Source: Oceaniovalibus guishaninsula JLT2003
GTDB lineage: Bacteria; Pseudomonadota; Alphaproteobacteria; Rhodobacterales; Rhodobacteraceae
Length of the DNA: 64,000 nt
Direction of reading: 5' to 3'
Assembly: GCF_000299575.1 (NCBI RefSeq)
Contig: NZ_AMGO01000007.1
Coordinates: forward strand, 62,001 to 126,000
Position numbers and translations under genes: made by a program. Each line of letters opens with the position of its first letter. The stretch's first letter is position 1. This document shows positions 1 to 64,000 of the stretch, piece after piece. The notes beneath the pieces are model-generated. The model searched no databases. It worked only from the letters and a program-made list of their open reading frames with translations, and was not told where the DNA came from.

Positions 1-503
1 TCCTGATCGCCAGCGCGTGGATCTGCCGTAACCTGACGCGCGGGGCGATGGGGCGGCGGTGGATGGCGATCCGCGACATGGACATCGCGGCCGAGATCAT
101 CGGCGTCAACCCGCTGCGCGCCAAGCTGTCGGCGTTCGGCGTGTCGTCCTTCTTCGTCGGCATCGCGGGCGCGCTATTCTTCGCCGTCTATCTGGGCGCG
201 GTCGAGGCGAACGAGGCGTTCGGCATCAACAAGTCGTTCCTGGTGCTGTTCATGGTCATCATCGGCGGCCTGGGCAGCATCTTCGGCAGCTTCGCGGGGG
301 CGGCGTTCCTGGTGCTGCTGCCGGTGGCGCTGAAGGTGCTTGGATCGGACCTGCTGGGGATGCCGACGGATCTGGTGGCGCATCTGAACCTGGTGATCGT
401 CGGCGCGCTGATCATGTTCTTCCTGATCGTCGAGCCGCACGGTCTGGCGCAGATGTGGCGGCTGACGAAGGAAAAATTGCGGCTTTGGCCGTTCCCGCAT
501 TAG
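1..503 (+). CDS. livM: Branched-chain amino acid ABC transporter permease, LivM type (5' end missing)
   Basis: The reading frame is open from base 3, so the gene begins before the window and only the last 167 residues or so are seen. They include the loop typical of LivM permeases (GRRWMAIRDMDIAAEIIGVN, about residues 16-35 of the visible part), which in this family contacts the ATPase, followed by hydrophobic inner-membrane helices containing GGLGSIFGSFAGAAFLVLLP. The protein would be one half of the membrane channel of a HAAT-family importer for branched-chain amino acids or similar amides. The binding protein and one ATPase follow downstream on the same strand. The partner permease (LivH) and the second ATPase (LivG) are not in the window and are probably upstream. 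The substrate cannot be told from sequence. Confidence 0.9.
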   Translation, partial: LIASAWICRNLTRGAMGRRWMAIRDMDIAAEIIGVNPLRAKLSAFGVSSFFVGIAGALFFAVYLGAVEANEAFGINKSFLVLFMVIIGGLGSIFGSFAGAAFLVLLPVALKVLGSDLLGMPTDLVAHLNLVIVGALIMFFLIVEPHGLAQMWRLTKEKLRLWPFPH

Positions 504-570
504 GATCGTCTTCACGCCGGTCGGATAGGCCGGAAATCAAGAAGTCCCGCAGGGGACACAGGGAGGAAGA

Positions 571-1854
571 ATGAAGAAGTCGCTTACCACGATGGCGCTG
601 GGCCTGACGCTGGCCGCGGGGCCGGCGCTGGCCGATCTGACGATCCCGGATCTGAGCTATCGGACCGGGCCTTATGCCGCCAGCGGCATCCCCTATTCGG
701 ACGGATACCAGGACTATTTCACGCTGATCAACGAACGCGACGGCGGCGTCGGCGGCGAAAGGCTGAACCTGATCGAGTGCGAGACAGGCTATAACACCGA
801 AAAGGGCGTCGAATGCTATGAGGCGACCAAGGGGCAGGGCGCGCTGCTGTATCAGCCGCTGTCCACCGGGATCACCTATCAGCTGATCCCCAAGGCCAGC
901 GCGGACGGCATTCCGATTCATACGCTGGGCTATGGGCGCACCAGCGCGAAGAACGGCAAGGTGTTCGAATGGGTGTTCAATTACCCGGCGAATTACTGGG
1001 ACGGCGCATCGGTCGCGGTCAAGCATATCCTCGATGAGAACGACGGCGACATCAGCGACAAGACCATCGCCCTGCTGTATCACAACAGCGCCTTCGGCAA
1101 GGAGCCGATCCGCACGCTGGAGGAGTTGAGCGAGAAGCACGGATTCACCTTCACGCAACTGCCGATCGAGCCGCCGGGGCAGGAGCAGAAGTCGCAATGG
1201 CTGCAAATCCGCCGCGACCAGCCCGATTACGTCATCCTGTATGGCTGGGGGGTGATGAACCCCGTCGCCATCCAGGAAGCCGCCAATGTCCGCTATCCGA
1301 TGGACCAGATGATCGGCATATGGTGGGCCGGGTCCGAGAACGACGTGGCCCCGGCCGGCGCGCGCGCAGACGGCTACAAGGCGCTGGCGATGCATGCGGT
1401 GAACGCGGATTTTCCCATCTACGACGACTTGCAGACCTATGTCGTGGACAAGGGGCTGACTGCGGGCGCGGGCGACCAGTTGGGCAGCGTTCTTTATAAC
1501 CGTGGGCTTTATTCCGCGGTGCTGGCGGTCGAGGCGATCCGCAAGGCGCAGGAACTGGCCGGCACGTCCGACATCACCCCAGCGCAGATGCGCGACGGGA
1601 TGGAGGCGCTGGAGATGACCGAGGAGCGGATGACCGAACTCGGGCTTCCGGGGTTCGGCCCGTCCTTCAAGGTGACGTGCGAGAATCACGGCGGCGACGG
1701 TCTGGGCGCGATTTCCCAATGGGATCACGAGCGTGGCACGTTCGAGCTGATCACCGACTATATGCAGAGCGATACCGAGGTTCTGGACCCGCTGATCGAG
1801 GAAGACAGCCTGGCCTATGCCGAGGAAAACAACATCGATCTGCGCTGCCAGTGA
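571..1854 (+). CDS. ABC transporter substrate-binding protein, LivK/HAAT type
   Basis: A 427-residue periplasmic binding protein. It starts with a Sec signal peptide (MKKSLTTMALGLTLAAGPALA) and is followed by a Peripla_BP_6 type two-lobe domain over nearly the whole length (SYRTGPYAASGIPYSDGYQDYF near the start). The ATG is 67 bases after the permease stop and has a strong Shine-Dalgarno GGGAGGAAG about 3-10 bases upstream. A small hairpin (GTCCC-GCA-GGGGAC) sits just before it, possibly helping the binding protein be made in excess. It should capture an amino acid or amide and deliver it to LivH/LivM. At 427 residues it is longer than the E. coli LivJ/LivK proteins (about 370), like the subgroup often annotated only as 'ABC transporter substrate-binding protein' in this order. 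The true ligand is unknown. Confidence 0.9.
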   Translation: MKKSLTTMALGLTLAAGPALADLTIPDLSYRTGPYAASGIPYSDGYQDYFTLINERDGGVGGERLNLIECETGYNTEKGVECYEATKGQGALLYQPLSTGITYQLIPKASADGIPIHTLGYGRTSAKNGKVFEWVFNYPANYWDGASVAVKHILDENDGDISDKTIALLYHNSAFGKEPIRTLEELSEKHGFTFTQLPIEPPGQEQKSQWLQIRRDQPDYVILYGWGVMNPVAIQEAANVRYPMDQMIGIWWAGSENDVAPAGARADGYKALAMHAVNADFPIYDDLQTYVVDKGLTAGAGDQLGSVLYNRGLYSAVLAVEAIRKAQELAGTSDITPAQMRDGMEALEMTEERMTELGLPGFGPSFKVTCENHGGDGLGAISQWDHERGTFELITDYMQSDTEVLDPLIEEDSLAYAEENNIDLRCQ

Positions 1855-1856
1855 CG

Positions 1857-3080
1857 ATGGCGGCCCGTCCCTTCCGGGGGCGGGCCATCCGCGCCCCGAT
1901 GGCCGCGATCTGTGCGGCGCTGCTGCTGGGGGCGTGCGACCTGACGCGGCCCCCGTCGCGGCAATGCGTGCTGCCCGGCGCGGCGCTGGCGCAGGCGGGG
2001 CTGGCGTCTTCGGGACGGGATGCGGGGGGCGCGACGCTGGCCGCCGATCCGGGGCCGATGGTGCTGGACGCCCTGCGCGACCGCGCGGCCGAGGCGCCGG
2101 CGCGCCAGCCCATCACGTTCCAGGTGCTGTCGCTGTCGGCGGGCGGGCAATACGGCGCGTTAGGCGCGGGATTCCTGCGCGGCTGGGCCGAGAATCCCGT
2201 CAATCCGCGTCCCGACTTCGATCTGGTGACGGGGGTTTCGGCGGGTGCGTTCCTGGCGCCGGCGGTCTTCGCGGGGCAGGGACGGGACGGCGCGCTGGAC
2301 ATCTATGACGGGCTGTCCGAGGCGGAGGTGTTCCGCCGCCGCCCGCTGCCCGCCTTGCTGTCGGCACCCTCCTTGTCGAGCGTCGAGCCGCTGGAGGGGC
2401 TTTTGCGGCAGCAACTGGATGCGCAGACGATCGCGGCCATCGCCGCGCGGCACCGCGACGGCGCGCGGTTGCTGATTTCGGCCGTCAACCTGGACACGAC
2501 GCGGCAGACGGTGTTCGACCTCGGCGCCATCGCCGCGTCCGGCCTGCCGCTGGAGCATCGCCGCGACTGCATGGCCGAGGCGATGCTGGCTTCGGGCGCA
2601 ATACCGGGCCTGTTTCCGCCGCGCGCCATCGACGGGGCGCTGTTCGCGGATGGGGGGTTGCGCGAGCAGGTGTTCCTGGCCGCGATCGAGGAATCGCGCC
2701 GCCGTGTTGCCGCCGAAACGGGGCGCGAGATCCGGGTGGAGGCGGTCGTCGTGGTCAACGGCGCGCTGCGGCCGCCGGTGGGGCCGGTCGCGGACCGCCT
2801 GCCCGATTATATCGGCCGGTCGGTGGCGATCCTGGCCGACGAAGTGCTGCGCGACAGTATCGCCGAAACGGTCGCCTTCGCCGCCGCGCGGCCCGATTGG
2901 ACATTGCGCGGAATCGTGTCGCAGGCCACGCTGGAGCGGTGCGGCGGCGCGGTTCCCGTCGGCACGTTCGATCCTTGCGTGACATCGGCGCTGTTCGCCG
3001 AAGGGCGCGCGCGGGGGCGGGCGGTGCCGCTGGATCTGCTGAGCGCCGGCGAATTGCGCGCGCTGGCCGACGCGCTGTGA
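1857..3080 (+). CDS. Patatin-like phospholipase family lipoprotein
   Basis: A 407-residue protein whose ATG lies two bases after the binding-protein stop. The N-terminus has a lipoprotein signal with lipobox LLGAC, so Cys at about residue 23 would be lipidated. Patatin features follow: an oxyanion-type loop (SLSAGGQYGALGAGFLRGW, about residues 93-111), the nucleophile elbow GVSAGAF (GxSxG) and the Asp of the Ser-Asp dyad in DGGLREQVF. These predict a lipid acyl hydrolase at the cell envelope. The glycine-rich loop is SAGGQYG rather than the common GGGxRG, a variant I associate with proteobacterial lipoprotein patatins. Its position between the binding protein and ATPase of an importer operon is unusual. 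Co-transcription is likely from spacing, but a functional link is not shown. An upstream in-frame start at 1677 would lie inside the binding-protein gene and is rejected. Confidence 0.85.
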   Translation: MAARPFRGRAIRAPMAAICAALLLGACDLTRPPSRQCVLPGAALAQAGLASSGRDAGGATLAADPGPMVLDALRDRAAEAPARQPITFQVLSLSAGGQYGALGAGFLRGWAENPVNPRPDFDLVTGVSAGAFLAPAVFAGQGRDGALDIYDGLSEAEVFRRRPLPALLSAPSLSSVEPLEGLLRQQLDAQTIAAIAARHRDGARLLISAVNLDTTRQTVFDLGAIAASGLPLEHRRDCMAEAMLASGAIPGLFPPRAIDGALFADGGLREQVFLAAIEESRRRVAAETGREIRVEAVVVVNGALRPPVGPVADRLPDYIGRSVAILADEVLRDSIAETVAFAAARPDWTLRGIVSQATLERCGGAVPVGTFDPCVTSALFAEGRARGRAVPLDLLSAGELRALADAL

Positions 3081-3094
3081 CAGGGGGGACGGGG

Positions 3095-3937
3095 ATGAAC
3101 ATGTCGGCGGAACGGGTCGAGGCGGCCGCGCAGGTCGAGACGTTGCTGGAGGTCAACAACATTGAGGTGATCTATAATTCGGTCATCCTGGTGCTGAAGG
3201 GCGTGTCGCTGAACGTGCCGCGGGGGGGCATCACCGCGCTGCTGGGCGGCAACGGCGCGGGCAAGACCACGACGCTGAAGGCGATCAGCAACCTGCTGAA
3301 ATCCGAGCGGGGCGAAGTGACGAAAGGCTCCATCGCGTATCGCGGCGAGCGGGTGCAGGACCTGAACCCCGCCGATCTGGTGCAGCGCGGCGTCATCCAG
3401 GTGATGGAGGGGCGGCATTGCTTCGAGCATCTGACGATCGAGGAAAACCTGCTGACCGGCGCCTATACGCGTCGCGACGGCAAGCGGAAGGTCGCCGACG
3501 ATCTGGAGCTGGTCTATGGCTATTTCCCGCGCCTGAAGGAACGGCGCGGAAGCCAGGCCGGCTACACCTCGGGCGGCGAGCAGCAGATGTGCGCCATCGG
3601 CCGCGCCCTGATGAGCCGCCCCGAGACGATCCTGCTGGACGAGCCCAGCATGGGACTGGCGCCGCAGCTGGTCGAGGAGATCTTCGGCATCGTCAAGGAT
3701 CTGAACGAGCGGGAAGGCGTCAGCTTCCTTCTGGCCGAGCAGAACACCAACGTCGCGCTGCGGTTCGCGCATTACGGCTATATCCTGGAAAGCGGCCGGG
3801 TTGTGATGGACGGCGCGGCCGCCGATCTGCGCGAGAACCCGGACGTGAAGGAATTCTATCTCGGCATGTCGGACGAAGGCCGCAAGTCGTTCCGCGATGT
3901 CCGGTCCTATCGCCGCCGCAAGCGCTGGCTGAGTTAG
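3095..3937 (+). CDS. livF: Branched-chain amino acid ABC transporter ATP-binding protein, LivF type
   Basis: A 280-residue ABC ATPase with Walker A GGNGAGKTT, Q-loop region QVMEGRHCF, signature SGGEQQ, Walker B ILLDEPSMGLAP and the H-loop replaced by the AEQNTNVALR segment typical of LivF. It energises the LivM-containing importer at the inner membrane. The start at 3095 follows GGGGGACGGGG and gives an N-terminus about 40 residues longer than E. coli LivF (237 aa), partly through a C-terminal tail (KSFRDVRSYRRRKRWLS). A second ATG lies two codons in at 3101. It is last in the visible operon, and no clear terminator follows it. Confidence 0.9.
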   Translation: MNMSAERVEAAAQVETLLEVNNIEVIYNSVILVLKGVSLNVPRGGITALLGGNGAGKTTTLKAISNLLKSERGEVTKGSIAYRGERVQDLNPADLVQRGVIQVMEGRHCFEHLTIEENLLTGAYTRRDGKRKVADDLELVYGYFPRLKERRGSQAGYTSGGEQQMCAIGRALMSRPETILLDEPSMGLAPQLVEEIFGIVKDLNEREGVSFLLAEQNTNVALRFAHYGYILESGRVVMDGAAADLRENPDVKEFYLGMSDEGRKSFRDVRSYRRRKRWLS

Positions 3938-4225
3938 CTATGGTTTCATATGAAGTCATCGGGCGACGGTGCTTCGGGGGCCGTGAGCTTTTCGTGGCGT
4001 AGAAGCGGTCCGGCAAGTCCCGCGCATTGGTGCTAAGGGCATTTGCGACCGGAAAGCGGTGGGCTGAACGCAGGCCGGCATGAGTGTCGCGACGCAGGTA
4101 CCGGCCAGCAACCATAAAGGTGATGGGTGCATGATGGTCCAGGTCGTTCATTTCCCGCACCCTTTGCCGAAGTTTAACAAATGCAGCCTTCTCTTCAAAT
4201 GAACGAAATTATCCCGAGTTCACGG
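3938..4225. other. Intergenic region after the ABC transporter operon, no gene recognised
   Basis: These 288 bases separate the end of the (+) transporter operon from the convergent hydrolase gene. They are less GC-rich than their surroundings, with AT-rich patches around 3938-3960 and 4165-4215. I see no convincing reading frame with known motifs, no strong terminator hairpin and no tRNA. A minus-strand frame open through here gives no family I recognise. It may be the remnant of a decayed gene. Confidence 0.4.
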
Positions 4226-5230
4226 TCACCGCGCCAGCACGTCCGACAGAAACGCCCCCGCCGCCGTCGCGATTTCGGCCTGGATGTCGGCGCGGGCGCG
4301 CGGGCCGGGATCGGCGCAGATCGGATCCTCGCCCGACAGGCCCACGACAGCCCAGCCCAGCCATGTGCACCTGCCGAGAAAGCTGAAATGCGAAGCGCCG
4401 CTGACGTAAAGGTGCCGTGCGCCTGGGATCGTCGGGGCGATTGCCGCGGCATCCACCCCGGCAGGGATGGTTTCGGGATCCCCGAGGTTGATCAGCAGGA
4501 CCGGAACGTCGATGCGGCCAAGACTTTCGGCGGTATAGGCCTGGGCGAGCGCCGGATCGACGGCAATGACGGCCTCGATCCGCGCGTCCCTGTCATCGGC
4601 CTCGTATCGGGTCGCGTCGATGGCGGTCAGGTCCGCGCCGCCATCGGCCAGCCACTGACATTCCAGGCCGATATTCCCCTCGCAATAGGCGATGAAGGCC
4701 GATTTCGACACCCGCGCGCCCGCGACGCGAAGGGCCGTGTGGCCGCCCAGCGAAAAGCCCAGCACCCCGACCCTGTCGAGATCGGGCGACAATCCCTCGG
4801 GCGGCGCGCGCTTCAGCCAGTCGAGGATGGCGCCCAGGTCGTCCGCCCGCTCCCAAGGCATCACCGTGCGCTGAGGCAACGAATCGCCCGATGTCGTGCC
4901 GGGGTGGTTCGGCGCGACCACGATGACGCCACGGTCGGTCAGCGCATTGGCCAGCCATCCCAGATTGGCCGCATTGCCGCCCGATCCGTGCGACACAAGC
5001 ACGACCGGGGCGGGATCGCCAAGCGACTGCGCATCTTCGACAACCGGCGCGCCGACGAAGACCGCGTTGCCACCCAACCGCGTAACGGGGTCTCGCTGAT
5101 CGGTCGGATACCAGACATGCACGGGCAGCGGCACGTCGCGATGCGCCACGTCGATCTCGGTCGCGATATGCCCCGGCTGCGCCTGCGCGACACCCCCCGC
5201 CAGAATGAGGACGGCAAAACCCAGCTTCAT
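4226..5230 (-). CDS. Secreted alpha/beta hydrolase, dienelactone hydrolase / PAF-acetylhydrolase-like
   Basis: A 334-residue protein with a Sec signal peptide (MKLGFAVLILAGGVAQAQ), so it is probably periplasmic. An alpha/beta hydrolase core follows: HGSGGN as the oxyanion-hole segment, nucleophile elbow GFSLGGHTA (GxSxGG), an Asp in PVLLINLGDPET and a late His in YVSGASHFSFLG. The layout matches predicted dienelactone hydrolases (COG4188). Substrate is unknown; ester or lactone hydrolysis is the family expectation. It is the last of three minus-strand genes (ilvC, the EamA transporter, this one), 32 bases from the transporter, but there is no evident shared pathway. Confidence 0.8.
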   Translation of the reverse strand: MKLGFAVLILAGGVAQAQPGHIATEIDVAHRDVPLPVHVWYPTDQRDPVTRLGGNAVFVGAPVVEDAQSLGDPAPVVLVSHGSGGNAANLGWLANALTDRGVIVVAPNHPGTTSGDSLPQRTVMPWERADDLGAILDWLKRAPPEGLSPDLDRVGVLGFSLGGHTALRVAGARVSKSAFIAYCEGNIGLECQWLADGGADLTAIDATRYEADDRDARIEAVIAVDPALAQAYTAESLGRIDVPVLLINLGDPETIPAGVDAAAIAPTIPGARHLYVSGASHFSFLGRCTWLGWAVVGLSGEDPICADPGPRARADIQAEIATAAGAFLSDVLAR

Positions 5231-5262
5231 TCAACCGCCCCCCGTATGGCGTTCGCCCGATC

Positions 5263-6183
5263 CTAGCGCACCGGGCGCCCGGCGTCAGCGCCGCCGAACA
5301 GCCGCCTCAACTGGCCCCATTGGCTGACCGCCAGTCCCATCAGGATCAGCGCCAGCGCGGCGAAGAAGCGGGGCGGAAGCGCCTCGGCCAGCAGCAGCGC
5401 GCCGAACGCCATCGACCACAGCGGCACCTGATAGTTCACCAGCGTCATGAAGACCGATCCGGCGGTGCGGATCACCTGGACCCGGATCAGCGCGGCCAGC
5501 GCCGTGGGCACCAACCCCAGGAACAGGATCGCCAGCGACGGCAGGTCCGCCGAGGGGCGGGGCACCCCTTCGACCAGCAGCATCAAGGGCACCAGCACCG
5601 CCGCGCCGACCAGCAGCGACGCCCCCGACAGCGCCACGGGATCGACCGGCGGGCATTGCCGCGTCAGGATCGACGCCGCGGCATAGCAGACCGTCGCCGT
5701 CAGGCAGGCCAATTGCCCAAGCGCCACCGAACCCGCCCCGAAATCCAGCGATTGCGGTCCCAGCAGCAACAGCGTTCCCGAAAACCCGATCAGCACGCCG
5801 ATGCTGCGGCGCGGGGTCATCGGCTCGTCCGAGAAGAAATGCGCCAGCGGCAGCACGAACAGCGGCAGCGCCGTCATCGCCAGCCCGGCAAAGGCCGATG
5901 GCACGTATTGCTGTCCCCAGGACAGCAGCAGGAAAGGGAAAGCGGCCGAGGCCAGCCCGATCGGCACGACATAGCGCCAGACCGTCCAGCCGCGCGGCAT
6001 GGCGCGGCCCAGCACCGCCATCAACAGCAGAGTCGATGCCGCGCCGAACCCCGTCCGCGCGGCCGCGACGGTCAGCGGGCCGTAGCCCCGCAGCGCCACC
6101 GCGACCACCATGAACGTGCCGCCCCAGATCACGCCCAGAAACGCGATCGACGCCCAGTTGCCCGGTGTCGGCTGATCGGTCAC
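5263..6183 (-). CDS. EamA (DMT) family transporter
   Basis: A 306-residue inner-membrane protein with about ten hydrophobic segments arranged as two EamA repeats (roughly residues 10-140 and 155-290). The first repeat has the family-typical IWGGTFMVVAVALRGYGPLTVAAAR. Members export metabolites, often amino acids or nucleosides; the substrate here cannot be inferred. The frame opens with GTG at 6183, just after the ilvC stop at 6206. The bases before it are C-rich with no recognisable ribosome binding site, so translation may depend on coupling to ilvC. No other start is possible without losing the first helix. Confidence 0.85.
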   Translation of the reverse strand: MTDQPTPGNWASIAFLGVIWGGTFMVVAVALRGYGPLTVAAARTGFGAASTLLLMAVLGRAMPRGWTVWRYVVPIGLASAAFPFLLLSWGQQYVPSAFAGLAMTALPLFVLPLAHFFSDEPMTPRRSIGVLIGFSGTLLLLGPQSLDFGAGSVALGQLACLTATVCYAAASILTRQCPPVDPVALSGASLLVGAAVLVPLMLLVEGVPRPSADLPSLAILFLGLVPTALAALIRVQVIRTAGSVFMTLVNYQVPLWSMAFGALLLAEALPPRFFAALALILMGLAVSQWGQLRRLFGGADAGRPVR

Positions 6184-6205
6184 GGGCGGGGGGGCTGGCG
6201 CTCGG

Positions 6206-7300
<1,095 letters not shown>

Positions 7301-7367
7301 TCATGCGCGTTTGCCAAGGGCCGGCCTGCGGGTTACTTCACGGCAAACCGCTGCAAAGGATCCGGCC

Positions 7368-8495
7368 ATGACCGCGCTGCGCGACGATATCGACCCCGAC
7401 GGGTTGCTGGAATATTCGGTCGTCTTCACCGACCGCTCGCTCAACCACATGTCGGCCGCGTTCCAGGGGGTGATGCGCGACATCTCCTCCATGCTGCGCG
7501 AGGTTTACAACGCCGACGCCGTGGCGCTGGTGCCGGGCGGCGGCACCTATGCGATGGAAGCGGTGGCGCGGCAACTGGCGACGGATGCGAAGGTTCTGAT
7601 CATCCGCAACGGCTGGTTCTCGTATCGCTGGACGCAAATATTCGAGGCGGGCCATATTCCGCAGGACGAAACGGTGCTGATGGCGCGGCGCACCGGCAAC
7701 GCCGCCGACGCCCCCTTCGCCCCGCCGCCCCTGGCCGAGGTGACGGACCGCATCCGCCAGGACCGCCCCGATATCGTCTTCGCCCCGCATGTCGAGACGA
7801 GTTCGGGCATGATCCTGCCCGACGATTACCTGACGGCGGTAGCGGACGCCGCGCACGAGGTCGGCGCACTTTTCGTGCTCGACTGCATCGCGTCGGGCTG
7901 CGTCTGGGTGAACATGAAGGCCACCGGCGTCGATGTGCTGATCTCGGCGCCGCAAAAGGGCTGGTCCGCTTCGCCCTCTGCGGGGTGCGTGATGCTGGGG
8001 GCCGCGGCGTTGGAACGGGTCCGGGCGCGGCAATCGACCAGCTTCGCCAACGATCTGGGCAAGTGGTTGCAGATCATGGAAGCCTACGAAGGCGGCGGCC
8101 ACGCCTATCATGCCACGCTGCCCACCGACGCGCTGCGCGGCTTCCGCGACGCCATGCGGGAAACGAAGGATCTGGGCTGGGATCGTCTGAAGGCAGCGCA
8201 ATGGGAACAGGGCGACGCCGTGCGCGCCCTGCTGCGCGACCGGGGCATCCGGTCGGTCGCGGCCGACGGCTTCGGCGCGCCGGGCGTGGTGGTGGCCTTT
8301 ACCGACCGTGACGACGTGAAGTCCGGCCGCGCCTTCGCCGAGCAGGGGATGCAGATCGCCGCCGGCGTGCCGCTGATGGTGGGCGAGGGCGATGGCTATG
8401 CGTCGTTCCGCATCGGGCTCTTCGGCCTCGACAAGCTGCGCGACGTGCCCGCCAGCGTGGCGCGTCTGGAAAAGGCGCTGGACGCCGTGTTCTAG
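7368..8495 (+). CDS. Class V aminotransferase, alanine--glyoxylate / serine--pyruvate transaminase-like
   Basis: A 375-residue PLP enzyme of fold type I. The N-terminus has the small-domain entry (TDRSLNHMSAAFQGVM), a cofactor phosphate-binding segment LVPGGGTYAMEAVARQL, the Asp that pairs with the PLP ring (FVLDCIASG) and the Schiff-base lysine in SAPQKGWSASP (about residue 200). These place it with the AGT/SPT group. The amino donor and acceptor cannot be decided from sequence. The ATG at 7368 was chosen because upstream in-frame sequence is not family-like. Its last four bases overlap the end of the convergent ubiH-like gene. Confidence 0.85.
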   Translation: MTALRDDIDPDGLLEYSVVFTDRSLNHMSAAFQGVMRDISSMLREVYNADAVALVPGGGTYAMEAVARQLATDAKVLIIRNGWFSYRWTQIFEAGHIPQDETVLMARRTGNAADAPFAPPPLAEVTDRIRQDRPDIVFAPHVETSSGMILPDDYLTAVADAAHEVGALFVLDCIASGCVWVNMKATGVDVLISAPQKGWSASPSAGCVMLGAAALERVRARQSTSFANDLGKWLQIMEAYEGGGHAYHATLPTDALRGFRDAMRETKDLGWDRLKAAQWEQGDAVRALLRDRGIRSVAADGFGAPGVVVAFTDRDDVKSGRAFAEQGMQIAAGVPLMVGEGDGYASFRIGLFGLDKLRDVPASVARLEKALDAVF

Positions 8496-9679
8496 CCGCG
8501 CCCCATCCCCGCACGCATGACGGCCAGGCGCAGCGGCATCAGGTCGTGCACCCCACGCAGTCCCAGTCGCCGCAGCCCCTGCACCGGGGCCGCGCCCGAC
8601 TGGCAGATCCGGTTGAACAGGTCGATCGCCCCCGCGCGCAGGCGAATGTCGCGCCCGCGCGCCGCGGCATAGGCGTCTAGCCCCCGATCCGCCCCCGGAT
8701 CGCCCGCGTCGATGCAGCGCGTCAATGCGGCGATATCGGCGATGGACGTGTTCAGCCCCTGCGCCCCGATGGGCGGCAGCACATGCGCGGCTTCGGCGAC
8801 GATGGCGGTCCGGCGCGCGGTCAGGCGCTGCGCGGTCTGCGTGACGATGGGCCATTCGCGGATCGGGCTGGCCACCTCCATCCGGCCCAGGATCGCGGTG
8901 GCGCGCGCGACCATCTGCGTCTCGAAGGCGCGGCGGTCCATCGCCAGCAGCTCCTTCGCGCGCCGCCCGTCATTCATCCACACGATGGCCGAGGCGGGCC
9001 TGCCGTCCTCGTCTCCCAGCGGAACGATGGTGAACGCGCCGCCCGAATTGTAGATCTCGGTGCTGATATTGCCGTGCGGCCGCCCATGCGTGACCGCGAA
9101 GGCCAGCGCCGTCTGCCCATAGCGGCGCACGTCCACCCCGATTCCCGCCGCCTGCCGCACCGGCGAATTGCGCCCGTCCGCCCCCACGATCAGGGCCGCG
9201 TCCAGCCGCGCGCCGTCGCTCAGCGTCACGCGCACCCCGCTGCTGCGGGCCAGCATCGCGGCAAACCCCGTTCCCATCCGCAGATCGACGCCGCCCAGAT
9301 CGGCCAGCGCTTCCGTCAGCACCTTGCGCGCGCGCCAGTTGGGCACGTTCCAGCCGAACGCCTCCAGCCCCAGATCGGACGGCAGGAACAGCCGCTTGTC
9401 GGTCCGTTCGGGCGGCCATCCGGTCGTGTCGATGACCCTCAATCCGCGCAGGGGCGTGGCATGGGGCACCAGCGGCGCCCACAATCCCGCTTCCTCGAGC
9501 AAGGCGCGCGACGGTTCCAGATACGCGGTCGAACGCAGGTCGGATCCTTCGGCCTCGGCCGTCTCCGGCGGCGGCGTCGGGTCCAGCACGGTGACGCGGT
9601 GGCCGCGTCCGGCCAGCAAGGCGGCGGCGATCAGTCCCGCAATCCCGGCGCCGCTGATGATGATGTCGGTCTCTGCCAT
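8492..9679 (-). CDS. UbiH/UbiF/VisC family FAD-dependent hydroxylase, ubiquinone biosynthesis
   Basis: A 395-residue class A flavoprotein monooxygenase. It shows the dinucleotide-binding GxGxxG (IISGAGIAGLIAAALL, residues 7-22), the DG motif (VGADGRNSPVRQAAGIGVD, about 165-183) and the second FAD motif with the UbiH-type ending (PPIGAQGLNTSIADIAAL). Such enzymes hydroxylate the benzoquinone ring during ubiquinone synthesis at the inner membrane. Which ring position cannot be told from sequence, because alphaproteobacterial members (UbiH, UbiF, UbiL, UbiM) differ in regioselectivity. It stands alone on the minus strand, with its tail overlapping the aminotransferase by four bases and its start facing the GntR gene. 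Confidence 0.85.
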   Translation of the reverse strand: MAETDIIISGAGIAGLIAAALLAGRGHRVTVLDPTPPPETAEAEGSDLRSTAYLEPSRALLEEAGLWAPLVPHATPLRGLRVIDTTGWPPERTDKRLFLPSDLGLEAFGWNVPNWRARKVLTEALADLGGVDLRMGTGFAAMLARSSGVRVTLSDGARLDAALIVGADGRNSPVRQAAGIGVDVRRYGQTALAFAVTHGRPHGNISTEIYNSGGAFTIVPLGDEDGRPASAIVWMNDGRRAKELLAMDRRAFETQMVARATAILGRMEVASPIREWPIVTQTAQRLTARRTAIVAEAAHVLPPIGAQGLNTSIADIAALTRCIDAGDPGADRGLDAYAAARGRDIRLRAGAIDLFNRICQSGAAPVQGLRRLGLRGVHDLMPLRLAVMRAGMGRG

Positions 9680-9783
9680 GTCCCGCGATCTAGGCCGCCG
9701 CGCGCGGAAGGGAAAGGCGCGCGGTTGAAACGCCCGCTTGCCACGGACTAGACAGGACGCGACGCCAGCCGGGGGGCAATGCC

Positions 9784-10434
9784 GTGCGCGACAGCAGAAA
9801 CGGGACGGGCGACGCCTATGGCCTGATCCTCGACGCCATCGACAGCGGCATCTACCGCCCCGGCGACCGACTTGTCGAAAGCGAGCTTGCGGACCGCTTC
9901 GGCGTCTCGCGCACCCCGATACGCGAGGCGTTGCAGCGTCTGGAAACCCAGTCCCTTCTGGTGCGCGACGGCCGCAGCCTCATCGTCGCGTCGCTGGGGC
10001 ACAACGAACTGGCCGAACTCTATGTCGTCCGGGCCGAGTTGGAAGGGCTGGCCGCGCGTCTGGCCGCCCGCCACGCCACGCTCGAGGAGGTTCGCGTTCT
10101 GCGCGCCATGGTGCGCGACGATGCCGCGCTGGTGGACGATCCCGCCGCCCTGTCGCGGTCGAACCGGCGCTTTCACCGGCAGATCCATCTGGCCTCGCAT
10201 AACCGCTTTCTGGTGCGGCAACTGGGGCTGGTGCATCGGTCGATGGCGCTGCTGGCCACCACCTCGCTTGCGGCGCAGGGGCGGGGGCAGGCGGCGCTGG
10301 ACGAACACGACCGCATCGTCGCCGCGATCGAGGCTTCGGACGCCGACGCCGCCGACGCCGCGCTGCGCGCCCATATCAGCCGGGCGTTCGAGACGCGGCT
10401 CAGGCTGGATGCGGCCCGCGACCCCGAGGCGTGA
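9784..10434 (+). CDS. GntR family transcriptional regulator with FCD domain
   Basis: A 216-residue DNA-binding regulator. The winged helix-turn-helix (about residues 8-72) is typical GntR: GIYRPGDRLVESELADRFGVSRTPIREALQRLE. An all-helical FCD ligand domain of the FadR/VanR group follows, with conserved metal/ligand positions such as RRFHRQIHLASHN and DEHDRIVAAI. The start is GTG at 9784, preceded by a run of six Gs. The operator and effector are unknown; the divergent ubiH-like gene 104 bases away is one possible target. The 3' end runs 35 bases into the end of the convergent glycosyltransferase gene. Confidence 0.88.
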   Translation: MRDSRNGTGDAYGLILDAIDSGIYRPGDRLVESELADRFGVSRTPIREALQRLETQSLLVRDGRSLIVASLGHNELAELYVVRAELEGLAARLAARHATLEEVRVLRAMVRDDAALVDDPAALSRSNRRFHRQIHLASHNRFLVRQLGLVHRSMALLATTSLAAQGRGQAALDEHDRIVAAIEASDADAADAALRAHISRAFETRLRLDAARDPEA

Positions 10435-12289
10435 CAGGCGCGTCGGGCTGCGACACGCCATGCGCGGTCTTGTCCCAGAAGAACGGACAGACGGCCAGCT
10501 CCCATAATCCCTTGGCCAGCGCGAAGGTGGCCATCGGAAAGTAAAGATGCATTGCCGGCGCCCAAGCGATCAGGTGCCGGTGGCCGGCCAGCCACGCCGC
10601 GCGCATATGCGCCGCCAGAACGATCAGCGCCGTCGCGTTCAGATACAGCACCAGCGCCAGCCCGCCGCCCGCCGGCAGCATGTCGCCCAGCGGATGCGGC
10701 AGCCCCAGAATAAGCAGCCAAAGCAGCCACAGCGCCGGGGCCAGCAACGTTCCCAACAGCGACCCCAGAAACAGCACCTGGATTCCGATGAACCGCCACG
10801 CGCCGACGTCGCGCCACAACCGACGCGGGTCGCGCATATGCACCAGCCACGTCATCGCATAGCCTTTCAGCCAGCGCGACCGCTGGCGCATCCACGGCAC
10901 CGGGCGCGTCGTCGCCTCCTCCATCGTGGTGCTGTCCAGCAGGTCGGTGCGGTATCCCCGCCGCGCCAGGCGCATCCCCAGATCCGCGTCCTCGGTGACG
11001 TTATGCGCGTCCCATGCGCCCAGGGCATCCAGCGCCTCGCGCCGGAAGAACACGGTCGTGCCGCCCAACGGCACGGGCCAGCCCAACCGGTGCAGCGCGG
11101 GCAGGACCATTCCGAACCAGGTGGAATAATCCAGCGCGAAACACCGCGCGATCCAGCTTGCGCGCGAATTGTAGAAGTTGAGCCGCCCTTGAAGGCAGGC
11201 GACCTGCGCGGGCGATGCCGCGAACTGGCTGACCACCTTCAGCAACTGGTCGGGCTCGGGGCAATCTTCGGCGTCATAGATGCCGACGATGGCGCCGTCG
11301 CAGAAATCCAGCGCGTAATTCATCGCGCGCGGCTTCGTCGTCACCGCCCCGTCCGCCACCGCCACCACCCGCATCCACGGCGGCAGAACCGTTTCGCGCA
11401 GGGTCTGCCGCGTCACCCGGTCGGCCGATTCGATGACAAGGCAGATGTCCAGAAGGTCGCGCGGATAGTCCAGCCGCGACAGCCGCTGCACCAGCGTGCC
11501 GGCAATGTCGCGCTCGCCGTGCAGCGGCACCAGGATCGACACCTTGGGCATCCGCAGCGGGATGGGCCGGCTGGCCGGGGAACCCTGCGTCTGGCGCATC
11601 AGCAGCGCGGTCAGCACCAACCCGGTATTGACCGCCGCGACCGCCAGCGCCAGCAGCGTCAGCGCCAGCAGCGTGGCACCGGGCCAGATCGCCACGACGC
11701 CCGCCGCCGCGACCGCCAGCGCCGCCAGCCGCGGCGACAGCGCCGGTCGGCCCATGTCCCGGCAACTCGCCTCGGCCGCGACCCGCGATTCGGCCCGCCC
11801 GACCAGCGCGTTGCGCCGCATGGCCGTCAGCAGGCCGTCGATCTCGGCCTCGGTGGCGACCGTCATCGCCACGGGGCCGAACAGATCCTCCAGCCAGGCC
11901 CGGCGCGCGGCAAAGCGGTGCGGCTCGCTGGTGGCGACGGGCATTGCCGCGCCTTGCCGCATCAGCGGCACCAGCCGCATCCGCGCGCATTCGACAATGC
12001 CCAGCCGGTCGATCGCCTCGGGCGCGGCCCGCAGGTCGCCGGGCACGATCCTGCCCGCGCCGAACTGCTCGGCCAGCGCATCGACCAGCGCGCTTTCGTC
12101 CAGATGCCCGTGCGCGATTAGGATGCGTCCCAGCGGCGCGCCGGTCTTGCGCTGATGCTCCAGCGCCCAGTCCAGCGTCGCGGCGTCGATCCCGCCCCGC
12201 CGGATCAGGATTTCGCCCAGCGGCGCCCCCTCGTCCTGCCGCGCCCGTGGATGGCGCGGCGTGACGAGCGAGAGAACCTGTGCATTCAT
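10400..12289 (-). CDS. Membrane glycosyltransferase family 2 with N-terminal MshEN/GspE-N-like domain
   Basis: A 629-residue protein. Residues 22-76 hold two tandem copies of an LGxxLxxxGxxxxxxLxxALxxQ motif (PLGEILIRRGGIDAATLDWA and PLGRILIAHGHLDESALVDA), the signature of the MshEN / type II secretion ATPase N-terminal domain. Hydrophobic segments near 180-220 lead into a GT2 domain with metal-binding YDAEDCPEPDQL, TEDADLGMRL and the processive-type motif QRSRWLKGY. Several transmembrane helices (about 470-590) follow. It is probably an inner-membrane polysaccharide synthase. MshEN domains are known c-di-GMP receptors in other proteins, so second-messenger control is an inference. NfrB-like proteins carry the same two parts in the opposite order, as I recall. 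Its end overlaps the convergent gntR gene. Confidence 0.85.
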   Translation of the reverse strand: MNAQVLSLVTPRHPRARQDEGAPLGEILIRRGGIDAATLDWALEHQRKTGAPLGRILIAHGHLDESALVDALAEQFGAGRIVPGDLRAAPEAIDRLGIVECARMRLVPLMRQGAAMPVATSEPHRFAARRAWLEDLFGPVAMTVATEAEIDGLLTAMRRNALVGRAESRVAAEASCRDMGRPALSPRLAALAVAAAGVVAIWPGATLLALTLLALAVAAVNTGLVLTALLMRQTQGSPASRPIPLRMPKVSILVPLHGERDIAGTLVQRLSRLDYPRDLLDICLVIESADRVTRQTLRETVLPPWMRVVAVADGAVTTKPRAMNYALDFCDGAIVGIYDAEDCPEPDQLLKVVSQFAASPAQVACLQGRLNFYNSRASWIARCFALDYSTWFGMVLPALHRLGWPVPLGGTTVFFRREALDALGAWDAHNVTEDADLGMRLARRGYRTDLLDSTTMEEATTRPVPWMRQRSRWLKGYAMTWLVHMRDPRRLWRDVGAWRFIGIQVLFLGSLLGTLLAPALWLLWLLILGLPHPLGDMLPAGGGLALVLYLNATALIVLAAHMRAAWLAGHRHLIAWAPAMHLYFPMATFALAKGLWELAVCPFFWDKTAHGVSQPDAPVTPRGRGPHPA

Positions 12290-12364
12290 GCCGCACCCCG
12301 ACGGAAACCGATTTCCGTCAAGCTCTGCGCAAAGTTGGTTAAGCGGCGGTTAACGCCGGCAGGA

Positions 12365-13513
12365 TCAGGCCGCGTCGCGCATCGCCGTTGCAAACCGCTC
12401 GAACAGGTGGAAACTGTCCATTGGGCCGGGGCTTGCCTCGGGGTGGTGCTGGACCGACCAGACCGGCCGGTCGGCCATCCGTATCCCGCAATTCGATCCG
12501 TCGAACAGCGATACATGCGTCTCGACCACGCCCTGCGGCAGGGTCTGCGAATCGACGGTGAAGCCGTGATTCATCGACGTGATCTGCACCTTGCCCGTCT
12601 CGACGTCGCGGACGGGATGGTTCGCGCCGTGATGGCCGTGGTTCATCTTGACAGTTTTCGCCCCCAGCGCCAGCGCCAGCATCTGATGGCCCAGGCATAT
12701 CCCGAAGACCGGCAGCCGCGTGTCCCGCAGCACCTGGCCGATCATCGGCACCGCGTATTCCCCCGTCGCCGCCGGATCGCCCGGACCGTTCGACAGGAAC
12801 ACCCCTTGCGGATCGTGGGCCAGCACATCCTCGGCCGTGGCGCTGGCAGGCAGCACGGTCACGTCGCATCCCGCCGAGGCCAGGGATCGCAGGATGTTGC
12901 GCTTGGCCCCGTAATCCACCGCCACCACCCGCAGGCCCGGCCCCTCGCGCCGCTCGAACCCGCCGGGCCAGGCCCAGCGCATTTCGTCCCAGCGATAGGA
13001 TTGCGCGCAGGTCACGTCGCGCGCCAGATCGCGGCCCACCAGCCCCGGAAAAGCGCGCGCCGCCGCCAGCAGCGCCGGCACGTCGAACGCGCCGGCCGGA
13101 TCGTGGGCAAGGACGGCATGGGGCGCGCCCTGCTGGCGGATCGCCCGCGTCAGCCGCCGCGTGTCGATCCCGCCGATCCCGATCCGCCCGCGCCGCGCCA
13201 GCCAGTCCGGCAGGTCGCCCATCGCGCGCCAATTGCTCGGCTCTGTCGGATCCCAGCGCACGACCATGCCCTGCGCCACCGGATCGGCCGTCTCGTCGTC
13301 CTCGGGGGTGACGCCGGTGTTGCCGATATGCGGGAAGGTGAAGGTCACGATCTGCCCGGCATAGGACGGATCGGTCATGATCTCCTGATAGCCGGTCATC
13401 GCGGTGTTGAAGCACAGTTCGGCCACCGTCTGCCCCGTCGCGCCGAAGCCGCGCCCGTAAAAGACCGTTCCGTCGGCAAGAACAAGGCAGGCGGTCGGTC
13501 GGATGGCGGGCAT
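12365..13513 (-). CDS. carA: Carbamoyl-phosphate synthase small subunit (glutaminase)
   Basis: A 382-residue subunit that hydrolyses glutamine and passes ammonia to CarB for carbamoyl phosphate, feeding arginine and pyrimidine synthesis. The N-terminal CPSase small domain begins LVLADGTVFYGRGFGATGQT with FNTAMTGYQEIMTDPSY. The class I amidotransferase domain contains the nucleophile Cys in PVFGICLGHQMLALALGAKT and the catalytic His-Glu near the end (SVQHHPEASPGP). The ATG at 13513 is the family start; thirteen upstream in-frame codons are extraneous. It is divergent from yqeY. carB is not in the window. Confidence 0.97.
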   Translation of the reverse strand: MPAIRPTACLVLADGTVFYGRGFGATGQTVAELCFNTAMTGYQEIMTDPSYAGQIVTFTFPHIGNTGVTPEDDETADPVAQGMVVRWDPTEPSNWRAMGDLPDWLARRGRIGIGGIDTRRLTRAIRQQGAPHAVLAHDPAGAFDVPALLAAARAFPGLVGRDLARDVTCAQSYRWDEMRWAWPGGFERREGPGLRVVAVDYGAKRNILRSLASAGCDVTVLPASATAEDVLAHDPQGVFLSNGPGDPAATGEYAVPMIGQVLRDTRLPVFGICLGHQMLALALGAKTVKMNHGHHGANHPVRDVETGKVQITSMNHGFTVDSQTLPQGVVETHVSLFDGSNCGIRMADRPVWSVQHHPEASPGPMDSFHLFERFATAMRDAA

Positions 13514-13656
13514 GGCGCGGACCTTTCGGGGGGGGCGTTGAAATCGCGGCAACCTAAAGGATCGCGCGGTTCGGGGTCAAGCGGGCGCCACGGTTGCCGC
13601 TTGTGCCGCGTTGCGCTAGACAAGCGGGCTTGCCGCCAAGCCCAGAGGTGCCCCGG

Positions 13657-14124
13657 ATGGAACTTCGCAGCCGCATCGACGCCGCCCTGAAACAGGCCAT
13701 GAAGGACCGCCAGCCCGAAAGGCTGTCCACGCTGCGGCTGATCAGCGCCGCGATTAAGGACCGCGAGATCGCCGCCCGCGGCAGCGAGGATGCGGGCGCC
13801 GGGCTGGGCGATGCCGAATTGCGGCAGATCATGGGCAAGATGGTCAAGCAGCGGCAGGAAAGCGTGCGCGCCTACGAGGAAGGCGGGCGGCTGGAACTGG
13901 CCGACCGCGAACGCGACGAGATCGCCATCATCGAGGAATTCCTGCCCCGCCAGATGACCGAGGCCGAAGTCGCCGCCGCCATCGACGCCGCCGTGGCCGA
14001 GGCCGATGCCAGCACGATTCGCGACATGGGCCGGGTCATGGCGATCCTCAAGACGCGGCATACGGGCCAGATGGATTTCGGCGCGGTCGGCCCGCGGGTA
14101 AAGGACCGCCTGGCCGGCACCTGA
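13657..14124 (+). CDS. GatB/YqeY domain-containing protein
   Basis: A 155-residue protein that is YqeY-like along its full length: an N-terminal helical part (LRSRIDAALKQAMKDRQPER, STLRLISAAIKDREI) and a C-terminal segment resembling the tail of GatB (EEFLPRQMTEAEVAAAIDAA, DMGRVMAILK). The GatB tail binds tRNA in the Glu/Asp-tRNA amidotransferase. Stand-alone YqeY proteins are thought to have a related role, but their function is not established. The ATG at 13657 has CCGG just before it and no strong ribosome binding site. carA lies divergently upstream and DUF2244 convergently six bases downstream. Confidence 0.88.
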   Translation: MELRSRIDAALKQAMKDRQPERLSTLRLISAAIKDREIAARGSEDAGAGLGDAELRQIMGKMVKQRQESVRAYEEGGRLELADRERDEIAIIEEFLPRQMTEAEVAAAIDAAVAEADASTIRDMGRVMAILKTRHTGQMDFGAVGPRVKDRLAGT

Positions 14125-14130
14125 TCCCGG

Positions 14131-14646
14131 TCAGCCACGCAGCAGGTCGCGCAGCCTGTCATGCAGCTCCTGCCGCTCGTCGGGCGACAGGAATGCGCCC
14201 AGCTCCACCTCGCGCCCCGCGCCGCGCAGCGTCAGGTAATTCTCGACCGGCTTTTCATGCAGCGTCAGGCTGACCCAATGGGGGTTGGCTTCCCACGTCC
14301 TGTCGGGGCGGCGCGGGTCGTGGCGCACCAGCGCGATGCGGTCCGGCCACAAAGTCAGCTCCTCCAGCAGCTCGCCGTCGCGATAGCTGCGTTGCAGCGC
14401 CGCCCATAACGCCCAGACCGCCCCCATCGTGAAGGGCAGCAGCCCCCACAGCACCGGCGATCCCAGCAGCGGCAGGACGGGGATCAGGATCAGGCAGAAG
14501 AACGCCAGGATGAACGCCGCGAACCCCCGGCGCGGCAGTGACCGATGCGGCCACAGCCGAAGCTGCGCGCGCGGTTCGCCATCCGCGGACGAAAAGGCCC
14601 CGGTCGTTGCCGGGGCCTTTTGCGGTGTCAGCCATTCGACCGGCAT
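14131..14646 (-). CDS. DUF2244 family membrane protein
   Basis: A 171-residue protein with two adjacent hydrophobic segments (about residues 41-62 and 65-85) and a conserved soluble tail (SYRDGELLEELTLWPDRIAL, WVSLTLHEKPVENYLTLRG, FLSPDERQELHDRLRDLL) that matches DUF2244. This family is commonly found next to cytochrome oxidase genes in alphaproteobacteria. Function is unknown. The ATG is three bases after the ctaD stop. The first eight residues, MPVEWLTP, look family-like, but the next dozen or so codons are written by a perfect terminator-like hairpin (14592-14621), so the N-terminus may have gained that sequence or a later start may be used. Confidence 0.85.
   Translation of the reverse strand: MPVEWLTPQKAPATTGAFSSADGEPRAQLRLWPHRSLPRRGFAAFILAFFCLILIPVLPLLGSPVLWGLLPFTMGAVWALWAALQRSYRDGELLEELTLWPDRIALVRHDPRRPDRTWEANPHWVSLTLHEKPVENYLTLRGAGREVELGAFLSPDERQELHDRLRDLLRG
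14592..14621 (-). terminator. Perfect 12-bp terminator-like hairpin inside the 5' end of the DUF2244 frame
   Basis: AAAAGGCCCCGG pairs without mismatch to CCGGGGCCTTTT around a 6-base loop. It reads as an intrinsic terminator in both directions because both arms end in A/T runs. It starts 29 bases after the ctaD stop on the minus strand, the expected place for a ctaD terminator, yet lies within codons about 9-18 of the DUF2244 gene. Confidence 0.75.
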
Positions 14647-14649
14647 GGG

Positions 14650-16326
14650 TCAGTGCGGCGCGGGCTCGCGGTCCCAGTCGGACTGCTTGGGCAACTGCTC
14701 GAACGTGTGCTCGGGCGGGGGCGACGGCAGCGTCCATTCCAGGGTGTCCGCATGCTCGTTCCAGGGGTTCGTTCCCACCGTGCGCGGCACCTTCACCATC
14801 ACCCAGAAGATCGCCACGATGAAGAAGACGAACGACGCGAAGCTCAGGAAGGCGCCCCAGGACGACACGGTGTTCCACACCGCGAAGGCGTCGGGATAGT
14901 CGATATACCGGCGCGGCATCCCCTGACGGCCCAGGAAGTGCTGGGGAAAGAAGGTCAGGTTCGCGCCGATGAACATGGCCCAGAAATGCGCGTGGCCGAT
15001 CCATTCGGGGATCATCTTGCCGGTCATCTTGGGGAAGTAGAAATAGATCCCCGCGAAGATGGCGAAAACGGCCCCCAGGCTCATCACATAGTGGAAATGC
15101 GCCACCACGTAATAGGTGTCGTGATAGGCCCGGTCGATGGCCGCCTGGCTCAGCACGATGCCGGTCACGCCGCCCATCGTGAACAGGATCAGGAAGCCGA
15201 AGGCCCACAGCATCGGCGCCTTCAGCTGCACCGACCCGCCCCACATCGTCGCGATCCAGGAGAAGATCTTGATGCCCGTGGGCACCGCGATCACCATTGT
15301 CGCCAGCATGAAGTACGATTGCTGCGTCAGCGACATGCCCACCGTGTACATGTGGTGCGCCCAGACGACGAAGCCCAGCACGCCGATGGCGATCAGCGCC
15401 CAGACCATCGGCAGATAGCCGAAGATGGGCTTGCGGCTGAACGTGGCGATGACGTGGCTGATGATGCCGAAGCCCGGCAGGATCACGATATAGACCTCGG
15501 GATGCCCGAAGAACCACAGGATATGCTGGTAGAGAACCGGGTCGCCGCCGCCCGCCGGATCGAAGAAGGTGGTGCCGAAGTTGCGGTCGGTCAGCAGCAT
15601 GGTGATCGCGCCCGCCAGCACCGGCAGCGACAGCAGGATCAGCCAAGCGGTCACGAAGATCGACCACGAGAACAGCGGCACCTTGAACAGCGTCATGCCC
15701 GGCGCGCGCATGTTGAGGAAGGTGGTGATCATGTTGATCGCCCCCAGGATCGACGATGCCCCCGAGACGTGGACCGCGAAGATCGCCAGGTCGGTCGAAT
15801 AGCCGCCTTCGGTCGTGGACAGCGGCGGATACAGCACCCAGCCGATTCCCGATCCCGGCTGGCCGTTGCCGCCGGGGCTGAAGACGCTGACGATGGCCAG
15901 CGTCGATCCGGCCACGAACAGCCAGTAGCTGAGGTTGTTCAGGCGCGGAAATGCCATGTCCGGCGCGCCGATCTGCAACGGCATCAGATAGTTGCCGAAC
16001 CCCCCGAAAAGCGCAGGGATCACGACGAAGAACATCATCAGGATGCCGTGGCCGGTGATCAGCACGTTCCACAGATGGCCGTTCGGCGTGCAGGCCTCGA
16101 CGGCGGCGGGCAGCAGGCGCGCGCCTTCCATGCACATGAACTGCACGCCCGGATGCATCAGCTCCAGCCGCATGTAGACGGTGAACAGCACCGACACGAA
16201 CCCGACCAGACCGGCCGTGAACAGATAGAGGATGCCGATATCTTTGTGATTGGTGGACATGAACCAGCGGGTGAAGAACCCCCGCTCGTCGTGCCCATCA
16301 TGGCCGTGGACGGCTGCGTCAGCCAT
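14650..16326 (-). CDS. ctaD: Cytochrome c oxidase subunit I (aa3 type)
   Basis: A 558-residue heme-copper oxidase catalytic subunit with about twelve membrane helices. It holds the heme a, heme a3 and CuB ligands: the low-spin heme His in helix II ([12 protein letters not shown]), the CuB His crosslinked to Tyr in [14 protein letters not shown], the His-His pair in [11 protein letters not shown], and the helix X histidines in [13 protein letters not shown]. It reduces O2 to water and pumps protons in the inner membrane. The ATG at 16326 is preceded on the minus strand by a strong AGGAGG at good spacing. Subunits II and III are not adjacent in the window, as is common in Rhodobacterales. Confidence 0.97.
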
Positions 16327-16507
16327 GTCGTGCCTCCTGAGGTTCCATTGCCGCTGCGCGCCGGGCAATGCCCCGCGATTGCAATCGTTCTAGATAACCG
16401 CCGCCGTTCCCGCAATGGCGCACGATGTCGCCGCAGGGGAAAAAGTGTCGCGCCGGAACGCTCTGGCCGCCTGCGGCATTGACCGGACAATCATCAGGAG
16501 ACGCGAC

Positions 16508-17056
16508 ATGGCTTACAACCCACAGACGACGCGGGACGATATCGGAATGAGCAGGGGATGGACCATCGCCATGGGGGTCCTGCTGCTGATCGGCGGACTT
16601 CTGTCGTTCTTCAACCCCTTCGCCGCCTCGCTGACCGTGCAGTCGCTGGTCGCGGCGTTCCTGCTGCTGGCCGGCATCGCGCAGATCTGGATCGCGTTCC
16701 GCGCCAGCGACGGCTCGACCGGGGGGCGCTGGGTCACGGGGATCCTCGGCCTGTTGCTGATCCTTTTCGCGATATCGCTCTGGGTGCAGCCGCTGGCCGG
16801 GTTGCTGTCGCTGACGCTGGTCGTCGCGGCCTTCTTTCTGGCGACGGGCATCGTGCGCATCTGGATCGGCTTCCGCATGCGCCACCGCCGCCGCTGGGGC
16901 TGGATCGTCGCATCGGGGGTCGTGTCGGTCATCCTGGCGCTGATGATCTTCTTCAGCCTGCCATTGTCCGCGCTGACCATTCTCGGCATCTTCTTCGGGG
17001 TGGAACTGACAATGGCCGGCGTCGCGCTGATCGCCGTGGGGATGGAATCGCCCTGA
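16508..17056 (+). CDS. HdeD family membrane protein (DUF308)
   Basis: A 182-residue inner-membrane protein with about six hydrophobic helices in three DUF308 pairs (GWTIAMGVLLLIGGLLSFFN; WVTGILGLLLILFAISLWVQ; WGWIVASGVVSVILALMIFF). Repeats of this type occur in HdeD, which is linked to acid resistance in E. coli. The biochemical role is not known and stress tolerance is only a family hint. The ATG at 16508 follows AGGAGACGCGAC, a good ribosome binding site. It is divergent from ctaD across 181 bases. Confidence 0.85.
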   Translation: MAYNPQTTRDDIGMSRGWTIAMGVLLLIGGLLSFFNPFAASLTVQSLVAAFLLLAGIAQIWIAFRASDGSTGGRWVTGILGLLLILFAISLWVQPLAGLLSLTLVVAAFFLATGIVRIWIGFRMRHRRRWGWIVASGVVSVILALMIFFSLPLSALTILGIFFGVELTMAGVALIAVGMESP

Positions 17057-17058
17057 CC

Positions 17059-17211
17059 TCAGCGCCCGCCCCTGCCGTCGTCCGGGTCTTCGTCCCGGCC
17101 CTTGTGGCGCAGACGGAACGCGCGGATCACCCAGGCCACGTTCCAGACGCCCAGCGCCACGATAGCAAGCAGCGCCAGCGCCAGCCATAACAGGCCGCCA
17201 CTCCAGGTCAT
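17059..17211 (-). CDS. Small single-helix membrane protein, function unknown
   Basis: About 50 residues: a short N-terminus (MTWSGG), one hydrophobic helix ([23 protein letters not shown]) and a charged, basic-then-acidic tail ([17 protein letters not shown]). The shape is that of a real small membrane protein, not of a shadow frame. An in-frame ATG at 17262 would add 17 residues and has AGGGA ten bases before it, so the start is uncertain. It ends two bases from the convergent HdeD stop. I do not recognise the family. Confidence 0.5.
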
Positions 17212-17336
17212 CGGGCCGGGTCGGGACAGGACATGCCGCGACGCTACGCCCCGGCCGCGCATCGGGCAAGTTCCCTTTGCGCCGCGTCCGTGCAGGATGG
17301 CCCGATGACGCAGCGCCCGCCTTCCGACCGATTCGC

Positions 17337-17966
17337 ATGACCGGCCCCGGCTGGCCCCAAGCCCGGCCGGGGATGGCCGTCGGCCTTCTGGGCGGCTCGT
17401 TCGATCCCGCCCATCCCGGTCACGTTCACGTCAGCCGCGCGGCGCTGGCGCGCTTCGCCCTCGACCGGCTCTGGTGGCTGGTCAGTCCCGGCAATCCGCT
17501 CAAGCCGCGGGGTCCGGCACCGTTGGCGCGCCGCATCGACAGGGCGCGCGCCGTCATCGCCGGCGATCCGCGCATCGCGGTCACTGATATCGAGGCGCGG
17601 CTCGGCACCCGCTACACCGCCGAAACCCTGTCGGCGCTTCTGCACCGCTATCCCGGCATCCGCTTCGTCTGGCTGATGGGGGCCGACAACCTGGCCGATT
17701 TTCACCGCTGGCAGGATTGGCGCGGCATCATGGGCATGGTCCCCGTCGGCATCCTTGCGCGGCCCGGCCAGCGCATCTCGGCCCGCCGGTCGGTCGCCGC
17801 GCGCACCTTCGCGCCCTTCCGCCTGCCCGCACCCGCGTCGCGGCTTCTGGCGCGGTCCGATCCGCCGGTCTGGTGCTTCGTCAACATCCCGATGCGCGAC
17901 GACAGCAGCACCGCGCTGCGCCGTGGCGGGGTCTGGCCGCCCGCGCCGCCGCAGGGCCGCCCTTGA
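17337..17966 (+). CDS. nadD: Nicotinate-nucleotide adenylyltransferase
   Basis: A 209-residue nucleotidyltransferase that adenylates nicotinate mononucleotide in NAD synthesis. It contains the family T/HxGH motif in [19 protein letters not shown] (about residues 17-35), the substrate-loop [11 protein letters not shown], the mid-domain [17 protein letters not shown] and the C-terminal STALR (the usual ISSTxIR, slightly altered). The start at 17337 leaves a 12-residue lead before the core. An alternative at 17277 is less likely because it runs into the upstream small gene's promoter side. Confidence 0.92.
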
Positions 17967-18013
17967 TCGCGATCCGCCGCATCGCCTAATGGCTGTCGGC
18001 ACGACCGGGGGGG

Positions 18014-19489
18014 ATGCGACCGATGCCGCTGACACGACGCACGATGCTGGCCGGCCTTCTTGCGGGCGCGGCCGGGCGCGCCTGGGCCGAAGCGCCCGAG
18101 ACCGCGTTCAGGCCCCGTCCGCGCGCGCCCGACTTCTTCCGCCGTGCCATTCCGACCGCCGACGCGCTGATCGCGCGGGCGGGTCTGGGCGGCAAGGTCA
18201 GCTTCGTTCTGGCCGATGCGCGCAGCGGCGCCGTGCTGGAACAGCGCGCGCCGCTTCTGCCGCTGCCGCCCGCCAGCACCGCCAAGGCGCTGACGGCGCT
18301 TTACGCCCGCGACGCGCTGGGGCCGGATCGCCGCTTCACCACCCGTCTTGTGGCGACAGGGCCCATCGTGAACGGGCGGATCGACGGCGACCTGATCCTT
18401 GCCGGCGGCGGCGATCCGCATCTGGACACCGACGCGCTGGCCGGCATGGCGGCGGCGCTGAAGGCGCTGGGCGTCACCGCCATCGGCGGCGCGTTGCAGA
18501 CCTGGGCCGGCGCACTGCCGGGGATCGAGCGGATCGACGACCGCCAGCCGCAGCAGGTCGGCTATAACCCGGCGCTGGGCGGCCTGAACCTGAACTTCAA
18601 CCGCGTGCATTTCGAATGGAAGCGCGACGGCACCGATTACGCCGTCGCGATGGATGCCCGGTCGGGCCGCCTGCGCCCCGCCATCGACATGGCCCGGATG
18701 CAGGTGATCGACCGGCGCCTGCCCGTCTATACCTATGCATCGAAGGACGGGCGCGACGATTGGACGGTGGCGCGCGCGGCTTTGGGGGCGGGGGGGTCGC
18801 GCTGGCTGCCGGTGCGCCGTCCCGACCTTTACGCAGGCCAGGCGCTGCTGGCGATCCTGCGCGGACAGGGCATCGCCTGCGACGGTCCCGTAGGCCGGCG
18901 CGACACGCTGCCGCCGGGCGATGTCCTTGTCGCGCATGACAGCCCTCCGCTGGACGCGATCCTGCGCGACCTTCTGAAATACAGCACGAACGTCACGGCC
19001 GAACTGGTCGGCCTGACCGCCACCCGCGAACGCGGCTGGCAGGCGGACGGGCTTGCCGCATCCGCCGCGCGCATGAACGACTGGCTGCAATCCGATCTCG
19101 GCCTGCGCCGCCCGATGCTGGAGGATCATTCGGGGCTTGGCGACGACAGCCGCATCAGCGCCCGCGACCTGACCCGCGCGATGGTGGCCGCTGGGTGGGA
19201 CGGACCGCTGCGGGGGCTGATGAAGCCGTTTTCCATCGACGAAGCGCCCGCGCTGCATATCCGCGCCAAGACCGGATCGCTGAACTTCGTCAGCACCCTG
19301 ACAGGCTATCTCTCGGCCCCTGACGCGCCCGACATGGCCTTCGCGATCTTCTGCGCCGACCTGCCGCGCCGCGATGCGCTGGACATGGCCGACCGCGAAC
19401 GTCCGCCGGGCGGCATTGACTGGGCGCGGCGGGCGCGGGGCCTGCAACGCGCGCTTCTGACCCGCTGGGGTGCCTGGTATGCCGTCTAG
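18014..19489 (+). CDS. dacB: D-alanyl-D-alanine carboxypeptidase/endopeptidase (PBP4 type)
   Basis: A 491-residue serine peptidase of family S13 that trims D-Ala from peptidoglycan stem peptides or cuts crosslinks in the periplasm. The N-terminus (LTRRTMLAGLLAGAAGRAWA) looks like a twin-arginine signal. Active-site motifs are SxxK in PPASTAKALTALY (about residue 88), SxN in LKYSTNVTAELVG and KTG in RAKTGSLNFVSTLTGYL. The PBP4 insertion domain lies between the first two. Starts at 18014 or 18023 are both possible. Its last four bases overlap the convergent small gene. Confidence 0.93.
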   Translation: MRPMPLTRRTMLAGLLAGAAGRAWAEAPETAFRPRPRAPDFFRRAIPTADALIARAGLGGKVSFVLADARSGAVLEQRAPLLPLPPASTAKALTALYARDALGPDRRFTTRLVATGPIVNGRIDGDLILAGGGDPHLDTDALAGMAAALKALGVTAIGGALQTWAGALPGIERIDDRQPQQVGYNPALGGLNLNFNRVHFEWKRDGTDYAVAMDARSGRLRPAIDMARMQVIDRRLPVYTYASKDGRDDWTVARAALGAGGSRWLPVRRPDLYAGQALLAILRGQGIACDGPVGRRDTLPPGDVLVAHDSPPLDAILRDLLKYSTNVTAELVGLTATRERGWQADGLAASAARMNDWLQSDLGLRRPMLEDHSGLGDDSRISARDLTRAMVAAGWDGPLRGLMKPFSIDEAPALHIRAKTGSLNFVSTLTGYLSAPDAPDMAFAIFCADLPRRDALDMADRERPPGGIDWARRARGLQRALLTRWGAWYAV

Positions 19490-19671
19490 ATGCGCGTGTT
19501 GCCCGCGCGCGGCCCCGCGATCAGCCAGATGACGAAGCCCAGAACCGGCAGCACCAGAACAAGGATCGACCAAAGCACCTTGGCCAGCGTCGAGGCGCCG
19601 CTGGTGATGATGCTGTAAAGGGCATAGACATCCGCGATCAGGACGATGATGCCGAAAAAACCGTATTCCAT
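19486..19671 (-). CDS. PLDc_N domain small membrane protein
   Basis: A 61-residue protein with two membrane helices (FFGIIVLIADVYALYSII and LAKVLWSILVLVLPVLGFVIWLI). The second helix with its P-x-L-G-F-x-I-W pattern is the mark of the phospholipase D N-terminal-like (PLDc_N, DUF4131-sized) domain that also occurs alone as a small protein. Function unknown. The ATG at 19671 gives the normal family length; nine upstream in-frame codons exist. Confidence 0.75.
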   Translation of the reverse strand: MEYGFFGIIVLIADVYALYSIITSGASTLAKVLWSILVLVLPVLGFVIWLIAGPRAGNTRI

Positions 19672-19749
19672 GCGGGGCGCTTTCCGTTCCTGTTGCAAGG
19701 CGTTGCCGGTCGAACGCGCCAGCGCGTCAATGGTTCGCGCCGCGTTCCC

Positions 19750-20172
19750 CTACAGCGTCAGGTGCCGCGCCCGCGCACCCCATTCGATCGCCGCCGCATG
19801 CAGGCGCGGCAGGTTCAGCTCATAGCGGATTTCTTCCAGCAGGCGCAGCTCGCCCTCGCCCAGCTTGCCGTCGGCCGCGCCCACGTCGCAGGCCAGCGCA
19901 TAGGCCGTCTCGAACAGGTGCGGCGGCAGGTTCTCGCGGATCAGCGCGAACAGGGCGTCCAGCCCGTCCTCCTCGGCGAACAGCTCGAACACCTTCTCGG
20001 CCGTCGCGCGCGTCCGGCCCTGATCGTAATTGGCGAAGACCGGCAGGTGGTTGACGATCCGCTCGATCGTGACCAGTTCGCTGGTGCGGATCCGTTCGTC
20101 CGAGGCCGAGACGGCGATCATCACCGCCACCAGGCAATCCTGCGCCGTCATCGGGGCGGTGGTATCGGTCAC
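19750..20172 (-). CDS. TerB family tellurite resistance-like protein
   Basis: A 140-residue all-helical protein with the TerB pattern: an N-terminal [20 protein letters not shown], where the acidic DE and later D residues of the repeat are metal-binding candidates, and the mirrored [19 protein letters not shown] before [13 protein letters not shown]. The role in most alphaproteobacteria is unknown; tellurite resistance itself is not implied. I chose GTG at 20172 because AAGGAA lies about six bases before it. The frame continues open upstream into the divergent lysS gene, and ATG at 20148 is an alternative. Confidence 0.75.
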
Positions 20173-20263
20173 GTTTTTTCCTTCCGGCTTGTCGCCGTTC
20201 AGATTATTGACGCATCCCGACTGCCGCAATAGGCAGGCGGGGCTTTCCGCGAAAGGACCGACC

Positions 20264-21853
20264 ATGACCGATCTGCGCGACGCCGCCGCGACATCGAAGG
20301 CCTGGCCGTTCGAGGAAGCGCGCAAGCTTCTACGCCGGTTCGACAAGGCCCCGCCCGAAAAGGGCCATGTCCTGTTCGAAACGGGATACGGACCCTCGGG
20401 GCTGCCGCATCTGGGCACCTTCGGCGAGGTGGCGCGCACGACGATGATCCGTCGCGCGTTCGAAATTCTGACGGACACTCCTACGCGACTCATATGCTTT
20501 TCCGACGATCTTGACGGGATGCGCAAGATACCCGGCAACGTCCCCGACCCCGATGCGCTGCGCCCCTATCTGCAACGTCCGCTGACCTCGGTTCCCGATC
20601 CGTTCGGCACGCATGACAGCTTCGGCGCGCATATGAACGGACGCCTGAAGGCGTTTCTCGATGCGTTCGGATTCGAATTCGAATTCATCAGCGCCACCGA
20701 ATTCTATCGCTCCGGCGGAATGGACGATGTGCTTTTGCGCGCCGCCGAACGCTATGACGACATCATGGCCGTCATGCTTCCGTCGCTGCGCGAGGAACGG
20801 CGCGAAACCTATTCGTGTTTCCTGCCCATTTCGCCCAGCACGGGGCGGGTGCTTTATGTCCCGATGAAGGACGTGCGGGCCGACGGCACCGTCACTTTCG
20901 CCGACGAGGACGGCCGCGACGTGACGCTGCCGGTCACCGGAGGCAACGTCAAGTTTCAATGGAAACCCGATTTCGGTGCCCGATGGGCCGCGTTGGGTGT
21001 CGATTTTGAAATGTATGGCAAGGATCACGCCGCCAACACGCCGATCTATGACAGCATCTGCCGCATTCTCGGCGGCCGCGCGCCCGAGCATTTCGTCTAC
21101 GAACTGTTTCTCGACGCCGAGGGCCGGAAGATTTCCAAGACGTCCGGTAACGGTCTGACCATCGACGAATGGCTGACCTATGCCTCGACCGAAAGCCTGG
21201 CCTATTTCATGTTCCAGAAACCGAAGACGGCCAAGCGGATGCATTTCGACGTGATCCCGAAAATGGTGGACGAATACCACCAGCAATTGCGCGCTTATGC
21301 CGATCAGGACACCGCGGCGCGTCTGGCCAATCCGGTCTTTCATATTCACGGCGATAACGTCCCGGCATCCGACATGGTCGTGCCCTTCGCGATGCTTCTC
21401 AACCTCGCCTCCGTCTCGGGGGCCGAGGATCCCGAAACGCTCTGGGGTTTCATCCGCCGCTACGCCCCCGACGCCACACCGACCACCCATCCGGGAATGA
21501 AAGCGGCCGTGAATCACGCGCTCAATTACTACCGCGATTTCGTGAAACCCACCCGCCGTTTCCGTCAGCCCGCCCCGCGCGAAGCCGCGGCCCTGCGCGA
21601 CCTGTCGGACCGGCTGTCCGCGTGGACGGGCGCCGCCGATCCCGATGCGCTGCAATCCGAAGTCTTCGCCGTCGGCAAGGCGCACGGGTTCGAGCCGCTG
21701 CGCGACTGGTTTACCGCGCTTTACGAGGTGCTTCTGGGCGCAAGCCAAGGGCCCCGCTTCGGCGGGTTCATCGCGCTTTACGGGCTGGACGAAACCCGCA
21801 CGCTGATCGACGACGCGCTTGCGGGACGGCTGGTGGCGGGTGCGGCGGCATAG
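20264..21853 (+). CDS. lysS: Lysine--tRNA ligase, class I (LysRS1)
   Basis: A 529-residue aminoacyl-tRNA synthetase of class I, not the class II form found in most bacteria. The HIGH-equivalent is in [19 protein letters not shown] (about residues 40-58) and the KMSKS-equivalent in [17 protein letters not shown] (about 286-302). Between them lies the Rossmann catalytic core with [14 protein letters not shown]. The C-terminal helical anticodon-binding region is normal in length. It charges tRNA-Lys in the cytoplasm. Class I LysRS is typical of archaea, spirochaetes and many alphaproteobacteria. The ATG at 20264 has AAAGGA eight bases upstream. Confidence 0.95.
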
Positions 21854-21912
21854 CGTTTGACACACGGCCCAGCAGGTGCAGTCTGGATCCAGACCGTGCC
21901 GGAGGGTTGGCG

Positions 21913-22320
21913 ATGATCCGACTGTTGCTTGCAGGGGTGCTGGCCCTTGGGCTGAGCGCTGCGACCGCGCAGGAGACGCGCGACGGATCCATCGAACGGG
22001 TTATCACGGACCAGATCGCGGCGTTTCAGGCAGACGATTTCGACACCGCTTTCACCTTCGCGTCGCCCGGCATTCGCCGCCTGTTCGGCAGCGCCGACCG
22101 CTTCGGGCGGATGGTGCGGCAGCATTATCCGATGGTGCACCGGCCGGGCGCGGTCCGGTTCCTCGACCAGCGCGAGGCAGGCAAGATCAGGCGGCAGCGG
22201 GTGCTGATCCGCGACGGCGCGGGGGCGTTTCATACGCTGTTTTACGACATGATCGACACGCCCGGCGGCTGGCAGATCGACGGGGTGCAGATTCTGTCTG
22301 AACCGCAGGTCGGGGCCTGA
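21913..22320 (+). CDS. DUF4864 domain-containing secreted protein
   Basis: A 135-residue protein with a signal peptide (MIRLLLAGVLALGLSAATAQ). A single domain follows, beginning with IERVITDQIAAFQADDFDTAFTFASPGIRRLFGSADRFGRM and ending FYDMIDTPGGWQIDGVQIL, which is characteristic of DUF4864 and resembles the NTF2-like fold. It is probably periplasmic; function is unknown. A good ribosome binding site, GGAGGG, precedes the ATG. It is convergent with the next gene, four bases apart. Confidence 0.8.
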   Translation: MIRLLLAGVLALGLSAATAQETRDGSIERVITDQIAAFQADDFDTAFTFASPGIRRLFGSADRFGRMVRQHYPMVHRPGAVRFLDQREAGKIRRQRVLIRDGAGAFHTLFYDMIDTPGGWQIDGVQILSEPQVGA

Positions 22321-22324
22321 CGGA

Positions 22325-22984
22325 TCAGAATTCGATCCAGACGCCACCCTTTACCCCATAGTAGTCCGGCCTCGCCGGATCGTAGAGCAGGCCGATCTCG
22401 GTCTTGACCGGCCCCCAGAGCCGCCGGACATAGGACGGGGCCAATGTGACCGTGTGGTTATATTCGTCCATCCACGTCTGAACCTGAAAGATCAGGTGGC
22501 TGTTCTCGGTCGGGTTGAACCCTACGGTCAGGTCCAGATTGCCCCATATCCGGCCTTCCGCCGCGATGCTGGCCCGCACTTCCGCCCCGATCCAGCCCGA
22601 CCCCAGCCAGCCGTCGAAACCGCGACCGTAAAGCAGCGCGGGTTGGATGATCGCGACCGACGCCTCGCCGGGCTGGCGGACGTTGCCGAACCCCACCTGC
22701 GCGGCGAACACGTCGCGCCGATCGGTCCGTCCCAGAGGAATGCGTGCGAAAGCGACGGTTTCCGATGCGACCTGATCGCTGCGGTCCAGCTTGGCCCCGA
22801 TTGTCAGACGCGGCGTCAGCCCATATTCGGCATAGGCGGATGTCAGATCGCCGAGTATGCCATAGGAAGACAATGCATAGGTTCGGCTGGCCGATACGAA
22901 GACGCCCCGATGATCGCGCGGCCAGGCACCCGCCTGCGCCATGGCCGGCAGGATCAGCAACAGGAACGGGACCAGAAAGCGCAT
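22325..22984 (-). CDS. Secreted beta-rich protein, probable outer-membrane barrel, function unknown
   Basis: A 219-residue protein with a signal peptide (MRFLVPFLLLILPAMAQA). The mature part is rich in alternating, aromatic-ending strands (RVFVSASRTYALSSYG-like start, LIFQVQTWMDEYNHTVTLAPSYVRRL) and ends GVKGGVWIEF with a terminal Phe, as outer-membrane proteins usually do. That layout suggests a small outer-membrane beta-barrel. I do not recognise a named family. The ATG at 22984 lies 49 bases from the start of the divergent small membrane protein gene. Confidence 0.7.
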   Translation of the reverse strand: MRFLVPFLLLILPAMAQAGAWPRDHRGVFVSASRTYALSSYGILGDLTSAYAEYGLTPRLTIGAKLDRSDQVASETVAFARIPLGRTDRRDVFAAQVGFGNVRQPGEASVAIIQPALLYGRGFDGWLGSGWIGAEVRASIAAEGRIWGNLDLTVGFNPTENSHLIFQVQTWMDEYNHTVTLAPSYVRRLWGPVKTEIGLLYDPARPDYYGVKGGVWIEF

Positions 22985-23033
22985 CGCGCTATGTTGGCGC
23001 GACGTGGTTAACGGCAACTTAACGGAGCAGGGA

Positions 23034-23303
23034 ATGGAACAGGTATTCGATGTGATCGGCCAGACGGCGCTGATCGTTCTTGTCATCGTCGGCGCGCTTG
23101 CGGGGGCCATCGCGGGGGCCATCGCCGGACGCCACCGCGCGGCCTATATCATCGCCGGAATCGTCGGTGCCGTGCTGCTGCCCTTCATCCTTGCGGCGCT
23201 GGGTCTCGGCATCGTCGTCGCAGGCAGCCTGCTGGGCATCGCCGTCATCGCCCTGATCGGCGCGGTGGTCCTGCTGGCCGTCGTGCGCGCGCTGTTCAAG
23301 TAA
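23034..23303 (+). CDS. Small hydrophobic membrane protein, function unknown
   Basis: An 89-residue protein that is almost wholly hydrophobic: helix 1 (IGQTALIVLVIVGALAGAIAGAIAG), a basic turn (RHRAAY), helix 2 (IIAGIVGAVLLPFILAALGLGIVV) and helix 3 (LLGIAVIALIGAVVLLAVVRALF). GAxAGxxxG patterns favour tight helix packing and recall the GlsB/YeaQ/YmgE family, but the match is too loose to name. The ribosome binding site GGAGCAGGGA lies right before the ATG. Confidence 0.6.
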   Translation: MEQVFDVIGQTALIVLVIVGALAGAIAGAIAGRHRAAYIIAGIVGAVLLPFILAALGLGIVVAGSLLGIAVIALIGAVVLLAVVRALFK

Positions 23304-23324
23304 CGCGCGCGCAGGCGGCACGCG

Positions 23325-25505
<2,181 letters not shown>

Positions 25506-25632
25506 GGGCGTTTCCTTCGGGGACAGGCCCTCAAGATCGGTCGGATGCGCCGGTGTTTCAAGCGTCCCCGCTTGCACATCGCGACCTTTCCCCGATAGAT
25601 GACGGCAGGTTCGCAACTGCCAAGGTTACGCC

Positions 25633-25944
25633 ATGCCGGCCCGCATCTATCAGCCTGCCAAGACCGCCATGTCGTCGGGAATGGCCCGGACGGGGTCATG
25701 GGTGCTGGAATTCGTGCCCGACACGAAGCGCGGCATCGACCCGTTGATGGGCTGGACCAGCTCGACCGATACGCAGGCGCAGGTGCAGCTTCGGTTCGAC
25801 ACCAAGGAAGCCGCGCTGGATTACGCGCGCGCCAACGGGATAGACGCCATCGTCACCCAGCCGCAGCGCCGGTCGCCGAACGTGCGCCCCGGCGGATATG
25901 GTGAAAACTTCGCGACCAATCGCCGCGGCGCATGGACCCACTAG
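25633..25944 (+). CDS. NADH dehydrogenase complex I accessory subunit, NDUFS4-like (ETC_C1_NDUFA4 family)
   Basis: A 103-residue protein matching the 18-kDa complex I accessory subunit: [25 protein letters not shown], then [36 protein letters not shown] and a C-terminal basic stretch [22 protein letters not shown]. This fold occurs in mitochondria and alphaproteobacteria, where it sits on the peripheral arm near the NADH module. The nuo operon is not in the window, which is usual for this gene. Its last 13 bases overlap the longest possible start of the following kinase. Confidence 0.9.
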
Positions 25945-25985
25945 ATTTCACCGGCAGGACGCGGGTCCGCAATCCGGGCGACACG

Positions 25986-27449
25986 ATGGCCGAAGGCGAT
26001 GATCGCATTGAGGATGTGATGAAGGATACCAAGAACGGATTGCCGCAGATCCAGCGCCAGTTCTTCGAGTCCTCGCCTTTCGGCAAGATGGCCGTGACAT
26101 CCGACCTGCGGATCATCGACGCGAACCACAATTATTGCCAGATGGTCCAGCGTTCCCGAGAGGAGCTGATCGGCCGGAAATTGTTCACCGTCTTCCCCGG
26201 TGCGCCCGGCGGTGCTGACGAGGAGACGGGCGCGCGGATCAGGGCCTCGATCGCCAAGGTGTTCGAGACCGGCATCCCCGACGAGCTTCCCGTCCAGAAA
26301 TACGAGATCACCGATCCCGACGGCACATTCCGCGAACGCTACTGGTCCGTAACCCACGCGCCCATTTTTGCCGATCCCGACCGGCGAGACGAACTGATCG
26401 GCGTCTACCAACTGGCCAACGAAGTCACCGCGGCCGAGCTTGTGCGCCGCAGGACCGACGCGCAGGTCCGGGCGGCAGACAGCATTCACGCCAGCCAGTT
26501 CGACTACGATCCCGTGACCGACGATTTCCGCCGCTCGCCCCGCGTGGATGCGATGTTCGGCTATGCGCCGGGCGAGGCGGGACCGAAGGCCGAAGCCTTG
26601 TTCGCCCGGATGGATCCGAACGATCTGCCGACGATCCGCGCGACCATCGACCGGGCGCTTGCGGAAGGGCCCGGAAGCCTTGCACGGTTCGATTACCGGA
26701 TCCTGCTTCCCGACGGCCAGACGCGCTGGGCGACCGCACGGGGCGAGATCGTGCGCGACCCGTCCAGCCAGTCGCTGCACCTTGTCGGCGTGATCCTGGA
26801 CATCACCGACCTCAAGCAGCGCGAGGAGGATCTGCGCGCGGCAGTCGAACAGCGCGACCTGCTGATCGCCGAAGTGAACCACCGGGTGAAGAATTCGCTT
26901 CAGCTTGTGACCAGCATCCTGATGCTGGAATCGCGCGCGGCCACCGACCCCGCGACGCGCAGCGTGCTCATGTCGGCCACCGGGCGCATCCAGGCCATCG
27001 CGACGATCCACGCGACGCTTTATCAGGATAACGATGTTAGCGCCGTCCAGCTCGACACCTATCTGGCCCGCTTCTGTCAGCATCTGGAACGATCCGTCGC
27101 GTCGTCCGAACGCCGGATTGCCGTCCATCTGCGCGCCGAACCGATCCGACTGGCGACCGACCGCGCGATCACCCTGTCGCTCCTGGTGAACGAACTGGTG
27201 ACGAACGCCTTCAAGCACGCCTTCCACGGTCGAGACCAGGGCGCCGTTCACGTCACCCTCAGCAAGACCGGGCAGGATGTCGTTCTCGAGGTGCGCGATG
27301 ACGGCAACGGCCCGGCCGAAGACCCGAAGGACGGCGAAGGCGGTCTGGGCACGCGGCTGATCAGCGGCGGCGTGGCGCAGTTGGGCGGAAGGTTGGAACA
27401 GACACGGTCGCCGGACGGTTGGACGACACGTATCCACTTCGACGCCTGA
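25986..27449 (+). CDS. PAS-domain sensor histidine kinase, HisKA_2 type
   Basis: About 487 residues. Two PAS domains come first (roughly residues 10-140, with FFESSPFGKMAVTSDLRIID, and 150-280, PAS_3-like, ending LVGVILDITDLKQREEDL). Next is a HisKA_2 dimerisation domain with the phosphorylated His in LIAEVNHRVKNSLQLVTSIL, and a HATPase_c domain with N box LLVNELVTNAFKHAF, G1 box VRDDGNG and GGLGTRLISGG. No signal peptide or membrane helix is seen, so it is a cytoplasmic sensor. The start is uncertain: ATG at 25932 overlaps the previous gene, 25986 is a compromise, and 26019 has GAGG five bases upstream. It forms a pair with the response regulator 15 bases downstream. Confidence 0.88.
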   Translation: MAEGDDRIEDVMKDTKNGLPQIQRQFFESSPFGKMAVTSDLRIIDANHNYCQMVQRSREELIGRKLFTVFPGAPGGADEETGARIRASIAKVFETGIPDELPVQKYEITDPDGTFRERYWSVTHAPIFADPDRRDELIGVYQLANEVTAAELVRRRTDAQVRAADSIHASQFDYDPVTDDFRRSPRVDAMFGYAPGEAGPKAEALFARMDPNDLPTIRATIDRALAEGPGSLARFDYRILLPDGQTRWATARGEIVRDPSSQSLHLVGVILDITDLKQREEDLRAAVEQRDLLIAEVNHRVKNSLQLVTSILMLESRAATDPATRSVLMSATGRIQAIATIHATLYQDNDVSAVQLDTYLARFCQHLERSVASSERRIAVHLRAEPIRLATDRAITLSLLVNELVTNAFKHAFHGRDQGAVHVTLSKTGQDVVLEVRDDGNGPAEDPKDGEGGLGTRLISGGVAQLGGRLEQTRSPDGWTTRIHFDA

Positions 27450-27464
27450 ATTTGAGTGAGTCAG

Positions 27465-27842
27465 ATGCCCGACCGCACGCTGCGCATCCTGATCGTCGAG
27501 GACGAAGCCCTGATCGCGCTGGATCTCGAATGGCAGATGCGCGACGAAGGCTACGAGGTCGTCGGTATCGCCGCGACCGAAGCGCAGGCCGTGGAACTGG
27601 CCCGCGCCAAGGCGCCCGACCTTGCACTGATGGACCTGCATCTTGCGCGCAACGGCTGCGGGCTGAAGGCGGCGCGTCAATTGCGATGCGATCCCGGCAT
27701 TCCCTGTATCATCATCTCGGCCAGTCTGGCCGAGGTGGCGGACAGCGACATCACCGCCATCCGGCCGCTCGCGATGTTGTCAAAACCGATCATTCCCAGC
27801 GAATTGCTGGATGCGGTGTCCAAGGTCGGGTCCGTCGCCTGA
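27465..27842 (+). CDS. Single-domain response regulator
   Basis: A 125-residue receiver domain with no output domain. It has the acidic pair in ILIVEDEALIALDLEWQM (E12, D13), the phospho-acceptor D57 in PDLALMDLHLARNG, the signalling Ser/Thr position as Ser in CIIISASLAEV, and the conserved Lys in LSKPIIPSEL. It should receive phosphate from the adjacent HisKA_2 kinase and act by binding a partner protein. ATG at 27465 is preferred over GTG at 27456 because GAG runs precede it. A terminator-like hairpin follows. Confidence 0.85.
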   Translation: MPDRTLRILIVEDEALIALDLEWQMRDEGYEVVGIAATEAQAVELARAKAPDLALMDLHLARNGCGLKAARQLRCDPGIPCIIISASLAEVADSDITAIRPLAMLSKPIIPSELLDAVSKVGSVA

Positions 27843-27848
27843 CGGTCG

Positions 27849-27875
27849 GGGGCGGCCGGTCGTTAGCCGCCCCTT
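27849..27875. terminator. Bidirectional terminator between response regulator and sodC
   Basis: GGGGCGGC pairs perfectly with GCCGCCCC around a 9-base loop, followed by CTTG on the plus strand. It sits in the 39-base gap between two convergent genes. The T tract is short, so efficiency is uncertain. Confidence 0.6.
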
Positions 27876-27881
27876 GCCGGG

Positions 27882-28409
27882 TCACGCCGGCTGGAACACA
27901 CCGCATGCGATTCGGTCGCCCGAATCCCCTGCAGGCTGGGACAGATAATCGTCGGCCCCCGAATGCACGATGAATGCCGATCCGTCCGCGTCGAACACCA
28001 TCTCGTCTATGTCCAGCCCGCCTGCGAAGATCTCGGCGTTGATGGCGCCCGGTTCGTCCACAATGGCATTGGGCAGGTCGCCGGGATGCGGGCCGCCCGC
28101 GACGAAGACTCCGTGTTCCTTGTCGCCCGCGATATGGCCGCCCGCCGATGTGAAGTCGGCCGCGCTGCAATCGCCCGTCTCGTGCAGGTGGATGCCGTGC
28201 GATCCTTCGGGCAGGTCCGTGACGGCGACGATAACCAGCGGCACGCCCGATTCGGTGCGGTTGATCGTGACGGTGCCGATGGCCTGGCCGTCGCGGTCGA
28301 CGATTTCGGCACGGGCCGCGGTGGCAAAGCCGTTATCCAGATTTTGTGCGGCGGCCGGAACGGCTGCGGCAAGCGTGCCGGCGATGAGGAAGGGGATGGA
28401 ATGGCGCAT
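27882..28409 (-). CDS. sodC: Superoxide dismutase [Cu-Zn], periplasmic
   Basis: A 175-residue protein with a signal peptide (MRHSIPFLIAGTLAAAVPAAAQ) and a Cu/Zn-SOD beta-barrel. The copper/zinc ligands lie in HGIHLHETGDCSAADFTSAGGH; GGPHPGDLPN provides a further zinc His; the late copper His is in FIVHSGADDY; and the C-terminal Cys in RIACGVFQPA pairs with the earlier Cys. It would dismutate superoxide in the periplasm. It is convergent with the response regulator gene, and its start faces the tRNA-Arg promoter region. Confidence 0.9.
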   Translation of the reverse strand: MRHSIPFLIAGTLAAAVPAAAQNLDNGFATAARAEIVDRDGQAIGTVTINRTESGVPLVIVAVTDLPEGSHGIHLHETGDCSAADFTSAGGHIAGDKEHGVFVAGGPHPGDLPNAIVDEPGAINAEIFAGGLDIDEMVFDADGSAFIVHSGADDYLSQPAGDSGDRIACGVFQPA

Positions 28410-28482
28410 GGCATTTCTCCGGGTTTGTGCGGTCGGCCAACGGGCCATCCGGTCCGCGGTTCCGCGCGGGCGCGGCCGGTCG

Positions 28483-28510
28483 TTGAGGTCGGACGCCGAC
28501 ATTGCTAGAA
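28483..28510 (+). promoter_or_regulatory. Candidate promoter of tRNA-Arg
   Basis: TTGAGG (28483-28488) and CTAGAA (28505-28510) are separated by 16 bases and end about 30 bases before the tRNA. The match to the -10 consensus is moderate. No other promoter-like pair is nearer the tRNA. Confidence 0.35.
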
Positions 28511-28541
28511 GGGCCTGCATCGCAGGGCCACGGCCCAGTTC

Positions 28542-28618
28542 GGCCCCGTAGCTCAACCGGATAGAGCACTCGCCTTCTAAGCGAATGGTTGCAGGTTCGA
28601 GTCCTGCCGGGGTCGCCA
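28542..28618 (+). tRNA. tRNA-Arg (anticodon TCT)
   Basis: A 77-base cloverleaf including an encoded CCA end. The acceptor arm is GGCCCCG/CGGGGTC (one G-T pair), the D arm begins GCTC...GAGC, the anticodon loop is CTTCTAA giving anticodon TCT (reads AGA/AGG), and the T arm is GCAGG-TTCGAGT-CCTGC. The discriminator base is G. The first pair of the anticodon stem is a C-A mismatch; the other four pair. AGA/AGG are rare codons in this GC-rich genome. Confidence 0.95.
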
Positions 28619-28642
28619 TGAACAACGTCGAACGGACGATGG

Positions 28643-30349
28643 ATGACGCTGATGAACGGTGAACGGATCGCGACGAAAAGGCGGGGCGTTCTTGTCTGGC
28701 TTGCGGCTATGGTGAATGCCCTGCTGCTGGCGGTGATGCTGGCCACGCCGGTCACGGCGCAGTCGCTTCCCGGCACCGACGCGTCCGCCGACGACGCGCC
28801 CGCCGCCGAAGAAGTGCCGCCCGATCCGCTGGGCCGCCGCACGCCGCGCGGAATGGTCGATGGCCTGATCGGCGCGCTTGCGGCCGAGGATTACGAGAAG
28901 GCGGCACGGTTCCTGGATCTTTCGGGCATTGCGCCTGCGTTGCGGGACAGTCGCGGACCAGCGCTGGCACTGGCGCTGGAAACCGCGCTGGACCGGCTGG
29001 GCGGCATCCTGCCCACCTATCGGCTGTCGACCGATCCCGAGGGCCAGACCGGCGACGCGCTTCCGCCCGATCAGGACGCATTTGCCTTCGTCAAGACCGA
29101 CGACACGATGACCGAACTTTTGGCCCATCGCGTGCCAGACGACGGCGCCGAGACCGACGGGATGATCTGGTTGGTCGCGCCCGACACGCTGGAACTCGTC
29201 GCCGGGGTGACGCGCAACCTGTCGGCGACCCTGGTGGATCGCTGGACGCCGGAAGGGTTGCAGGGCCTGCGGCTTTTCGGCGTTCCGGCAGGTCACTGGA
29301 TCGGCATCCTTGTCGCCGCCGCCGCGGCGATCGTGCTGGCGCGCCTGCTGACGCTGGCGGGGCTTTGGCTGCTGGCGCGCTTCTGGCGGCCGCTTCGCCA
29401 CGGCCATGCCCGCAGGGTGGCGCGGGCGCTTCTCGTGCCGCTGGGTCTGTTCGTCGCCTGCTGGATCTTCAACGGTCTGATGCTGGCCATCGGCATTTCG
29501 GTCGTCGCCCGTGCGGTCCTTGCGCCGGGGGTCGAGATCGTCGCCTATCTTTCGCTGGCATGGCTGGCCTGGCGGGGCGTCAACGCAGCCGCCGTCATCA
29601 GCCTCGACGCGATGTCGCGGCGGGGCCGTCTGGGCGGCGTTTCCGTGGTGACGCTGGCCAAGCGCGCGGCGCTGCTGCTGATCGTCGTCATCGCGGCCAT
29701 CGCCATCGCGGGCAGTCTGGGACTGAACCTGACGGGATGGCTGGCAGCCCTCGGCATCGGCGGTCTGGCCTTCGCTCTGGGCGCCCAGAAGACGATCGAG
29801 CAATTCGTCGGCTCGGTCTCGATCATCGCCGATCAGCCGATCCGCATCGGCGATTTCTGCTCGGCCGGCGGCGTCGTCGGCACGGTCGAGGATATCGGCA
29901 TGCGGTCAACCCGCATCAGGACGCTGGCCCGGACCACGGTGACGATCCCGAACGGAAACCTCTCGCAATCGCAGATCGAGAATTTCGCCACACGCGACCG
30001 GTTTCTGTTCAATCCGCTGCTGATGCTGGTGCTGGACACGTCGCCGGGCCAGATGCGCACCATTCTGGCCAACATGCGCAGGATGCTGGAAGACGATCCG
30101 CGGGTGTTCGAAGGGCCGCGCGTGTCGTTCAAGGAATACGGCGATTCGTCGCTGAACGTAGAGATCTTCGCCTATGTCCTTGCCGCCGATTACGGTGCGT
30201 CGATGGCGGTGGTCGAGGATCTGAACCTGGCCATCATGGATATCGTCCACGATGCGGGCAGCCGGTTCGCCGTGCCATCGCGGCTGATCTATGCGCCGCC
30301 GGGCAGCGGGGACGACGCGCCCGACAACATGGCGCGGGCGGCCGAATAG
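28643..30349 (+). CDS. Mechanosensitive ion channel family protein (MscS type)
   Basis: A 568-residue protein with a signal peptide (ending VTAQS), a periplasmic domain (about residues 45-205) and several membrane helices. The MscS core follows: pore helix GIGGLAFALGAQKTIEQFVG, beta domain PIRIGDFCSAGGVVGTVEDIGMRSTRIRT with TVTIPNGNLSQSQIENF, and a C-terminal mixed domain. It would open on membrane tension to release solutes during osmotic down-shock. The extra periplasmic and membrane part makes it much larger than E. coli MscS (286 aa), more like YbiO/YnaI-type relatives. The ATG is 25 bases after the tRNA; one at 28652 is an alternative. Confidence 0.9.
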   Translation: MTLMNGERIATKRRGVLVWLAAMVNALLLAVMLATPVTAQSLPGTDASADDAPAAEEVPPDPLGRRTPRGMVDGLIGALAAEDYEKAARFLDLSGIAPALRDSRGPALALALETALDRLGGILPTYRLSTDPEGQTGDALPPDQDAFAFVKTDDTMTELLAHRVPDDGAETDGMIWLVAPDTLELVAGVTRNLSATLVDRWTPEGLQGLRLFGVPAGHWIGILVAAAAAIVLARLLTLAGLWLLARFWRPLRHGHARRVARALLVPLGLFVACWIFNGLMLAIGISVVARAVLAPGVEIVAYLSLAWLAWRGVNAAAVISLDAMSRRGRLGGVSVVTLAKRAALLLIVVIAAIAIAGSLGLNLTGWLAALGIGGLAFALGAQKTIEQFVGSVSIIADQPIRIGDFCSAGGVVGTVEDIGMRSTRIRTLARTTVTIPNGNLSQSQIENFATRDRFLFNPLLMLVLDTSPGQMRTILANMRRMLEDDPRVFEGPRVSFKEYGDSSLNVEIFAYVLAADYGASMAVVEDLNLAIMDIVHDAGSRFAVPSRLIYAPPGSGDDAPDNMARAAE

Positions 30350-30357
30350 CGGTTGCG

Positions 30358-31899
30358 TCAGCGATCCCGCCTGCGCCGCCACAGCAGCAGCGCCAGCACC
30401 CCGATCCCCGCCACACCCGCCGCAACGGCGAGATGGCGGGGCCGGATGCCCTTGCCCGATGATGTCCGCTGGCCGGGATAAAAGCGTTGGTCCAGCATTT
30501 GCGTGCTGGCCATCAGGCTGCCGAACCACGTCTCCTCCAGCACCTCGATCCGGCGCAGGCCCCGCCCGGTCGGCCGGCCCAGCGCCTCGATCGCGGCGAT
30601 ATAGCTACCCTCGCGTTCGACGGCGGCCTCGACCGTGTCGGGGCTGACGCCCAGATGTTCGCCCAGCAGGCGGCTGCGGAACCGCGCGATCACTTGCGCG
30701 TGGTCCTCCTGCCGCCCCGTCACGGCGATGTCGCATTCGGTATCGAATCCCATCGACCGATTGTCGAGGTTGCTGGACCCGATCCGCAGCAGATCGTCGT
30801 CCACGATCAGAACCTTGGCATGGACATAGATCGGCGTTCCCGCGGCATTGACCGGGTTCCAGATCCCGAACCTGCCGAACTTGTCGCAGGTCCGCAGGCG
30901 TCGGATGATCCGCCCGCGCAGCGTGTGCATCGCCGCATCCTCGAACGCGCTTCGGGCGGCTTCGGGATTGATGACGACGATTTCGGGCCCGTCTTCGTGG
31001 CGAAGCCGACGGCACAGGGCCCGGCAAATCCGCTTGGCGGTCAGATACTGCGACTCGATATAGATGATCCGCTTGGCTGCGCGGATCGCGTCGAGATAGA
31101 GATGCTCGATCTCGTTGACCAGCGGCCCGCCGTCATAGGGCGGCTCGGTCCGGGCGATGGCCAACTGCGCGTCTTCCAGGTCGATGCCCAGAATATCCGG
31201 CCAGTGTCGCTTGCCGCTTTCGGGCCGCGTCCCGAGTTCCTCTCCGGTGGCCCGTTGCCAGCGCATCCGCGACAGATCGCCGAGCGCGGTCGCGGCGGGG
31301 CCGGTGATGGCCGTGGTTACATCGTGCCATGGCCCGATCAGCGTGCCGTCGCGGCGCGTGCGGCGGGGATCCTCGGGGGCGTGGTCGGGCGTGTCCCAGC
31401 GTTCCTCGGTCACGTCGATACCGCCGCAGAAGGCCAGCGAATTGTCGATGACGACGATCTTCTGATGGTGGCACGCCCCGAACGGGTGATGGGAATCGAG
31501 CGCGAAGTGAATCCTGTCGCCGCTGGCGGCCCAGATCGACAACGACGGCAGCAACCGCCCCGGCGCGGCCAGAAGGGCGCCGTTCCATTTCAGGATATAC
31601 AGTTCCAGATCGGGATTGCGGTCGATCACCTCCAGCAGGAATGGCCCGAGCTGGTTCGGATAGCCGTCCGGCGCGACGCCGTCCTCGTCCGATTCGCCCG
31701 GCAGCATCTCGATCTCGAAGTCGAAGTCCCACCCGACCAGCAGGATCTCGCTGCGCGCCTCGATGATCGCCTTGCGCAACGCCGCGAAGTAAAGCGCGGC
31801 GTCCACGATCAGGCTGATCCGGTCCGCCTGTTCGACCCGCCAGCAATTCCGGCCCGGCTGAAAGATGGACTCCGCCAGTGATGCTGCCTGATCCTTCAA
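30358..31899 (-). CDS. Phospholipase D-like protein (cardiolipin synthase superfamily)
   Basis: A 513-residue protein with two HKD motifs, each HxKxxxxD: HHQKIVVIDNSLAFCGGID (about residue 150) and HAKVLIVDDDLLRIGSSNLDN (about 335). Together they form one phosphodiesterase active site. A single C-terminal helix (LAVAAGVAGIGVLALLLW) followed by RRRRDR suggests anchoring in the inner membrane. It could hydrolyse phospholipids or exchange head groups; the exact reaction is unknown. The start is TTG at 31899, with GCAGG six bases upstream and no ATG or GTG nearby. Convergent with the MscS gene. Confidence 0.88.
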   Translation of the reverse strand: MKDQAASLAESIFQPGRNCWRVEQADRISLIVDAALYFAALRKAIIEARSEILLVGWDFDFEIEMLPGESDEDGVAPDGYPNQLGPFLLEVIDRNPDLELYILKWNGALLAAPGRLLPSLSIWAASGDRIHFALDSHHPFGACHHQKIVVIDNSLAFCGGIDVTEERWDTPDHAPEDPRRTRRDGTLIGPWHDVTTAITGPAATALGDLSRMRWQRATGEELGTRPESGKRHWPDILGIDLEDAQLAIARTEPPYDGGPLVNEIEHLYLDAIRAAKRIIYIESQYLTAKRICRALCRRLRHEDGPEIVVINPEAARSAFEDAAMHTLRGRIIRRLRTCDKFGRFGIWNPVNAAGTPIYVHAKVLIVDDDLLRIGSSNLDNRSMGFDTECDIAVTGRQEDHAQVIARFRSRLLGEHLGVSPDTVEAAVEREGSYIAAIEALGRPTGRGLRRIEVLEETWFGSLMASTQMLDQRFYPGQRTSSGKGIRPRHLAVAAGVAGIGVLALLLWRRRRDR

Positions 31900-31983
31900 A
31901 CGATACCTGCCTTCCGATGCGATGGGGTCTGCGCGAACCTTAACCGTGCCCTTGCCTGCGCGAAAGCCCGCAGTAAGGCGGGA

Positions 31984-33120
31984 TCACGACGGCATCAGGG
32001 CGGCGCGTGCATCGGCGGGGCGGCAAAGGCCAAGCTGCGCCAGATCCGCCTCGATCCCGGCGCGCAGGATATGCACGACATGCGCCGCGCCGCGTTCCCC
32101 CAGGGCCGCGATGCCGACATGGAACGCGCGTCCCAGCATCACGAAGTCCGCCCCCAGCGCGATCAGCCGCAGCACGTCCGTCCCCGACCGCACGGCGCCG
32201 TCCGCGATTACCGGCACATCGTCCCCGAGCGCGGCGCGGATCGACGGCAGAACCTCGGCCGGCGCCGGTGCCGCCTCGAACTGGCGGCCGCCGTGGTTGC
32301 TGACCCAGATCGCGTCGGCAATGCCGGCCGCCCGCACCGCATCACCGGCGTGCAGGATGCCCTTGACGACAAGCGGTCCGTCCCATTCCGCGCGCACGGC
32401 TTGCAGATAGGCCCAGTCGGGCGCGGTCCGAAGCTGATAGCCGGCATGGGCGGTCCCGCTCTGGCTTCGGGTGGTGTCGGCGTATTTGTCCAGCATCGCC
32501 AGACGCGGCATCCCCCTGCGCGCGGTGGCCATCGCCCAGGCGGGCCGCGCCGCCACCTGCGCCAGAACGCCCGGCGTGATCCGCATGGGGTTCGTCAGCC
32601 GTGCCCGCCTTTGCCGTTCGCGGCGGCTGGCGGCGGGAACGTCCACGGTCAGGACAAGCGTGCGAAAGCCGCTGTCGCGCGCACGGGCCAGCATGTCGCG
32701 CCGGATCGCCCCGTCGCCCGGCGCGTAAAGCTGGAACCACCCCTGGCCCCGCGTATGGGGTCCGACATTTTCGGGCGTGTCGGCGGCGACATTCGACAGG
32801 CAATACGGGATGTCGTGCCGTGCGGCGATCGTCGCCAGCGTCGCCTCGGCACCGGGCCAGATCAGCCCCGACATGCCCACCGGCGCCATCCCGAAGGGCA
32901 ACGCCTGCGGGTGCCCCATCAGCCGCGTCGTCAGGTCGGGACGCGCCCCCGTCATCACCCGCGGCACCAGCACGGTGCGATCCAGCGCCGCCGCGCTGCG
33001 CGCATGGGCCGATTGATCGCCCGTCGCGCTGTCCAGGTATTCCCATGCGAAATGCGGGATCCGCCGCCGCGCCCGTTGCGCGAGGTCGGACAGGGACGGG
33101 TATCTGTCGTCGAGATCCAT
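31984..33120 (-). CDS. FMN-dependent alpha-hydroxy acid dehydrogenase (L-lactate dehydrogenase/oxidase family)
   Basis: A 378-residue TIM-barrel flavoenzyme. Family marks are the N-terminal DLAQRARRRIPHFAWEYLDSATGD, FGMAPVGMSGLIWPGAE, the FMN-contacting GWFQLYAPGD, catalytic VSNHGGRQFEAAPAPAEVLP (His base and Arg) and the phosphate-binding VIADGAVRSGTDVLRLIALGADFVMLGRAF. It oxidises an L-2-hydroxy acid such as lactate, passing electrons to quinone or O2. The substrate is not certain, so no gene symbol is given. It is divergent from uvrD across 108 bases. Confidence 0.88.
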   Translation of the reverse strand: MDLDDRYPSLSDLAQRARRRIPHFAWEYLDSATGDQSAHARSAAALDRTVLVPRVMTGARPDLTTRLMGHPQALPFGMAPVGMSGLIWPGAEATLATIAARHDIPYCLSNVAADTPENVGPHTRGQGWFQLYAPGDGAIRRDMLARARDSGFRTLVLTVDVPAASRRERQRRARLTNPMRITPGVLAQVAARPAWAMATARRGMPRLAMLDKYADTTRSQSGTAHAGYQLRTAPDWAYLQAVRAEWDGPLVVKGILHAGDAVRAAGIADAIWVSNHGGRQFEAAPAPAEVLPSIRAALGDDVPVIADGAVRSGTDVLRLIALGADFVMLGRAFHVGIAALGERGAAHVVHILRAGIEADLAQLGLCRPADARAALMPS

Positions 33121-33228
33121 CCGCCCGTCATGCCGGGCCGCCGCCGGTCTGGCAAGCGCCGCGCGGTGTCGCGGAACATTCTGCGAACGGTTCTTTTCTT
33201 GCCCGCGCTTTCGGCTTACCTTGCACGC

Positions 33229-35607
33229 ATGAGTGCACATGACGATACCACGGCCGCGATACCGCTGTCGCAACGCGCGATGGCGGGGCAGGGCGCACCC
33301 TATCTGGACGATCTCAACCCCGCGCAGCGTCTGGCGGTCGAAACCCTGGACGGCCCCGTCCTGATGCTGGCGGGGGCCGGCACCGGCAAGACCAAGGCGC
33401 TGACCGCGCGCATCGCGCATCTGATGACGACCGGCCGCGCAAGGCCGAACGAGATCCTTGCCGTCACCTTCACCAACAAGGCCGCGCGCGAGATGCGCGA
33501 CCGTATCGGGCGCAGCATGGGCCAGACGGTCGAGGGGATGCCCTGGCTGGGCACCTTTCATGCAATCTGCGTCAAGCTGCTGCGCCGCCATGCCGAACTG
33601 ATCGGGCTGAAGTCCAACTTCACCATCCTCGACACCGACGACCAGCTTCGGCTGATGAAGCAGCTGATCCTGGCCGAAAATATCGACGAGAAGCGCTGGC
33701 CGCCGCGGATGCTGGCGGGGATCATCGACAACTGGAAGAACCGCGCCTGGACGCCTGCATCGGTTCCGGCGGCCGAGGCGGGCGCCTTCAACAATCGCGG
33801 GACCGAGCTTTACGATTACTACCAGCAGCGGCTTAAGACGTTGAACGCCGTCGATTTCGGCGACCTGCTGCTGCACATGGTGACGATCTTCCAGACCCAG
33901 CCGGACGTGCTGGCCCAGTATCAGCGCTGGTTCAAATACATTCTGGTCGATGAATACCAGGACACCAATGTTGCGCAGTATCTATGGCTTCGACTGCTGG
34001 CGCAGGGTCATCGCAACATCTGTTGCGTGGGCGACGACGACCAGTCGATCTATGGCTGGCGCGGCGCCGAGGTGGGCAACATCCTGCGGTTCGAAAAGGA
34101 TTTTCCGGGCGCGCATGTCGTGCGGCTGGAACAGAACTATCGCTCGACCCCGCATATCCTTGCCGCGGCGTCGGGCGTCATCGACGCCAATCAGGGGCGG
34201 CTGGGCAAGACGCTCTGGACGGCCGAGCAGGAGGGCGAGAAGGTTCGCCTGATCGGCCATTGGGACGGCGACGAGGAAGCGCGCTGGATCGGCGACGAGA
34301 TCGAGGCGTTGCAGAAGGGCACGCGGGGGCTGGACCCGCTGGGCCTCGACGGGATGGCGATCCTGGTGCGCGCGTCGCATCAGATGCGCGCGTTCGAGGA
34401 CCGGTTCCTGACCATCGGTCTGCCCTATCGCGTCATCGGCGGACCGCGTTTCTACGAGCGGATGGAGATTCGCGACGCGATGGCCTATTTCCGCCTTGCC
34501 GTCAGCCCCGACGACGATCTGGCGTTCGAGCGGATCGTGAACACCCCCAAGCGCGGGCTGGGCGACAAGGCGCAGCAGGCCATCCAGCGCGCCGCGCGCG
34601 ACAACGGCACGACTCTGGTGGATGGCGCGCGTATCCTGCTGGCCGACAAGGGGTTGGGCGGCAAGGGCGGCGCGGAACTGCGGGTTCTGGTCGATGCCAT
34701 CGGGCGCTGGAACGATGCGGTGCGGCGCGGCGGCAACCATATCGAACTGGCCGAGACGATCCTCGAGGAATCGGGCTATACCGCGCATTGGCAGAACGAC
34801 AAGACGCCCGAGGCGCCGGGGCGGCTGGAAAACCTCAAGGAACTGGTCAAGGCACTGGAAAGCTTCGAGAACCTTCAGGGGTTTCTGGAACACGTCGCGC
34901 TGATCATGGACAATGCGGGCGAGGCCGAGGGGGAAAAGGTCAGCGTGATGACGTTGCACGCCGCCAAGGGGCTGGAATTTCCCGCCGTGTTCCTACCCGG
35001 ATGGGAGGATGGGCTGTTCCCCAGCCAGCGGTCGATGGACGAATCGGGCCTCAAGGGGTTGGAGGAGGAGCGGCGCCTGGCCTATGTCGGCATCACGCGG
35101 GCCGAAACGCTGGCGACGATCAGCTTCGCCGCCAACCGGCGCGTCTATGGTCAGTGGCAATCGTCGCTGCCCAGCCGCTTCATCGACGAACTGCCGGCCG
35201 ATCATGTCGAGGTTCTGACGCCGCCGGGGCTGTATGGCGGCGGATACGGGGCCGCCGGCATGGCCGCCAGCGCGTCGCCCGCGATCATGGCAGTGCAGGC
35301 CAGCGACCTGCACGACAAGGCCAGCCGCGCCGATGTCTACAATTCGCCGGGCTGGAAACGCCTTCAGGCCCGGTCCTCGGCCCGCGGGATGAGCCAGCCG
35401 CGCGAAAGCCGTCACATGGTCATCGACGCCGACGCGGTGTCGTCCTTCACGACGGACGACCGCGTGTTTCACACCAAGTTCGGCTATGGCACCGTTACGG
35501 CGGTCGAGGGCGACAAGCTGGAGGTCGCGTTCGAGAAGGCCGGCACGAAGAAGGTGGTCGGCAAGTTCCTCGTCGCGGCCGAACAGGCCGGCGACGTTCC
35601 GTTCTGA
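33229..35607 (+). CDS. uvrD: ATP-dependent DNA helicase UvrD/PcrA
   Basis: A 792-residue superfamily 1A helicase. Motifs in order: NPAQRLAVETLDG (Q motif), Walker A MLAGAGTGKTKALTARI, ILAVTFTNKAAREM, DEYQDTN (motif II), VGDDDQSIYGWRGA (III), LEQNYRSTP (IV), VMTLHAAKGLEFPAVFLPG (V) and RRLAYVGITRAE (VI). The C-terminal segment (about 715-790, FHTKFGYGTVTAVEGDKLEV) is the Tudor-like module of PcrA/UvrD that binds RNA polymerase. It unwinds DNA in excision and mismatch repair. ATG at 33229 starts MSAHDD; longer frames upstream belong to the antisense of the neighbour. Confidence 0.96.
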   Translation: MSAHDDTTAAIPLSQRAMAGQGAPYLDDLNPAQRLAVETLDGPVLMLAGAGTGKTKALTARIAHLMTTGRARPNEILAVTFTNKAAREMRDRIGRSMGQTVEGMPWLGTFHAICVKLLRRHAELIGLKSNFTILDTDDQLRLMKQLILAENIDEKRWPPRMLAGIIDNWKNRAWTPASVPAAEAGAFNNRGTELYDYYQQRLKTLNAVDFGDLLLHMVTIFQTQPDVLAQYQRWFKYILVDEYQDTNVAQYLWLRLLAQGHRNICCVGDDDQSIYGWRGAEVGNILRFEKDFPGAHVVRLEQNYRSTPHILAAASGVIDANQGRLGKTLWTAEQEGEKVRLIGHWDGDEEARWIGDEIEALQKGTRGLDPLGLDGMAILVRASHQMRAFEDRFLTIGLPYRVIGGPRFYERMEIRDAMAYFRLAVSPDDDLAFERIVNTPKRGLGDKAQQAIQRAARDNGTTLVDGARILLADKGLGGKGGAELRVLVDAIGRWNDAVRRGGNHIELAETILEESGYTAHWQNDKTPEAPGRLENLKELVKALESFENLQGFLEHVALIMDNAGEAEGEKVSVMTLHAAKGLEFPAVFLPGWEDGLFPSQRSMDESGLKGLEEERRLAYVGITRAETLATISFAANRRVYGQWQSSLPSRFIDELPADHVEVLTPPGLYGGGYGAAGMAASASPAIMAVQASDLHDKASRADVYNSPGWKRLQARSSARGMSQPRESRHMVIDADAVSSFTTDDRVFHTKFGYGTVTAVEGDKLEVAFEKAGTKKVVGKFLVAAEQAGDVPF

Positions 35608-35631
35608 TTAGGGATGACCGGAAACGGAAAC

Positions 35632-35700
35632 GGCGGCGCCCGGGAGGAGGAGGACGCCGCCGCTCTGCAACGGATACCCGCAGGGAGGAGCGGGCATCCG
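35632..35700 (-). ncRNA. CcsR/cuckoo-type small RNA, unit 2 (two hairpins with anti-SD loops)
   Basis: Read on the minus strand, the first hairpin (35671-35700) has an 11-bp stem with one mismatch and loop TCCTCCCT. The second (35632-35661) has a 10-bp stem with one mismatch and loop TCCTCCTCCC. The motifs CUCCUCCC and CCUCCUCCC are therefore exposed in loops, as described for CcsR RNAs of Rhodobacter sphaeroides and the cuckoo family of alphaproteobacteria. These are stress-induced RNAs processed from a transcript that starts with a DUF1127 gene, which lies just upstream here. The last hairpin is followed by CGTTTCCGTTTCC and may also terminate the transcript. Confidence 0.75.
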
Positions 35701-35745
35701 TGTCTGGGGGAGACACGCGCAACTGCGCGGTTCCGTTGTTATTCG

Positions 35746-35812
35746 ACGGCGACCCCGGGGAGGAGGATCGGGATCGCCGTCACGGACGAAGACACTTCAG
35801 GGAGGAGAAGTG
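35746..35812 (-). ncRNA. CcsR/cuckoo-type small RNA, unit 1 (two hairpins with anti-SD loops)
   Basis: Minus strand. The first hairpin (35793-35812) is CACTTC/GAAGTG closed on loop TCCTCCCT. The second (35746-35780) has an 11-bp stem with one mismatch and a loop holding CCTCCTCCCC. The order, an 8-base-motif loop and then a 9-base-motif loop, is the same as in unit 2, so these are two tandem copies. It begins about 15 bases after the DUF1127 stop, so the RNA is probably cut from the mRNA 3' UTR. A small hairpin (35700-35716, GTGTCT/AGACAC) and a GCGC hairpin fill the spacer between the units. Confidence 0.75.
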
Positions 35813-35827
35813 CCCTCAGTCGTCCTG

Positions 35828-36043
35828 TCAGCGCGGGCCGTAGGCGGCCTCGAGCGCGATATGGCGGATTTCGGTGCGGCAAAGGCCCAGATCGGCCAGT
35901 TCGCGGTTGGAAAGATCGCTCAATTCGTTCACCGTGCGGCGGAACGTGCGACGGGCGGTCCAGCGGTCGCGGAGGGCTGCGGCGATGCCGGCGGCCCGTT
36001 CGGCGAAGCCCGCGTGATGCGGAAGGGTGGTTGTTGCGGTCAT
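35828..36043 (-). CDS. DUF1127 small protein (CcaF1-like)
   Basis: A 71-residue basic protein. The C-terminal 45 residues are the DUF1127 domain: TFRRTVNELSDLSNRELADLGLCRTEIRHIALEAAYG, with the usual LSxLSxRELxDLGLxRxxI pattern. In R. sphaeroides the DUF1127 protein encoded before the CcsR RNAs (CcaF1) is a small RNA-binding protein that affects their maturation. The same gene order here suggests an equivalent role, which is an inference. A stress-type promoter is expected; a candidate lies 49-76 bases upstream. Confidence 0.88.
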   Translation of the reverse strand: MTATTTLPHHAGFAERAAGIAAALRDRWTARRTFRRTVNELSDLSNRELADLGLCRTEIRHIALEAAYGPR

Positions 36044-36091
36044 CGGTCTGCTCTCATCTCGTCACGGCTGGTCTCGTTTGCCGTTGCGAGG

Positions 36092-36119
36092 AAGATAGGC
36101 TTATGCTGCGGGTGCACAA
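36092..36119 (-). promoter_or_regulatory. Candidate promoter of the DUF1127-CcsR transcript
   Basis: On the minus strand, TTGTGC (36119-36114) is followed after 16 bases by TATCTT (36097-36092), read in context as CCTATCTT. CCTAT at -10 with TTG at -35 is compatible with alphaproteobacterial RpoH-type promoters, which drive the homologous transcript in R. sphaeroides. The match is short, so this is tentative. Confidence 0.4.
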
Positions 36120-36449
36120 TACCCGATCCGGGCAATGCTGCTATGCAGCAAAAGCATGGCCGATGTTTACCTAATATTTACCGCTAACCGCATTCTCGTA
36201 GCCGCTCGGCAGGGGACATGGGAAGTCATGGCACCGACCCGCCCGATGCCGTCGATTCCGTCGCGTTGACCCTGCCGTGTGCGGGTCGAAGCACTTGGCA
36301 ACCAGCCCGTGTGCAAGGCGTATGCCGACAAGCGGAAAAAATCCCAACAATATCTGGTAGCGACCGCTGATAATGCCACCGCATCTCGTCACGTTTGGTT
36401 AAGATTATTTGCTCTTGTGATGTGAGGGACACAACACGGCCAGCCTTGG
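36120..36449. other. Long intergenic stretch upstream of the dcw cluster, no gene seen
   Basis: This is the middle of the 731-base gap between the DUF1127 gene and mraZ. It is AT-richer than the rest of the window (for example 36171-36190 with two TTTACC copies, and 36331-36375). I find no credible reading frame, tRNA or RNase P RNA. GATAAT at 36369-36374 resembles a -10 box, and TTGGTT (36395-36400) with TGATGT (36418-36423) is a weak promoter pair. Neither is convincing alone. Confidence 0.4.
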
Positions 36450-36501
36450 CCCATGCGTTCCCACGTTTTCCCTTGCTTCCCACAAAGTCCCATGCGATCC
36501 C
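36450..36501 (-). promoter_or_regulatory. Candidate MraZ operator: six GGG boxes at about 10-bp spacing
   Basis: CCC triplets start at 36450, 36460, 36470, 36479, 36489 and 36499, so the spacing is 10, 10, 9, 10 and 10 bases. Four of the six read TGGG on the minus strand (TGGGC once, TGGGA three times). MraZ of other bacteria binds direct TGGGN repeats with five-base spacers, about one helix turn apart. E. coli has three boxes. Here there are six, in the orientation opposite to mraZ, and the array ends 273 bases before its start codon. Confidence 0.7.
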
Positions 36502-36729
36502 TTCTGGTGTCGAAAGCACGGGACGAAGCGGCAGCAAGGATCGCGATCCCGAATGATAACAGAGGTTCGCAAGGCTTCATACAGGCACACTTTTTTCGAC
36601 AATCGACAGCCCCGGCGGCAGGCGCGCGACATCCCCCAAGGCAGTGCGCGCCGCCGGGAAATTCCCCTGACGGGGCCCGGCAACGGGTAGAGGCGATCCG
36701 AACCGTGGCAGCCGTTCGGATCGCCTTTT
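36502..36729 (+). ncRNA. Candidate UpsM-like leader RNA of the dcw operon (5' end not defined)
   Basis: In R. sphaeroides the dcw cluster has an unusually long 5' leader whose early termination just before mraZ releases the abundant small RNA UpsM. Here too a long gene-free leader ends in a perfect intrinsic terminator 45 bases before mraZ. The 3' end (about 36729) is set by that terminator. The 5' end is only an estimate, taken after the MraZ boxes. A GC-rich imperfect hairpin (CCCGGCGGC near 36612-36620 with GCCGCCGGG near 36650-36658) lies within it. Confidence 0.45.
36692..36729 (+). terminator. Perfect 12-bp intrinsic terminator in the mraZ leader
   Basis: GGCGATCCGAAC (36692-36703) pairs fully with GTTCGGATCGCC (36714-36725) around a 10-base loop and is followed by TTTT. 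It lies between the MraZ boxes and the mraZ start, so transcription of the cell wall operon from upstream must read through it. This fits an attenuator or the 3' end of an UpsM-like RNA. Confidence 0.85.
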
Positions 36730-36774
36730 GCGTAGGACAGGGTCGCTGCACGACCCTCGTAGGAGGCGGTTCAG

Positions 36775-37278
36775 GTGTTCGGAGTGTTCATCGGCGAACA
36801 CGAGAACAAGATCGACGCCAAGGGCAGGCTGTCGATCCCGGCCGATTTCCGTCGCGAACTCGAAGACGGCGACCCGAAATGGGAGCCGGGCAAGAACGCC
36901 TCGATGCTGCTGGTTTATGGCGACCACCGGCGCAGCCATGTCGAGGTGATGAAGATCACCGACATGCGCGACGTCTACACCAAGATCACCCGGATGCCCC
37001 GCGGTTCGATCAAGCGCCGCGACATGGAGCGGCTCTATTTCCAGCAGGCGCTGACGGCCACGGTCGACGAAACGGGGCGCATCGTCCTGTCGGCGCGCGT
37101 GCGCGACAAGCTGGGGCTCGACGGCACCGCGATGGTCGTCGGCAACGGGTCCACGTTCGAAATCTGGAAGCCCGAAACCTATGCCGCCAACGATCTGTCC
37201 AATCTGCGCGACGAAGACGGATACGACCCCGACCTCGATCCGTCCGTCTATCTGCCCGGTGATGACGGGGACGTCTGA
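36775..37278 (+). CDS. mraZ: Transcriptional regulator MraZ
   Basis: A 167-residue DNA-binding protein, first gene of the dcw cluster, that in other bacteria represses its own operon through TGGGN repeats. It has two tandem MraZ/AbrB-like half-domains: [20 protein letters not shown] (about residues 6-25) and [20 protein letters not shown] (about 97-116). It is slightly longer than the E. coli protein (152 aa) because of an acidic C-terminal tail ([21 protein letters not shown]). The start is GTG, with TAGGAGG nine bases upstream. Confidence 0.96.
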
Positions 37279-37279
37279 G

Positions 37280-38248
37280 ATGACGGCGCACGCCCCGCAT
37301 GTGCCGGTGCTGCTCGGCCCGATCCTGACGCGCTGCGCGCCCATTCGCGGCCACTGGATCGACGGCACGCTGGGCGCGGGCGGCTATGCGCGCGGCCTGC
37401 TCGATGCCGGCGCGACCCGCGTCACCGGAATCGACCGCGATCCGACGGTCTTCGCCATCGCGGCGGACCGCGTCGGCCGCCACTCTGCCCGGCTGCGGAT
37501 GGTCGAAGGCACGTTTTCCGACCTCGACACGCTGGCGGACGGCCCGGCGGACGGCGTCGTGCTCGACCTGGGGGTATCGTCGATGCAGCTCGATCAGGCC
37601 GAGCGGGGGTTTTCCTTCCTGCGCGACGGGCCGCTCGACATGCGGATGGGCGCGGACGGCCCCACCGCGGCCGACATCGTCAACAGCGCCGACGAGGGTG
37701 AGCTGGCCGATCTGCTTTACCATTACGGCGAGGAACGCGCCTCGCGCCGCATCGCCCGCGCCATCGTCGCGGACCGGCCCTTCACCCGCACGACCCAGCT
37801 TGCCGCGCTGATCGAACGCGTTTTGCCGCGCCGGAAACCGGGCCAGAGCCATCCGGCCACACGGTCCTTCCAGGCACTTCGAATCGCCGTCAACGACGAG
37901 TTCGGTCAGCTTGTCGCGGGGCTGGAAGCGGCCGAGCGTGCGCTTCAGCCCGGCGGTTGGCTGGCCGTCGTCAGCTTTCATTCGATGGAAGACCGCGTCG
38001 TGAAACGCTTTCTGGCCGACCGCGGCGGGGCACGGGCGCAATCCAGCCGCCACGCCCCCGCGTCGGAAGGGGAACAGGCGCGGTTCACCGACGTGTCCGG
38101 CGGAATCGCGGCCGACGCGGACGAGGTCGCCGCCAATCCCCGCGCCAGATCGGCCAGATTGCGCATCGCCCGCCGCACGGATACCGAGGCGGGGCCGGTC
38201 GACCGGACCCGGCTGGGACTGCCGCCCGACATCAGGAAGACGCGATGA
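37280..38248 (+). CDS. rsmH: 16S rRNA (cytosine(1402)-N(4))-methyltransferase
   Basis: A 322-residue SAM-dependent methyltransferase (formerly MraW) that modifies C1402 in the ribosomal P site. The SAM-binding start is [20 protein letters not shown] with the acidic [12 protein letters not shown]. The family motif [20 protein letters not shown] and [13 protein letters not shown] near the end are present (as [14 protein letters not shown]). The ATG follows the mraZ stop by one base, and the stop overlaps the ftsL start, so the three are co-translated. Confidence 0.97.
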
Positions 38249-38586
38249 AGAACTTTCTCTATATCCTGCCCGGTATCGCGGTGATGGGCCTGGCCTTCTG
38301 GGCCTATTCCGAGAATTACGAGACGCAGCAGGCCATCCGTACCGTCGAGCGGCTTCAAGCGACCATCGGCGCGCAGCGCGAAACGCAATCGGTGCTGCGC
38401 GCCGAATGGGCCTATCTGAACCGTCCCGCCCGCCTGCGCGAACTGGCCGACATGAACTTCGACCGTCTGGGCCTGCTGCCGCTGGCCCCCGAACAATTCG
38501 CCGCCGTCGAGCAGATCGACTTCCCCCCCGAACCCGGCAGCGTGACCAGCGCGGTCCCTGCCGCAACGGACGGACTGATCCCATGA
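38245..38586 (+). CDS. ftsL: Cell division protein FtsL
   Basis: A 113-residue bitopic protein: a short cytoplasmic end, one N-terminal helix ([18 protein letters not shown]) and a periplasmic coiled coil ([42 protein letters not shown]) that would pair with FtsB to form the FtsQLB complex. Sequence conservation in this family is low. The call rests on size, topology and the invariant place between rsmH and ftsI. The start overlaps the rsmH stop (ATGA) and the stop overlaps the ftsI start. Confidence 0.9.
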
Positions 38587-40373
38587 TCCGCAAGCCCCTG
38601 CGCCCCCTGGCCCACATCCTCGCCGCCCGCCAGCAGGGCGAAAACCCCGACACGATCGAGCGCGAGAATCGCCGCCTGCGCCACGAGGAAGCGCGCGACC
38701 GCGCCCGGTCGCGGGCCGAGGGCCGGCTTCTGCTGCTGGCGGGGATGTTCTTTCTGGCCTTCGCCACTGTCGGTCTGCGCATGGGCCTTCTGTCCGCGTC
38801 CGAGGCGGCCGAGCCGCGCACCTATGCCGCCGGCAATTCCATCGTCGCCCAACGCGCCGACATCGTGGACCGCAACGGCCGGATCCTCGCGACGAACCTC
38901 TCGACCTTCTCGCTTTACGCGCAACCGCCCAACATGATCGACAAGCCGGGCGCCGCGAAGAAGCTGGCCGCGATCTTTCCAGACCTGAAGGAAGACGAGC
39001 TGCTGGCCGACTTTACCGGCAAGCGCAAGTTTCTGTGGATCAAGAAGAAACTCAGCCCCGAACAGAAGCAGGCCGTGCATGACATCGGCGATCCGGGCCT
39101 GCTTTTCGGCCCGCGCGAGATGCGGCTCTATCCGAACGGCACGTTGGCCGCCCATATCCTGGGCGGCACGCGGTTCGAACGCGAAGGCGTGCATTCGGCC
39201 GAACTGGTTGGCGTCGCGGGGGTCGAGAAGGCGATGGATGCCGTCCTGCGCGATCCCGCCCGCGACGGCGCGCCGCTGCAACTGTCCATCGACCTGACGG
39301 TGCAGAACGCCATGCGCGACGTTCTGGGCAACGGCATGAAGCTGATGAATGCCAAGGGCGCCGCCGGCATCCTGATGGACGTGCATACCGGCGAGATCCT
39401 GTCGATGGTCTCTTTGCCCGATTTCGATCCCAACGACCGCCCCCGCCCGCTGACCAAGGGCGAGGCCGCCGATAGCCCTCTGTTCAACCGCGCGGTGCAG
39501 GGCGTCTATGAGCTCGGCTCGACCTTCAAGATCTTCACCGTGGCCCAGGCGATGGAGCTTGGGCTGGTGTCGCCCGACACGATGGTGGACGCCAACGCGC
39601 CGATGCGCTGGGGACGCTTCACCATCAAGGAATTTCAGAACAAGAACTATGGCCCGCTTCTGTCGGTCAGCGATGTCATCGTCAAATCGTCGAACGTGGG
39701 CACGGCCAAGCTGGCGCTTCAGATCGGCGGCGCGCGGCAAAAGGCGTTTCTGGAAAGCTTCGGCGTCTTCGATCCGCTGCCCGTGGAACTGGTCGAGGCG
39801 CCGGGCGCCAAGCCGCTGGTGCCGCCCAAATGGTCCGAGATCGTGACGATCACCGCATCCTACGGGCACGGCTTCTCGGCCTCGCCGCTGCATCTGGCTT
39901 CGGCCTATGCGTCGTTGCTGAACGGCGGCACGCTGGTGCGCCCGACCCTGCTGCGCACCGACCGGCAGGTTGTCGGGCCGCGCATCGTCTCGCCCGCCGT
40001 CTCGGCCGCCAGCGCGCAGATGCTGCGCGACGTGGTGCTGCACGGCACGGCCACGTTTGGCGCGGTGCCGGGATATGAGGTCGGCGGCAAGACCGGCACG
40101 GCGAACAAGGTGCGGCCCGATGGCCGCGGCTATCTGAAGGACAAGAACATCAACACCTTCGCCGCCGTCTTTCCCTCCAGCGCGCCCCGATACGTCATCG
40201 TCGTCAGCCTCGACGAGGCGTCCGACAATACCGGATCGGAACCGCGCCGCACCGCGGGTTGGACGGCCGTGCCGGTCACGTCCGCGATCGTGACGCGGGT
40301 CGCGCCGCTGCTGGGGCTTGCGCCGGCGGTCGAAACGTCGCAACCCGACGCGCTGACATTGACGTCGAACTGA
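38583..40373 (+). CDS. ftsI: Peptidoglycan D,D-transpeptidase FtsI (PBP3)
   Basis: A 596-residue class B penicillin-binding protein that crosslinks septal peptidoglycan. It has one N-terminal membrane helix (LLLLAGMFFLAFATVGL, about 48-64), a dimerisation domain beginning RADIVDRNGRILATNL, and the transpeptidase domain with SxxK (GSTFKIF, Ser about 312), SxN (KSSNVGTAKLAL) and KTG (GGKTGTANK). The long charged cytoplasmic N-terminus (about 45 residues, coiled-coil-like ERENRRLRHEEARDRARSRA) precedes the helix. ATG at 38583 overlaps the ftsL stop. Confidence 0.97.
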   Translation: MIRKPLRPLAHILAARQQGENPDTIERENRRLRHEEARDRARSRAEGRLLLLAGMFFLAFATVGLRMGLLSASEAAEPRTYAAGNSIVAQRADIVDRNGRILATNLSTFSLYAQPPNMIDKPGAAKKLAAIFPDLKEDELLADFTGKRKFLWIKKKLSPEQKQAVHDIGDPGLLFGPREMRLYPNGTLAAHILGGTRFEREGVHSAELVGVAGVEKAMDAVLRDPARDGAPLQLSIDLTVQNAMRDVLGNGMKLMNAKGAAGILMDVHTGEILSMVSLPDFDPNDRPRPLTKGEAADSPLFNRAVQGVYELGSTFKIFTVAQAMELGLVSPDTMVDANAPMRWGRFTIKEFQNKNYGPLLSVSDVIVKSSNVGTAKLALQIGGARQKAFLESFGVFDPLPVELVEAPGAKPLVPPKWSEIVTITASYGHGFSASPLHLASAYASLLNGGTLVRPTLLRTDRQVVGPRIVSPAVSAASAQMLRDVVLHGTATFGAVPGYEVGGKTGTANKVRPDGRGYLKDKNINTFAAVFPSSAPRYVIVVSLDEASDNTGSEPRRTAGWTAVPVTSAIVTRVAPLLGLAPAVETSQPDALTLTSN

Positions 40374-40392
40374 TACCGGGGCCGGGGGCGCG

Positions 40393-41874
40393 ATGGCCGA
40401 GACACGCAGGACGCTGGACGAACTGGGCCTTTCGGCGCCCGCCGGAAGCGTGGCCGTCACCGCGATCTGCACCGACACGCGGCGGATCGAACCGGGATGC
40501 CTTTTCGCCGCGCTGCCGGGCAGCCATGTCCACGGCGCGGGCTATGCGACCCAGGCGCTGGCGGCTGGCGCGGCGGCGATCCTGACCGACCGCGACGGCG
40601 CCGCGATCTGCCGCGATGCCGTTGCCGCCGCCGGGGCCGCGCTGATCGTGGCCGAAGATCCGCGCCAGACGCTGGCCTATGCGGCGGCCCTGTGGTTCCG
40701 GGCGCAGCCCGCCACCTGCGTCGCCGTGACGGGCACCAACGGCAAGACCTCGGTGGCGACCTTCACCCGCCAGATCTGGCAGGTGCTGGGCCTGCGCGCC
40801 ATCAACCTCGGCACGACGGGGATCGAGGGCGACTGGACGGCGCCCCTGGTCCACACGACCCCCGATCCGGTGACGCTGCACCGCGCGCTGGCGCGGGCCG
40901 CCGAACAGGGCGTCGATCACGCCGCGATGGAGGCCAGCTCGCACGGGCTCGACCAGCGCCGCCTCGACGGGGTGAACCTCGCCGCCGCGGCGTTCACCAA
41001 CTTCTCGCAGGACCATCTCGACTATCACCGCACGTTCGAGGCTTACTTCGCGGCCAAGGCGGGACTGTTCGACCGGCTTCTGCCCCCCGACGGGACGGCG
41101 GTCGTCAATCTCGACGATCCCCGCGGCCCCGACATCGCCGCCATCGCGCAAAGACGCGGCAACGATCTGCTGACGGTCGGGCGCGGCCCGGACGCCGCGC
41201 TGCGTATCACCGGCCAGCGATTCGAGTCGACCGGGCAGGAACTGGCCTTTCACTGGGCCGGAACGCCGCAGCATGTGCGCCTGCCGCTGATCGGCGGATT
41301 TCAGGCCGAGAACGCGCTGATCGCCGCCGGGCTGGCCATCGCCACCGGGTCCGAACCGCGCGATGTCTTCGCCGCGCTGTCCCGGCTTGGAACGGTGCGC
41401 GGGCGGATGCAGCTTGCCGCGCGGCGGGAAAACGGCGCGTCGGTATTCGTGGACTACGCGCATACCCCCGCCGCGCTGGAAACCGCGCTGCGGGCGCTGC
41501 GGCCGCATGTGATGGGGCGCCTTGTCGTCGTCTATGGCGCGGGCGGCGACCGGGATCGCGGCAAGCGGCCGCTGATGGGGGCCGCCGCCCGCGACGGGGC
41601 CGATCTGCGGATCGTGACCGACGACAATCCCCGGCACGAGGACCGCGCGGCGATCCGTGCGCAGATCCTTGCCGCCGACAGCCAGGCCCTCGAAGTGGGC
41701 GACCGGGCCGAGGCGATCCTGCGCGGCATCCATGCCCTGCAATCCGGCGACGCGCTGCTGATCGCCGGCAAGGGGCACGAGACGGGGCAGACGGTGGGCG
41801 ATGCCGTCTATCCGTTCGACGATGTCGAACAGGCCAGCGTCGCGGTGGCGGCTCTCGACGGACGCGTCGCGTGA
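40393..41874 (+). CDS. murE: UDP-MurNAc-L-Ala-D-Glu--2,6-diaminopimelate ligase
   Basis: A 493-residue Mur ligase that adds the third stem-peptide residue. The ATP loop is VTGTNGKTSVATFTRQ (about 113-128), the central-domain marks are EASSHGLDQRRLDGV and FTNFSQDHLDYH, and the C-terminal specificity motif is TDDNPRHED. DNPR is the form that selects meso-diaminopimelate rather than lysine, so the wall is of the usual Gram-negative A1-gamma type. The stop overlaps the murF GTG start by four bases. Confidence 0.97.
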   Translation: MAETRRTLDELGLSAPAGSVAVTAICTDTRRIEPGCLFAALPGSHVHGAGYATQALAAGAAAILTDRDGAAICRDAVAAAGAALIVAEDPRQTLAYAAALWFRAQPATCVAVTGTNGKTSVATFTRQIWQVLGLRAINLGTTGIEGDWTAPLVHTTPDPVTLHRALARAAEQGVDHAAMEASSHGLDQRRLDGVNLAAAAFTNFSQDHLDYHRTFEAYFAAKAGLFDRLLPPDGTAVVNLDDPRGPDIAAIAQRRGNDLLTVGRGPDAALRITGQRFESTGQELAFHWAGTPQHVRLPLIGGFQAENALIAAGLAIATGSEPRDVFAALSRLGTVRGRMQLAARRENGASVFVDYAHTPAALETALRALRPHVMGRLVVVYGAGGDRDRGKRPLMGAAARDGADLRIVTDDNPRHEDRAAIRAQILAADSQALEVGDRAEAILRGIHALQSGDALLIAGKGHETGQTVGDAVYPFDDVEQASVAVAALDGRVA

Positions 41875-43283
41875 CGCCGCTCTGGACAGGACGGGACGCG
41901 GCGGCGGCCACGGGCGGCGATCCGCGCGGCGGCTGGGCGGCGACGGGCGTATCCATCGACACCCGCACCCTGCAACCGGGCGATCTGTTCGTGGCACTGG
42001 CCGACCGGCGCGACGGCCACGATTTCGTGGCGCGCGCGCTGGCGGCGGGGGCGGCCGCCGCGATGGTCAGCCGCATCCCCGACGATGTGGCCCCCGATGC
42101 GCCGCTGCTGGTCGTGCCCGACGTTCTGGCCGGGTTGACGGCGCTCGGCCGCGCGGGCCGCGACAGGATGACGGGGCGCGTCGTGGCGATCACCGGATCG
42201 GTCGGCAAGACCTCGACCAAGGACATGGCGCGCGCCGCCTTCGCGCCGCAGATGCGCGTCCATGCGGCCGAAGCCAGCTATAACAACCACTGGGGCGTGC
42301 CGCTGACGCTGGCGCGGATGCCCGCCGACGCGCAGGTCGCCCTGGTCGAGATCGGCATGAACCATCCGGGCGAAATCGCGCCGCTGTCGCGCCTGGCCCG
42401 CCCCCATGCCGCCATCGTCACCACCGTCGGCGCCGCCCATCTGGAGGCGTTCGAGGATCTGGACGGCATTGCGCGGGAAAAGGCCGCGATCTTCGCCGGT
42501 CTGAAACCGGGCGGAACCGCCATCTTCAACGCCGACATCCCCGCCGCGCCGATCCTGCGCGACGCGGCGCAGGCGGCGGGCGCCCGACTGCGCCCCTTCG
42601 GCCATGCGCCCGGCAGCGATCCGCGCATCGTCGCCGTCACCCCCGTGAACGACCTGATCGTGGTCGAGGCCGAGATGGCCGGCCACCCGTTGCTGTGCCG
42701 GATCGGCGCGCCGGGCCGGCATCTGGCGCATAACGCCATGGCGGTTCTGGCCGCCGCCGAAGCGGTGGGCGCCGATCCGGTCCGCGCGGCCATCGACCTG
42801 GCGCACTGGACGCCCGGCGCCGGGCGCGGCGTGCGCGAACGCGTCGTGCTCGATCCCGAGGACGGCAGCGGCATCGACCTGATCGACGATGCCTTCAACG
42901 CCAATCCGGCGTCGATGGCGGCCGCGCTCGACACGTTGCTGGCGACGAAACCTGCCGGCGGGCGGCGTATGGCGATCCTGGGCGACATGCTGGAACTGGG
43001 CCGCACCGAACGCGACCTGCATGCCGCCATCGCCCGTCATCCGGGGCTGGACCGGATCGACGTCATCCACTGCGCCGGGCCGAGGATGCACGCGCTCTGG
43101 TCCGAACTGCCGGGCTGGCAGCGCGGCGAATGGCACGACACCGCCGCCGAGATGGCCGGTCGTGCATCCGCGCTGATGCGTCCGGGCGATCTGGTGCTGG
43201 TCAAGGGATCGAAGGGCGCGCGCACCGCGCTGGTCGTTGACGCCATCCGCAAATTGGGCCAGTCCCGCCCGCGGCAGGACTAG
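41871..43283 (+). CDS. murF: UDP-MurNAc-tripeptide--D-Ala-D-Ala ligase
   Basis: A 470-residue Mur ligase that attaches D-Ala-D-Ala to complete UDP-MurNAc-pentapeptide. It shows the N-terminal [16 protein letters not shown] domain, the ATP loop [14 protein letters not shown] (about 103-116), [30 protein letters not shown] and the late [17 protein letters not shown] / ILGDMLELG segments. The start is GTG, overlapping the murE stop, and translation is probably coupled. A nine-base gap leads to mraY. Confidence 0.97.
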
Positions 43284-43292
43284 GACACCCGA

Positions 43293-44377
43293 ATGCTCTA
43301 TTGGCTGACCGGATTTTCGGACGGGGGCGACTTCTTCAACCTCTTTCTCTACATCACGTTCCGTTCGGGCGGCGCGTTCTTCACCGCGCTGGTCTTCGGC
43401 TTCCTGTTCGGCCGACCGCTGATCGACCTTCTGCGCCGCCGGCAGGGGCAGGGCCAGCCCATCCGCAGCGACGGCCCCGAAAGCCACATCGTCGCCAAGG
43501 CCGGCACGCCCACGATGGGCGGCGTGCTGATCCTTGGGGCGCTGACGGTGTCCACCCTGCTTTGGGCGCGGCTCGACAATCCCTATATCTGGATGCTGCT
43601 TTTCGTGACGATGGCGTTCGGATTGATCGGTTTCGCCGACGATTTCGCCAAGGTGACGAAGAACACCCATGCCGGCGTGCCCGGCCGGGTGCGGCTGCTG
43701 CTGGGCTTCGTCATCGCGGCGCTGGCGGCGGCCTGGGCCACCTGGTCCCATCCGGGCGAGCTTCAGGGCCAGCTGGCTGTGCCCGTCTTCAAGGACGTGC
43801 TGATCAACCTCGGCTATCTGTTCGTGCCTTTCGCGATGTTCGTCATCGTGGGCGCGGCCAATGCCGTGAACCTGACCGACGGGCTGGACGGTCTGGCGAT
43901 CATGCCGGTGATGATCGCCGCCGGAACGCTGGGGGTCATCGCCTATGCCGTGGGGCGGGTGGACTTCACCGATTACCTCGACGTGCATTACGTGCCCGGC
44001 ACGGGCGAGATTCTGGTCTTCGCCGCGGGCCTGATCGGCGGCGGGCTGGGGTTCTTGTGGTACAACGCCCCCCCGCCGCCGTCTTCATGGGTGATACCGG
44101 CAGTCTGGCACTGGGCGGCGCGCTGGGCGCCGTCGCGGTCGCCATCAAGCATGAACTGGTGCTGGCGGTTGTCGGGGGCCTCTTTGTGGTCGAGGCGCTG
44201 TCGGTCATCGTGCAGGTCTTCTATTTCAAGCGCACCGGCCGCCGGGTCTTCTTGATGGCGCCGATCCATCATCATTTCGAAAAGCGCGGCTGGGCCGAAC
44301 CGCAGATCGTCATCCGCTTCTGGATCATCAGCCTGATCCTGGCGCTGATCGGTCTGGCCACGCTGAAGTTGCGATGA
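43293..44377 (+). pseudogene. mraY: Phospho-MurNAc-pentapeptide-transferase, broken by a one-base frameshift in a poly-C run
   Basis: The enzyme makes lipid I on the inner membrane. The first part (43293 to about 44075) is normal MraY with [28 protein letters not shown] and [13 protein letters not shown]. It then leaves the family frame at WYNAPP. The rest ([38 protein letters not shown], ending LATLKLR) continues one frame over to 44377. The switch is at a run of seven Cs (44068-44074), where eight would restore one frame of 361 residues. Both halves are otherwise perfectly conserved, with all catalytic Asp and His residues. As mraY is essential and single-copy in its cluster, a sequencing error is the likeliest cause. 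Confidence 0.9.
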
Positions 44378-44398
44378 CGCGCGCACTGCGATGTCGCG

Positions 44399-44432
44399 GC
44401 GGGGGTTTCACACCCCCGCACCCCCGTGGGGT
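44399..44432. promoter_or_regulatory. Double hairpin between mraY and murD
   Basis: GCGGGGGT pairs with ACCCCCGC around loop TTCAC (44399-44419), and ACCCC with GGGGT around CGT (44420-44432), then ATTT. The second half (CACCCCCGTGGGGTATTT) resembles a short element I recall seeing often between genes in Rhodobacterales genomes. It could be a weak terminator, an mRNA-stabilising hairpin or a dispersed repeat. Confidence 0.5.
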
Positions 44433-44453
44433 ATTTAGCGGAAAGATGAAGGG

Positions 44454-45851
44454 ATGATTCCGGTCCGCGGGCTGGAAGGCCGCGATGTGGCCGTGCTGGG
44501 CCTCGGCCGGTCGGGCCTGTCGGCGGCGCGGGCGCTGCTTGCGGGGGGTGCCGCGCCGCTTTGCTGGGACGAGAGCGCCGAGGGGCGCGAGAGGGCCGCG
44601 GCGGAGGGTTTTCCGCTGCACGACCTGACGCGCGACGACGCGTTTCGGGGCGTCGCCGCGCTGATCGTATCGCCGGGCATCCCGCATCTTTATCCCGCGC
44701 CGCATCCGGTGATCGACGCGGCGCTGCGGGCGGGCGTGCCGGTGGACAACGATATCGGTCTGTTCTTCCGGTCGCTGGCGACGCCCGGCTGGCACGGTTT
44801 CGACACCGCACCGCGCGTCGTCGCGATCACCGGGTCGAACGGCAAATCCACCACCAGCGCGCTGCTCCATCACATCCTGACCGATGCGGGGTATCGCGCG
44901 CAGCTTGCCGGCAATATCGGCCGCGGCGTGCTGGACATCGACCCGCCCGGCGATGCCGGAATCGTCGTGCTGGAACTGAGCAGCTATCAGACCGACCTGG
45001 CGCGCGCGCTGACCCCCGACATCGCCGTCTTCACCAACCTGTCGCCTGATCACCTGGATCGTCACGGCGGCATGGGCGGCTATTTCGCGGCCAAGCGGCG
45101 GCTCTTCGCCGAAGGCGGCCCCGACCGCGCGGTGATCGGCGTGGACGAGGTCGAGGGACGGTTCCTGGCCAATCAGCTTTCCGAGGCGGCGGGCGACGAC
45201 CGGGTGATCGGCGTGTCGGTTGCGCGCAAGCTGACCGGGCCGGGCTGGTCGGTGACGGCCCGCAGGGGGCATCTGTCCGAATCGCGCAAGGGCCGGCAGG
45301 TCGCGGCCATCGACCTGCGCGACATCGCCGGCCTGCCGGGACGCCACAACCATCAGAACGCCTGCTGCGCTTACGCCGCCGCGCGCGCGCTGGGGCTTGC
45401 CCCCCGCGTAATCGAGGCCGGTCTGCGATCCTATCCCGGCCTGCCGCATCGCAGCCAGGTGATCGCCGAACGCGGAGGGGTGCGGTTCGTCAACGACAGC
45501 AAGGCCACGAACGCCGATGCCGCCGCGCAGGCGTTGCAGGCGTTTTCGCGCATCCGCTGGATCGCGGGCGGGCTGGGCAAGGAGGGCGGGATCGCCGCGC
45601 TGACGCCCTATCTGGGGTCGGTCGCCAAGGCGTATCTGATCGGCCATTCCGCGCGCGACTTCGCGCTGCAACTGGGCGGCACCCCCGTCGAGATCTGCGA
45701 GACGATGGAGCGTGCCGTCGCCAGCGCCGCCGCCGAGGCCCGGCCGGGCGATACCGTGCTGCTGGCCCCCGCCGCCGCGTCCTTCGACCAGTATCGCGAT
45801 TTCGAGGCGCGGGGCGACGATTTCGCCCGTCAGGTCAACGCTCTGCCCTGA
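44454..45851 (+). CDS. murD: UDP-MurNAc-L-alanine--D-glutamate ligase
   Basis: A 465-residue Mur ligase that adds D-Glu to UDP-MurNAc-L-Ala. The N-terminal Rossmann-like uracil-binding domain has [20 protein letters not shown]. The ATP loop is [18 protein letters not shown] (about 125-142), followed by [36 protein letters not shown] and [18 protein letters not shown] 76-base gap with hairpins separates it from mraY. Its last 17 bases overlap the end of the convergent pepT gene, where the dcw cluster is interrupted. Confidence 0.96.
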
Positions 45852-47079
45852 CCGCGCGTTCCAGCAGTCGCAGCACGACCCGCGCCGACAGCGCCATGTC
45901 CTGCACGCTGATCCATTCCAGCGGGCCGTGGATTTCCTGCATCCCGGTAAAGACATTGGGGCAGGGCACGCCCAGTTCGGTCAGGCGCGATCCGTCCGTG
46001 CCGCCGCGAATGGGCACCGGTACCGGGTCGAGCCCCAGGTCGCGGCAGGCGGCATGCGCCAGTTCCACCGGGCGCATGTCCTTTTCCAGCCAATAGCGCA
46101 TGTTGCGGTATTGCGGCCGGATCGCGCAGTCGATCCGCGCGCGCGGTTCGGCCTTCAGCGCCGCGGCACAGGCGTCGCGCAGCAGGGCGCCCCTGGCCGC
46201 CAGCCCGTCCAGTTCGAAATCGCGCAGGATCAGCTTGATCGTCGCTTCGGCGGCGGTGCCCGACACCTCGTAGACATGGATGAACCCGTCGCGACCCTCC
46301 GTCGTCTCGGGGGTCATGCCGTCGGCGGACACGTCCGCCACGATGCGCGCCGCCAGATGCAGCGCGTTGACCAGCCGCCCCTTGGCCCAGCCGGGATGCG
46401 CCGAAACGCCGGTGATCGTGACCGTCGCGCCGTCCGCCGAAAAGCTTTCATGCTCGATCTCGCCCGCCTGCGCGCCGTCCAGCGTATAGGCGAAATCGAC
46501 GCCCAGATCGTCGGGCAGCCGCGGATCGACGCCGCGGCCGATCTCCTCGTCGGGGGTGAAAGCCAGGCGCAGCTTGCCGTGCGGCAGGTCGGGATGGGTC
46601 AGCAGGTGCCGCGCGACCGTCATCGCGATGGCGACGCCCGCCTTGTCGTCGGCGCCCAGCAGGGTCGTGCCGCTGGCGGTGACGATATCGTCGCCGCGCT
46701 TGGCCGCCAGATAGGGCAGGGCATCGGGCGACAGAACCAGATCGGGCGCATCGACGAACCGGATGTCGCCGCCGTCGTAATCGCGGTGCACGACCGGACG
46801 GACGCCGCTGGCATGGAATGCGGGCGCGGTATCGACATGCGCGCAAAGCCCGATCGCGGGGCCGTCCGCCGTGGCGGGCACCGTCGCCAGAACCGTGCCG
46901 TAATCGGTCAGCACGACATCCGCCGCGCCCATCTCGTGCAGCTCGGCGACCAGCAGGCGCGACAGGTCGAGCTGCCGGTCGGTGCTGGGCGCGCTGTTGC
47001 GTGTTTCGTCAGACTGCGTGTCGATGGCGGCATAACGGCATAACCTGTCCTCAAGCTCGGCGTCGAAGGGGGTGCGCAT
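45835..47079 (-). CDS. pepT: Peptidase T (tripeptide aminopeptidase)
   Basis: A 414-residue M20 zinc peptidase that removes the N-terminal residue of tripeptides in the cytoplasm. Metal ligands and catalytic residues are in [10 protein letters not shown] (His, Asp), [14 protein letters not shown] (Asp), [13 protein letters not shown] (Glu base and Glu ligand), [19 protein letters not shown] and late GGTDGSRL / [18 protein letters not shown] (His). The start at 47079 is preceded by AAAGGA eight bases upstream. It lies on the minus strand inside the otherwise plus-strand dcw cluster, downstream of the HI0933-type gene. Confidence 0.93.
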
Positions 47080-47093
47080 GGCGGATCGTCCTT

Positions 47094-48299
47094 TCATCGG
47101 TTGCGGGCGGCGATGGCCTGGCCCGCGGCCCAGCCCGACGCCCAGGCCCATTGGAAATTATAGCCGCCCAGCCAGCCGGTGACATCCACCGCCTCGCCGA
47201 TGGCATAGAGGCCCGGCACGGCGCGCGCCTGCATCGTGCGGCTGTCCAGCCCGGCCGTGTCGATGCCGCCCAGCGTTACCTCGGCCGTGCGATAGCCTTC
47301 GGTCCCGGCGGGCCGCACCCGCCAGTCGCGCACGGCCTGCATCAATCGGTCCAGCGCCGCATCCGCGCAATCGGCCAGCCGCGGCGGCAGATCGGCGCTG
47401 TCGGCGATGTCCTGCGCCAGCCGCGCGGGCAGATGGGCGGCCAGCGCCGTCGCCGGGGCCTTGCGTCCGGCGGTCCGGCGTTCGTGGCGCAGGGCGGGGC
47501 GGATCGTGTCCTCGGGGTCCAGGTTCAGCCCGATATCGCTGCCTTCGCGCCAATAGGACGACGCCTGAAGGACGGCCGGGCCGCTCAGCCCGCGATGGGT
47601 GAACAGCAGCGCCTCGTCGAAAGGGGGGCCGTCCGCCGTCACGCGGGCACGCACCGCCACACCCGACAGCGCCTTCAGCCGGTCCAGCGTGCCGCCGGTG
47701 AAGGTCAGCGGCACTAGCCCCGCGCGCGTCGGCAGCACGTTCAGCCCGAATTGCGCGGCCAGACGATAGGCAAGCCCGGTCGCGCCCATCTTCGGAATCG
47801 ACAGACCGCCCGTCGCCAGCACCAGAACGGGCGCGCGGACGATCTGCCGCCGCCCTTCGGACTCCGTCTCGACGCGGAAGGCCGCGCCGTCATGGCCGAC
47901 ATCGACGATTCCCGTGGCCAGCCGCAACTCGGCGCCCGCGACGGCCATCTCGTCCACCAGCATCGTCACGATATCGCGGGCGCTGCGGTCGCAGAAAAGC
48001 TGGCCCAGCGTCTTTTCGTGCCAGGGGATCCGGTGCCGGTCCACCAGCGCCACGAAGTCCTGCGGCCCATAGCGGCCCAGGGCCGACTTGGCGAAATGCG
48101 GGTTGGCCGACAGGAAGTTGCCGGGCGCGCAATGCAGATTGGTGAAATTGCACCGCCCGCCGCCCGAGATGCGGATCTTCTCGCCCGGCGCGCTTGCATG
48201 GTCCAGCACCAGCACGCCCGGTCCGGCCTGCGCCGCGCACATCATCCCCGCCGCCCCCGCGCCCAGCACGAGGACGCGGTATGTTCCACTGTCGTTCAT
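47094..48299 (-). CDS. HI0933-type FAD-dependent oxidoreductase (aminoacetone oxidase family)
   Basis: A 401-residue flavoprotein. It has an N-terminal FAD motif [17 protein letters not shown], the family-defining [16 protein letters not shown], a second nucleotide segment [39 protein letters not shown] and the C-terminal FAD-closing [27 protein letters not shown]. The last is typical of this YhiN/HI0933 group. Its reaction is unsettled; some members are annotated as aminoacetone oxidase-like. It starts 129 bases from ftsW in the opposite direction and is 14 bases upstream of pepT, probably one operon. Confidence 0.88.
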
Positions 48300-48428
48300 G
48301 GGCCTGGCAGACCACGCGGAAATGCTGCGTGCAAGGGGCGCAAATCGCTGGCCACGAAAGACGGATCGCGCTAGCATCGCGACCAGACCCGGCAAACGGG
48401 CGCGTTGAGGCAGTCTGGCAGTCATCCG

Positions 48429-49595
48429 ATGACCGATATGGTTTACGGCACTCTTCCGTCGCGCGACGGAGAGCCGATCCTTCCCCGTTGGTGGAACACC
48501 ATCGACAGGCTTTCGCTGGGCTGTGTGCTACTGCTGTTCGGGTGCGGTCTGCTGCTGGGCCTCGCCTCCAGCCCGCCGCTGGCGGCGCGCAACGGGCTCG
48601 ATCCCTTCTATTATGTGCAGCGGCAGGCGTTCTTCGGCGGCGTGGCGCTGGCGGTGATGGCGCTGACGACGATGATGTCGCCCGTGCTGGTGCGGCGGCT
48701 GGCGGTGCTGGGCTTCGTCGCGGCCTTCGCGTCGCTGGTGGCGCTGCCCTTTCTGGGCACCGATTTCGGCAAGGGCGCGGTGCGCTGGTATTCGCTGGGC
48801 TTCGTCAGCGTGCAGCCGTCCGAGTTCCTGAAGCCCGCCTTCGTCGTGACCGTCGCCTGGATGATGGCCGCGGCGCACGAACCGGGCGGGCCGCCGGGCC
48901 GCGCCATGTCGCTGGCGCTGACGCTGGTAATCGTCGGCTTTCTGGCGCTGCAACCCGATTTCGGGCAGGCCTGCCTGGTGCTGTTCGCCTGGGGCGTCAT
49001 CTATTTCGTCGCCGGCGCGCCGCTGACGCTGCTGGTGGTCCTTGCCGTCGGGGTGGTGGGGATGGGCACGCTGGCCTATTCCAGTTCCGAACACTTCGCG
49101 CGCCGCATCGACGGCTTCCTGTCGCCCGATGTCGATCCGCGCACGCAGCTCGGCTATGCCACCGACGCCATCCGCGAGGGCGGCTTTTTCGGCGTCGGCG
49201 TGGGCGAGGGACAGGTCAAGTGGTCGCTGCCCGACGCGCATACCGATTTCATCATCGCCGTCGCGGCCGAGGAATACGGCCTTCTGCTGGTGCTGTTCGT
49301 CATCGGGCTTTACGCCACCATCGTCGTGCGCGCGCTGTGGCGCCTGCGGCGCGAGCGGGACACCTTCACGCGGCTAGCCGGCGCTGGGCTGGCCTGCACC
49401 TTCGGCGTGCAGGCGATGATCAACATGGGCGTCGCGGTGCGGCTGCTGCCCGCCAAGGGCATGACGCTGCCCTTCGTCAGCTATGGCGGATCGTCGCTGA
49501 TCGCGGGCGGCATCGCGGTGGGGATGCTGCTGGCGCTGACCCGCACCCGCCCGCAGGGCAAGATCGGCGACATCCTGATCTCGCGGGGCCGCTGA
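48429..49595 (+). CDS. ftsW: Septal peptidoglycan polymerase FtsW
   Basis: A 388-residue SEDS-family inner-membrane glycosyltransferase with ten predicted helices that polymerises lipid II together with FtsI. Family marks are [23 protein letters not shown], the large periplasmic loop with [44 protein letters not shown] (catalytic Asp region) and [20 protein letters not shown]. The start MTDMVYG was taken at 48429. A TTG eight codons upstream also lies in frame. Because pepT and the HI0933-type gene interrupt the cluster, ftsW probably has its own promoter in 48300-48428. Confidence 0.95.
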
Positions 49596-50731
49596 TGCCC
49601 GGCCGCGCCACCGACGCGCCGCTGGCGATCCTCGCCGCCGGCGGCACGGGCGGGCACATGTTCCCTGCCCAGGCTCTGGCCGAGACGTTGCTGGATCGCG
49701 GCTGGCGGGTGCGGCTGATGACGGATGCGCGCGGCGCGCGCTATGCCGGCGGCTTTCCGTCCGACGTGCCCGTGGTCGAGGTGGCCAGCGCGACCTTCGC
49801 GCGTGGCGGGATGCTGGCGCGTCTGGGCGTGCCGCTGCGTCTGGCGGGCGGCATCGCCGCGGCGGCGGCGCGGATGCGGCGCGAGCGGCCCGCGATCGTC
49901 GTGGGGTTCGGCGGCTATCCGTCCATTCCGGCGATGGCGGCGGCGCTGATGCTGAAGGTGCCGCGCATGATCCACGAACAGAACGGCGTTCTGGGCCGCG
50001 TCAACCGCCGCTTCGCGCCGCGCGTGAACGCGGTCGCCTGCGGCACGTGGCCGACCGACCTGCCGCACGGCGTCGAGGGGCATCCGACCGGCAATCCCGT
50101 CCGCGCGGCGATCCGCGACCGCGCCGGGGCCGCCTATATCGCGCCAGGCGATTATCCGATGTCGGTGCTGGTCATCGGCGGATCGCAGGGCGCGCGCATC
50201 CTTTCCGATGTGGTTCCCGCCGCCCTGGCCGATCTTCCGGACGCGCTGCGTGCCCGCCTGCGCGTCGCCCATCAGGCCCGGTCCGAGGATGTCGCCCGCG
50301 TCCGCGACGCCTATGCCGCGGCAAGCATCCCGGCCGAGGTCGCGCCGTTCTTCGACGACATCCCCCGCCGCATCACCGAGGCGCAGCTCGTCGTCGCCCG
50401 GTCGGGGGCATCGACCGTGGCGGATCTGACGGCCATCGGGCGGCCCGCCATCCTGATCCCCTTCGCCGCCGCCGCCGCCGATCACCAGACGGCCAACGCG
50501 CGCGGCATGGTGGATGCGGGCGCGGCGATCCTGATCCCCGAAGCGCAGGCCACCGCCACGGCCCTCGCCCGGCAGGTCGAGATGATCCTCAGCCAGCCGA
50601 TGACGGCGACCGAGATGGCGCGCAACGCGCAGAAGGCGGGCCGCCCCGACGCGGCCGAACGGCTGGCCGATCTGGCCGAGGGGCTGGCCGGACTGGACAA
50701 ACGCATCGCAGCAAAGGCAGGTGAGGCATGA
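49595..50731 (+). CDS. murG: UDP-GlcNAc--lipid I GlcNAc transferase
   Basis: A 378-residue GT28 enzyme that converts lipid I to lipid II at the cytoplasmic face. The N-terminal glycine-rich loop is [19 protein letters not shown], then [29 protein letters not shown], the second G-loop [17 protein letters not shown], and the UDP-GlcNAc site [25 protein letters not shown] with DHQTANA. The ATG overlaps the ftsW stop by one base (TGATG) and the end overlaps murC. Confidence 0.97.
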
Positions 50732-52179
50732 AGCACGCACGGATAGAGGTCGTCCCCCAGATGAATCCCCGCCCGACCAAGCTGCCGACCCAGATGGGCC
50801 CGATCCACTTCGTGGGCATCGGCGGGATCGGCATGTCGGGCATCGCCGAGGTGCTGCTGAACCACGGCTATACCGTGCAGGGATCGGACGCCCGCACCAG
50901 CCCGATCACCGACCGTCTGGCGGCTCTCGGCGCGCGCATCTTCGACGGACAGGCCGACGCGAACCTGGAGGAGGCCGAGGTCGTCGTCGTCTCCTCGGCC
51001 ATCAAGCCCGGCAACCCCGAACTCGACGGCGCGCGGCTGCGCGGCCTGCCGGTGGTGCGCCGGGCCGAGATGCTGGCCGAACTGATGCGGTTGAAATCCA
51101 ACATCGCCATCGGCGGCACCCACGGCAAGACCACCACGACGACGATGGTTGCCGCCCTGCTGGACGAGGGCGGCGTCGATCCGACGGTCATCAACGGCGG
51201 CATCATCCATGCCTACGGGTCCAATGCCCGGATGGGGCAGGGCGAATGGATGGTGGTCGAGGCCGACGAAAGCGACGGCACCTTCAACCGCCTGCCCGCA
51301 ACCATCGCCATCGTCACCAATATCGACCCCGAGCATATGGAACATTGGGGCAGCATCGAGGCTTTGCGCCGCGGCTTCGACGATTTCGTCGGCAACATCC
51401 CGTTCTACGGCCTCGCCGTCTGCTGCACCGACCACCCCGAGGTTCAGGCCCTGGTCGGCCGGCTGACCGACCGCCGTGTCGTCACCTTCGGCTTCAACGC
51501 GCAGGCCGACGTGCGCGCGCTGAACCTGCGCTACGACAAGGGCGTCACCTGCTTCGACGTCGCCCTTCAGGCCGAAGATGCGGTGATCGAGGGCTGCCGC
51601 CTGCCGATGCCGGGCGATCACAACGTCAGCAACGCGCTGGCCGCCGTCGCCGTCGCGCGGCATCTGGGCCTCAAGCTGGACGAGATCCGCACCGCGCTGG
51701 CCCGTTTCGGCGGCGTCAACCGCCGTTTCACCCGCGTGGGCGAGGTGGACGGCGTCACCGTCATCGACGATTACGGCCATCACCCGGTCGAGATCGCCGC
51801 CGTTCTCCGGGCCGCGCGGCAGGCGACCGAAGGCCGCGTGATCGCCGTGCACCAGCCGCACCGCTTCACGCGCCTGTCCAGCCTGTTCGACGATTTCTGC
51901 GGCTGCTTCAACGAGGCCGACGTGGTGGCCATCGCCGATGTCTATTCCGCCGGCGAGGCGCCCATCGAAGGCGCGGGCCGCGACGATCTGGTCGCGGGGC
52001 TGATCCGCCACGGCCATCGCCACGCCCGCGCGGTGACGGACGAGGACGATCTGCTGCGTCTGGTGCGCGAACAGGCCGGTCCCGGCGACATGGTCGTCTG
52101 CCTCGGGGCCGGCACGATCAGCGCCTGGGCCAACCGCCTGCCCGCACGACTGGCCCGCGCCGAGGAGGGGGCGGCATGA
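50728..52179 (+). CDS. murC: UDP-MurNAc--L-alanine ligase
   Basis: A 483-residue Mur ligase that adds the first stem amino acid. It has the N-terminal [22 protein letters not shown], the ATP loop [21 protein letters not shown] (about 130-150), [23 protein letters not shown], the C-terminal [18 protein letters not shown] and [16 protein letters not shown]. The start at 50728 overlaps the murG stop (ATGA); a second ATG at 50761 would drop eleven residues. The end overlaps the small DUF2484 gene by four bases. Confidence 0.97.
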
Positions 52180-52427
52180 CGCCCTCGCTGATCTGCGCGG
52201 TGATCTGGCTGGTCGCGGCGGGTCTGACCGGCCTGCGCGCCGCGCGTCCCGGCCACTGGGCGCTGGCGGGTGCGCTGATCGCGGCGGGCGTGCCGCTGTC
52301 GGGCTGGATCACGGTGCAGAACGGACCGTGGATCGGCCTTGCCATGTTGCTGGCGGGCGCGCTGGTGCTGCGCTGGCCGCCCTCGGCGCCGCGCCGCGAC
52401 CGCCGCCTGCTGCCGCCCGGCGAATGA
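52176..52427 (+). CDS. DUF2484 family small membrane protein
   Basis: An 83-residue protein with three hydrophobic segments ([58 protein letters not shown]) and a basic tail. Size, sequence and its place between murC and murB match DUF2484, which is found there in Rhodobacterales. Overlaps of four bases at both ends (ATGA) tie it to the two Mur genes. A role in envelope synthesis is suggested by position only. Confidence 0.85.
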
Positions 52428-53350
52428 CCGCCCCGCTGCCGCAGGTCCGGGGCCGCCTGACGCCCGACCGCGCCCTGTCGGATCTGACATGGCTGCGCGT
52501 CGGCGGCCCGGCCGACTGGTTCTTCCAGCCCGCGGACGAGGACGATTTGGCCGATTTCCTGCGCGCGCTGGATCCGTCCGTGCCGGTCTTTCCAATGGGC
52601 GTCGGCAGCAATCTGATCGTGCGCGACGGCGGCCTGCGCGCCGTGGTGATCCGGCTGGGCCGTCCCTTCGCCGAGATCGACGTCTCGGGCGGCCGCGTCG
52701 TCGCGGGTGCGGCGGCACTCGACAGCCGCGTGGCGATCCGCGCGGCCGAGGCGGGGCACGACCTGACCTTCCTGCGCACCATCCCCGGCAGCATCGGCGG
52801 CGCGGTCCGGATGAACGCGGGCTGCTATGGCAGCTATGTCGCGGACCGGCTGGTCTCGGTCCGAGCCGTGTCGCGCGAAGGCACGCGCCGCGACATTCCC
52901 GCCGCCGACCTGAACCTTACCTATCGCCATTCGGACCTGCCCGACGATACGGTGATCGTAGCGGCCACGTTCGACGCGCCGCCGGGCGATCCCGCCGCGC
53001 TGGCCGCGCGCATGGGCGATCAGCTTGCGCGCCGCGATTCCAGCCAGCCGGTCAAGGATCGCAGCGCCGGCAGCACCTTCCGCAATCCGGTCGGCCATTC
53101 CAGCACCGGGCGGGCCGACGACACGCACGATCTGAAGGCGTGGAAGGTCATCGACGATGCCGGCCTGCGCGGCGCGCGGCGCGGCGGCGCGCAGATGTCG
53201 CCGATGCACCCGAACTTCCTGGTCAATACCGGGAACGCGACCGCCGCCGATCTGGAAGGCCTGGGCGAGGAGGTGCGCGAAAAGGTATTCCATGACAGCG
53301 GGATTCGGCTAGAATGGGAAATCAGGCGCGTGGGCGATCCGGCCGCCTGA
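52424..53350 (+). CDS. murB: UDP-N-acetylenolpyruvoylglucosamine reductase
   Basis: A 308-residue flavoprotein that reduces enolpyruvyl-UDP-GlcNAc to UDP-MurNAc with NADPH. The FAD-binding lead is [16 protein letters not shown] and [19 protein letters not shown], followed by [21 protein letters not shown], the substrate-binding YRHSDLP, the catalytic Ser in SAGSTFRNP, and the C-terminal [22 protein letters not shown] with its Glu proton donor [18 protein letters not shown]. This is the type II (short) MurB. The ATG overlaps the DUF2484 stop. Confidence 0.97.
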
Positions 53351-53388
53351 CAGATAACAAGGTCCGCAAACGGGCCGCGGGAAGACGA

Positions 53389-54331
53389 ATGGCGGGTATG
53401 TCGAGCAGGACAAACCCCAAGGTGGCCGTACTGATGGGCGGACCCTCGGCCGAGCGCGAGGTGTCGCTGTCGTCGGGGCGCGAATGCGCCGCGGCCCTGC
53501 GGGGGCAGGGATACGACGTGACCGAGGTGGACGCCCAGTCCGACCTCGCCCTGCGGCTGTCCGACATCCGGCCCGACATCGTCTTCAACGCCCTGCATGG
53601 CCCCCTGGGCGAAGACGGCTGCGTTCAGGGCCTGCTGGAATGGATGCGCCTGCCCTATACCCATTCGGGGGTGCTGGCCTCGGCGCTGGCGATGGACAAG
53701 GAACGCACCAAGGACGCCTATCGCCGCGCCGGGCTGCCGGTGGTGCCGTCGATCCTGGCGCTGTCCCGCCATGTGCGTGCCAGTCACGTCATGGACCCCC
53801 CCCTATGTCGTCAAGCCCTACAACGAAGGCAGCTCGGTCGGCGTCTATATCGTCCACGAGGCCGCAAACGGCCCCCCCCATCTGGCCGACACGATGCCCG
53901 AAACGGTGATGGTCGAACGCTTTGCGCCGGGGCGCGAGTTGACGGTGACGGTGCTGGGCGCCGGCCCCCTGGGCGAGGCGCGGGCCCTTGGCGTCACCGA
54001 CATCGTGACCGACGGCTGGTACGATTACGACGCCAAGTATCGCCCCGGCGGGTCGCGCCATGTCCTGCCCGCCGAGGTGCCTGCCGAAATCGCGTCGGCC
54101 TGCGCCGATTACGCCCTGCGCGCGCACGAGGCGCTGGGATGCCGCGGCGTCACGCGCACCGACCTGCGCTGGGACGAGGGGCGCGGCCTGGATGGGCTGA
54201 TCCTGCTGGAAACCAACACCCAGCCCGGCATGACGCCCACCTCGCTGACCCCCGAACAGGCGGCGCATTGCGGCCTGTCGTTCGGCGCGCTTTGCGACTG
54301 GATGATCAGGGACGCGTCATGCGGTCGCTGA
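53389..54331 (+). pseudogene. ddl: D-alanine--D-alanine ligase, broken by a one-base frameshift in a poly-C run
   Basis: Ddl joins two D-Ala for MurF. The first part has [39 protein letters not shown] and [20 protein letters not shown]. After HVMD the frame leaves the family at a run of eight Cs (53796-53803), where seven would be in frame. The remainder, [70 protein letters not shown], continues in the shifted frame to a stop at 54331. Corrected length is 313 residues, normal for the family, with ATP-grasp and metal residues intact. The original frame stays open into ftsQ. Probably a sequencing error. ATG at 53398 is an alternative start. Confidence 0.9.
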
Positions 54332-55191
54332 CCGCCCCCCGCCGCGATCCCGCGCCGTCGCGGCTCAGCTACCGGCTGCAACGGCTGGCGCTGACGCCGA
54401 TGGTGCGCGTGGCGGTGCGGCGGGGCCTGCCGCTTCTGGCGCTTCTTCTGGTGCTGGCCGTCCTGCTGGGCGATGCCGACCGCCGCGCCGTGCTGACCGA
54501 CCGGATCGCCGATCTGCGGATGCAGATCCAGCAGCGCGACGAGTTCATGGTCCATGAAATCCGCATCGACGGCGCGTCCGACCTCGTGGCCGCTGAGATC
54601 GGCCGGGCGCTGGCGCTCGACCTGCCGGTAAGCTCCTTCGATCTCGACCTCGAAGCGCTCTATGACGGGGTGGCGCGCCTCGATGCCGTGTCGCGGACCG
54701 ATCTGCGCGTGCGTCCCGGCGGCGTGCTGGAAGTGCGCGTCGTCCAGCGCGTTCCGGCCGCCATTTGGCGCGGGCCGACAGGGCTGCACCTTCTCGATGC
54801 CGATGGCGCGCGGGTGGCCTTGCTGCCGCGCCGCGCCGACCGTCCTGAACTGCCGCTTCTGGCCGGCGAGGGGGCGGAACGCGCCGTTCCCGAGGCGCTT
54901 CGCATCCTCGATGCCGCGCGCCCCATCGCCGGACGCATCCGCGGCCTGACCCGCATGGGCGAACGCCGCTGGGACGTGGTGCTGGATAACGGCCAGCGCA
55001 TCCTGCTGCCGCGCGCCGATCCCGTTCCGGCGCTGGAACGCGTCGTCGCCCTCGACGCTGCGCGCGATCTGCTGGACCGCGACGTGGCGGCGGTGGACAT
55101 GCGCAACCCCGCCCGGCCCACGCTGCGGCTGGGCGCCGCGACGGCGCTGCGGCTGCGCAACATCAAGCTGACCGAACTCGGAGTCGACTAG
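54319..55191 (+). CDS. ftsQ: Cell division protein FtsQ
   Basis: A 290-residue bitopic divisome protein: a cytoplasmic N-terminus with basic residues, one helix ([16 protein letters not shown], about 35-50), a periplasmic POTRA domain beginning [23 protein letters not shown], and the FtsQ beta domain with [25 protein letters not shown] and [21 protein letters not shown]. It links FtsL/FtsB to the division site. The ATG lies 13 bases before the end of ddl in another frame. A three-codon-like gap (TAGGAATG) leads to ftsA. Confidence 0.93.
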
Positions 55192-55193
55192 GA

Positions 55194-56528
55194 ATGACGG
55201 ACCTCTATCAGTCGCAGCGGGCGATGCGGGCGATGCGGCGCGCCGCCATGCAGCGGGGCGTGATCGCCATTCTGGACGTGGGCACGTCCAAGATCGCCTG
55301 CCTCGTGCTGCGGTTCGACGGTCCCGACGCCTTCCGCCCCAGCGAAGGCGTCGGCCCGATGGCCGGTCAAAGCGCCTTCCGCGTCATCGGTGCCGCCACC
55401 ACCCGGTCGCGCGGCGTCCGCTTCGGCGAAGTCAGCGCCATGCAGGAGACCGAGCGCGCGATCCGCACCGTCGTCCAGGCCGCGCAGAAGGCCGCGCAAC
55501 TGCGCGTCGATCACGTCATCGCCTGCGTCGCGGGCGGCGATCCGCGCAGCTACGGTCTGGCGGGGCAGGTCGAACTGGAACAGGACCATGTCAGCGAACA
55601 GGACGTGGCCCGCGTCCTGGCCGCCTGCGACATGCCGCCCATCGGCGAGGGGCGCGAGGTGCTGCATGCCCAGCCGGTGAACTTCGCGCTGGACCATCGC
55701 AGCGGCCTGAACGATCCGCGCGGGCAGGCGGGGCAGATGCTGGCCTGCGACATGCACCTGCTGACGGTGGACGGAACGACGCTGGCCAACCTCATCCACT
55801 GCGTCAAGCGCTGCGATCTGGAACTCGCCGGTCTGGCCTCCTCGGCCTATGTCAGCGGCATTTCCAGCCTGGTCGAGGACGAACAGGAACTGGGCGCCGC
55901 CTGCATCGACATCGGCGGCGGCGCGACCGGCGTATCGATCTTCATGAAGAAGCACATGATCTATGCCGACAGCGTCCGGCTGGGCGGCGATCATGTGACC
56001 AGCGATATCTCCAAGGGCCTTCAGGTGCCGCTGGCGCGGGCCGAATGGCTGAAGACGCGGCATGGCGGCGTGGTCGCCACCGGCATGGACGACCGCGAGA
56101 TGATCGAGTTGGGCGGCGAAAGCGGCGACTGGGAACGCGACCGCCGCAGCGCCAGCCGGGCCGAGCTGATCGGCATCATGCGCCCGCGGGTCGAGGAAAT
56201 CCTCGAGGAGGTCCGCGCGCGGCTGGATGCGGCGGGCTTCGACGCGCTGCGCAGCCAGCAGATCGTGCTGACCGGCGGCACCAGCCAGATCCCCGGCCTC
56301 GACGGTCTGGCGCCGCGAATCCTGGGCCAGCAGGTCCGAATCGGCCGCCCCCTGCGGGTGTCCGGCCTGCCCGAAAAGGCGACCGGCGCCGCTTTCGCCA
56401 GCGCGGTCGGATTGTGTCTTTTCGCCGCCAATCCCCAGGACGAATGGTGGGATTTCGAGATTCCGATGGACAGATACCCGGCGCGGTCCCTGCGCAGGGC
56501 GGTAAAATGGTTCAAGGACAACTGGTAA
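55194..56528 (+). CDS. ftsA: Cell division protein FtsA
   Basis: A 444-residue actin-like ATPase that tethers FtsZ to the membrane. The ATP-binding segments are IAILDVGTSKIACLVLRF (phosphate 1), CIDIGGGATGVSIFMKKH (phosphate 2) and VLTGGTSQIPGLDGLAPRIL (adenosine). The C-terminal ending SLRRAVKWFKDNW is the amphipathic membrane-targeting helix. Domain 1C replaces actin subdomain 1B, as usual. The ATG is three bases after the ftsQ stop. A 173-base intergenic region follows before ftsZ. Confidence 0.96.
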   Translation: MTDLYQSQRAMRAMRRAAMQRGVIAILDVGTSKIACLVLRFDGPDAFRPSEGVGPMAGQSAFRVIGAATTRSRGVRFGEVSAMQETERAIRTVVQAAQKAAQLRVDHVIACVAGGDPRSYGLAGQVELEQDHVSEQDVARVLAACDMPPIGEGREVLHAQPVNFALDHRSGLNDPRGQAGQMLACDMHLLTVDGTTLANLIHCVKRCDLELAGLASSAYVSGISSLVEDEQELGAACIDIGGGATGVSIFMKKHMIYADSVRLGGDHVTSDISKGLQVPLARAEWLKTRHGGVVATGMDDREMIELGGESGDWERDRRSASRAELIGIMRPRVEEILEEVRARLDAAGFDALRSQQIVLTGGTSQIPGLDGLAPRILGQQVRIGRPLRVSGLPEKATGAAFASAVGLCLFAANPQDEWWDFEIPMDRYPARSLRRAVKWFKDNW

Positions 56529-56584
56529 CGGCCAGACCTTCAAGTGCAGGCGGGATGTCGCCGAAGTCTTTGAACTGTCGTCGG

Positions 56585-56642
56585 GAATCTGCGCCGAATC
56601 GCGGATTTGCAGGTGACGCGCGCGCGCATGATCGTTAGAATC
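56585..56642. promoter_or_regulatory. Three GANTC sites upstream of ftsZ
   Basis: GAATC occurs at 56585-56589, 56596-56600 and 56638-56642, all within the 173-base ftsA-ftsZ gap. GANTC is the target of the cell-cycle methylase CcrM in alphaproteobacteria, and methylation of such sites is known to affect ftsZ transcription in Caulobacter. I see no clear -35/-10 pair here. Confidence 0.45.
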
Positions 56643-56701
56643 AGCTGCAACGAGTGGCGGAAATGCCCCGGCAAGCGGGCAAATTTACAGGCGGACACAG
56701 C

Positions 56702-58348
56702 ATGACATTGAATCTCGACCTGCCCCATCAGGACGAACTGAAGCCGCGAATCACAGTATTCGGCGTCGGCGGCGCAGGCGGCAACGCGGTCAACAACATG
56801 ATCGCGCAGCAGCTCGAAGGGGTCGAGTTCGTGGTCGCCAACACCGACGCGCAGGCGCTGGCCCAAAGCCTCGCCCCCGCCAAGGTGCAGATGGGCGTCA
56901 AGGTGACGGAAGGTCTGGGGGCCGGCGCGCGCGCCGCCGTCGGCGCCGCCGCCGCCGAGGAAAGCATCGAGGACATCATCGACCATCTGGCCGGGGCGCA
57001 TATGTGCTTCATCACCGCCGGCATGGGCGGCGGCACCGGCACAGGCGCCACCCCCATCATCGCGCAGGCCGCGCGCGAGCTGGGCGTGCTGACCGTGGGC
57101 GTCGTGACCAAGCCCTTCCAGTTCGAAGGCGCCAAGCGGATGCGTCAGGCCGAGGAAGGCGTCGAGGCGCTTCAGAAGATGGTCGATACGCTGATCATCA
57201 TTCCCAACCAGAACCTGTTCCGTCTGGCCAACGAAAAGACCACCTGCACCGACGCCTTCGCGATGGCCGACGACGTGCTCTATCAGGGCGTCAAGGGCGT
57301 GACCGACCTGATGGTGCGTCCGGGCCTCATCAACCTCGACTTCGCCGATGTGCGCGCCGTGATGGACGAGATGGGCAAGGCGATGATGGGCACCGGCGAG
57401 GCCGAAGGCGACGACCGGGCGCTTCAGGCCGCCGAAAAGGCCATCGCCAACCCGCTGCTGGACGAAATCAGCCTCAACGGCGCCAAGGGCGTGCTGATCA
57501 ACATCACCGGCGGGCACGACCTGACCCTGTTCGAACTGGACGAGGCGGCGAACGTCATCCGCGAAAAGGTCGATCCCGACGCCAACATCATCGTCGGCTC
57601 GACGCTGGACGAAACCATGTCGGGCAAGGTCCGCGTCAGCGTCGTGGCCACCGGCATCGACGCGTCGGTCCAGGTCGGCGACGTGCCCGTCCCGCGCCGT
57701 CGCATGGCCGAACCGCTGGTGACGCCGCGCGTTGAGGAACCGGCGGCAGCGCCCGCCCCGGCACCCGCCCGTCTCGCCGCGGCATCGTCGCGCCCGACCG
57801 CGGCACAGGTCGTCGCCGCCCGCCGCGCCGCACCTGCCGAACGGGCCGAGCGGGCCGAGCCTGCCGCCCCCGATCAGGACTTCTTCGCCGACTACACGCC
57901 GGTCCACGACACGGCCGACCAGGACGAGGGATCCCAGACCGCGGCCGAGGACGATATGCCCGCCCCGGCTTATCGCCCCGCCGCCGCCGCCCCGCAGGCG
58001 CCCGCCAACCCCGTATCTCAGGCGGTCGCCGCGCGCCGCGGCGCGCCCGGCCAGCCCACGCCCGAAGCGCTGGCGCGTCTCCAGGCCGTCGTCGGCAAGG
58101 CCAACGCCTCGGGCGCGCGTCAGCCGCAGGGGCAGCAGCCCCCGGTGGAACGGCCGCGCTTCGGCATAAACTCGCTCATCAACCGGATGACCGGCCATCA
58201 GGAGGGCGAGCATCAGCGCCCGACCCCAAGCCAGTCGCAGCCCGCGCGCCGCGCGCAGCCGCAGGTGCACCGTTTCGAGGACGAAGAAGACGTCAGCGAA
58301 CAGGACCGAATCGAAATTCCGGCCTTCCTGCGCCGTCAGGCCAACTGA
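56702..58348 (+). CDS. ftsZ: Cell division protein FtsZ
   Basis: A 548-residue tubulin-like GTPase that forms the Z ring. The GTPase core (about residues 14-320) has [18 protein letters not shown], the tubulin signature [18 protein letters not shown], the T7 loop [22 protein letters not shown], and [20 protein letters not shown]. An Ala/Pro-rich, charged linker of about 200 residues follows (repeats such as [11 protein letters not shown]), then the conserved C-terminal peptide [13 protein letters not shown] that binds FtsA. Long linkers are normal in this order. The ATG at 56702 is the family start. Confidence 0.97.
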
Positions 58349-58370
58349 CGCGGCACCGGAACGGACGACG

Positions 58371-58397
58371 GGGGCCGGCTTCGTACCGGCCCCTTTC
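58371..58397 (+). terminator. Intrinsic terminator after ftsZ
   Basis: GGGGCCGG pairs with CCGGCCCC around loop CTTCGTA, followed by TTTCC. It lies 22 bases after the ftsZ stop, so lpxC probably has its own promoter in 58398-58528. Confidence 0.75.
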
Positions 58398-58528
58398 CTC
58401 ATCCCGCAGGCTCTCTGTTACAGACCGTTGCAAAGGTTGAATTGAGCTTCCGGCCCCCCGCGCCTAGCTAATCGTTAACGGACCGGCATCGCACGATCGG
58501 TCCGACGGGCAGCAAGCGGGACAGTGAC

Positions 58529-59449
58529 ATGCAAACGACCTTGAAAGGGCCGGTGACGTTCACCGGCATCGGCCTGCATACCGGGCGGCCCGTCCGCATG
58601 GTGCTGCGGCCTGCCTCGGCGGAATTCGGCATCTGGTTCAGCCGCACCGATGTGGTGGACCGCGATCCGCTGGTTCCCGCCCGTTGGGATGCCGTGCGCC
58701 CCTCGCAGCTTTGCACACTGATCGCCAATGCCTCGGGCGTCGAGGTTTCGACGATCGAACACGTCATGGCCGCCATCGCCGGTTGCGGCATCCACAACGC
58801 CATGATCGAGATCGACGGCCCCGAGGTTCCGATCCTCGACGGATCTGCCGCGCCCTTCGTCGCTGGCATCCTCGCGCGCGGCCTGCGCCGTCAGGACACG
58901 CCCGTCCGCGCGATCGAGGTTCTTCAGACGGTCGAGGTGCGCAACGGCGACGCCATCGCCCGTCTCGACCCCGCCGATACGCTGGAAATGGATTTCCACA
59001 TCGACTTCGCGGATGCCGCCATCGGCGTGCAGGACAAGTTCCTGCGCCTGGCGAACGGCAGCTTCGTCCACGAACTCTGCGACAGCCGCACCTTCTGCCG
59101 GCAGGCGGATGTCAGCGCCATGCAGGCGCGCGGTCTGGCGCTGGGCGGCACGCTGGACAACGCGGTCGTTGTGGACGGCCCCATCGTCCTCAGCCCCGGC
59201 GGCCTGCGCCATGCCGACGAACCCGTGCGCCACAAGATGCTGGACGCGCTGGGCGATCTGGCGCTGGCCGGTGCGCCGCTTCTGGCGCGCTATACCGGCA
59301 ACCGGGCGGGCCACGCGATGACCAACGCGCTGCTTCGGGCGCTTTTCGCCCGTCCGCAGGCGTTCCGCATGGTGGTCGCCGACCCCGCCCTGGCCGCGCG
59401 TCTGCCGGGCGCGGGCCTGCGTGCCGTCGATGCGCCGCTGCATGCCTGA
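58529..59449 (+). CDS. lpxC: UDP-3-O-acyl-N-acetylglucosamine deacetylase
   Basis: A 306-residue zinc amidase that makes the first committed step of lipid A synthesis. Domain 1 starts TLKGPVTFTGIGLHTGRPV. The first zinc His is in STIEHVMAAIAG (H78). The second His and the Asp are in EPVRHKMLDALGDLALAG, and the catalytic His is in GNRAGHAMTNALL. VPILDGSAAPF is also conserved. The ATG follows AAGCGGGACAGTGAC. It lies between ftsZ and bamD, as in many Rhodobacterales. Confidence 0.97.
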   Translation: MQTTLKGPVTFTGIGLHTGRPVRMVLRPASAEFGIWFSRTDVVDRDPLVPARWDAVRPSQLCTLIANASGVEVSTIEHVMAAIAGCGIHNAMIEIDGPEVPILDGSAAPFVAGILARGLRRQDTPVRAIEVLQTVEVRNGDAIARLDPADTLEMDFHIDFADAAIGVQDKFLRLANGSFVHELCDSRTFCRQADVSAMQARGLALGGTLDNAVVVDGPIVLSPGGLRHADEPVRHKMLDALGDLALAGAPLLARYTGNRAGHAMTNALLRALFARPQAFRMVVADPALAARLPGAGLRAVDAPLHA

Positions 59450-59543
59450 CCCGCATCGCGCGCGGCGACAAGACGTTTTGCGCCCCGAATATCTGTGCTA
59501 GACGCGACCCGGTGAGGGAACCGGGACCGGGGAAACAGGACCG

Positions 59544-60386
59544 ATGCGCCAATTCAAGTCCAGCATCCGCCTTGCCGCGCCCATCGGCCTTGCGCTGTTT
59601 CTGGCGGGCTGCGGCGGCGGCACGTCCAGCCGCAACCTGCCGCTCGAAGACTTCTCCGCCAGGGACATCTACAATCGCGGCGAGGTCGAGCTTGCGTCGC
59701 AAAAGCCCGCCGAGGCCGCCCGCTTCTTCGGCGAGGTCGAGCGTCTTTATCCCTATTCCGAATGGGCGCAGCGCGCGCTGGTGATGCAGGCGCTGGCGTT
59801 CCACCGGGATCGCGACTACGAATCCGCCCGCGCCAGCGCCCAGCGTTACATTGACTTCTATCCGGGCGGCGAGGATGCGGCCTATGCCCAGTATCTTCTG
59901 GCGCTCAGCTATTACGACCAGATCGACGACGTGGGCCGCGACCAGGGGCTGACCTTCCAGGCCCTTCAGGCCCTGCGCGTCGTGATCGAACGGTATCCCG
60001 ACAGCGACTATGCCCGCTCGGCCGCGCTCAAGTTCGACCTTGCCTTCGACCACCTCGCCGGCAAGGAAATGGAAATCGGGCGCTATTATCTCAAGCGCGG
60101 GCATTACACCGCCGCGATCAACCGCTTCCGCGTCGTCGTCGAACAGTTCCAGACCACCACCCACACCCCCGAGGCGCTGCTGCGCCTGGTCGAGGCGTAT
60201 CTCAGTCTCGGCCTGGAAGACGAGGCGCGCACCGCCGGCGCCATCCTCGGCTACAACTACCAGGGCACGGAATGGTATCGCGACGCCTACGCGCTGCTGA
60301 CGGGGCGGGGCCTGACGCTGGAACCCGTGGGCGACGGCTGGCTTCAGACCACCTATCGTCAGGTCGTCCGGGGCGAGTGGCTCTGA
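59544..60386 (+). CDS. bamD: Outer membrane protein assembly factor BamD
   Basis: A 280-residue outer-membrane lipoprotein of the BAM complex. The signal peptide ends with lipobox LAGC (Cys about 23). Five TPR-like repeats follow (DIYNRGEVELASQKPAEAARFFGEVERLYPYSEWAQRALV, YESARASAQRYIDFYPGGEDAAYAQYLLALSYYDQI and others), typical of BamD/ComL. It helps BamA fold beta-barrel proteins. A good leader (GGGACCGGGGAAACAGGACCG) precedes the ATG. Confidence 0.96.
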   Translation: MRQFKSSIRLAAPIGLALFLAGCGGGTSSRNLPLEDFSARDIYNRGEVELASQKPAEAARFFGEVERLYPYSEWAQRALVMQALAFHRDRDYESARASAQRYIDFYPGGEDAAYAQYLLALSYYDQIDDVGRDQGLTFQALQALRVVIERYPDSDYARSAALKFDLAFDHLAGKEMEIGRYYLKRGHYTAAINRFRVVVEQFQTTTHTPEALLRLVEAYLSLGLEDEARTAGAILGYNYQGTEWYRDAYALLTGRGLTLEPVGDGWLQTTYRQVVRGEWL

Positions 60387-60416
60387 CCCCCGCCATTCGT
60401 CGCGCCCGGCCCTGAC

Positions 60417-62081
60417 ATGCTGCGTCACCTCGACATCCGCGACCTGCTGCTGATCGACCGGCTGGAGCTCGAGTTTCAGCCGGGGCTGAACGTCCTGACC
60501 GGCGAAACGGGGGCCGGCAAATCCATCCTGCTCGATGCGCTGGGCTTTGTTCTGGGTTGGCGCGGCCGCGCCGATCTGGTCCGCAGCGGTGCCGCGCAGG
60601 GCGAGGTCACGGCCGGTTTCGACCTGCCGCCATCCCATCCCGGCCGCGCCGTGCTGGCCGAAGCGGGCATCGACGACGGCGAGGACGATCTGATCCTGCG
60701 CCGCGTCAACACCGCCGAAGGGCGCAAGACCGCCTGGATCAACGACCGCCGCGTGTCGGGCGAGGTTCTGCGCCGGCTGTCGGAAACGCTGGTCGAACTG
60801 CACGGCCAGCACGACGATCGCGGTCTGCTCGATCCGCGCGGCCATCGCGCCCTGCTGGACGATTTCGCCCGCGCCGCCCCGCTTCTCGACGCGGTGCGCG
60901 CCGCCTGGCGCGCCCGTCAGGCCGCCGCGACCCGTCTGTCGCAGGCGCGCGCCACCCTCGACGCCCTTCATGCCGAGGAGGAATATCTGCGCTTCGCCGT
61001 GGGCGAACTCGATCATCTCGATCCCCAACCGGGCGAGGAAGCGCGCCTCGATACCGCGCGCCGCGCGATGCAGGCATCGGCCCGCATCCGCGAGGATATT
61101 CAGCGCGCGCATGACGTGCTCGGTCCCGCCGGCGCCGAAGGGCTGGTGGGCGACGCCGCGCGCTGGCTCGACGCCGCCGCCCCCGAGGCCGAAGGCCGCC
61201 TCGATTCCGCGATCGAGGCGCTGGGCCGCGCCGCCGACGCGCTGGCCGAGGCCGAACAGGGCGTCGGCTCGGCCCTCTATGCGATGGATTTCGACCCGCG
61301 CGATCTGGAACTGACCGAGGAGCGGCTGTTCGCCATTCGCGGGCTGGCGCGCAAGTACGACGTGCTGCCCGACGATCTGGGCGATCACGCCCGGCTTCTG
61401 CGCGACCGTCTGGCGCAGCTCGATGCGGGGCAGGGCGACATCGCCGCGCTGACCAAGGCGCTGACAGCCGCCGAAGCGGCCTATGACAGCGCCGCCGCCG
61501 ATCTGCGCGCCGCCCGGACCGAGGGGGCCGACCGCCTCGATGCCGCGATGGCGGCCGAACTGGCGCCCCTGCGGATGGAACGTGCGACCTTCCGCACCGT
61601 CGTCACCGATGCGCCGCCGGGGCCGGACGGGGCCGATCAGGTCGAATTTACCATATCCACCAATCCTGGCGCCCCCGCCGGTCCGCTGGGCCGGATCGCC
61701 TCGGGGGGCGAACTCAGCCGCTTTCTGCTGGCGCTCAAGGTCTGCCTAACCCGCGATGCCGCCGGCCTGACGCTGATCTTCGACGAAATCGACCGCGGCG
61801 TCGGCGGCGCCACCGCCGATGCCGTGGGCCGCCGCCTGTCGGCGCTGGCGCAGGACGCGCAGGTGCTGGTCGTAACCCATTCGCCGCAGGTCGCGGCGCT
61901 GGGACAGCATCACTGGCGCGTGGCGAAATCGGTGACGGACGGCGTGACCACATCCGCCGTCCTGCCGCTGGACGCCGAGGCGCGGGTGGACGAAATCGCG
62001 CGGATGCTGTCGGGCGATACCGTCACGGACGAGGCCCGCGCCGCCGCCCGCGCCCTTCTGGCCGCGCGCATCGCCGCCTGA
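60417..62081 (+). CDS. recN: DNA repair protein RecN
   Basis: A 554-residue SMC-like ATPase for double-strand break repair. The N-terminal Walker A is LTGETGAGKSILLDALGFVL, with LVELHGQHDDRGLLDPRGHR, a central coiled-coil region (about 155-370), the C-terminal signature RIASGGELSRFLLALKV, Walker B LTLIFDEIDRGVGGATADAVG and the D/H-loop LVVTHSPQVAALGQHHWRV. The ATG at 60417 starts MLRHLDIRDLLLIDRLEL, the classic RecN opening. The 3' end runs into a 26-bp tandem duplication. Confidence 0.97.
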   Translation: MLRHLDIRDLLLIDRLELEFQPGLNVLTGETGAGKSILLDALGFVLGWRGRADLVRSGAAQGEVTAGFDLPPSHPGRAVLAEAGIDDGEDDLILRRVNTAEGRKTAWINDRRVSGEVLRRLSETLVELHGQHDDRGLLDPRGHRALLDDFARAAPLLDAVRAAWRARQAAATRLSQARATLDALHAEEEYLRFAVGELDHLDPQPGEEARLDTARRAMQASARIREDIQRAHDVLGPAGAEGLVGDAARWLDAAAPEAEGRLDSAIEALGRAADALAEAEQGVGSALYAMDFDPRDLELTEERLFAIRGLARKYDVLPDDLGDHARLLRDRLAQLDAGQGDIAALTKALTAAEAAYDSAAADLRAARTEGADRLDAAMAAELAPLRMERATFRTVVTDAPPGPDGADQVEFTISTNPGAPAGPLGRIASGGELSRFLLALKVCLTRDAAGLTLIFDEIDRGVGGATADAVGRRLSALAQDAQVLVVTHSPQVAALGQHHWRVAKSVTDGVTTSAVLPLDAEARVDEIARMLSGDTVTDEARAAARALLAARIAA

Positions 62082-62121
62082 CCGGCGGCCCGGTCGTCGC
62101 CGCCTGACGGGCGGCCCGGTC
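62071..62121. repeat. 26-bp tandem duplication at the recN 3' end
   Basis: Two 25-base copies, 62071-62095 and 62097-62121, differ at one position (C/G). The first copy carries the recN stop codon; the second ends in the stop codon of the convergent hydrolase gene. The duplication therefore makes up nearly all of the space between the two genes. Confidence 0.9.
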
Positions 62122-62914
62122 AACGTGCCGCATGTCCGATTCGTGTCAGGAAATCCGTCAGCACGGCGGCGAACGCGTCGGGCCGCTCCACGCAGGGCAG
62201 GTGCCCGGCGCCCCGGATCAGGTGAAACTGCGATCCGGGGATCAGGTCGGCGGTCTCGCGCACCAGATCGGGCGGCGTCGATCCGTCCTCGCTGCCCGCG
62301 ATGGCCAGCGTCGGCAGGCGCAGCCCGCTGGTCGGCGTCATCAGGTCGGTGCCGCTGATCGCCGCCGAACAGCCCGCATAGCCCTGCGCCGGCGTCCCCG
62401 TCAGCATGTTGCGCCACAACCGCATCCCGGGCGTGGCGCGGAACGGCTTGGAAAACCACCGCTCCATCACCGCATCGGCCAGCGGCTCCACCCCGCCGGC
62501 CGCGACGGCGGCGATCCGTTCGCCCCAGATGGCGGGCGTGCCGATGCGTGCGGCGGTATTGCTCAGCACCAGCGCGCGGATCAGGTCCAGCCGCTTGGCC
62601 GCCAGCCCCTGCGCGATCATCCCGCCGATGGACAGCCCGACGAACACGCAATCCCTGACCCCCAGATGGTCGATCAGCCGTTCCGCATCCGTGATCAGCC
62701 CGCCCATCGAATAGGGCGCCGGCGGCGCGTCGGTCAGGCCGTGGCCCCGCATGTCGTAGCGGATCAGCCGCAGCCCCGGCGGCAGCAGCGGCAGCACTGC
62801 ATCCCATAGCCGCAGATCCGTCCCCAGCGAGTTCGCGAAGACCACCGGCGCCCCCGCCGGATCGCCGTCGTCGCGGTAATGCACATGGATGTCGCCCAGC
62901 GTCGCTATCTGCAT
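62120..62914 (-). CDS. Alpha/beta hydrolase, 3-oxoadipate enol-lactonase-like
   Basis: A 264-residue alpha/beta hydrolase. It has the oxyanion segment VFANSLGTDLRLWDAVLPLL, RYDMRGHGLTDAPP, the nucleophile elbow VGLSIGGMIAQGLAAKR (Ser about 105), the Asp in IAGSEDGSTPPDLV and the His in RGAGHLPCVERPDAF. This matches PcaD, which opens the enol-lactone ring in the beta-ketoadipate pathway. No other pca genes are near, so the substrate is uncertain and I give no symbol. Confidence 0.85.
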   Translation of the reverse strand: MQIATLGDIHVHYRDDGDPAGAPVVFANSLGTDLRLWDAVLPLLPPGLRLIRYDMRGHGLTDAPPAPYSMGGLITDAERLIDHLGVRDCVFVGLSIGGMIAQGLAAKRLDLIRALVLSNTAARIGTPAIWGERIAAVAAGGVEPLADAVMERWFSKPFRATPGMRLWRNMLTGTPAQGYAGCSAAISGTDLMTPTSGLRLPTLAIAGSEDGSTPPDLVRETADLIPGSQFHLIRGAGHLPCVERPDAFAAVLTDFLTRIGHAAR

Positions 62915-62923
62915 CGCAGCCCC

Positions 62924-63892
62924 TCAATCCGCATGGGTGATCAGCGCGACGGTGAACGCGCAGGCATCGACATTGCCGCCCGTCGCCACGCAGATCACCG
63001 TGTCGCCCGTCACCGACTGGGGCCGGAACAGCGCGGCGGCCAGCGCCACCGCCCCCCCAGGTTCCAGCACCAGCTTGAGATGCGCGAAGGCCAGCGCCAT
63101 CGCCTGCATCGCCTCGTCGTCCGTCACCGCCATCCCTGGCCCGCACAGCCGTTGCAGGATCGGAAAGGTCAGCGCGCCCGGCTGCGGCGTCAGGATCGCG
63201 TCGCACCGGCTACCCGACAGCCGCCCGTTGCGCACGATCCGCCCCGCCGACAGCGACCGCGCCACATCGTCGAAGCCCGCGGGCTCGACCGTTCGCACCC
63301 GCAATCCGGGTGCCTCGGCCTCCAGCGCCAGCGCCACGCCCGACGCCAGCCCGCCGCCGCCGCAGCAGACCAGCACATCCGCCCGGCCGTCCCGGCCCGC
63401 TTCTTCCGCAATTTCCAGCCCCACCGTGCCTTGCCCGGCGATCACCTGCGGATCGTCGAAGGGCAGGATCAGCGTCAGGTCGCGCCGATGCGCCAGATCG
63501 GCGGCGATGGCGTCGCGGTCCTCGGTCGCGCGGTCGTAAAGCACCACCTCGCCGCCCAGCGCCCGCGTGCCGTCGATCTTGGATCGCGGCGCGTCGGCGG
63601 GCATGACGATCACCGCGGGCGCGTCGTGCATCCGCGCCGCCATCGCTACGCCCTGCGCGTGATTGCCCGACGAACAGGCCAGAACGCCGCGTCTGCGCGT
63701 CTTGGGATCCAGCGCCGACACCGCCGCCCATCCGCCCCGGAACTTGAAGCTGCCGGTCTGCTGCAACGATTCGGCCTTCACCAGCACGCGCCGCCCGGCG
63801 ATGGCGTCCAGCCGGGGCGACGACAGCATCGGCGTGCGCCGCACCACGCCCGCCGCGCGGTCCGCCGCCGCGCGGATCGCGTCGATGTTCAC
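62924..63892 (-). CDS. Threonine/serine dehydratase family PLP enzyme
   Basis: A 322-residue fold type II PLP enzyme. It has the Schiff-base Lys in LQQTGSFKFRGGWAAV (about residue 52), SSGNHAQGVAMAARMH, the tetraglycine phosphate loop VCCGGGGLASGVALALEAE and the late Ser/Gly ATGGNVDA. There is no C-terminal ACT regulatory domain, so it is of the catabolic threonine/serine dehydratase or serine-racemase-like type. GTG at 63892 overlaps the previous gene's stop as GTGA and is preferred; GTG at 63907 would add five residues. Confidence 0.85.
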   Translation of the reverse strand: MNIDAIRAAADRAAGVVRRTPMLSSPRLDAIAGRRVLVKAESLQQTGSFKFRGGWAAVSALDPKTRRRGVLACSSGNHAQGVAMAARMHDAPAVIVMPADAPRSKIDGTRALGGEVVLYDRATEDRDAIAADLAHRRDLTLILPFDDPQVIAGQGTVGLEIAEEAGRDGRADVLVCCGGGGLASGVALALEAEAPGLRVRTVEPAGFDDVARSLSAGRIVRNGRLSGSRCDAILTPQPGALTFPILQRLCGPGMAVTDDEAMQAMALAFAHLKLVLEPGGAVALAAALFRPQSVTGDTVICVATGGNVDACAFTVALITHAD

Positions 63893-64000
63893 AGCAGCGC
63901 CCGCCACGCCGCGATGGCGTCCAGCGCCTCGGGCTCGTCCAGAAACGGCACATGCCCGCGCCCCGGCACCTCGGCCACGATCATGTCGGGCCGGCGGCGG
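63889..64000 (-). CDS. C-terminal end of an alpha/beta hydrolase (continues beyond the window)
   Basis: The last 36 or so residues are visible in the minus-strand frame that ends at TGA (63891-63889): DMIVAEVPGRGHVPFLDEPE and ALDAIAAWRALL. A Gly-His before a proline-rich turn followed by DEPEAL and a final helix is the usual end of alpha/beta hydrolases (catalytic His and last helix). The rest lies beyond 64000. It overlaps the dehydratase start, so the two genes are probably co-transcribed. Confidence 0.65.
   Translation of the reverse strand, partial: RRRPDMIVAEVPGRGHVPFLDEPEALDAIAAWRALL

Follow-up and report, generated by a model that had tools for sequence, protein, structure and literature searches.

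The minus strand of the DNA analysed here, a stretch of 64,000 nucleotides from Oceaniovalibus guishaninsula JLT2003 (hereafter the window), carries a row of hairpins directly behind a short DUF1127 gene. This arrangement raises the question of whether the hairpins are small RNAs of the CcsR/cuckoo type, how many such RNAs there are, and what they may do in the cell. As in the original prediction, we found four minus-strand hairpins with CUCCUCCC-type loops, forming two two-hairpin units in an array at 35817-35628. The array starts 10 nt past the stop codon of the DUF1127 gene. In unit 1, hairpin 1 (35817-35788, minus strand) exposes the anti-Shine-Dalgarno (aSD) loop UCCUCCCU, and hairpin 2 (35782-35744, minus strand) exposes the loop AUCCUCCUCCC, which contains CCUCCUCCC. 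The first hairpin of unit 2 (35701-35670, minus strand) has the loop UCCUCCCU again, and its second hairpin (35665-35628, minus strand), a probable terminator stem, has the loop UCCUCCUCCC. The two units had been described as identical. They do share their architecture and first loop, but their sequences differ.

The number of hairpins alone does not decide whether they differ from chance: the 64 kb contain six aSD hairpins with stems of at least 9, while 50 shuffles contained 2.1 on average and 6 at most. Four of the six, those with the longest stems (13-15 positions), lie within 190 bases on one strand and in a regular order. Folding of the region 35610-35835 yielded -121.6 kcal/mol, compared with -83.3 ± 4.6 kcal/mol in shuffled sequences (z = -8.3; none of 200 was as good). 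Chance hairpins are thus ruled out by clustering, stem length, folding and conservation in relatives (see below), not by number.

A search of the whole window against Rfam at gathering scores returned nothing but a tRNA. At a relaxed threshold, 701 bases around the locus were searched, and both units matched the CcsR1 covariance model (RF02791) over model positions 1-83: unit 1 at 35824-35741 (minus strand; 40.5 bits, E = 2.1e-8) and unit 2 at 35704-35628 (minus strand; 29.9 bits, E = 2.8e-5). The check by covariance model that had been proposed for the CcsR/cuckoo assignment therefore came out in its favor, though both scores are below the gathering score of 65.3 and RF02791 membership by the Rfam cut-off was rejected. 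This cut-off is narrow for the family, because 121 of 149 family genomes have RF02791 matches at E 0.001 and only 8 of the 149 reach it. In the complete set of 68 contigs of the genome (2.90 Mb), RF02791 matched two places at E 0.001, both at this locus and none elsewhere, which bears out the predicted copy number of two. Membership in the ar14/NfeR1 family (RF02344) was rejected as well: the two units scored 37.8 and 31 bits against a cut-off of 58.8, and four hairpins stand behind a gene here, not three.

The locus has a short same-strand DUF1127 gene directly 5′ of the hairpins, tandem two-hairpin CUCCUCCC/CCUCCUCCC units and compensatory changes in the stems, as in CIN1/CcsR loci. It is of the known CcsR/CIN1 ("cuckoo") type, a two-copy member. 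The CcsR1-4/CcaF1 system reported from Rhodobacter (Cereibacter) sphaeroides, like CIN1/cuckoo loci, likewise begins with a 71-aa DUF1127 gene (PMC10253847, PMC8307010, PMC8625941), and its published description includes the same tandem two-hairpin aSD RNAs on the same strand, an RpoH-like promoter and a terminator at the end. It differs in having four units, whereas there are two here, and both first loops here carry the 8-base motif. The four CcsR RNAs that the original prediction placed behind a DUF1127 gene of R. sphaeroides agree with PMC10253847, where they are reported to be co-transcribed behind ccaF1. The ar14/NfeR1 aSD sRNAs of Rhizobiales are alike in their CCUCCUCCC hairpins, with Shine-Dalgarno (SD) pairing reported for NfeR1, and in a TGCA-N6-GCAT box described some 60-70 nt before the start. 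NfeR1, however, is reported to act in trans, to be driven by a sigma-70 promoter of its own and to have three hairpins, in contrast to the four hairpins behind a DUF1127 gene in our case.

The DUF1127 gene (36043-35828, minus strand) encodes a CcaF1-like protein of 71 aa with a PF06568 match (E = 5.1e-13), and it lies directly 5′ of the array on the same strand, where the prediction had placed it. Aligned with the DUF1127 protein of L028, which is also 71 aa long and comes from a genome (G123) with four tandem CcsR1 matches, it was identical in 33 of 75 columns. The two other DUF1127 genes of the O. guishaninsula genome (L057, G000:C21:103529-103636, and L059, G000:C46:73494-73604) had no aSD hairpin, as judged by our hairpin finder, on either strand of their 3.1-kb loci. 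On one side of the array, a convergent uvrD gene (UvrD-helicase, E = 1.6e-89) ends with its stop codon 14-20 nt from the array end. On the other side, mraZ (E = 4.3e-17) begins at 36775 and is transcribed away from the locus. We compared this setting with relatives obtained by a tblastn-confirmed search with the DUF1127 protein, of which the best 80 of 207, from Rhodobacteraceae, were kept. A convergent downstream uvrD was found at 57 of the 80 loci, a divergent upstream mraZ at 63 and both at 50, and these counts are lower bounds given contig ends and 6-kb flanks. The DUF1127-CcsR operon thus tends to sit next to the dcw cluster, a position that is not invariable as far as seen. Tandem palindromes with near-constant loops would also result if a mobile, REP-like palindromic repeat had inserted downstream of the gene. 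This explanation is contradicted by the genome scan, with its two RF02791 matches at this one locus, and by the conserved place, flanked by uvrD and mraZ in no fewer than 50 of the 80 relatives; together with a promoter nearly specific to the locus, these make it very improbable in our judgement.

The leader of mraZ (window 36458-36729, plus strand) has features of its own. A TCCC-type repeat with a period of about 10 nt occupies 36458-36491 and is, we presume, MraZ-operator-like. At 36691-36729 (plus strand) a terminator-like hairpin is followed by TTTT. The leader resembles the UpsM leader reported for the dcw cluster of R. sphaeroides (PMC5089854).

Conservation of the array was followed in the same 80 relatives. 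The hairpin finder detected 1-11 aSD hairpins in a row within 1300 nt behind the gene in 79 of them; at the one exception (L085), the sequence behind the DUF1127 gene runs into masked N. With the same filter, aSD hairpins were found in 3 of 400 random 1300-nt stretches from the same loci. The four hairpins of the window are at the low end of this range, but ordinary. Among 13 genus-mates, ten have an uncut locus with 2 to 10 aSD hairpins and two are cut by a contig end, while the best DUF1127 match of another genus-mate (G002) lacks aSD hairpins. At one locus (L047, genome G020), several frames are interleaved with aSD hairpins in about 2.2 kb; they were marked as DUF1127-like by an imperfect profile, built in part from wrong-strand translations, that served to mark neighboring frames and enters none of our counts.

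The original prediction had staked itself on covariation in the stems across relatives. We aligned the two units of the window and 65 distinct first units (66 were found among the 80 loci) with MAFFT. In this alignment, hairpin 2 has 96.7% standard pairs, with changes on both sides somewhere in all ten of its pairs, and it covaries: the covariation was 0.606, whereas shuffled versions scored 0.247 and slid ones no higher than 0.177. RNAalifold recovered hairpin 2 from the unit alignment and did not recover hairpin 1, we think since the stems of the latter are too variable for the MAFFT alignment. When hairpin 1 was aligned outward from its loop (54 distinct sequences), double changes appeared at every position, and 93% of positions paired compared with 49% (maximum 57%) when 3′ arms were exchanged, a figure that is flattering because the finder selects for pairing.

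The linker between the units (35744-35700) starts with the A/U-rich single strand GAAUAACAA (35736..35744, minus strand), a candidate RNase E site. It continues with two motif-free spacer hairpins, CGCGCAGUUGCGCG (35729-35716, minus strand) and GUGUCUCCCCCAGACAC (35716-35700, minus strand), which the earlier listing missed while getting the four aSD hairpins right. The linker folds alone at -13.5 kcal/mol; once its neighbors are included, a different small hairpin is predicted, and the exact form is uncertain. Linkers of relatives, excluding those that contain an aSD motif, have an A/T content of 57% in the first 8 nt and 33% in the middle. They also hold a small hairpin that lacks the motif: of 84 such linkers, taken from 52 loci, 81 reach a folding energy of -4 kcal/mol or below (z averages -1.84 and is under -1 in 71 of 84). 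The linker of the window is built alike. This make-up reads as a putative cleavage site followed by a spacer. Maturation of the CcsR RNAs by RNase E has been reported (PMC8625941). At the other end of the array, among the 68 loci that have at least three hairpins, a T-run of at least 4 accompanies the last hairpin in 56, as opposed to 9 of 350 inner hairpins, and the final aSD hairpin would thus commonly double as the terminator in relatives. In the window, the last hairpin is followed by the weak U-tract GUUUCCGUUU (35622..35631, minus strand), which has runs of 3 only and lies 14 nt from the stop codon of the convergent uvrD.

It is known that strong stems block 3′ exonucleases. The hairpins might then act in cis only, as a stable 3′ untranslated region and terminator by which the DUF1127 mRNA is protected or its turnover paced, with no trans-acting RNA. 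The terminator-like last hairpin in 56 of 68 relatives and the position of all hairpins directly behind the gene are in line with such a role. However, cis protection alone leaves unexplained why the loop motif is kept in stems whose sequence changes in a compensated way. The array also varies in size from 1 to 11 hairpins, and the CcsR RNAs are reported as free RNAs (PMC8307010). We consider a purely cis role unlikely, and prefer to read the locus as a CIN1-type operon that gives rise to RNAs acting on other mRNAs.

Which mRNAs would be exposed to such RNAs is suggested by the loops, which pair best with the SD sequence GGGAGGA(G) (GGGAGGAG). GGGAGGA stands 4-10 nt before an ATG at 34 places in the genome, and 33 of these, with a frame of at least 60 aa, formed the test set (one 48-aa ORF was dropped). 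As controls, we took 41 of 46 sites with the SD AAGGAGA (five short ORFs dropped) and 25 of 40 sites with the SD AAGGAGG (30 of the 40 were read; four short ORFs and one duplicate start were dropped). By Pfam, solute-binding proteins of the families DctP, SBP_bac, Peripla_BP, NMT1 and Phosphonate-bd make up 11 of the 33 GGGAGGA genes. The corresponding numbers are 3 of 41 for AAGGAGA and 0 of 25 for AAGGAGG (Fisher's exact test: p = 0.0066 against AAGGAGA; p = 0.00025 against both controls, 11/33 versus 3/66). Uptake-transport components as a whole, a class of our own definition, account for 16 of 33, 6 of 41 and 1 of 25 genes, respectively (p = 0.0021 against AAGGAGA; p = 7e-5 against both controls). 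This class includes DUF4212 (L180) and Xan_ur_permease (L205) in the GGGAGGA set, MFS_1 (L223) and MgtE (L245) in the AAGGAGA set and TctB (L276) in the AAGGAGG set, and leaves out L181, which is ABC ATPase-like by eye. A strict class of solute-binding proteins, DctQ and binding-protein-dependent permeases gave 14 of 33 compared with 4 of 66. The trend was first noticed in eight GGGAGGAG sites that are part of the GGGAGGA set; without them, solute-binding proteins still number 9 of 25 versus 3 of 66 (p = 0.0003). The bias is a correlation in one genome, with SD sets and classes of our choosing, and it could reflect a translation habit of highly expressed transport genes and not control by sRNAs. 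For NfeR1 of Sinorhizobium meliloti, most of the predicted targets are reported to be ABC transport systems (PMC10746234).

The non-random gene function of the complementary SD sites also bears on a further explanation, in which the loops serve as a protein platform that titrates the DUF1127 protein, Hfq or ribosomal parts, acting as a sponge or in autoregulation. Many copies per transcript would suit titration, CcaF1 is reported to bind RNA and to be involved in maturing the CcsR RNAs (PMC10253847), and the CcsR RNAs are reported to interact with Hfq (PMC8307010). A platform leaves the functional bias of the SD sites unaccounted for, however, and in the S. meliloti report NfeR1 silences ntrB via its CCUCCUCCC loops while a version with changed loops loses this silencing (PMC10746234). 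We therefore give the platform little credence.

The explanation that we favor, and hold with a good deal of confidence, is a CIN1-type operon with SD-masking RNAs that would act as a brake on uptake. One stress promoter would drive a transcript comprising the mRNA of the CcaF1-like DUF1127 protein and two CcsR-type RNAs. RNase E would cut the A/U-rich linkers, the DUF1127 protein taking part. This would free two RNAs about as long as the Rfam matches (77-84 nt). Each would have two stable hairpins with CUCCUCCC or CCUCCUCCC exposed in the loop. The loops would pair with purine-rich SDs, best with GGGAGGAG, and block translation. The most exposed mRNAs would include many for periplasmic solute-binding proteins and other uptake components, and because of this the locus would probably slow solute uptake when stress sets in. 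Co-transcription, maturation by RNase E and CcaF1, and SD pairing are carried over by analogy from R. sphaeroides and S. meliloti, and we infer that the mechanism, RNA ends of this kind and the uptake brake hold in this species. In the R. sphaeroides reports, ccaF1 is co-transcribed with CcsR1-4, with RNase E processing and a terminator at the 3′ end (PMC10253847), and CcsR1-4 target the flhR mRNA (PMC8307010). The part of the DUF1127 protein may not be simply helpful, because a raised CcaF1 level reportedly interferes with the maturation of the CcsR RNAs (PMC8307010). Rfam scores well under the gathering score and first loops with the shorter motif speak against the operon explanation.

The putative stress promoter lies upstream of the DUF1127 gene and is composed of an upstream operator and a core. 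The operator TGCTTTTGCTGCATAGCAGCATTG (36156-36133, minus strand) consists of TGC-N7-GCA (36156-36144) running into GCATAGCAGCATTG (36146-36133), and it includes CTGCATAGCAG (36148-36138, minus strand), which fits the PhaR site CTGCNNNGCAG. The predicted core promoter TTGTGCACCCGCAGCAT (36119-36103, minus strand) is of the TTGTGC[AG]N3GCAG type, with a predicted RpoH-like -10 element CCTATCTT (36099-36092, minus strand). Across relatives, this control region is conserved to an unusual degree, with the pattern TGC-N7-GCAT.GC.GCATTG, TTGTGCANNNGCAG and often an RpoH-like -10. The core TTGTGC[AG]N3GCAG is present in 76 of 81 upstream regions (the 80 loci and the window), and in 72 of these 76 a GCATRGCNGCA-type box, strict or relaxed, starts 26-27 nt 5′ of TTGTGC. 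An RpoH-like -10 is found 19-21 nt from TTG in 52 of the 76, and none is found by that pattern in the other 24. This element agrees with the RpoHI/RpoHII promoter reported for ccaF1 of R. sphaeroides (PMC10253847).

Which protein might bind the operator? Judging by their sequence, the boxes resemble LysR-type (LsrB) or PhaR sites. An upstream TGC[AG]-N6-GCAT box begins 39-40 nt before the core TGCA in 72 of 76 regions. The exact form TGCA-N6-GCAT occurs in the upstream box of 52, the core box of 57 and both boxes of 38 of the 76; in the window the upper box is TGCT-N6-GCAT (one mismatch) and the core box is exact. S. meliloti LsrB is reported to bind TGCA-N6-GCAT upstream of the aSD sRNA NfeR1 (PMC10746234), and Agrobacterium VtlR to activate directly abcR1 and the small-protein gene atu1667 (PMC7486931). 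In these LsrB/VtlR circuits of Rhizobiales, as described, a single LysR regulator controls sRNAs together with a gene for a small protein, which resembles the arrangement here, as does the TGCA-N6-GCAT box at NfeR1; they differ in that the VtlR consensus is not in the promoter here. We assume, from two papers taken together, that the product of atu1667 or of its orthologues in Brucella belongs to the DUF1127 family. The VtlR consensus GCAT-N3-TG-N3-T was absent from the upstream region of the window and was found in 8 of 81 upstream regions compared with 11 of 400 controls. In the trxB locus of this genome (L175, 3.9 kb, frames of at least 90 aa, inspected by eye), one frame is Lrp-like and none is LysR-like. 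According to PMC11975290, LsrB is confined to Rhizobiales. For LsrB or VtlR as the binder, the boxes fit only in part. The PhaR site CTGCNNNGCAG (core CTGCN3GCAG) was found in 54 of 81 upstream regions compared with 12 of 400 control stretches; it is weakly specific, with five PhaR-type sites in the 64-kb window, including CTGCATAGCAG, against 2.2 expected. The site CTGCNNNGCAG is the one described for PhaR in PMC12542648, where PhaR of S. meliloti is reported to repress the small RNA MmgR, and 30% of PhaR-activated genes in TY medium to serve membrane transport. A PhaR-gated sRNA would suit these facts on MmgR and transport genes.

Taken further, the Rhodobacteraceae CcsR/CIN1 locus may be a dedicated uptake brake. 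One regulator on the twin TGC-GCA operator, either PhaR, which senses PHB, or a LysR-type protein in the role of LsrB, would act together with an RpoH-type sigma factor, and the loops would silence ABC/TRAP solute-binding-protein mRNAs with GGGAGGA(G). We offer this as a tentative proposal with the balance somewhat against it. If true, it would make the locus the Rhodobacterales counterpart of the LsrB-AbcR/NfeR1 circuits of Rhizobiales. Were PhaR the regulator, PHB stores would lift PhaR off the promoter and uptake would fall as a result. Among the paper titles and abstract openings listed, none connects CcsR with solute-binding proteins or with an operator of the LysR or PhaR type. What may be new to a specialist is the promoter and the target bias, the literature gap being weak evidence of novelty. 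If the promoter and target patterns hold, the CcsR RNAs would get a general job in Rhodobacteraceae, lowering nutrient uptake under stress. This would also link them with the Rhizobiales sRNA circuits, and the operator, some 65 bp long, could serve directly as bait for its binding protein.

The operator is nearly specific to this kind of locus. In the genome itself, the operator box has one exact copy, and allowing up to 3 mismatches adds 3 places, where the backward control yields 14. When family genomes were searched for the box with no regard to the RNA, 62 of 100 had it in exact form and none had the backward control. Of 30 box loci, two were dropped for having no readable box; among the other 28, the core is present in 22, and CTCCTCCC motifs then follow in 21 of the 22, as opposed to 1 of 6 without the core. 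At one locus (L166, genome G073), the full operator and core stand before a DUF1127-like frame, with no exact CTCCTCCC within 1.5 kb from the box. This genome has two RF02791 matches, and the RNAs may be present there with other loops.
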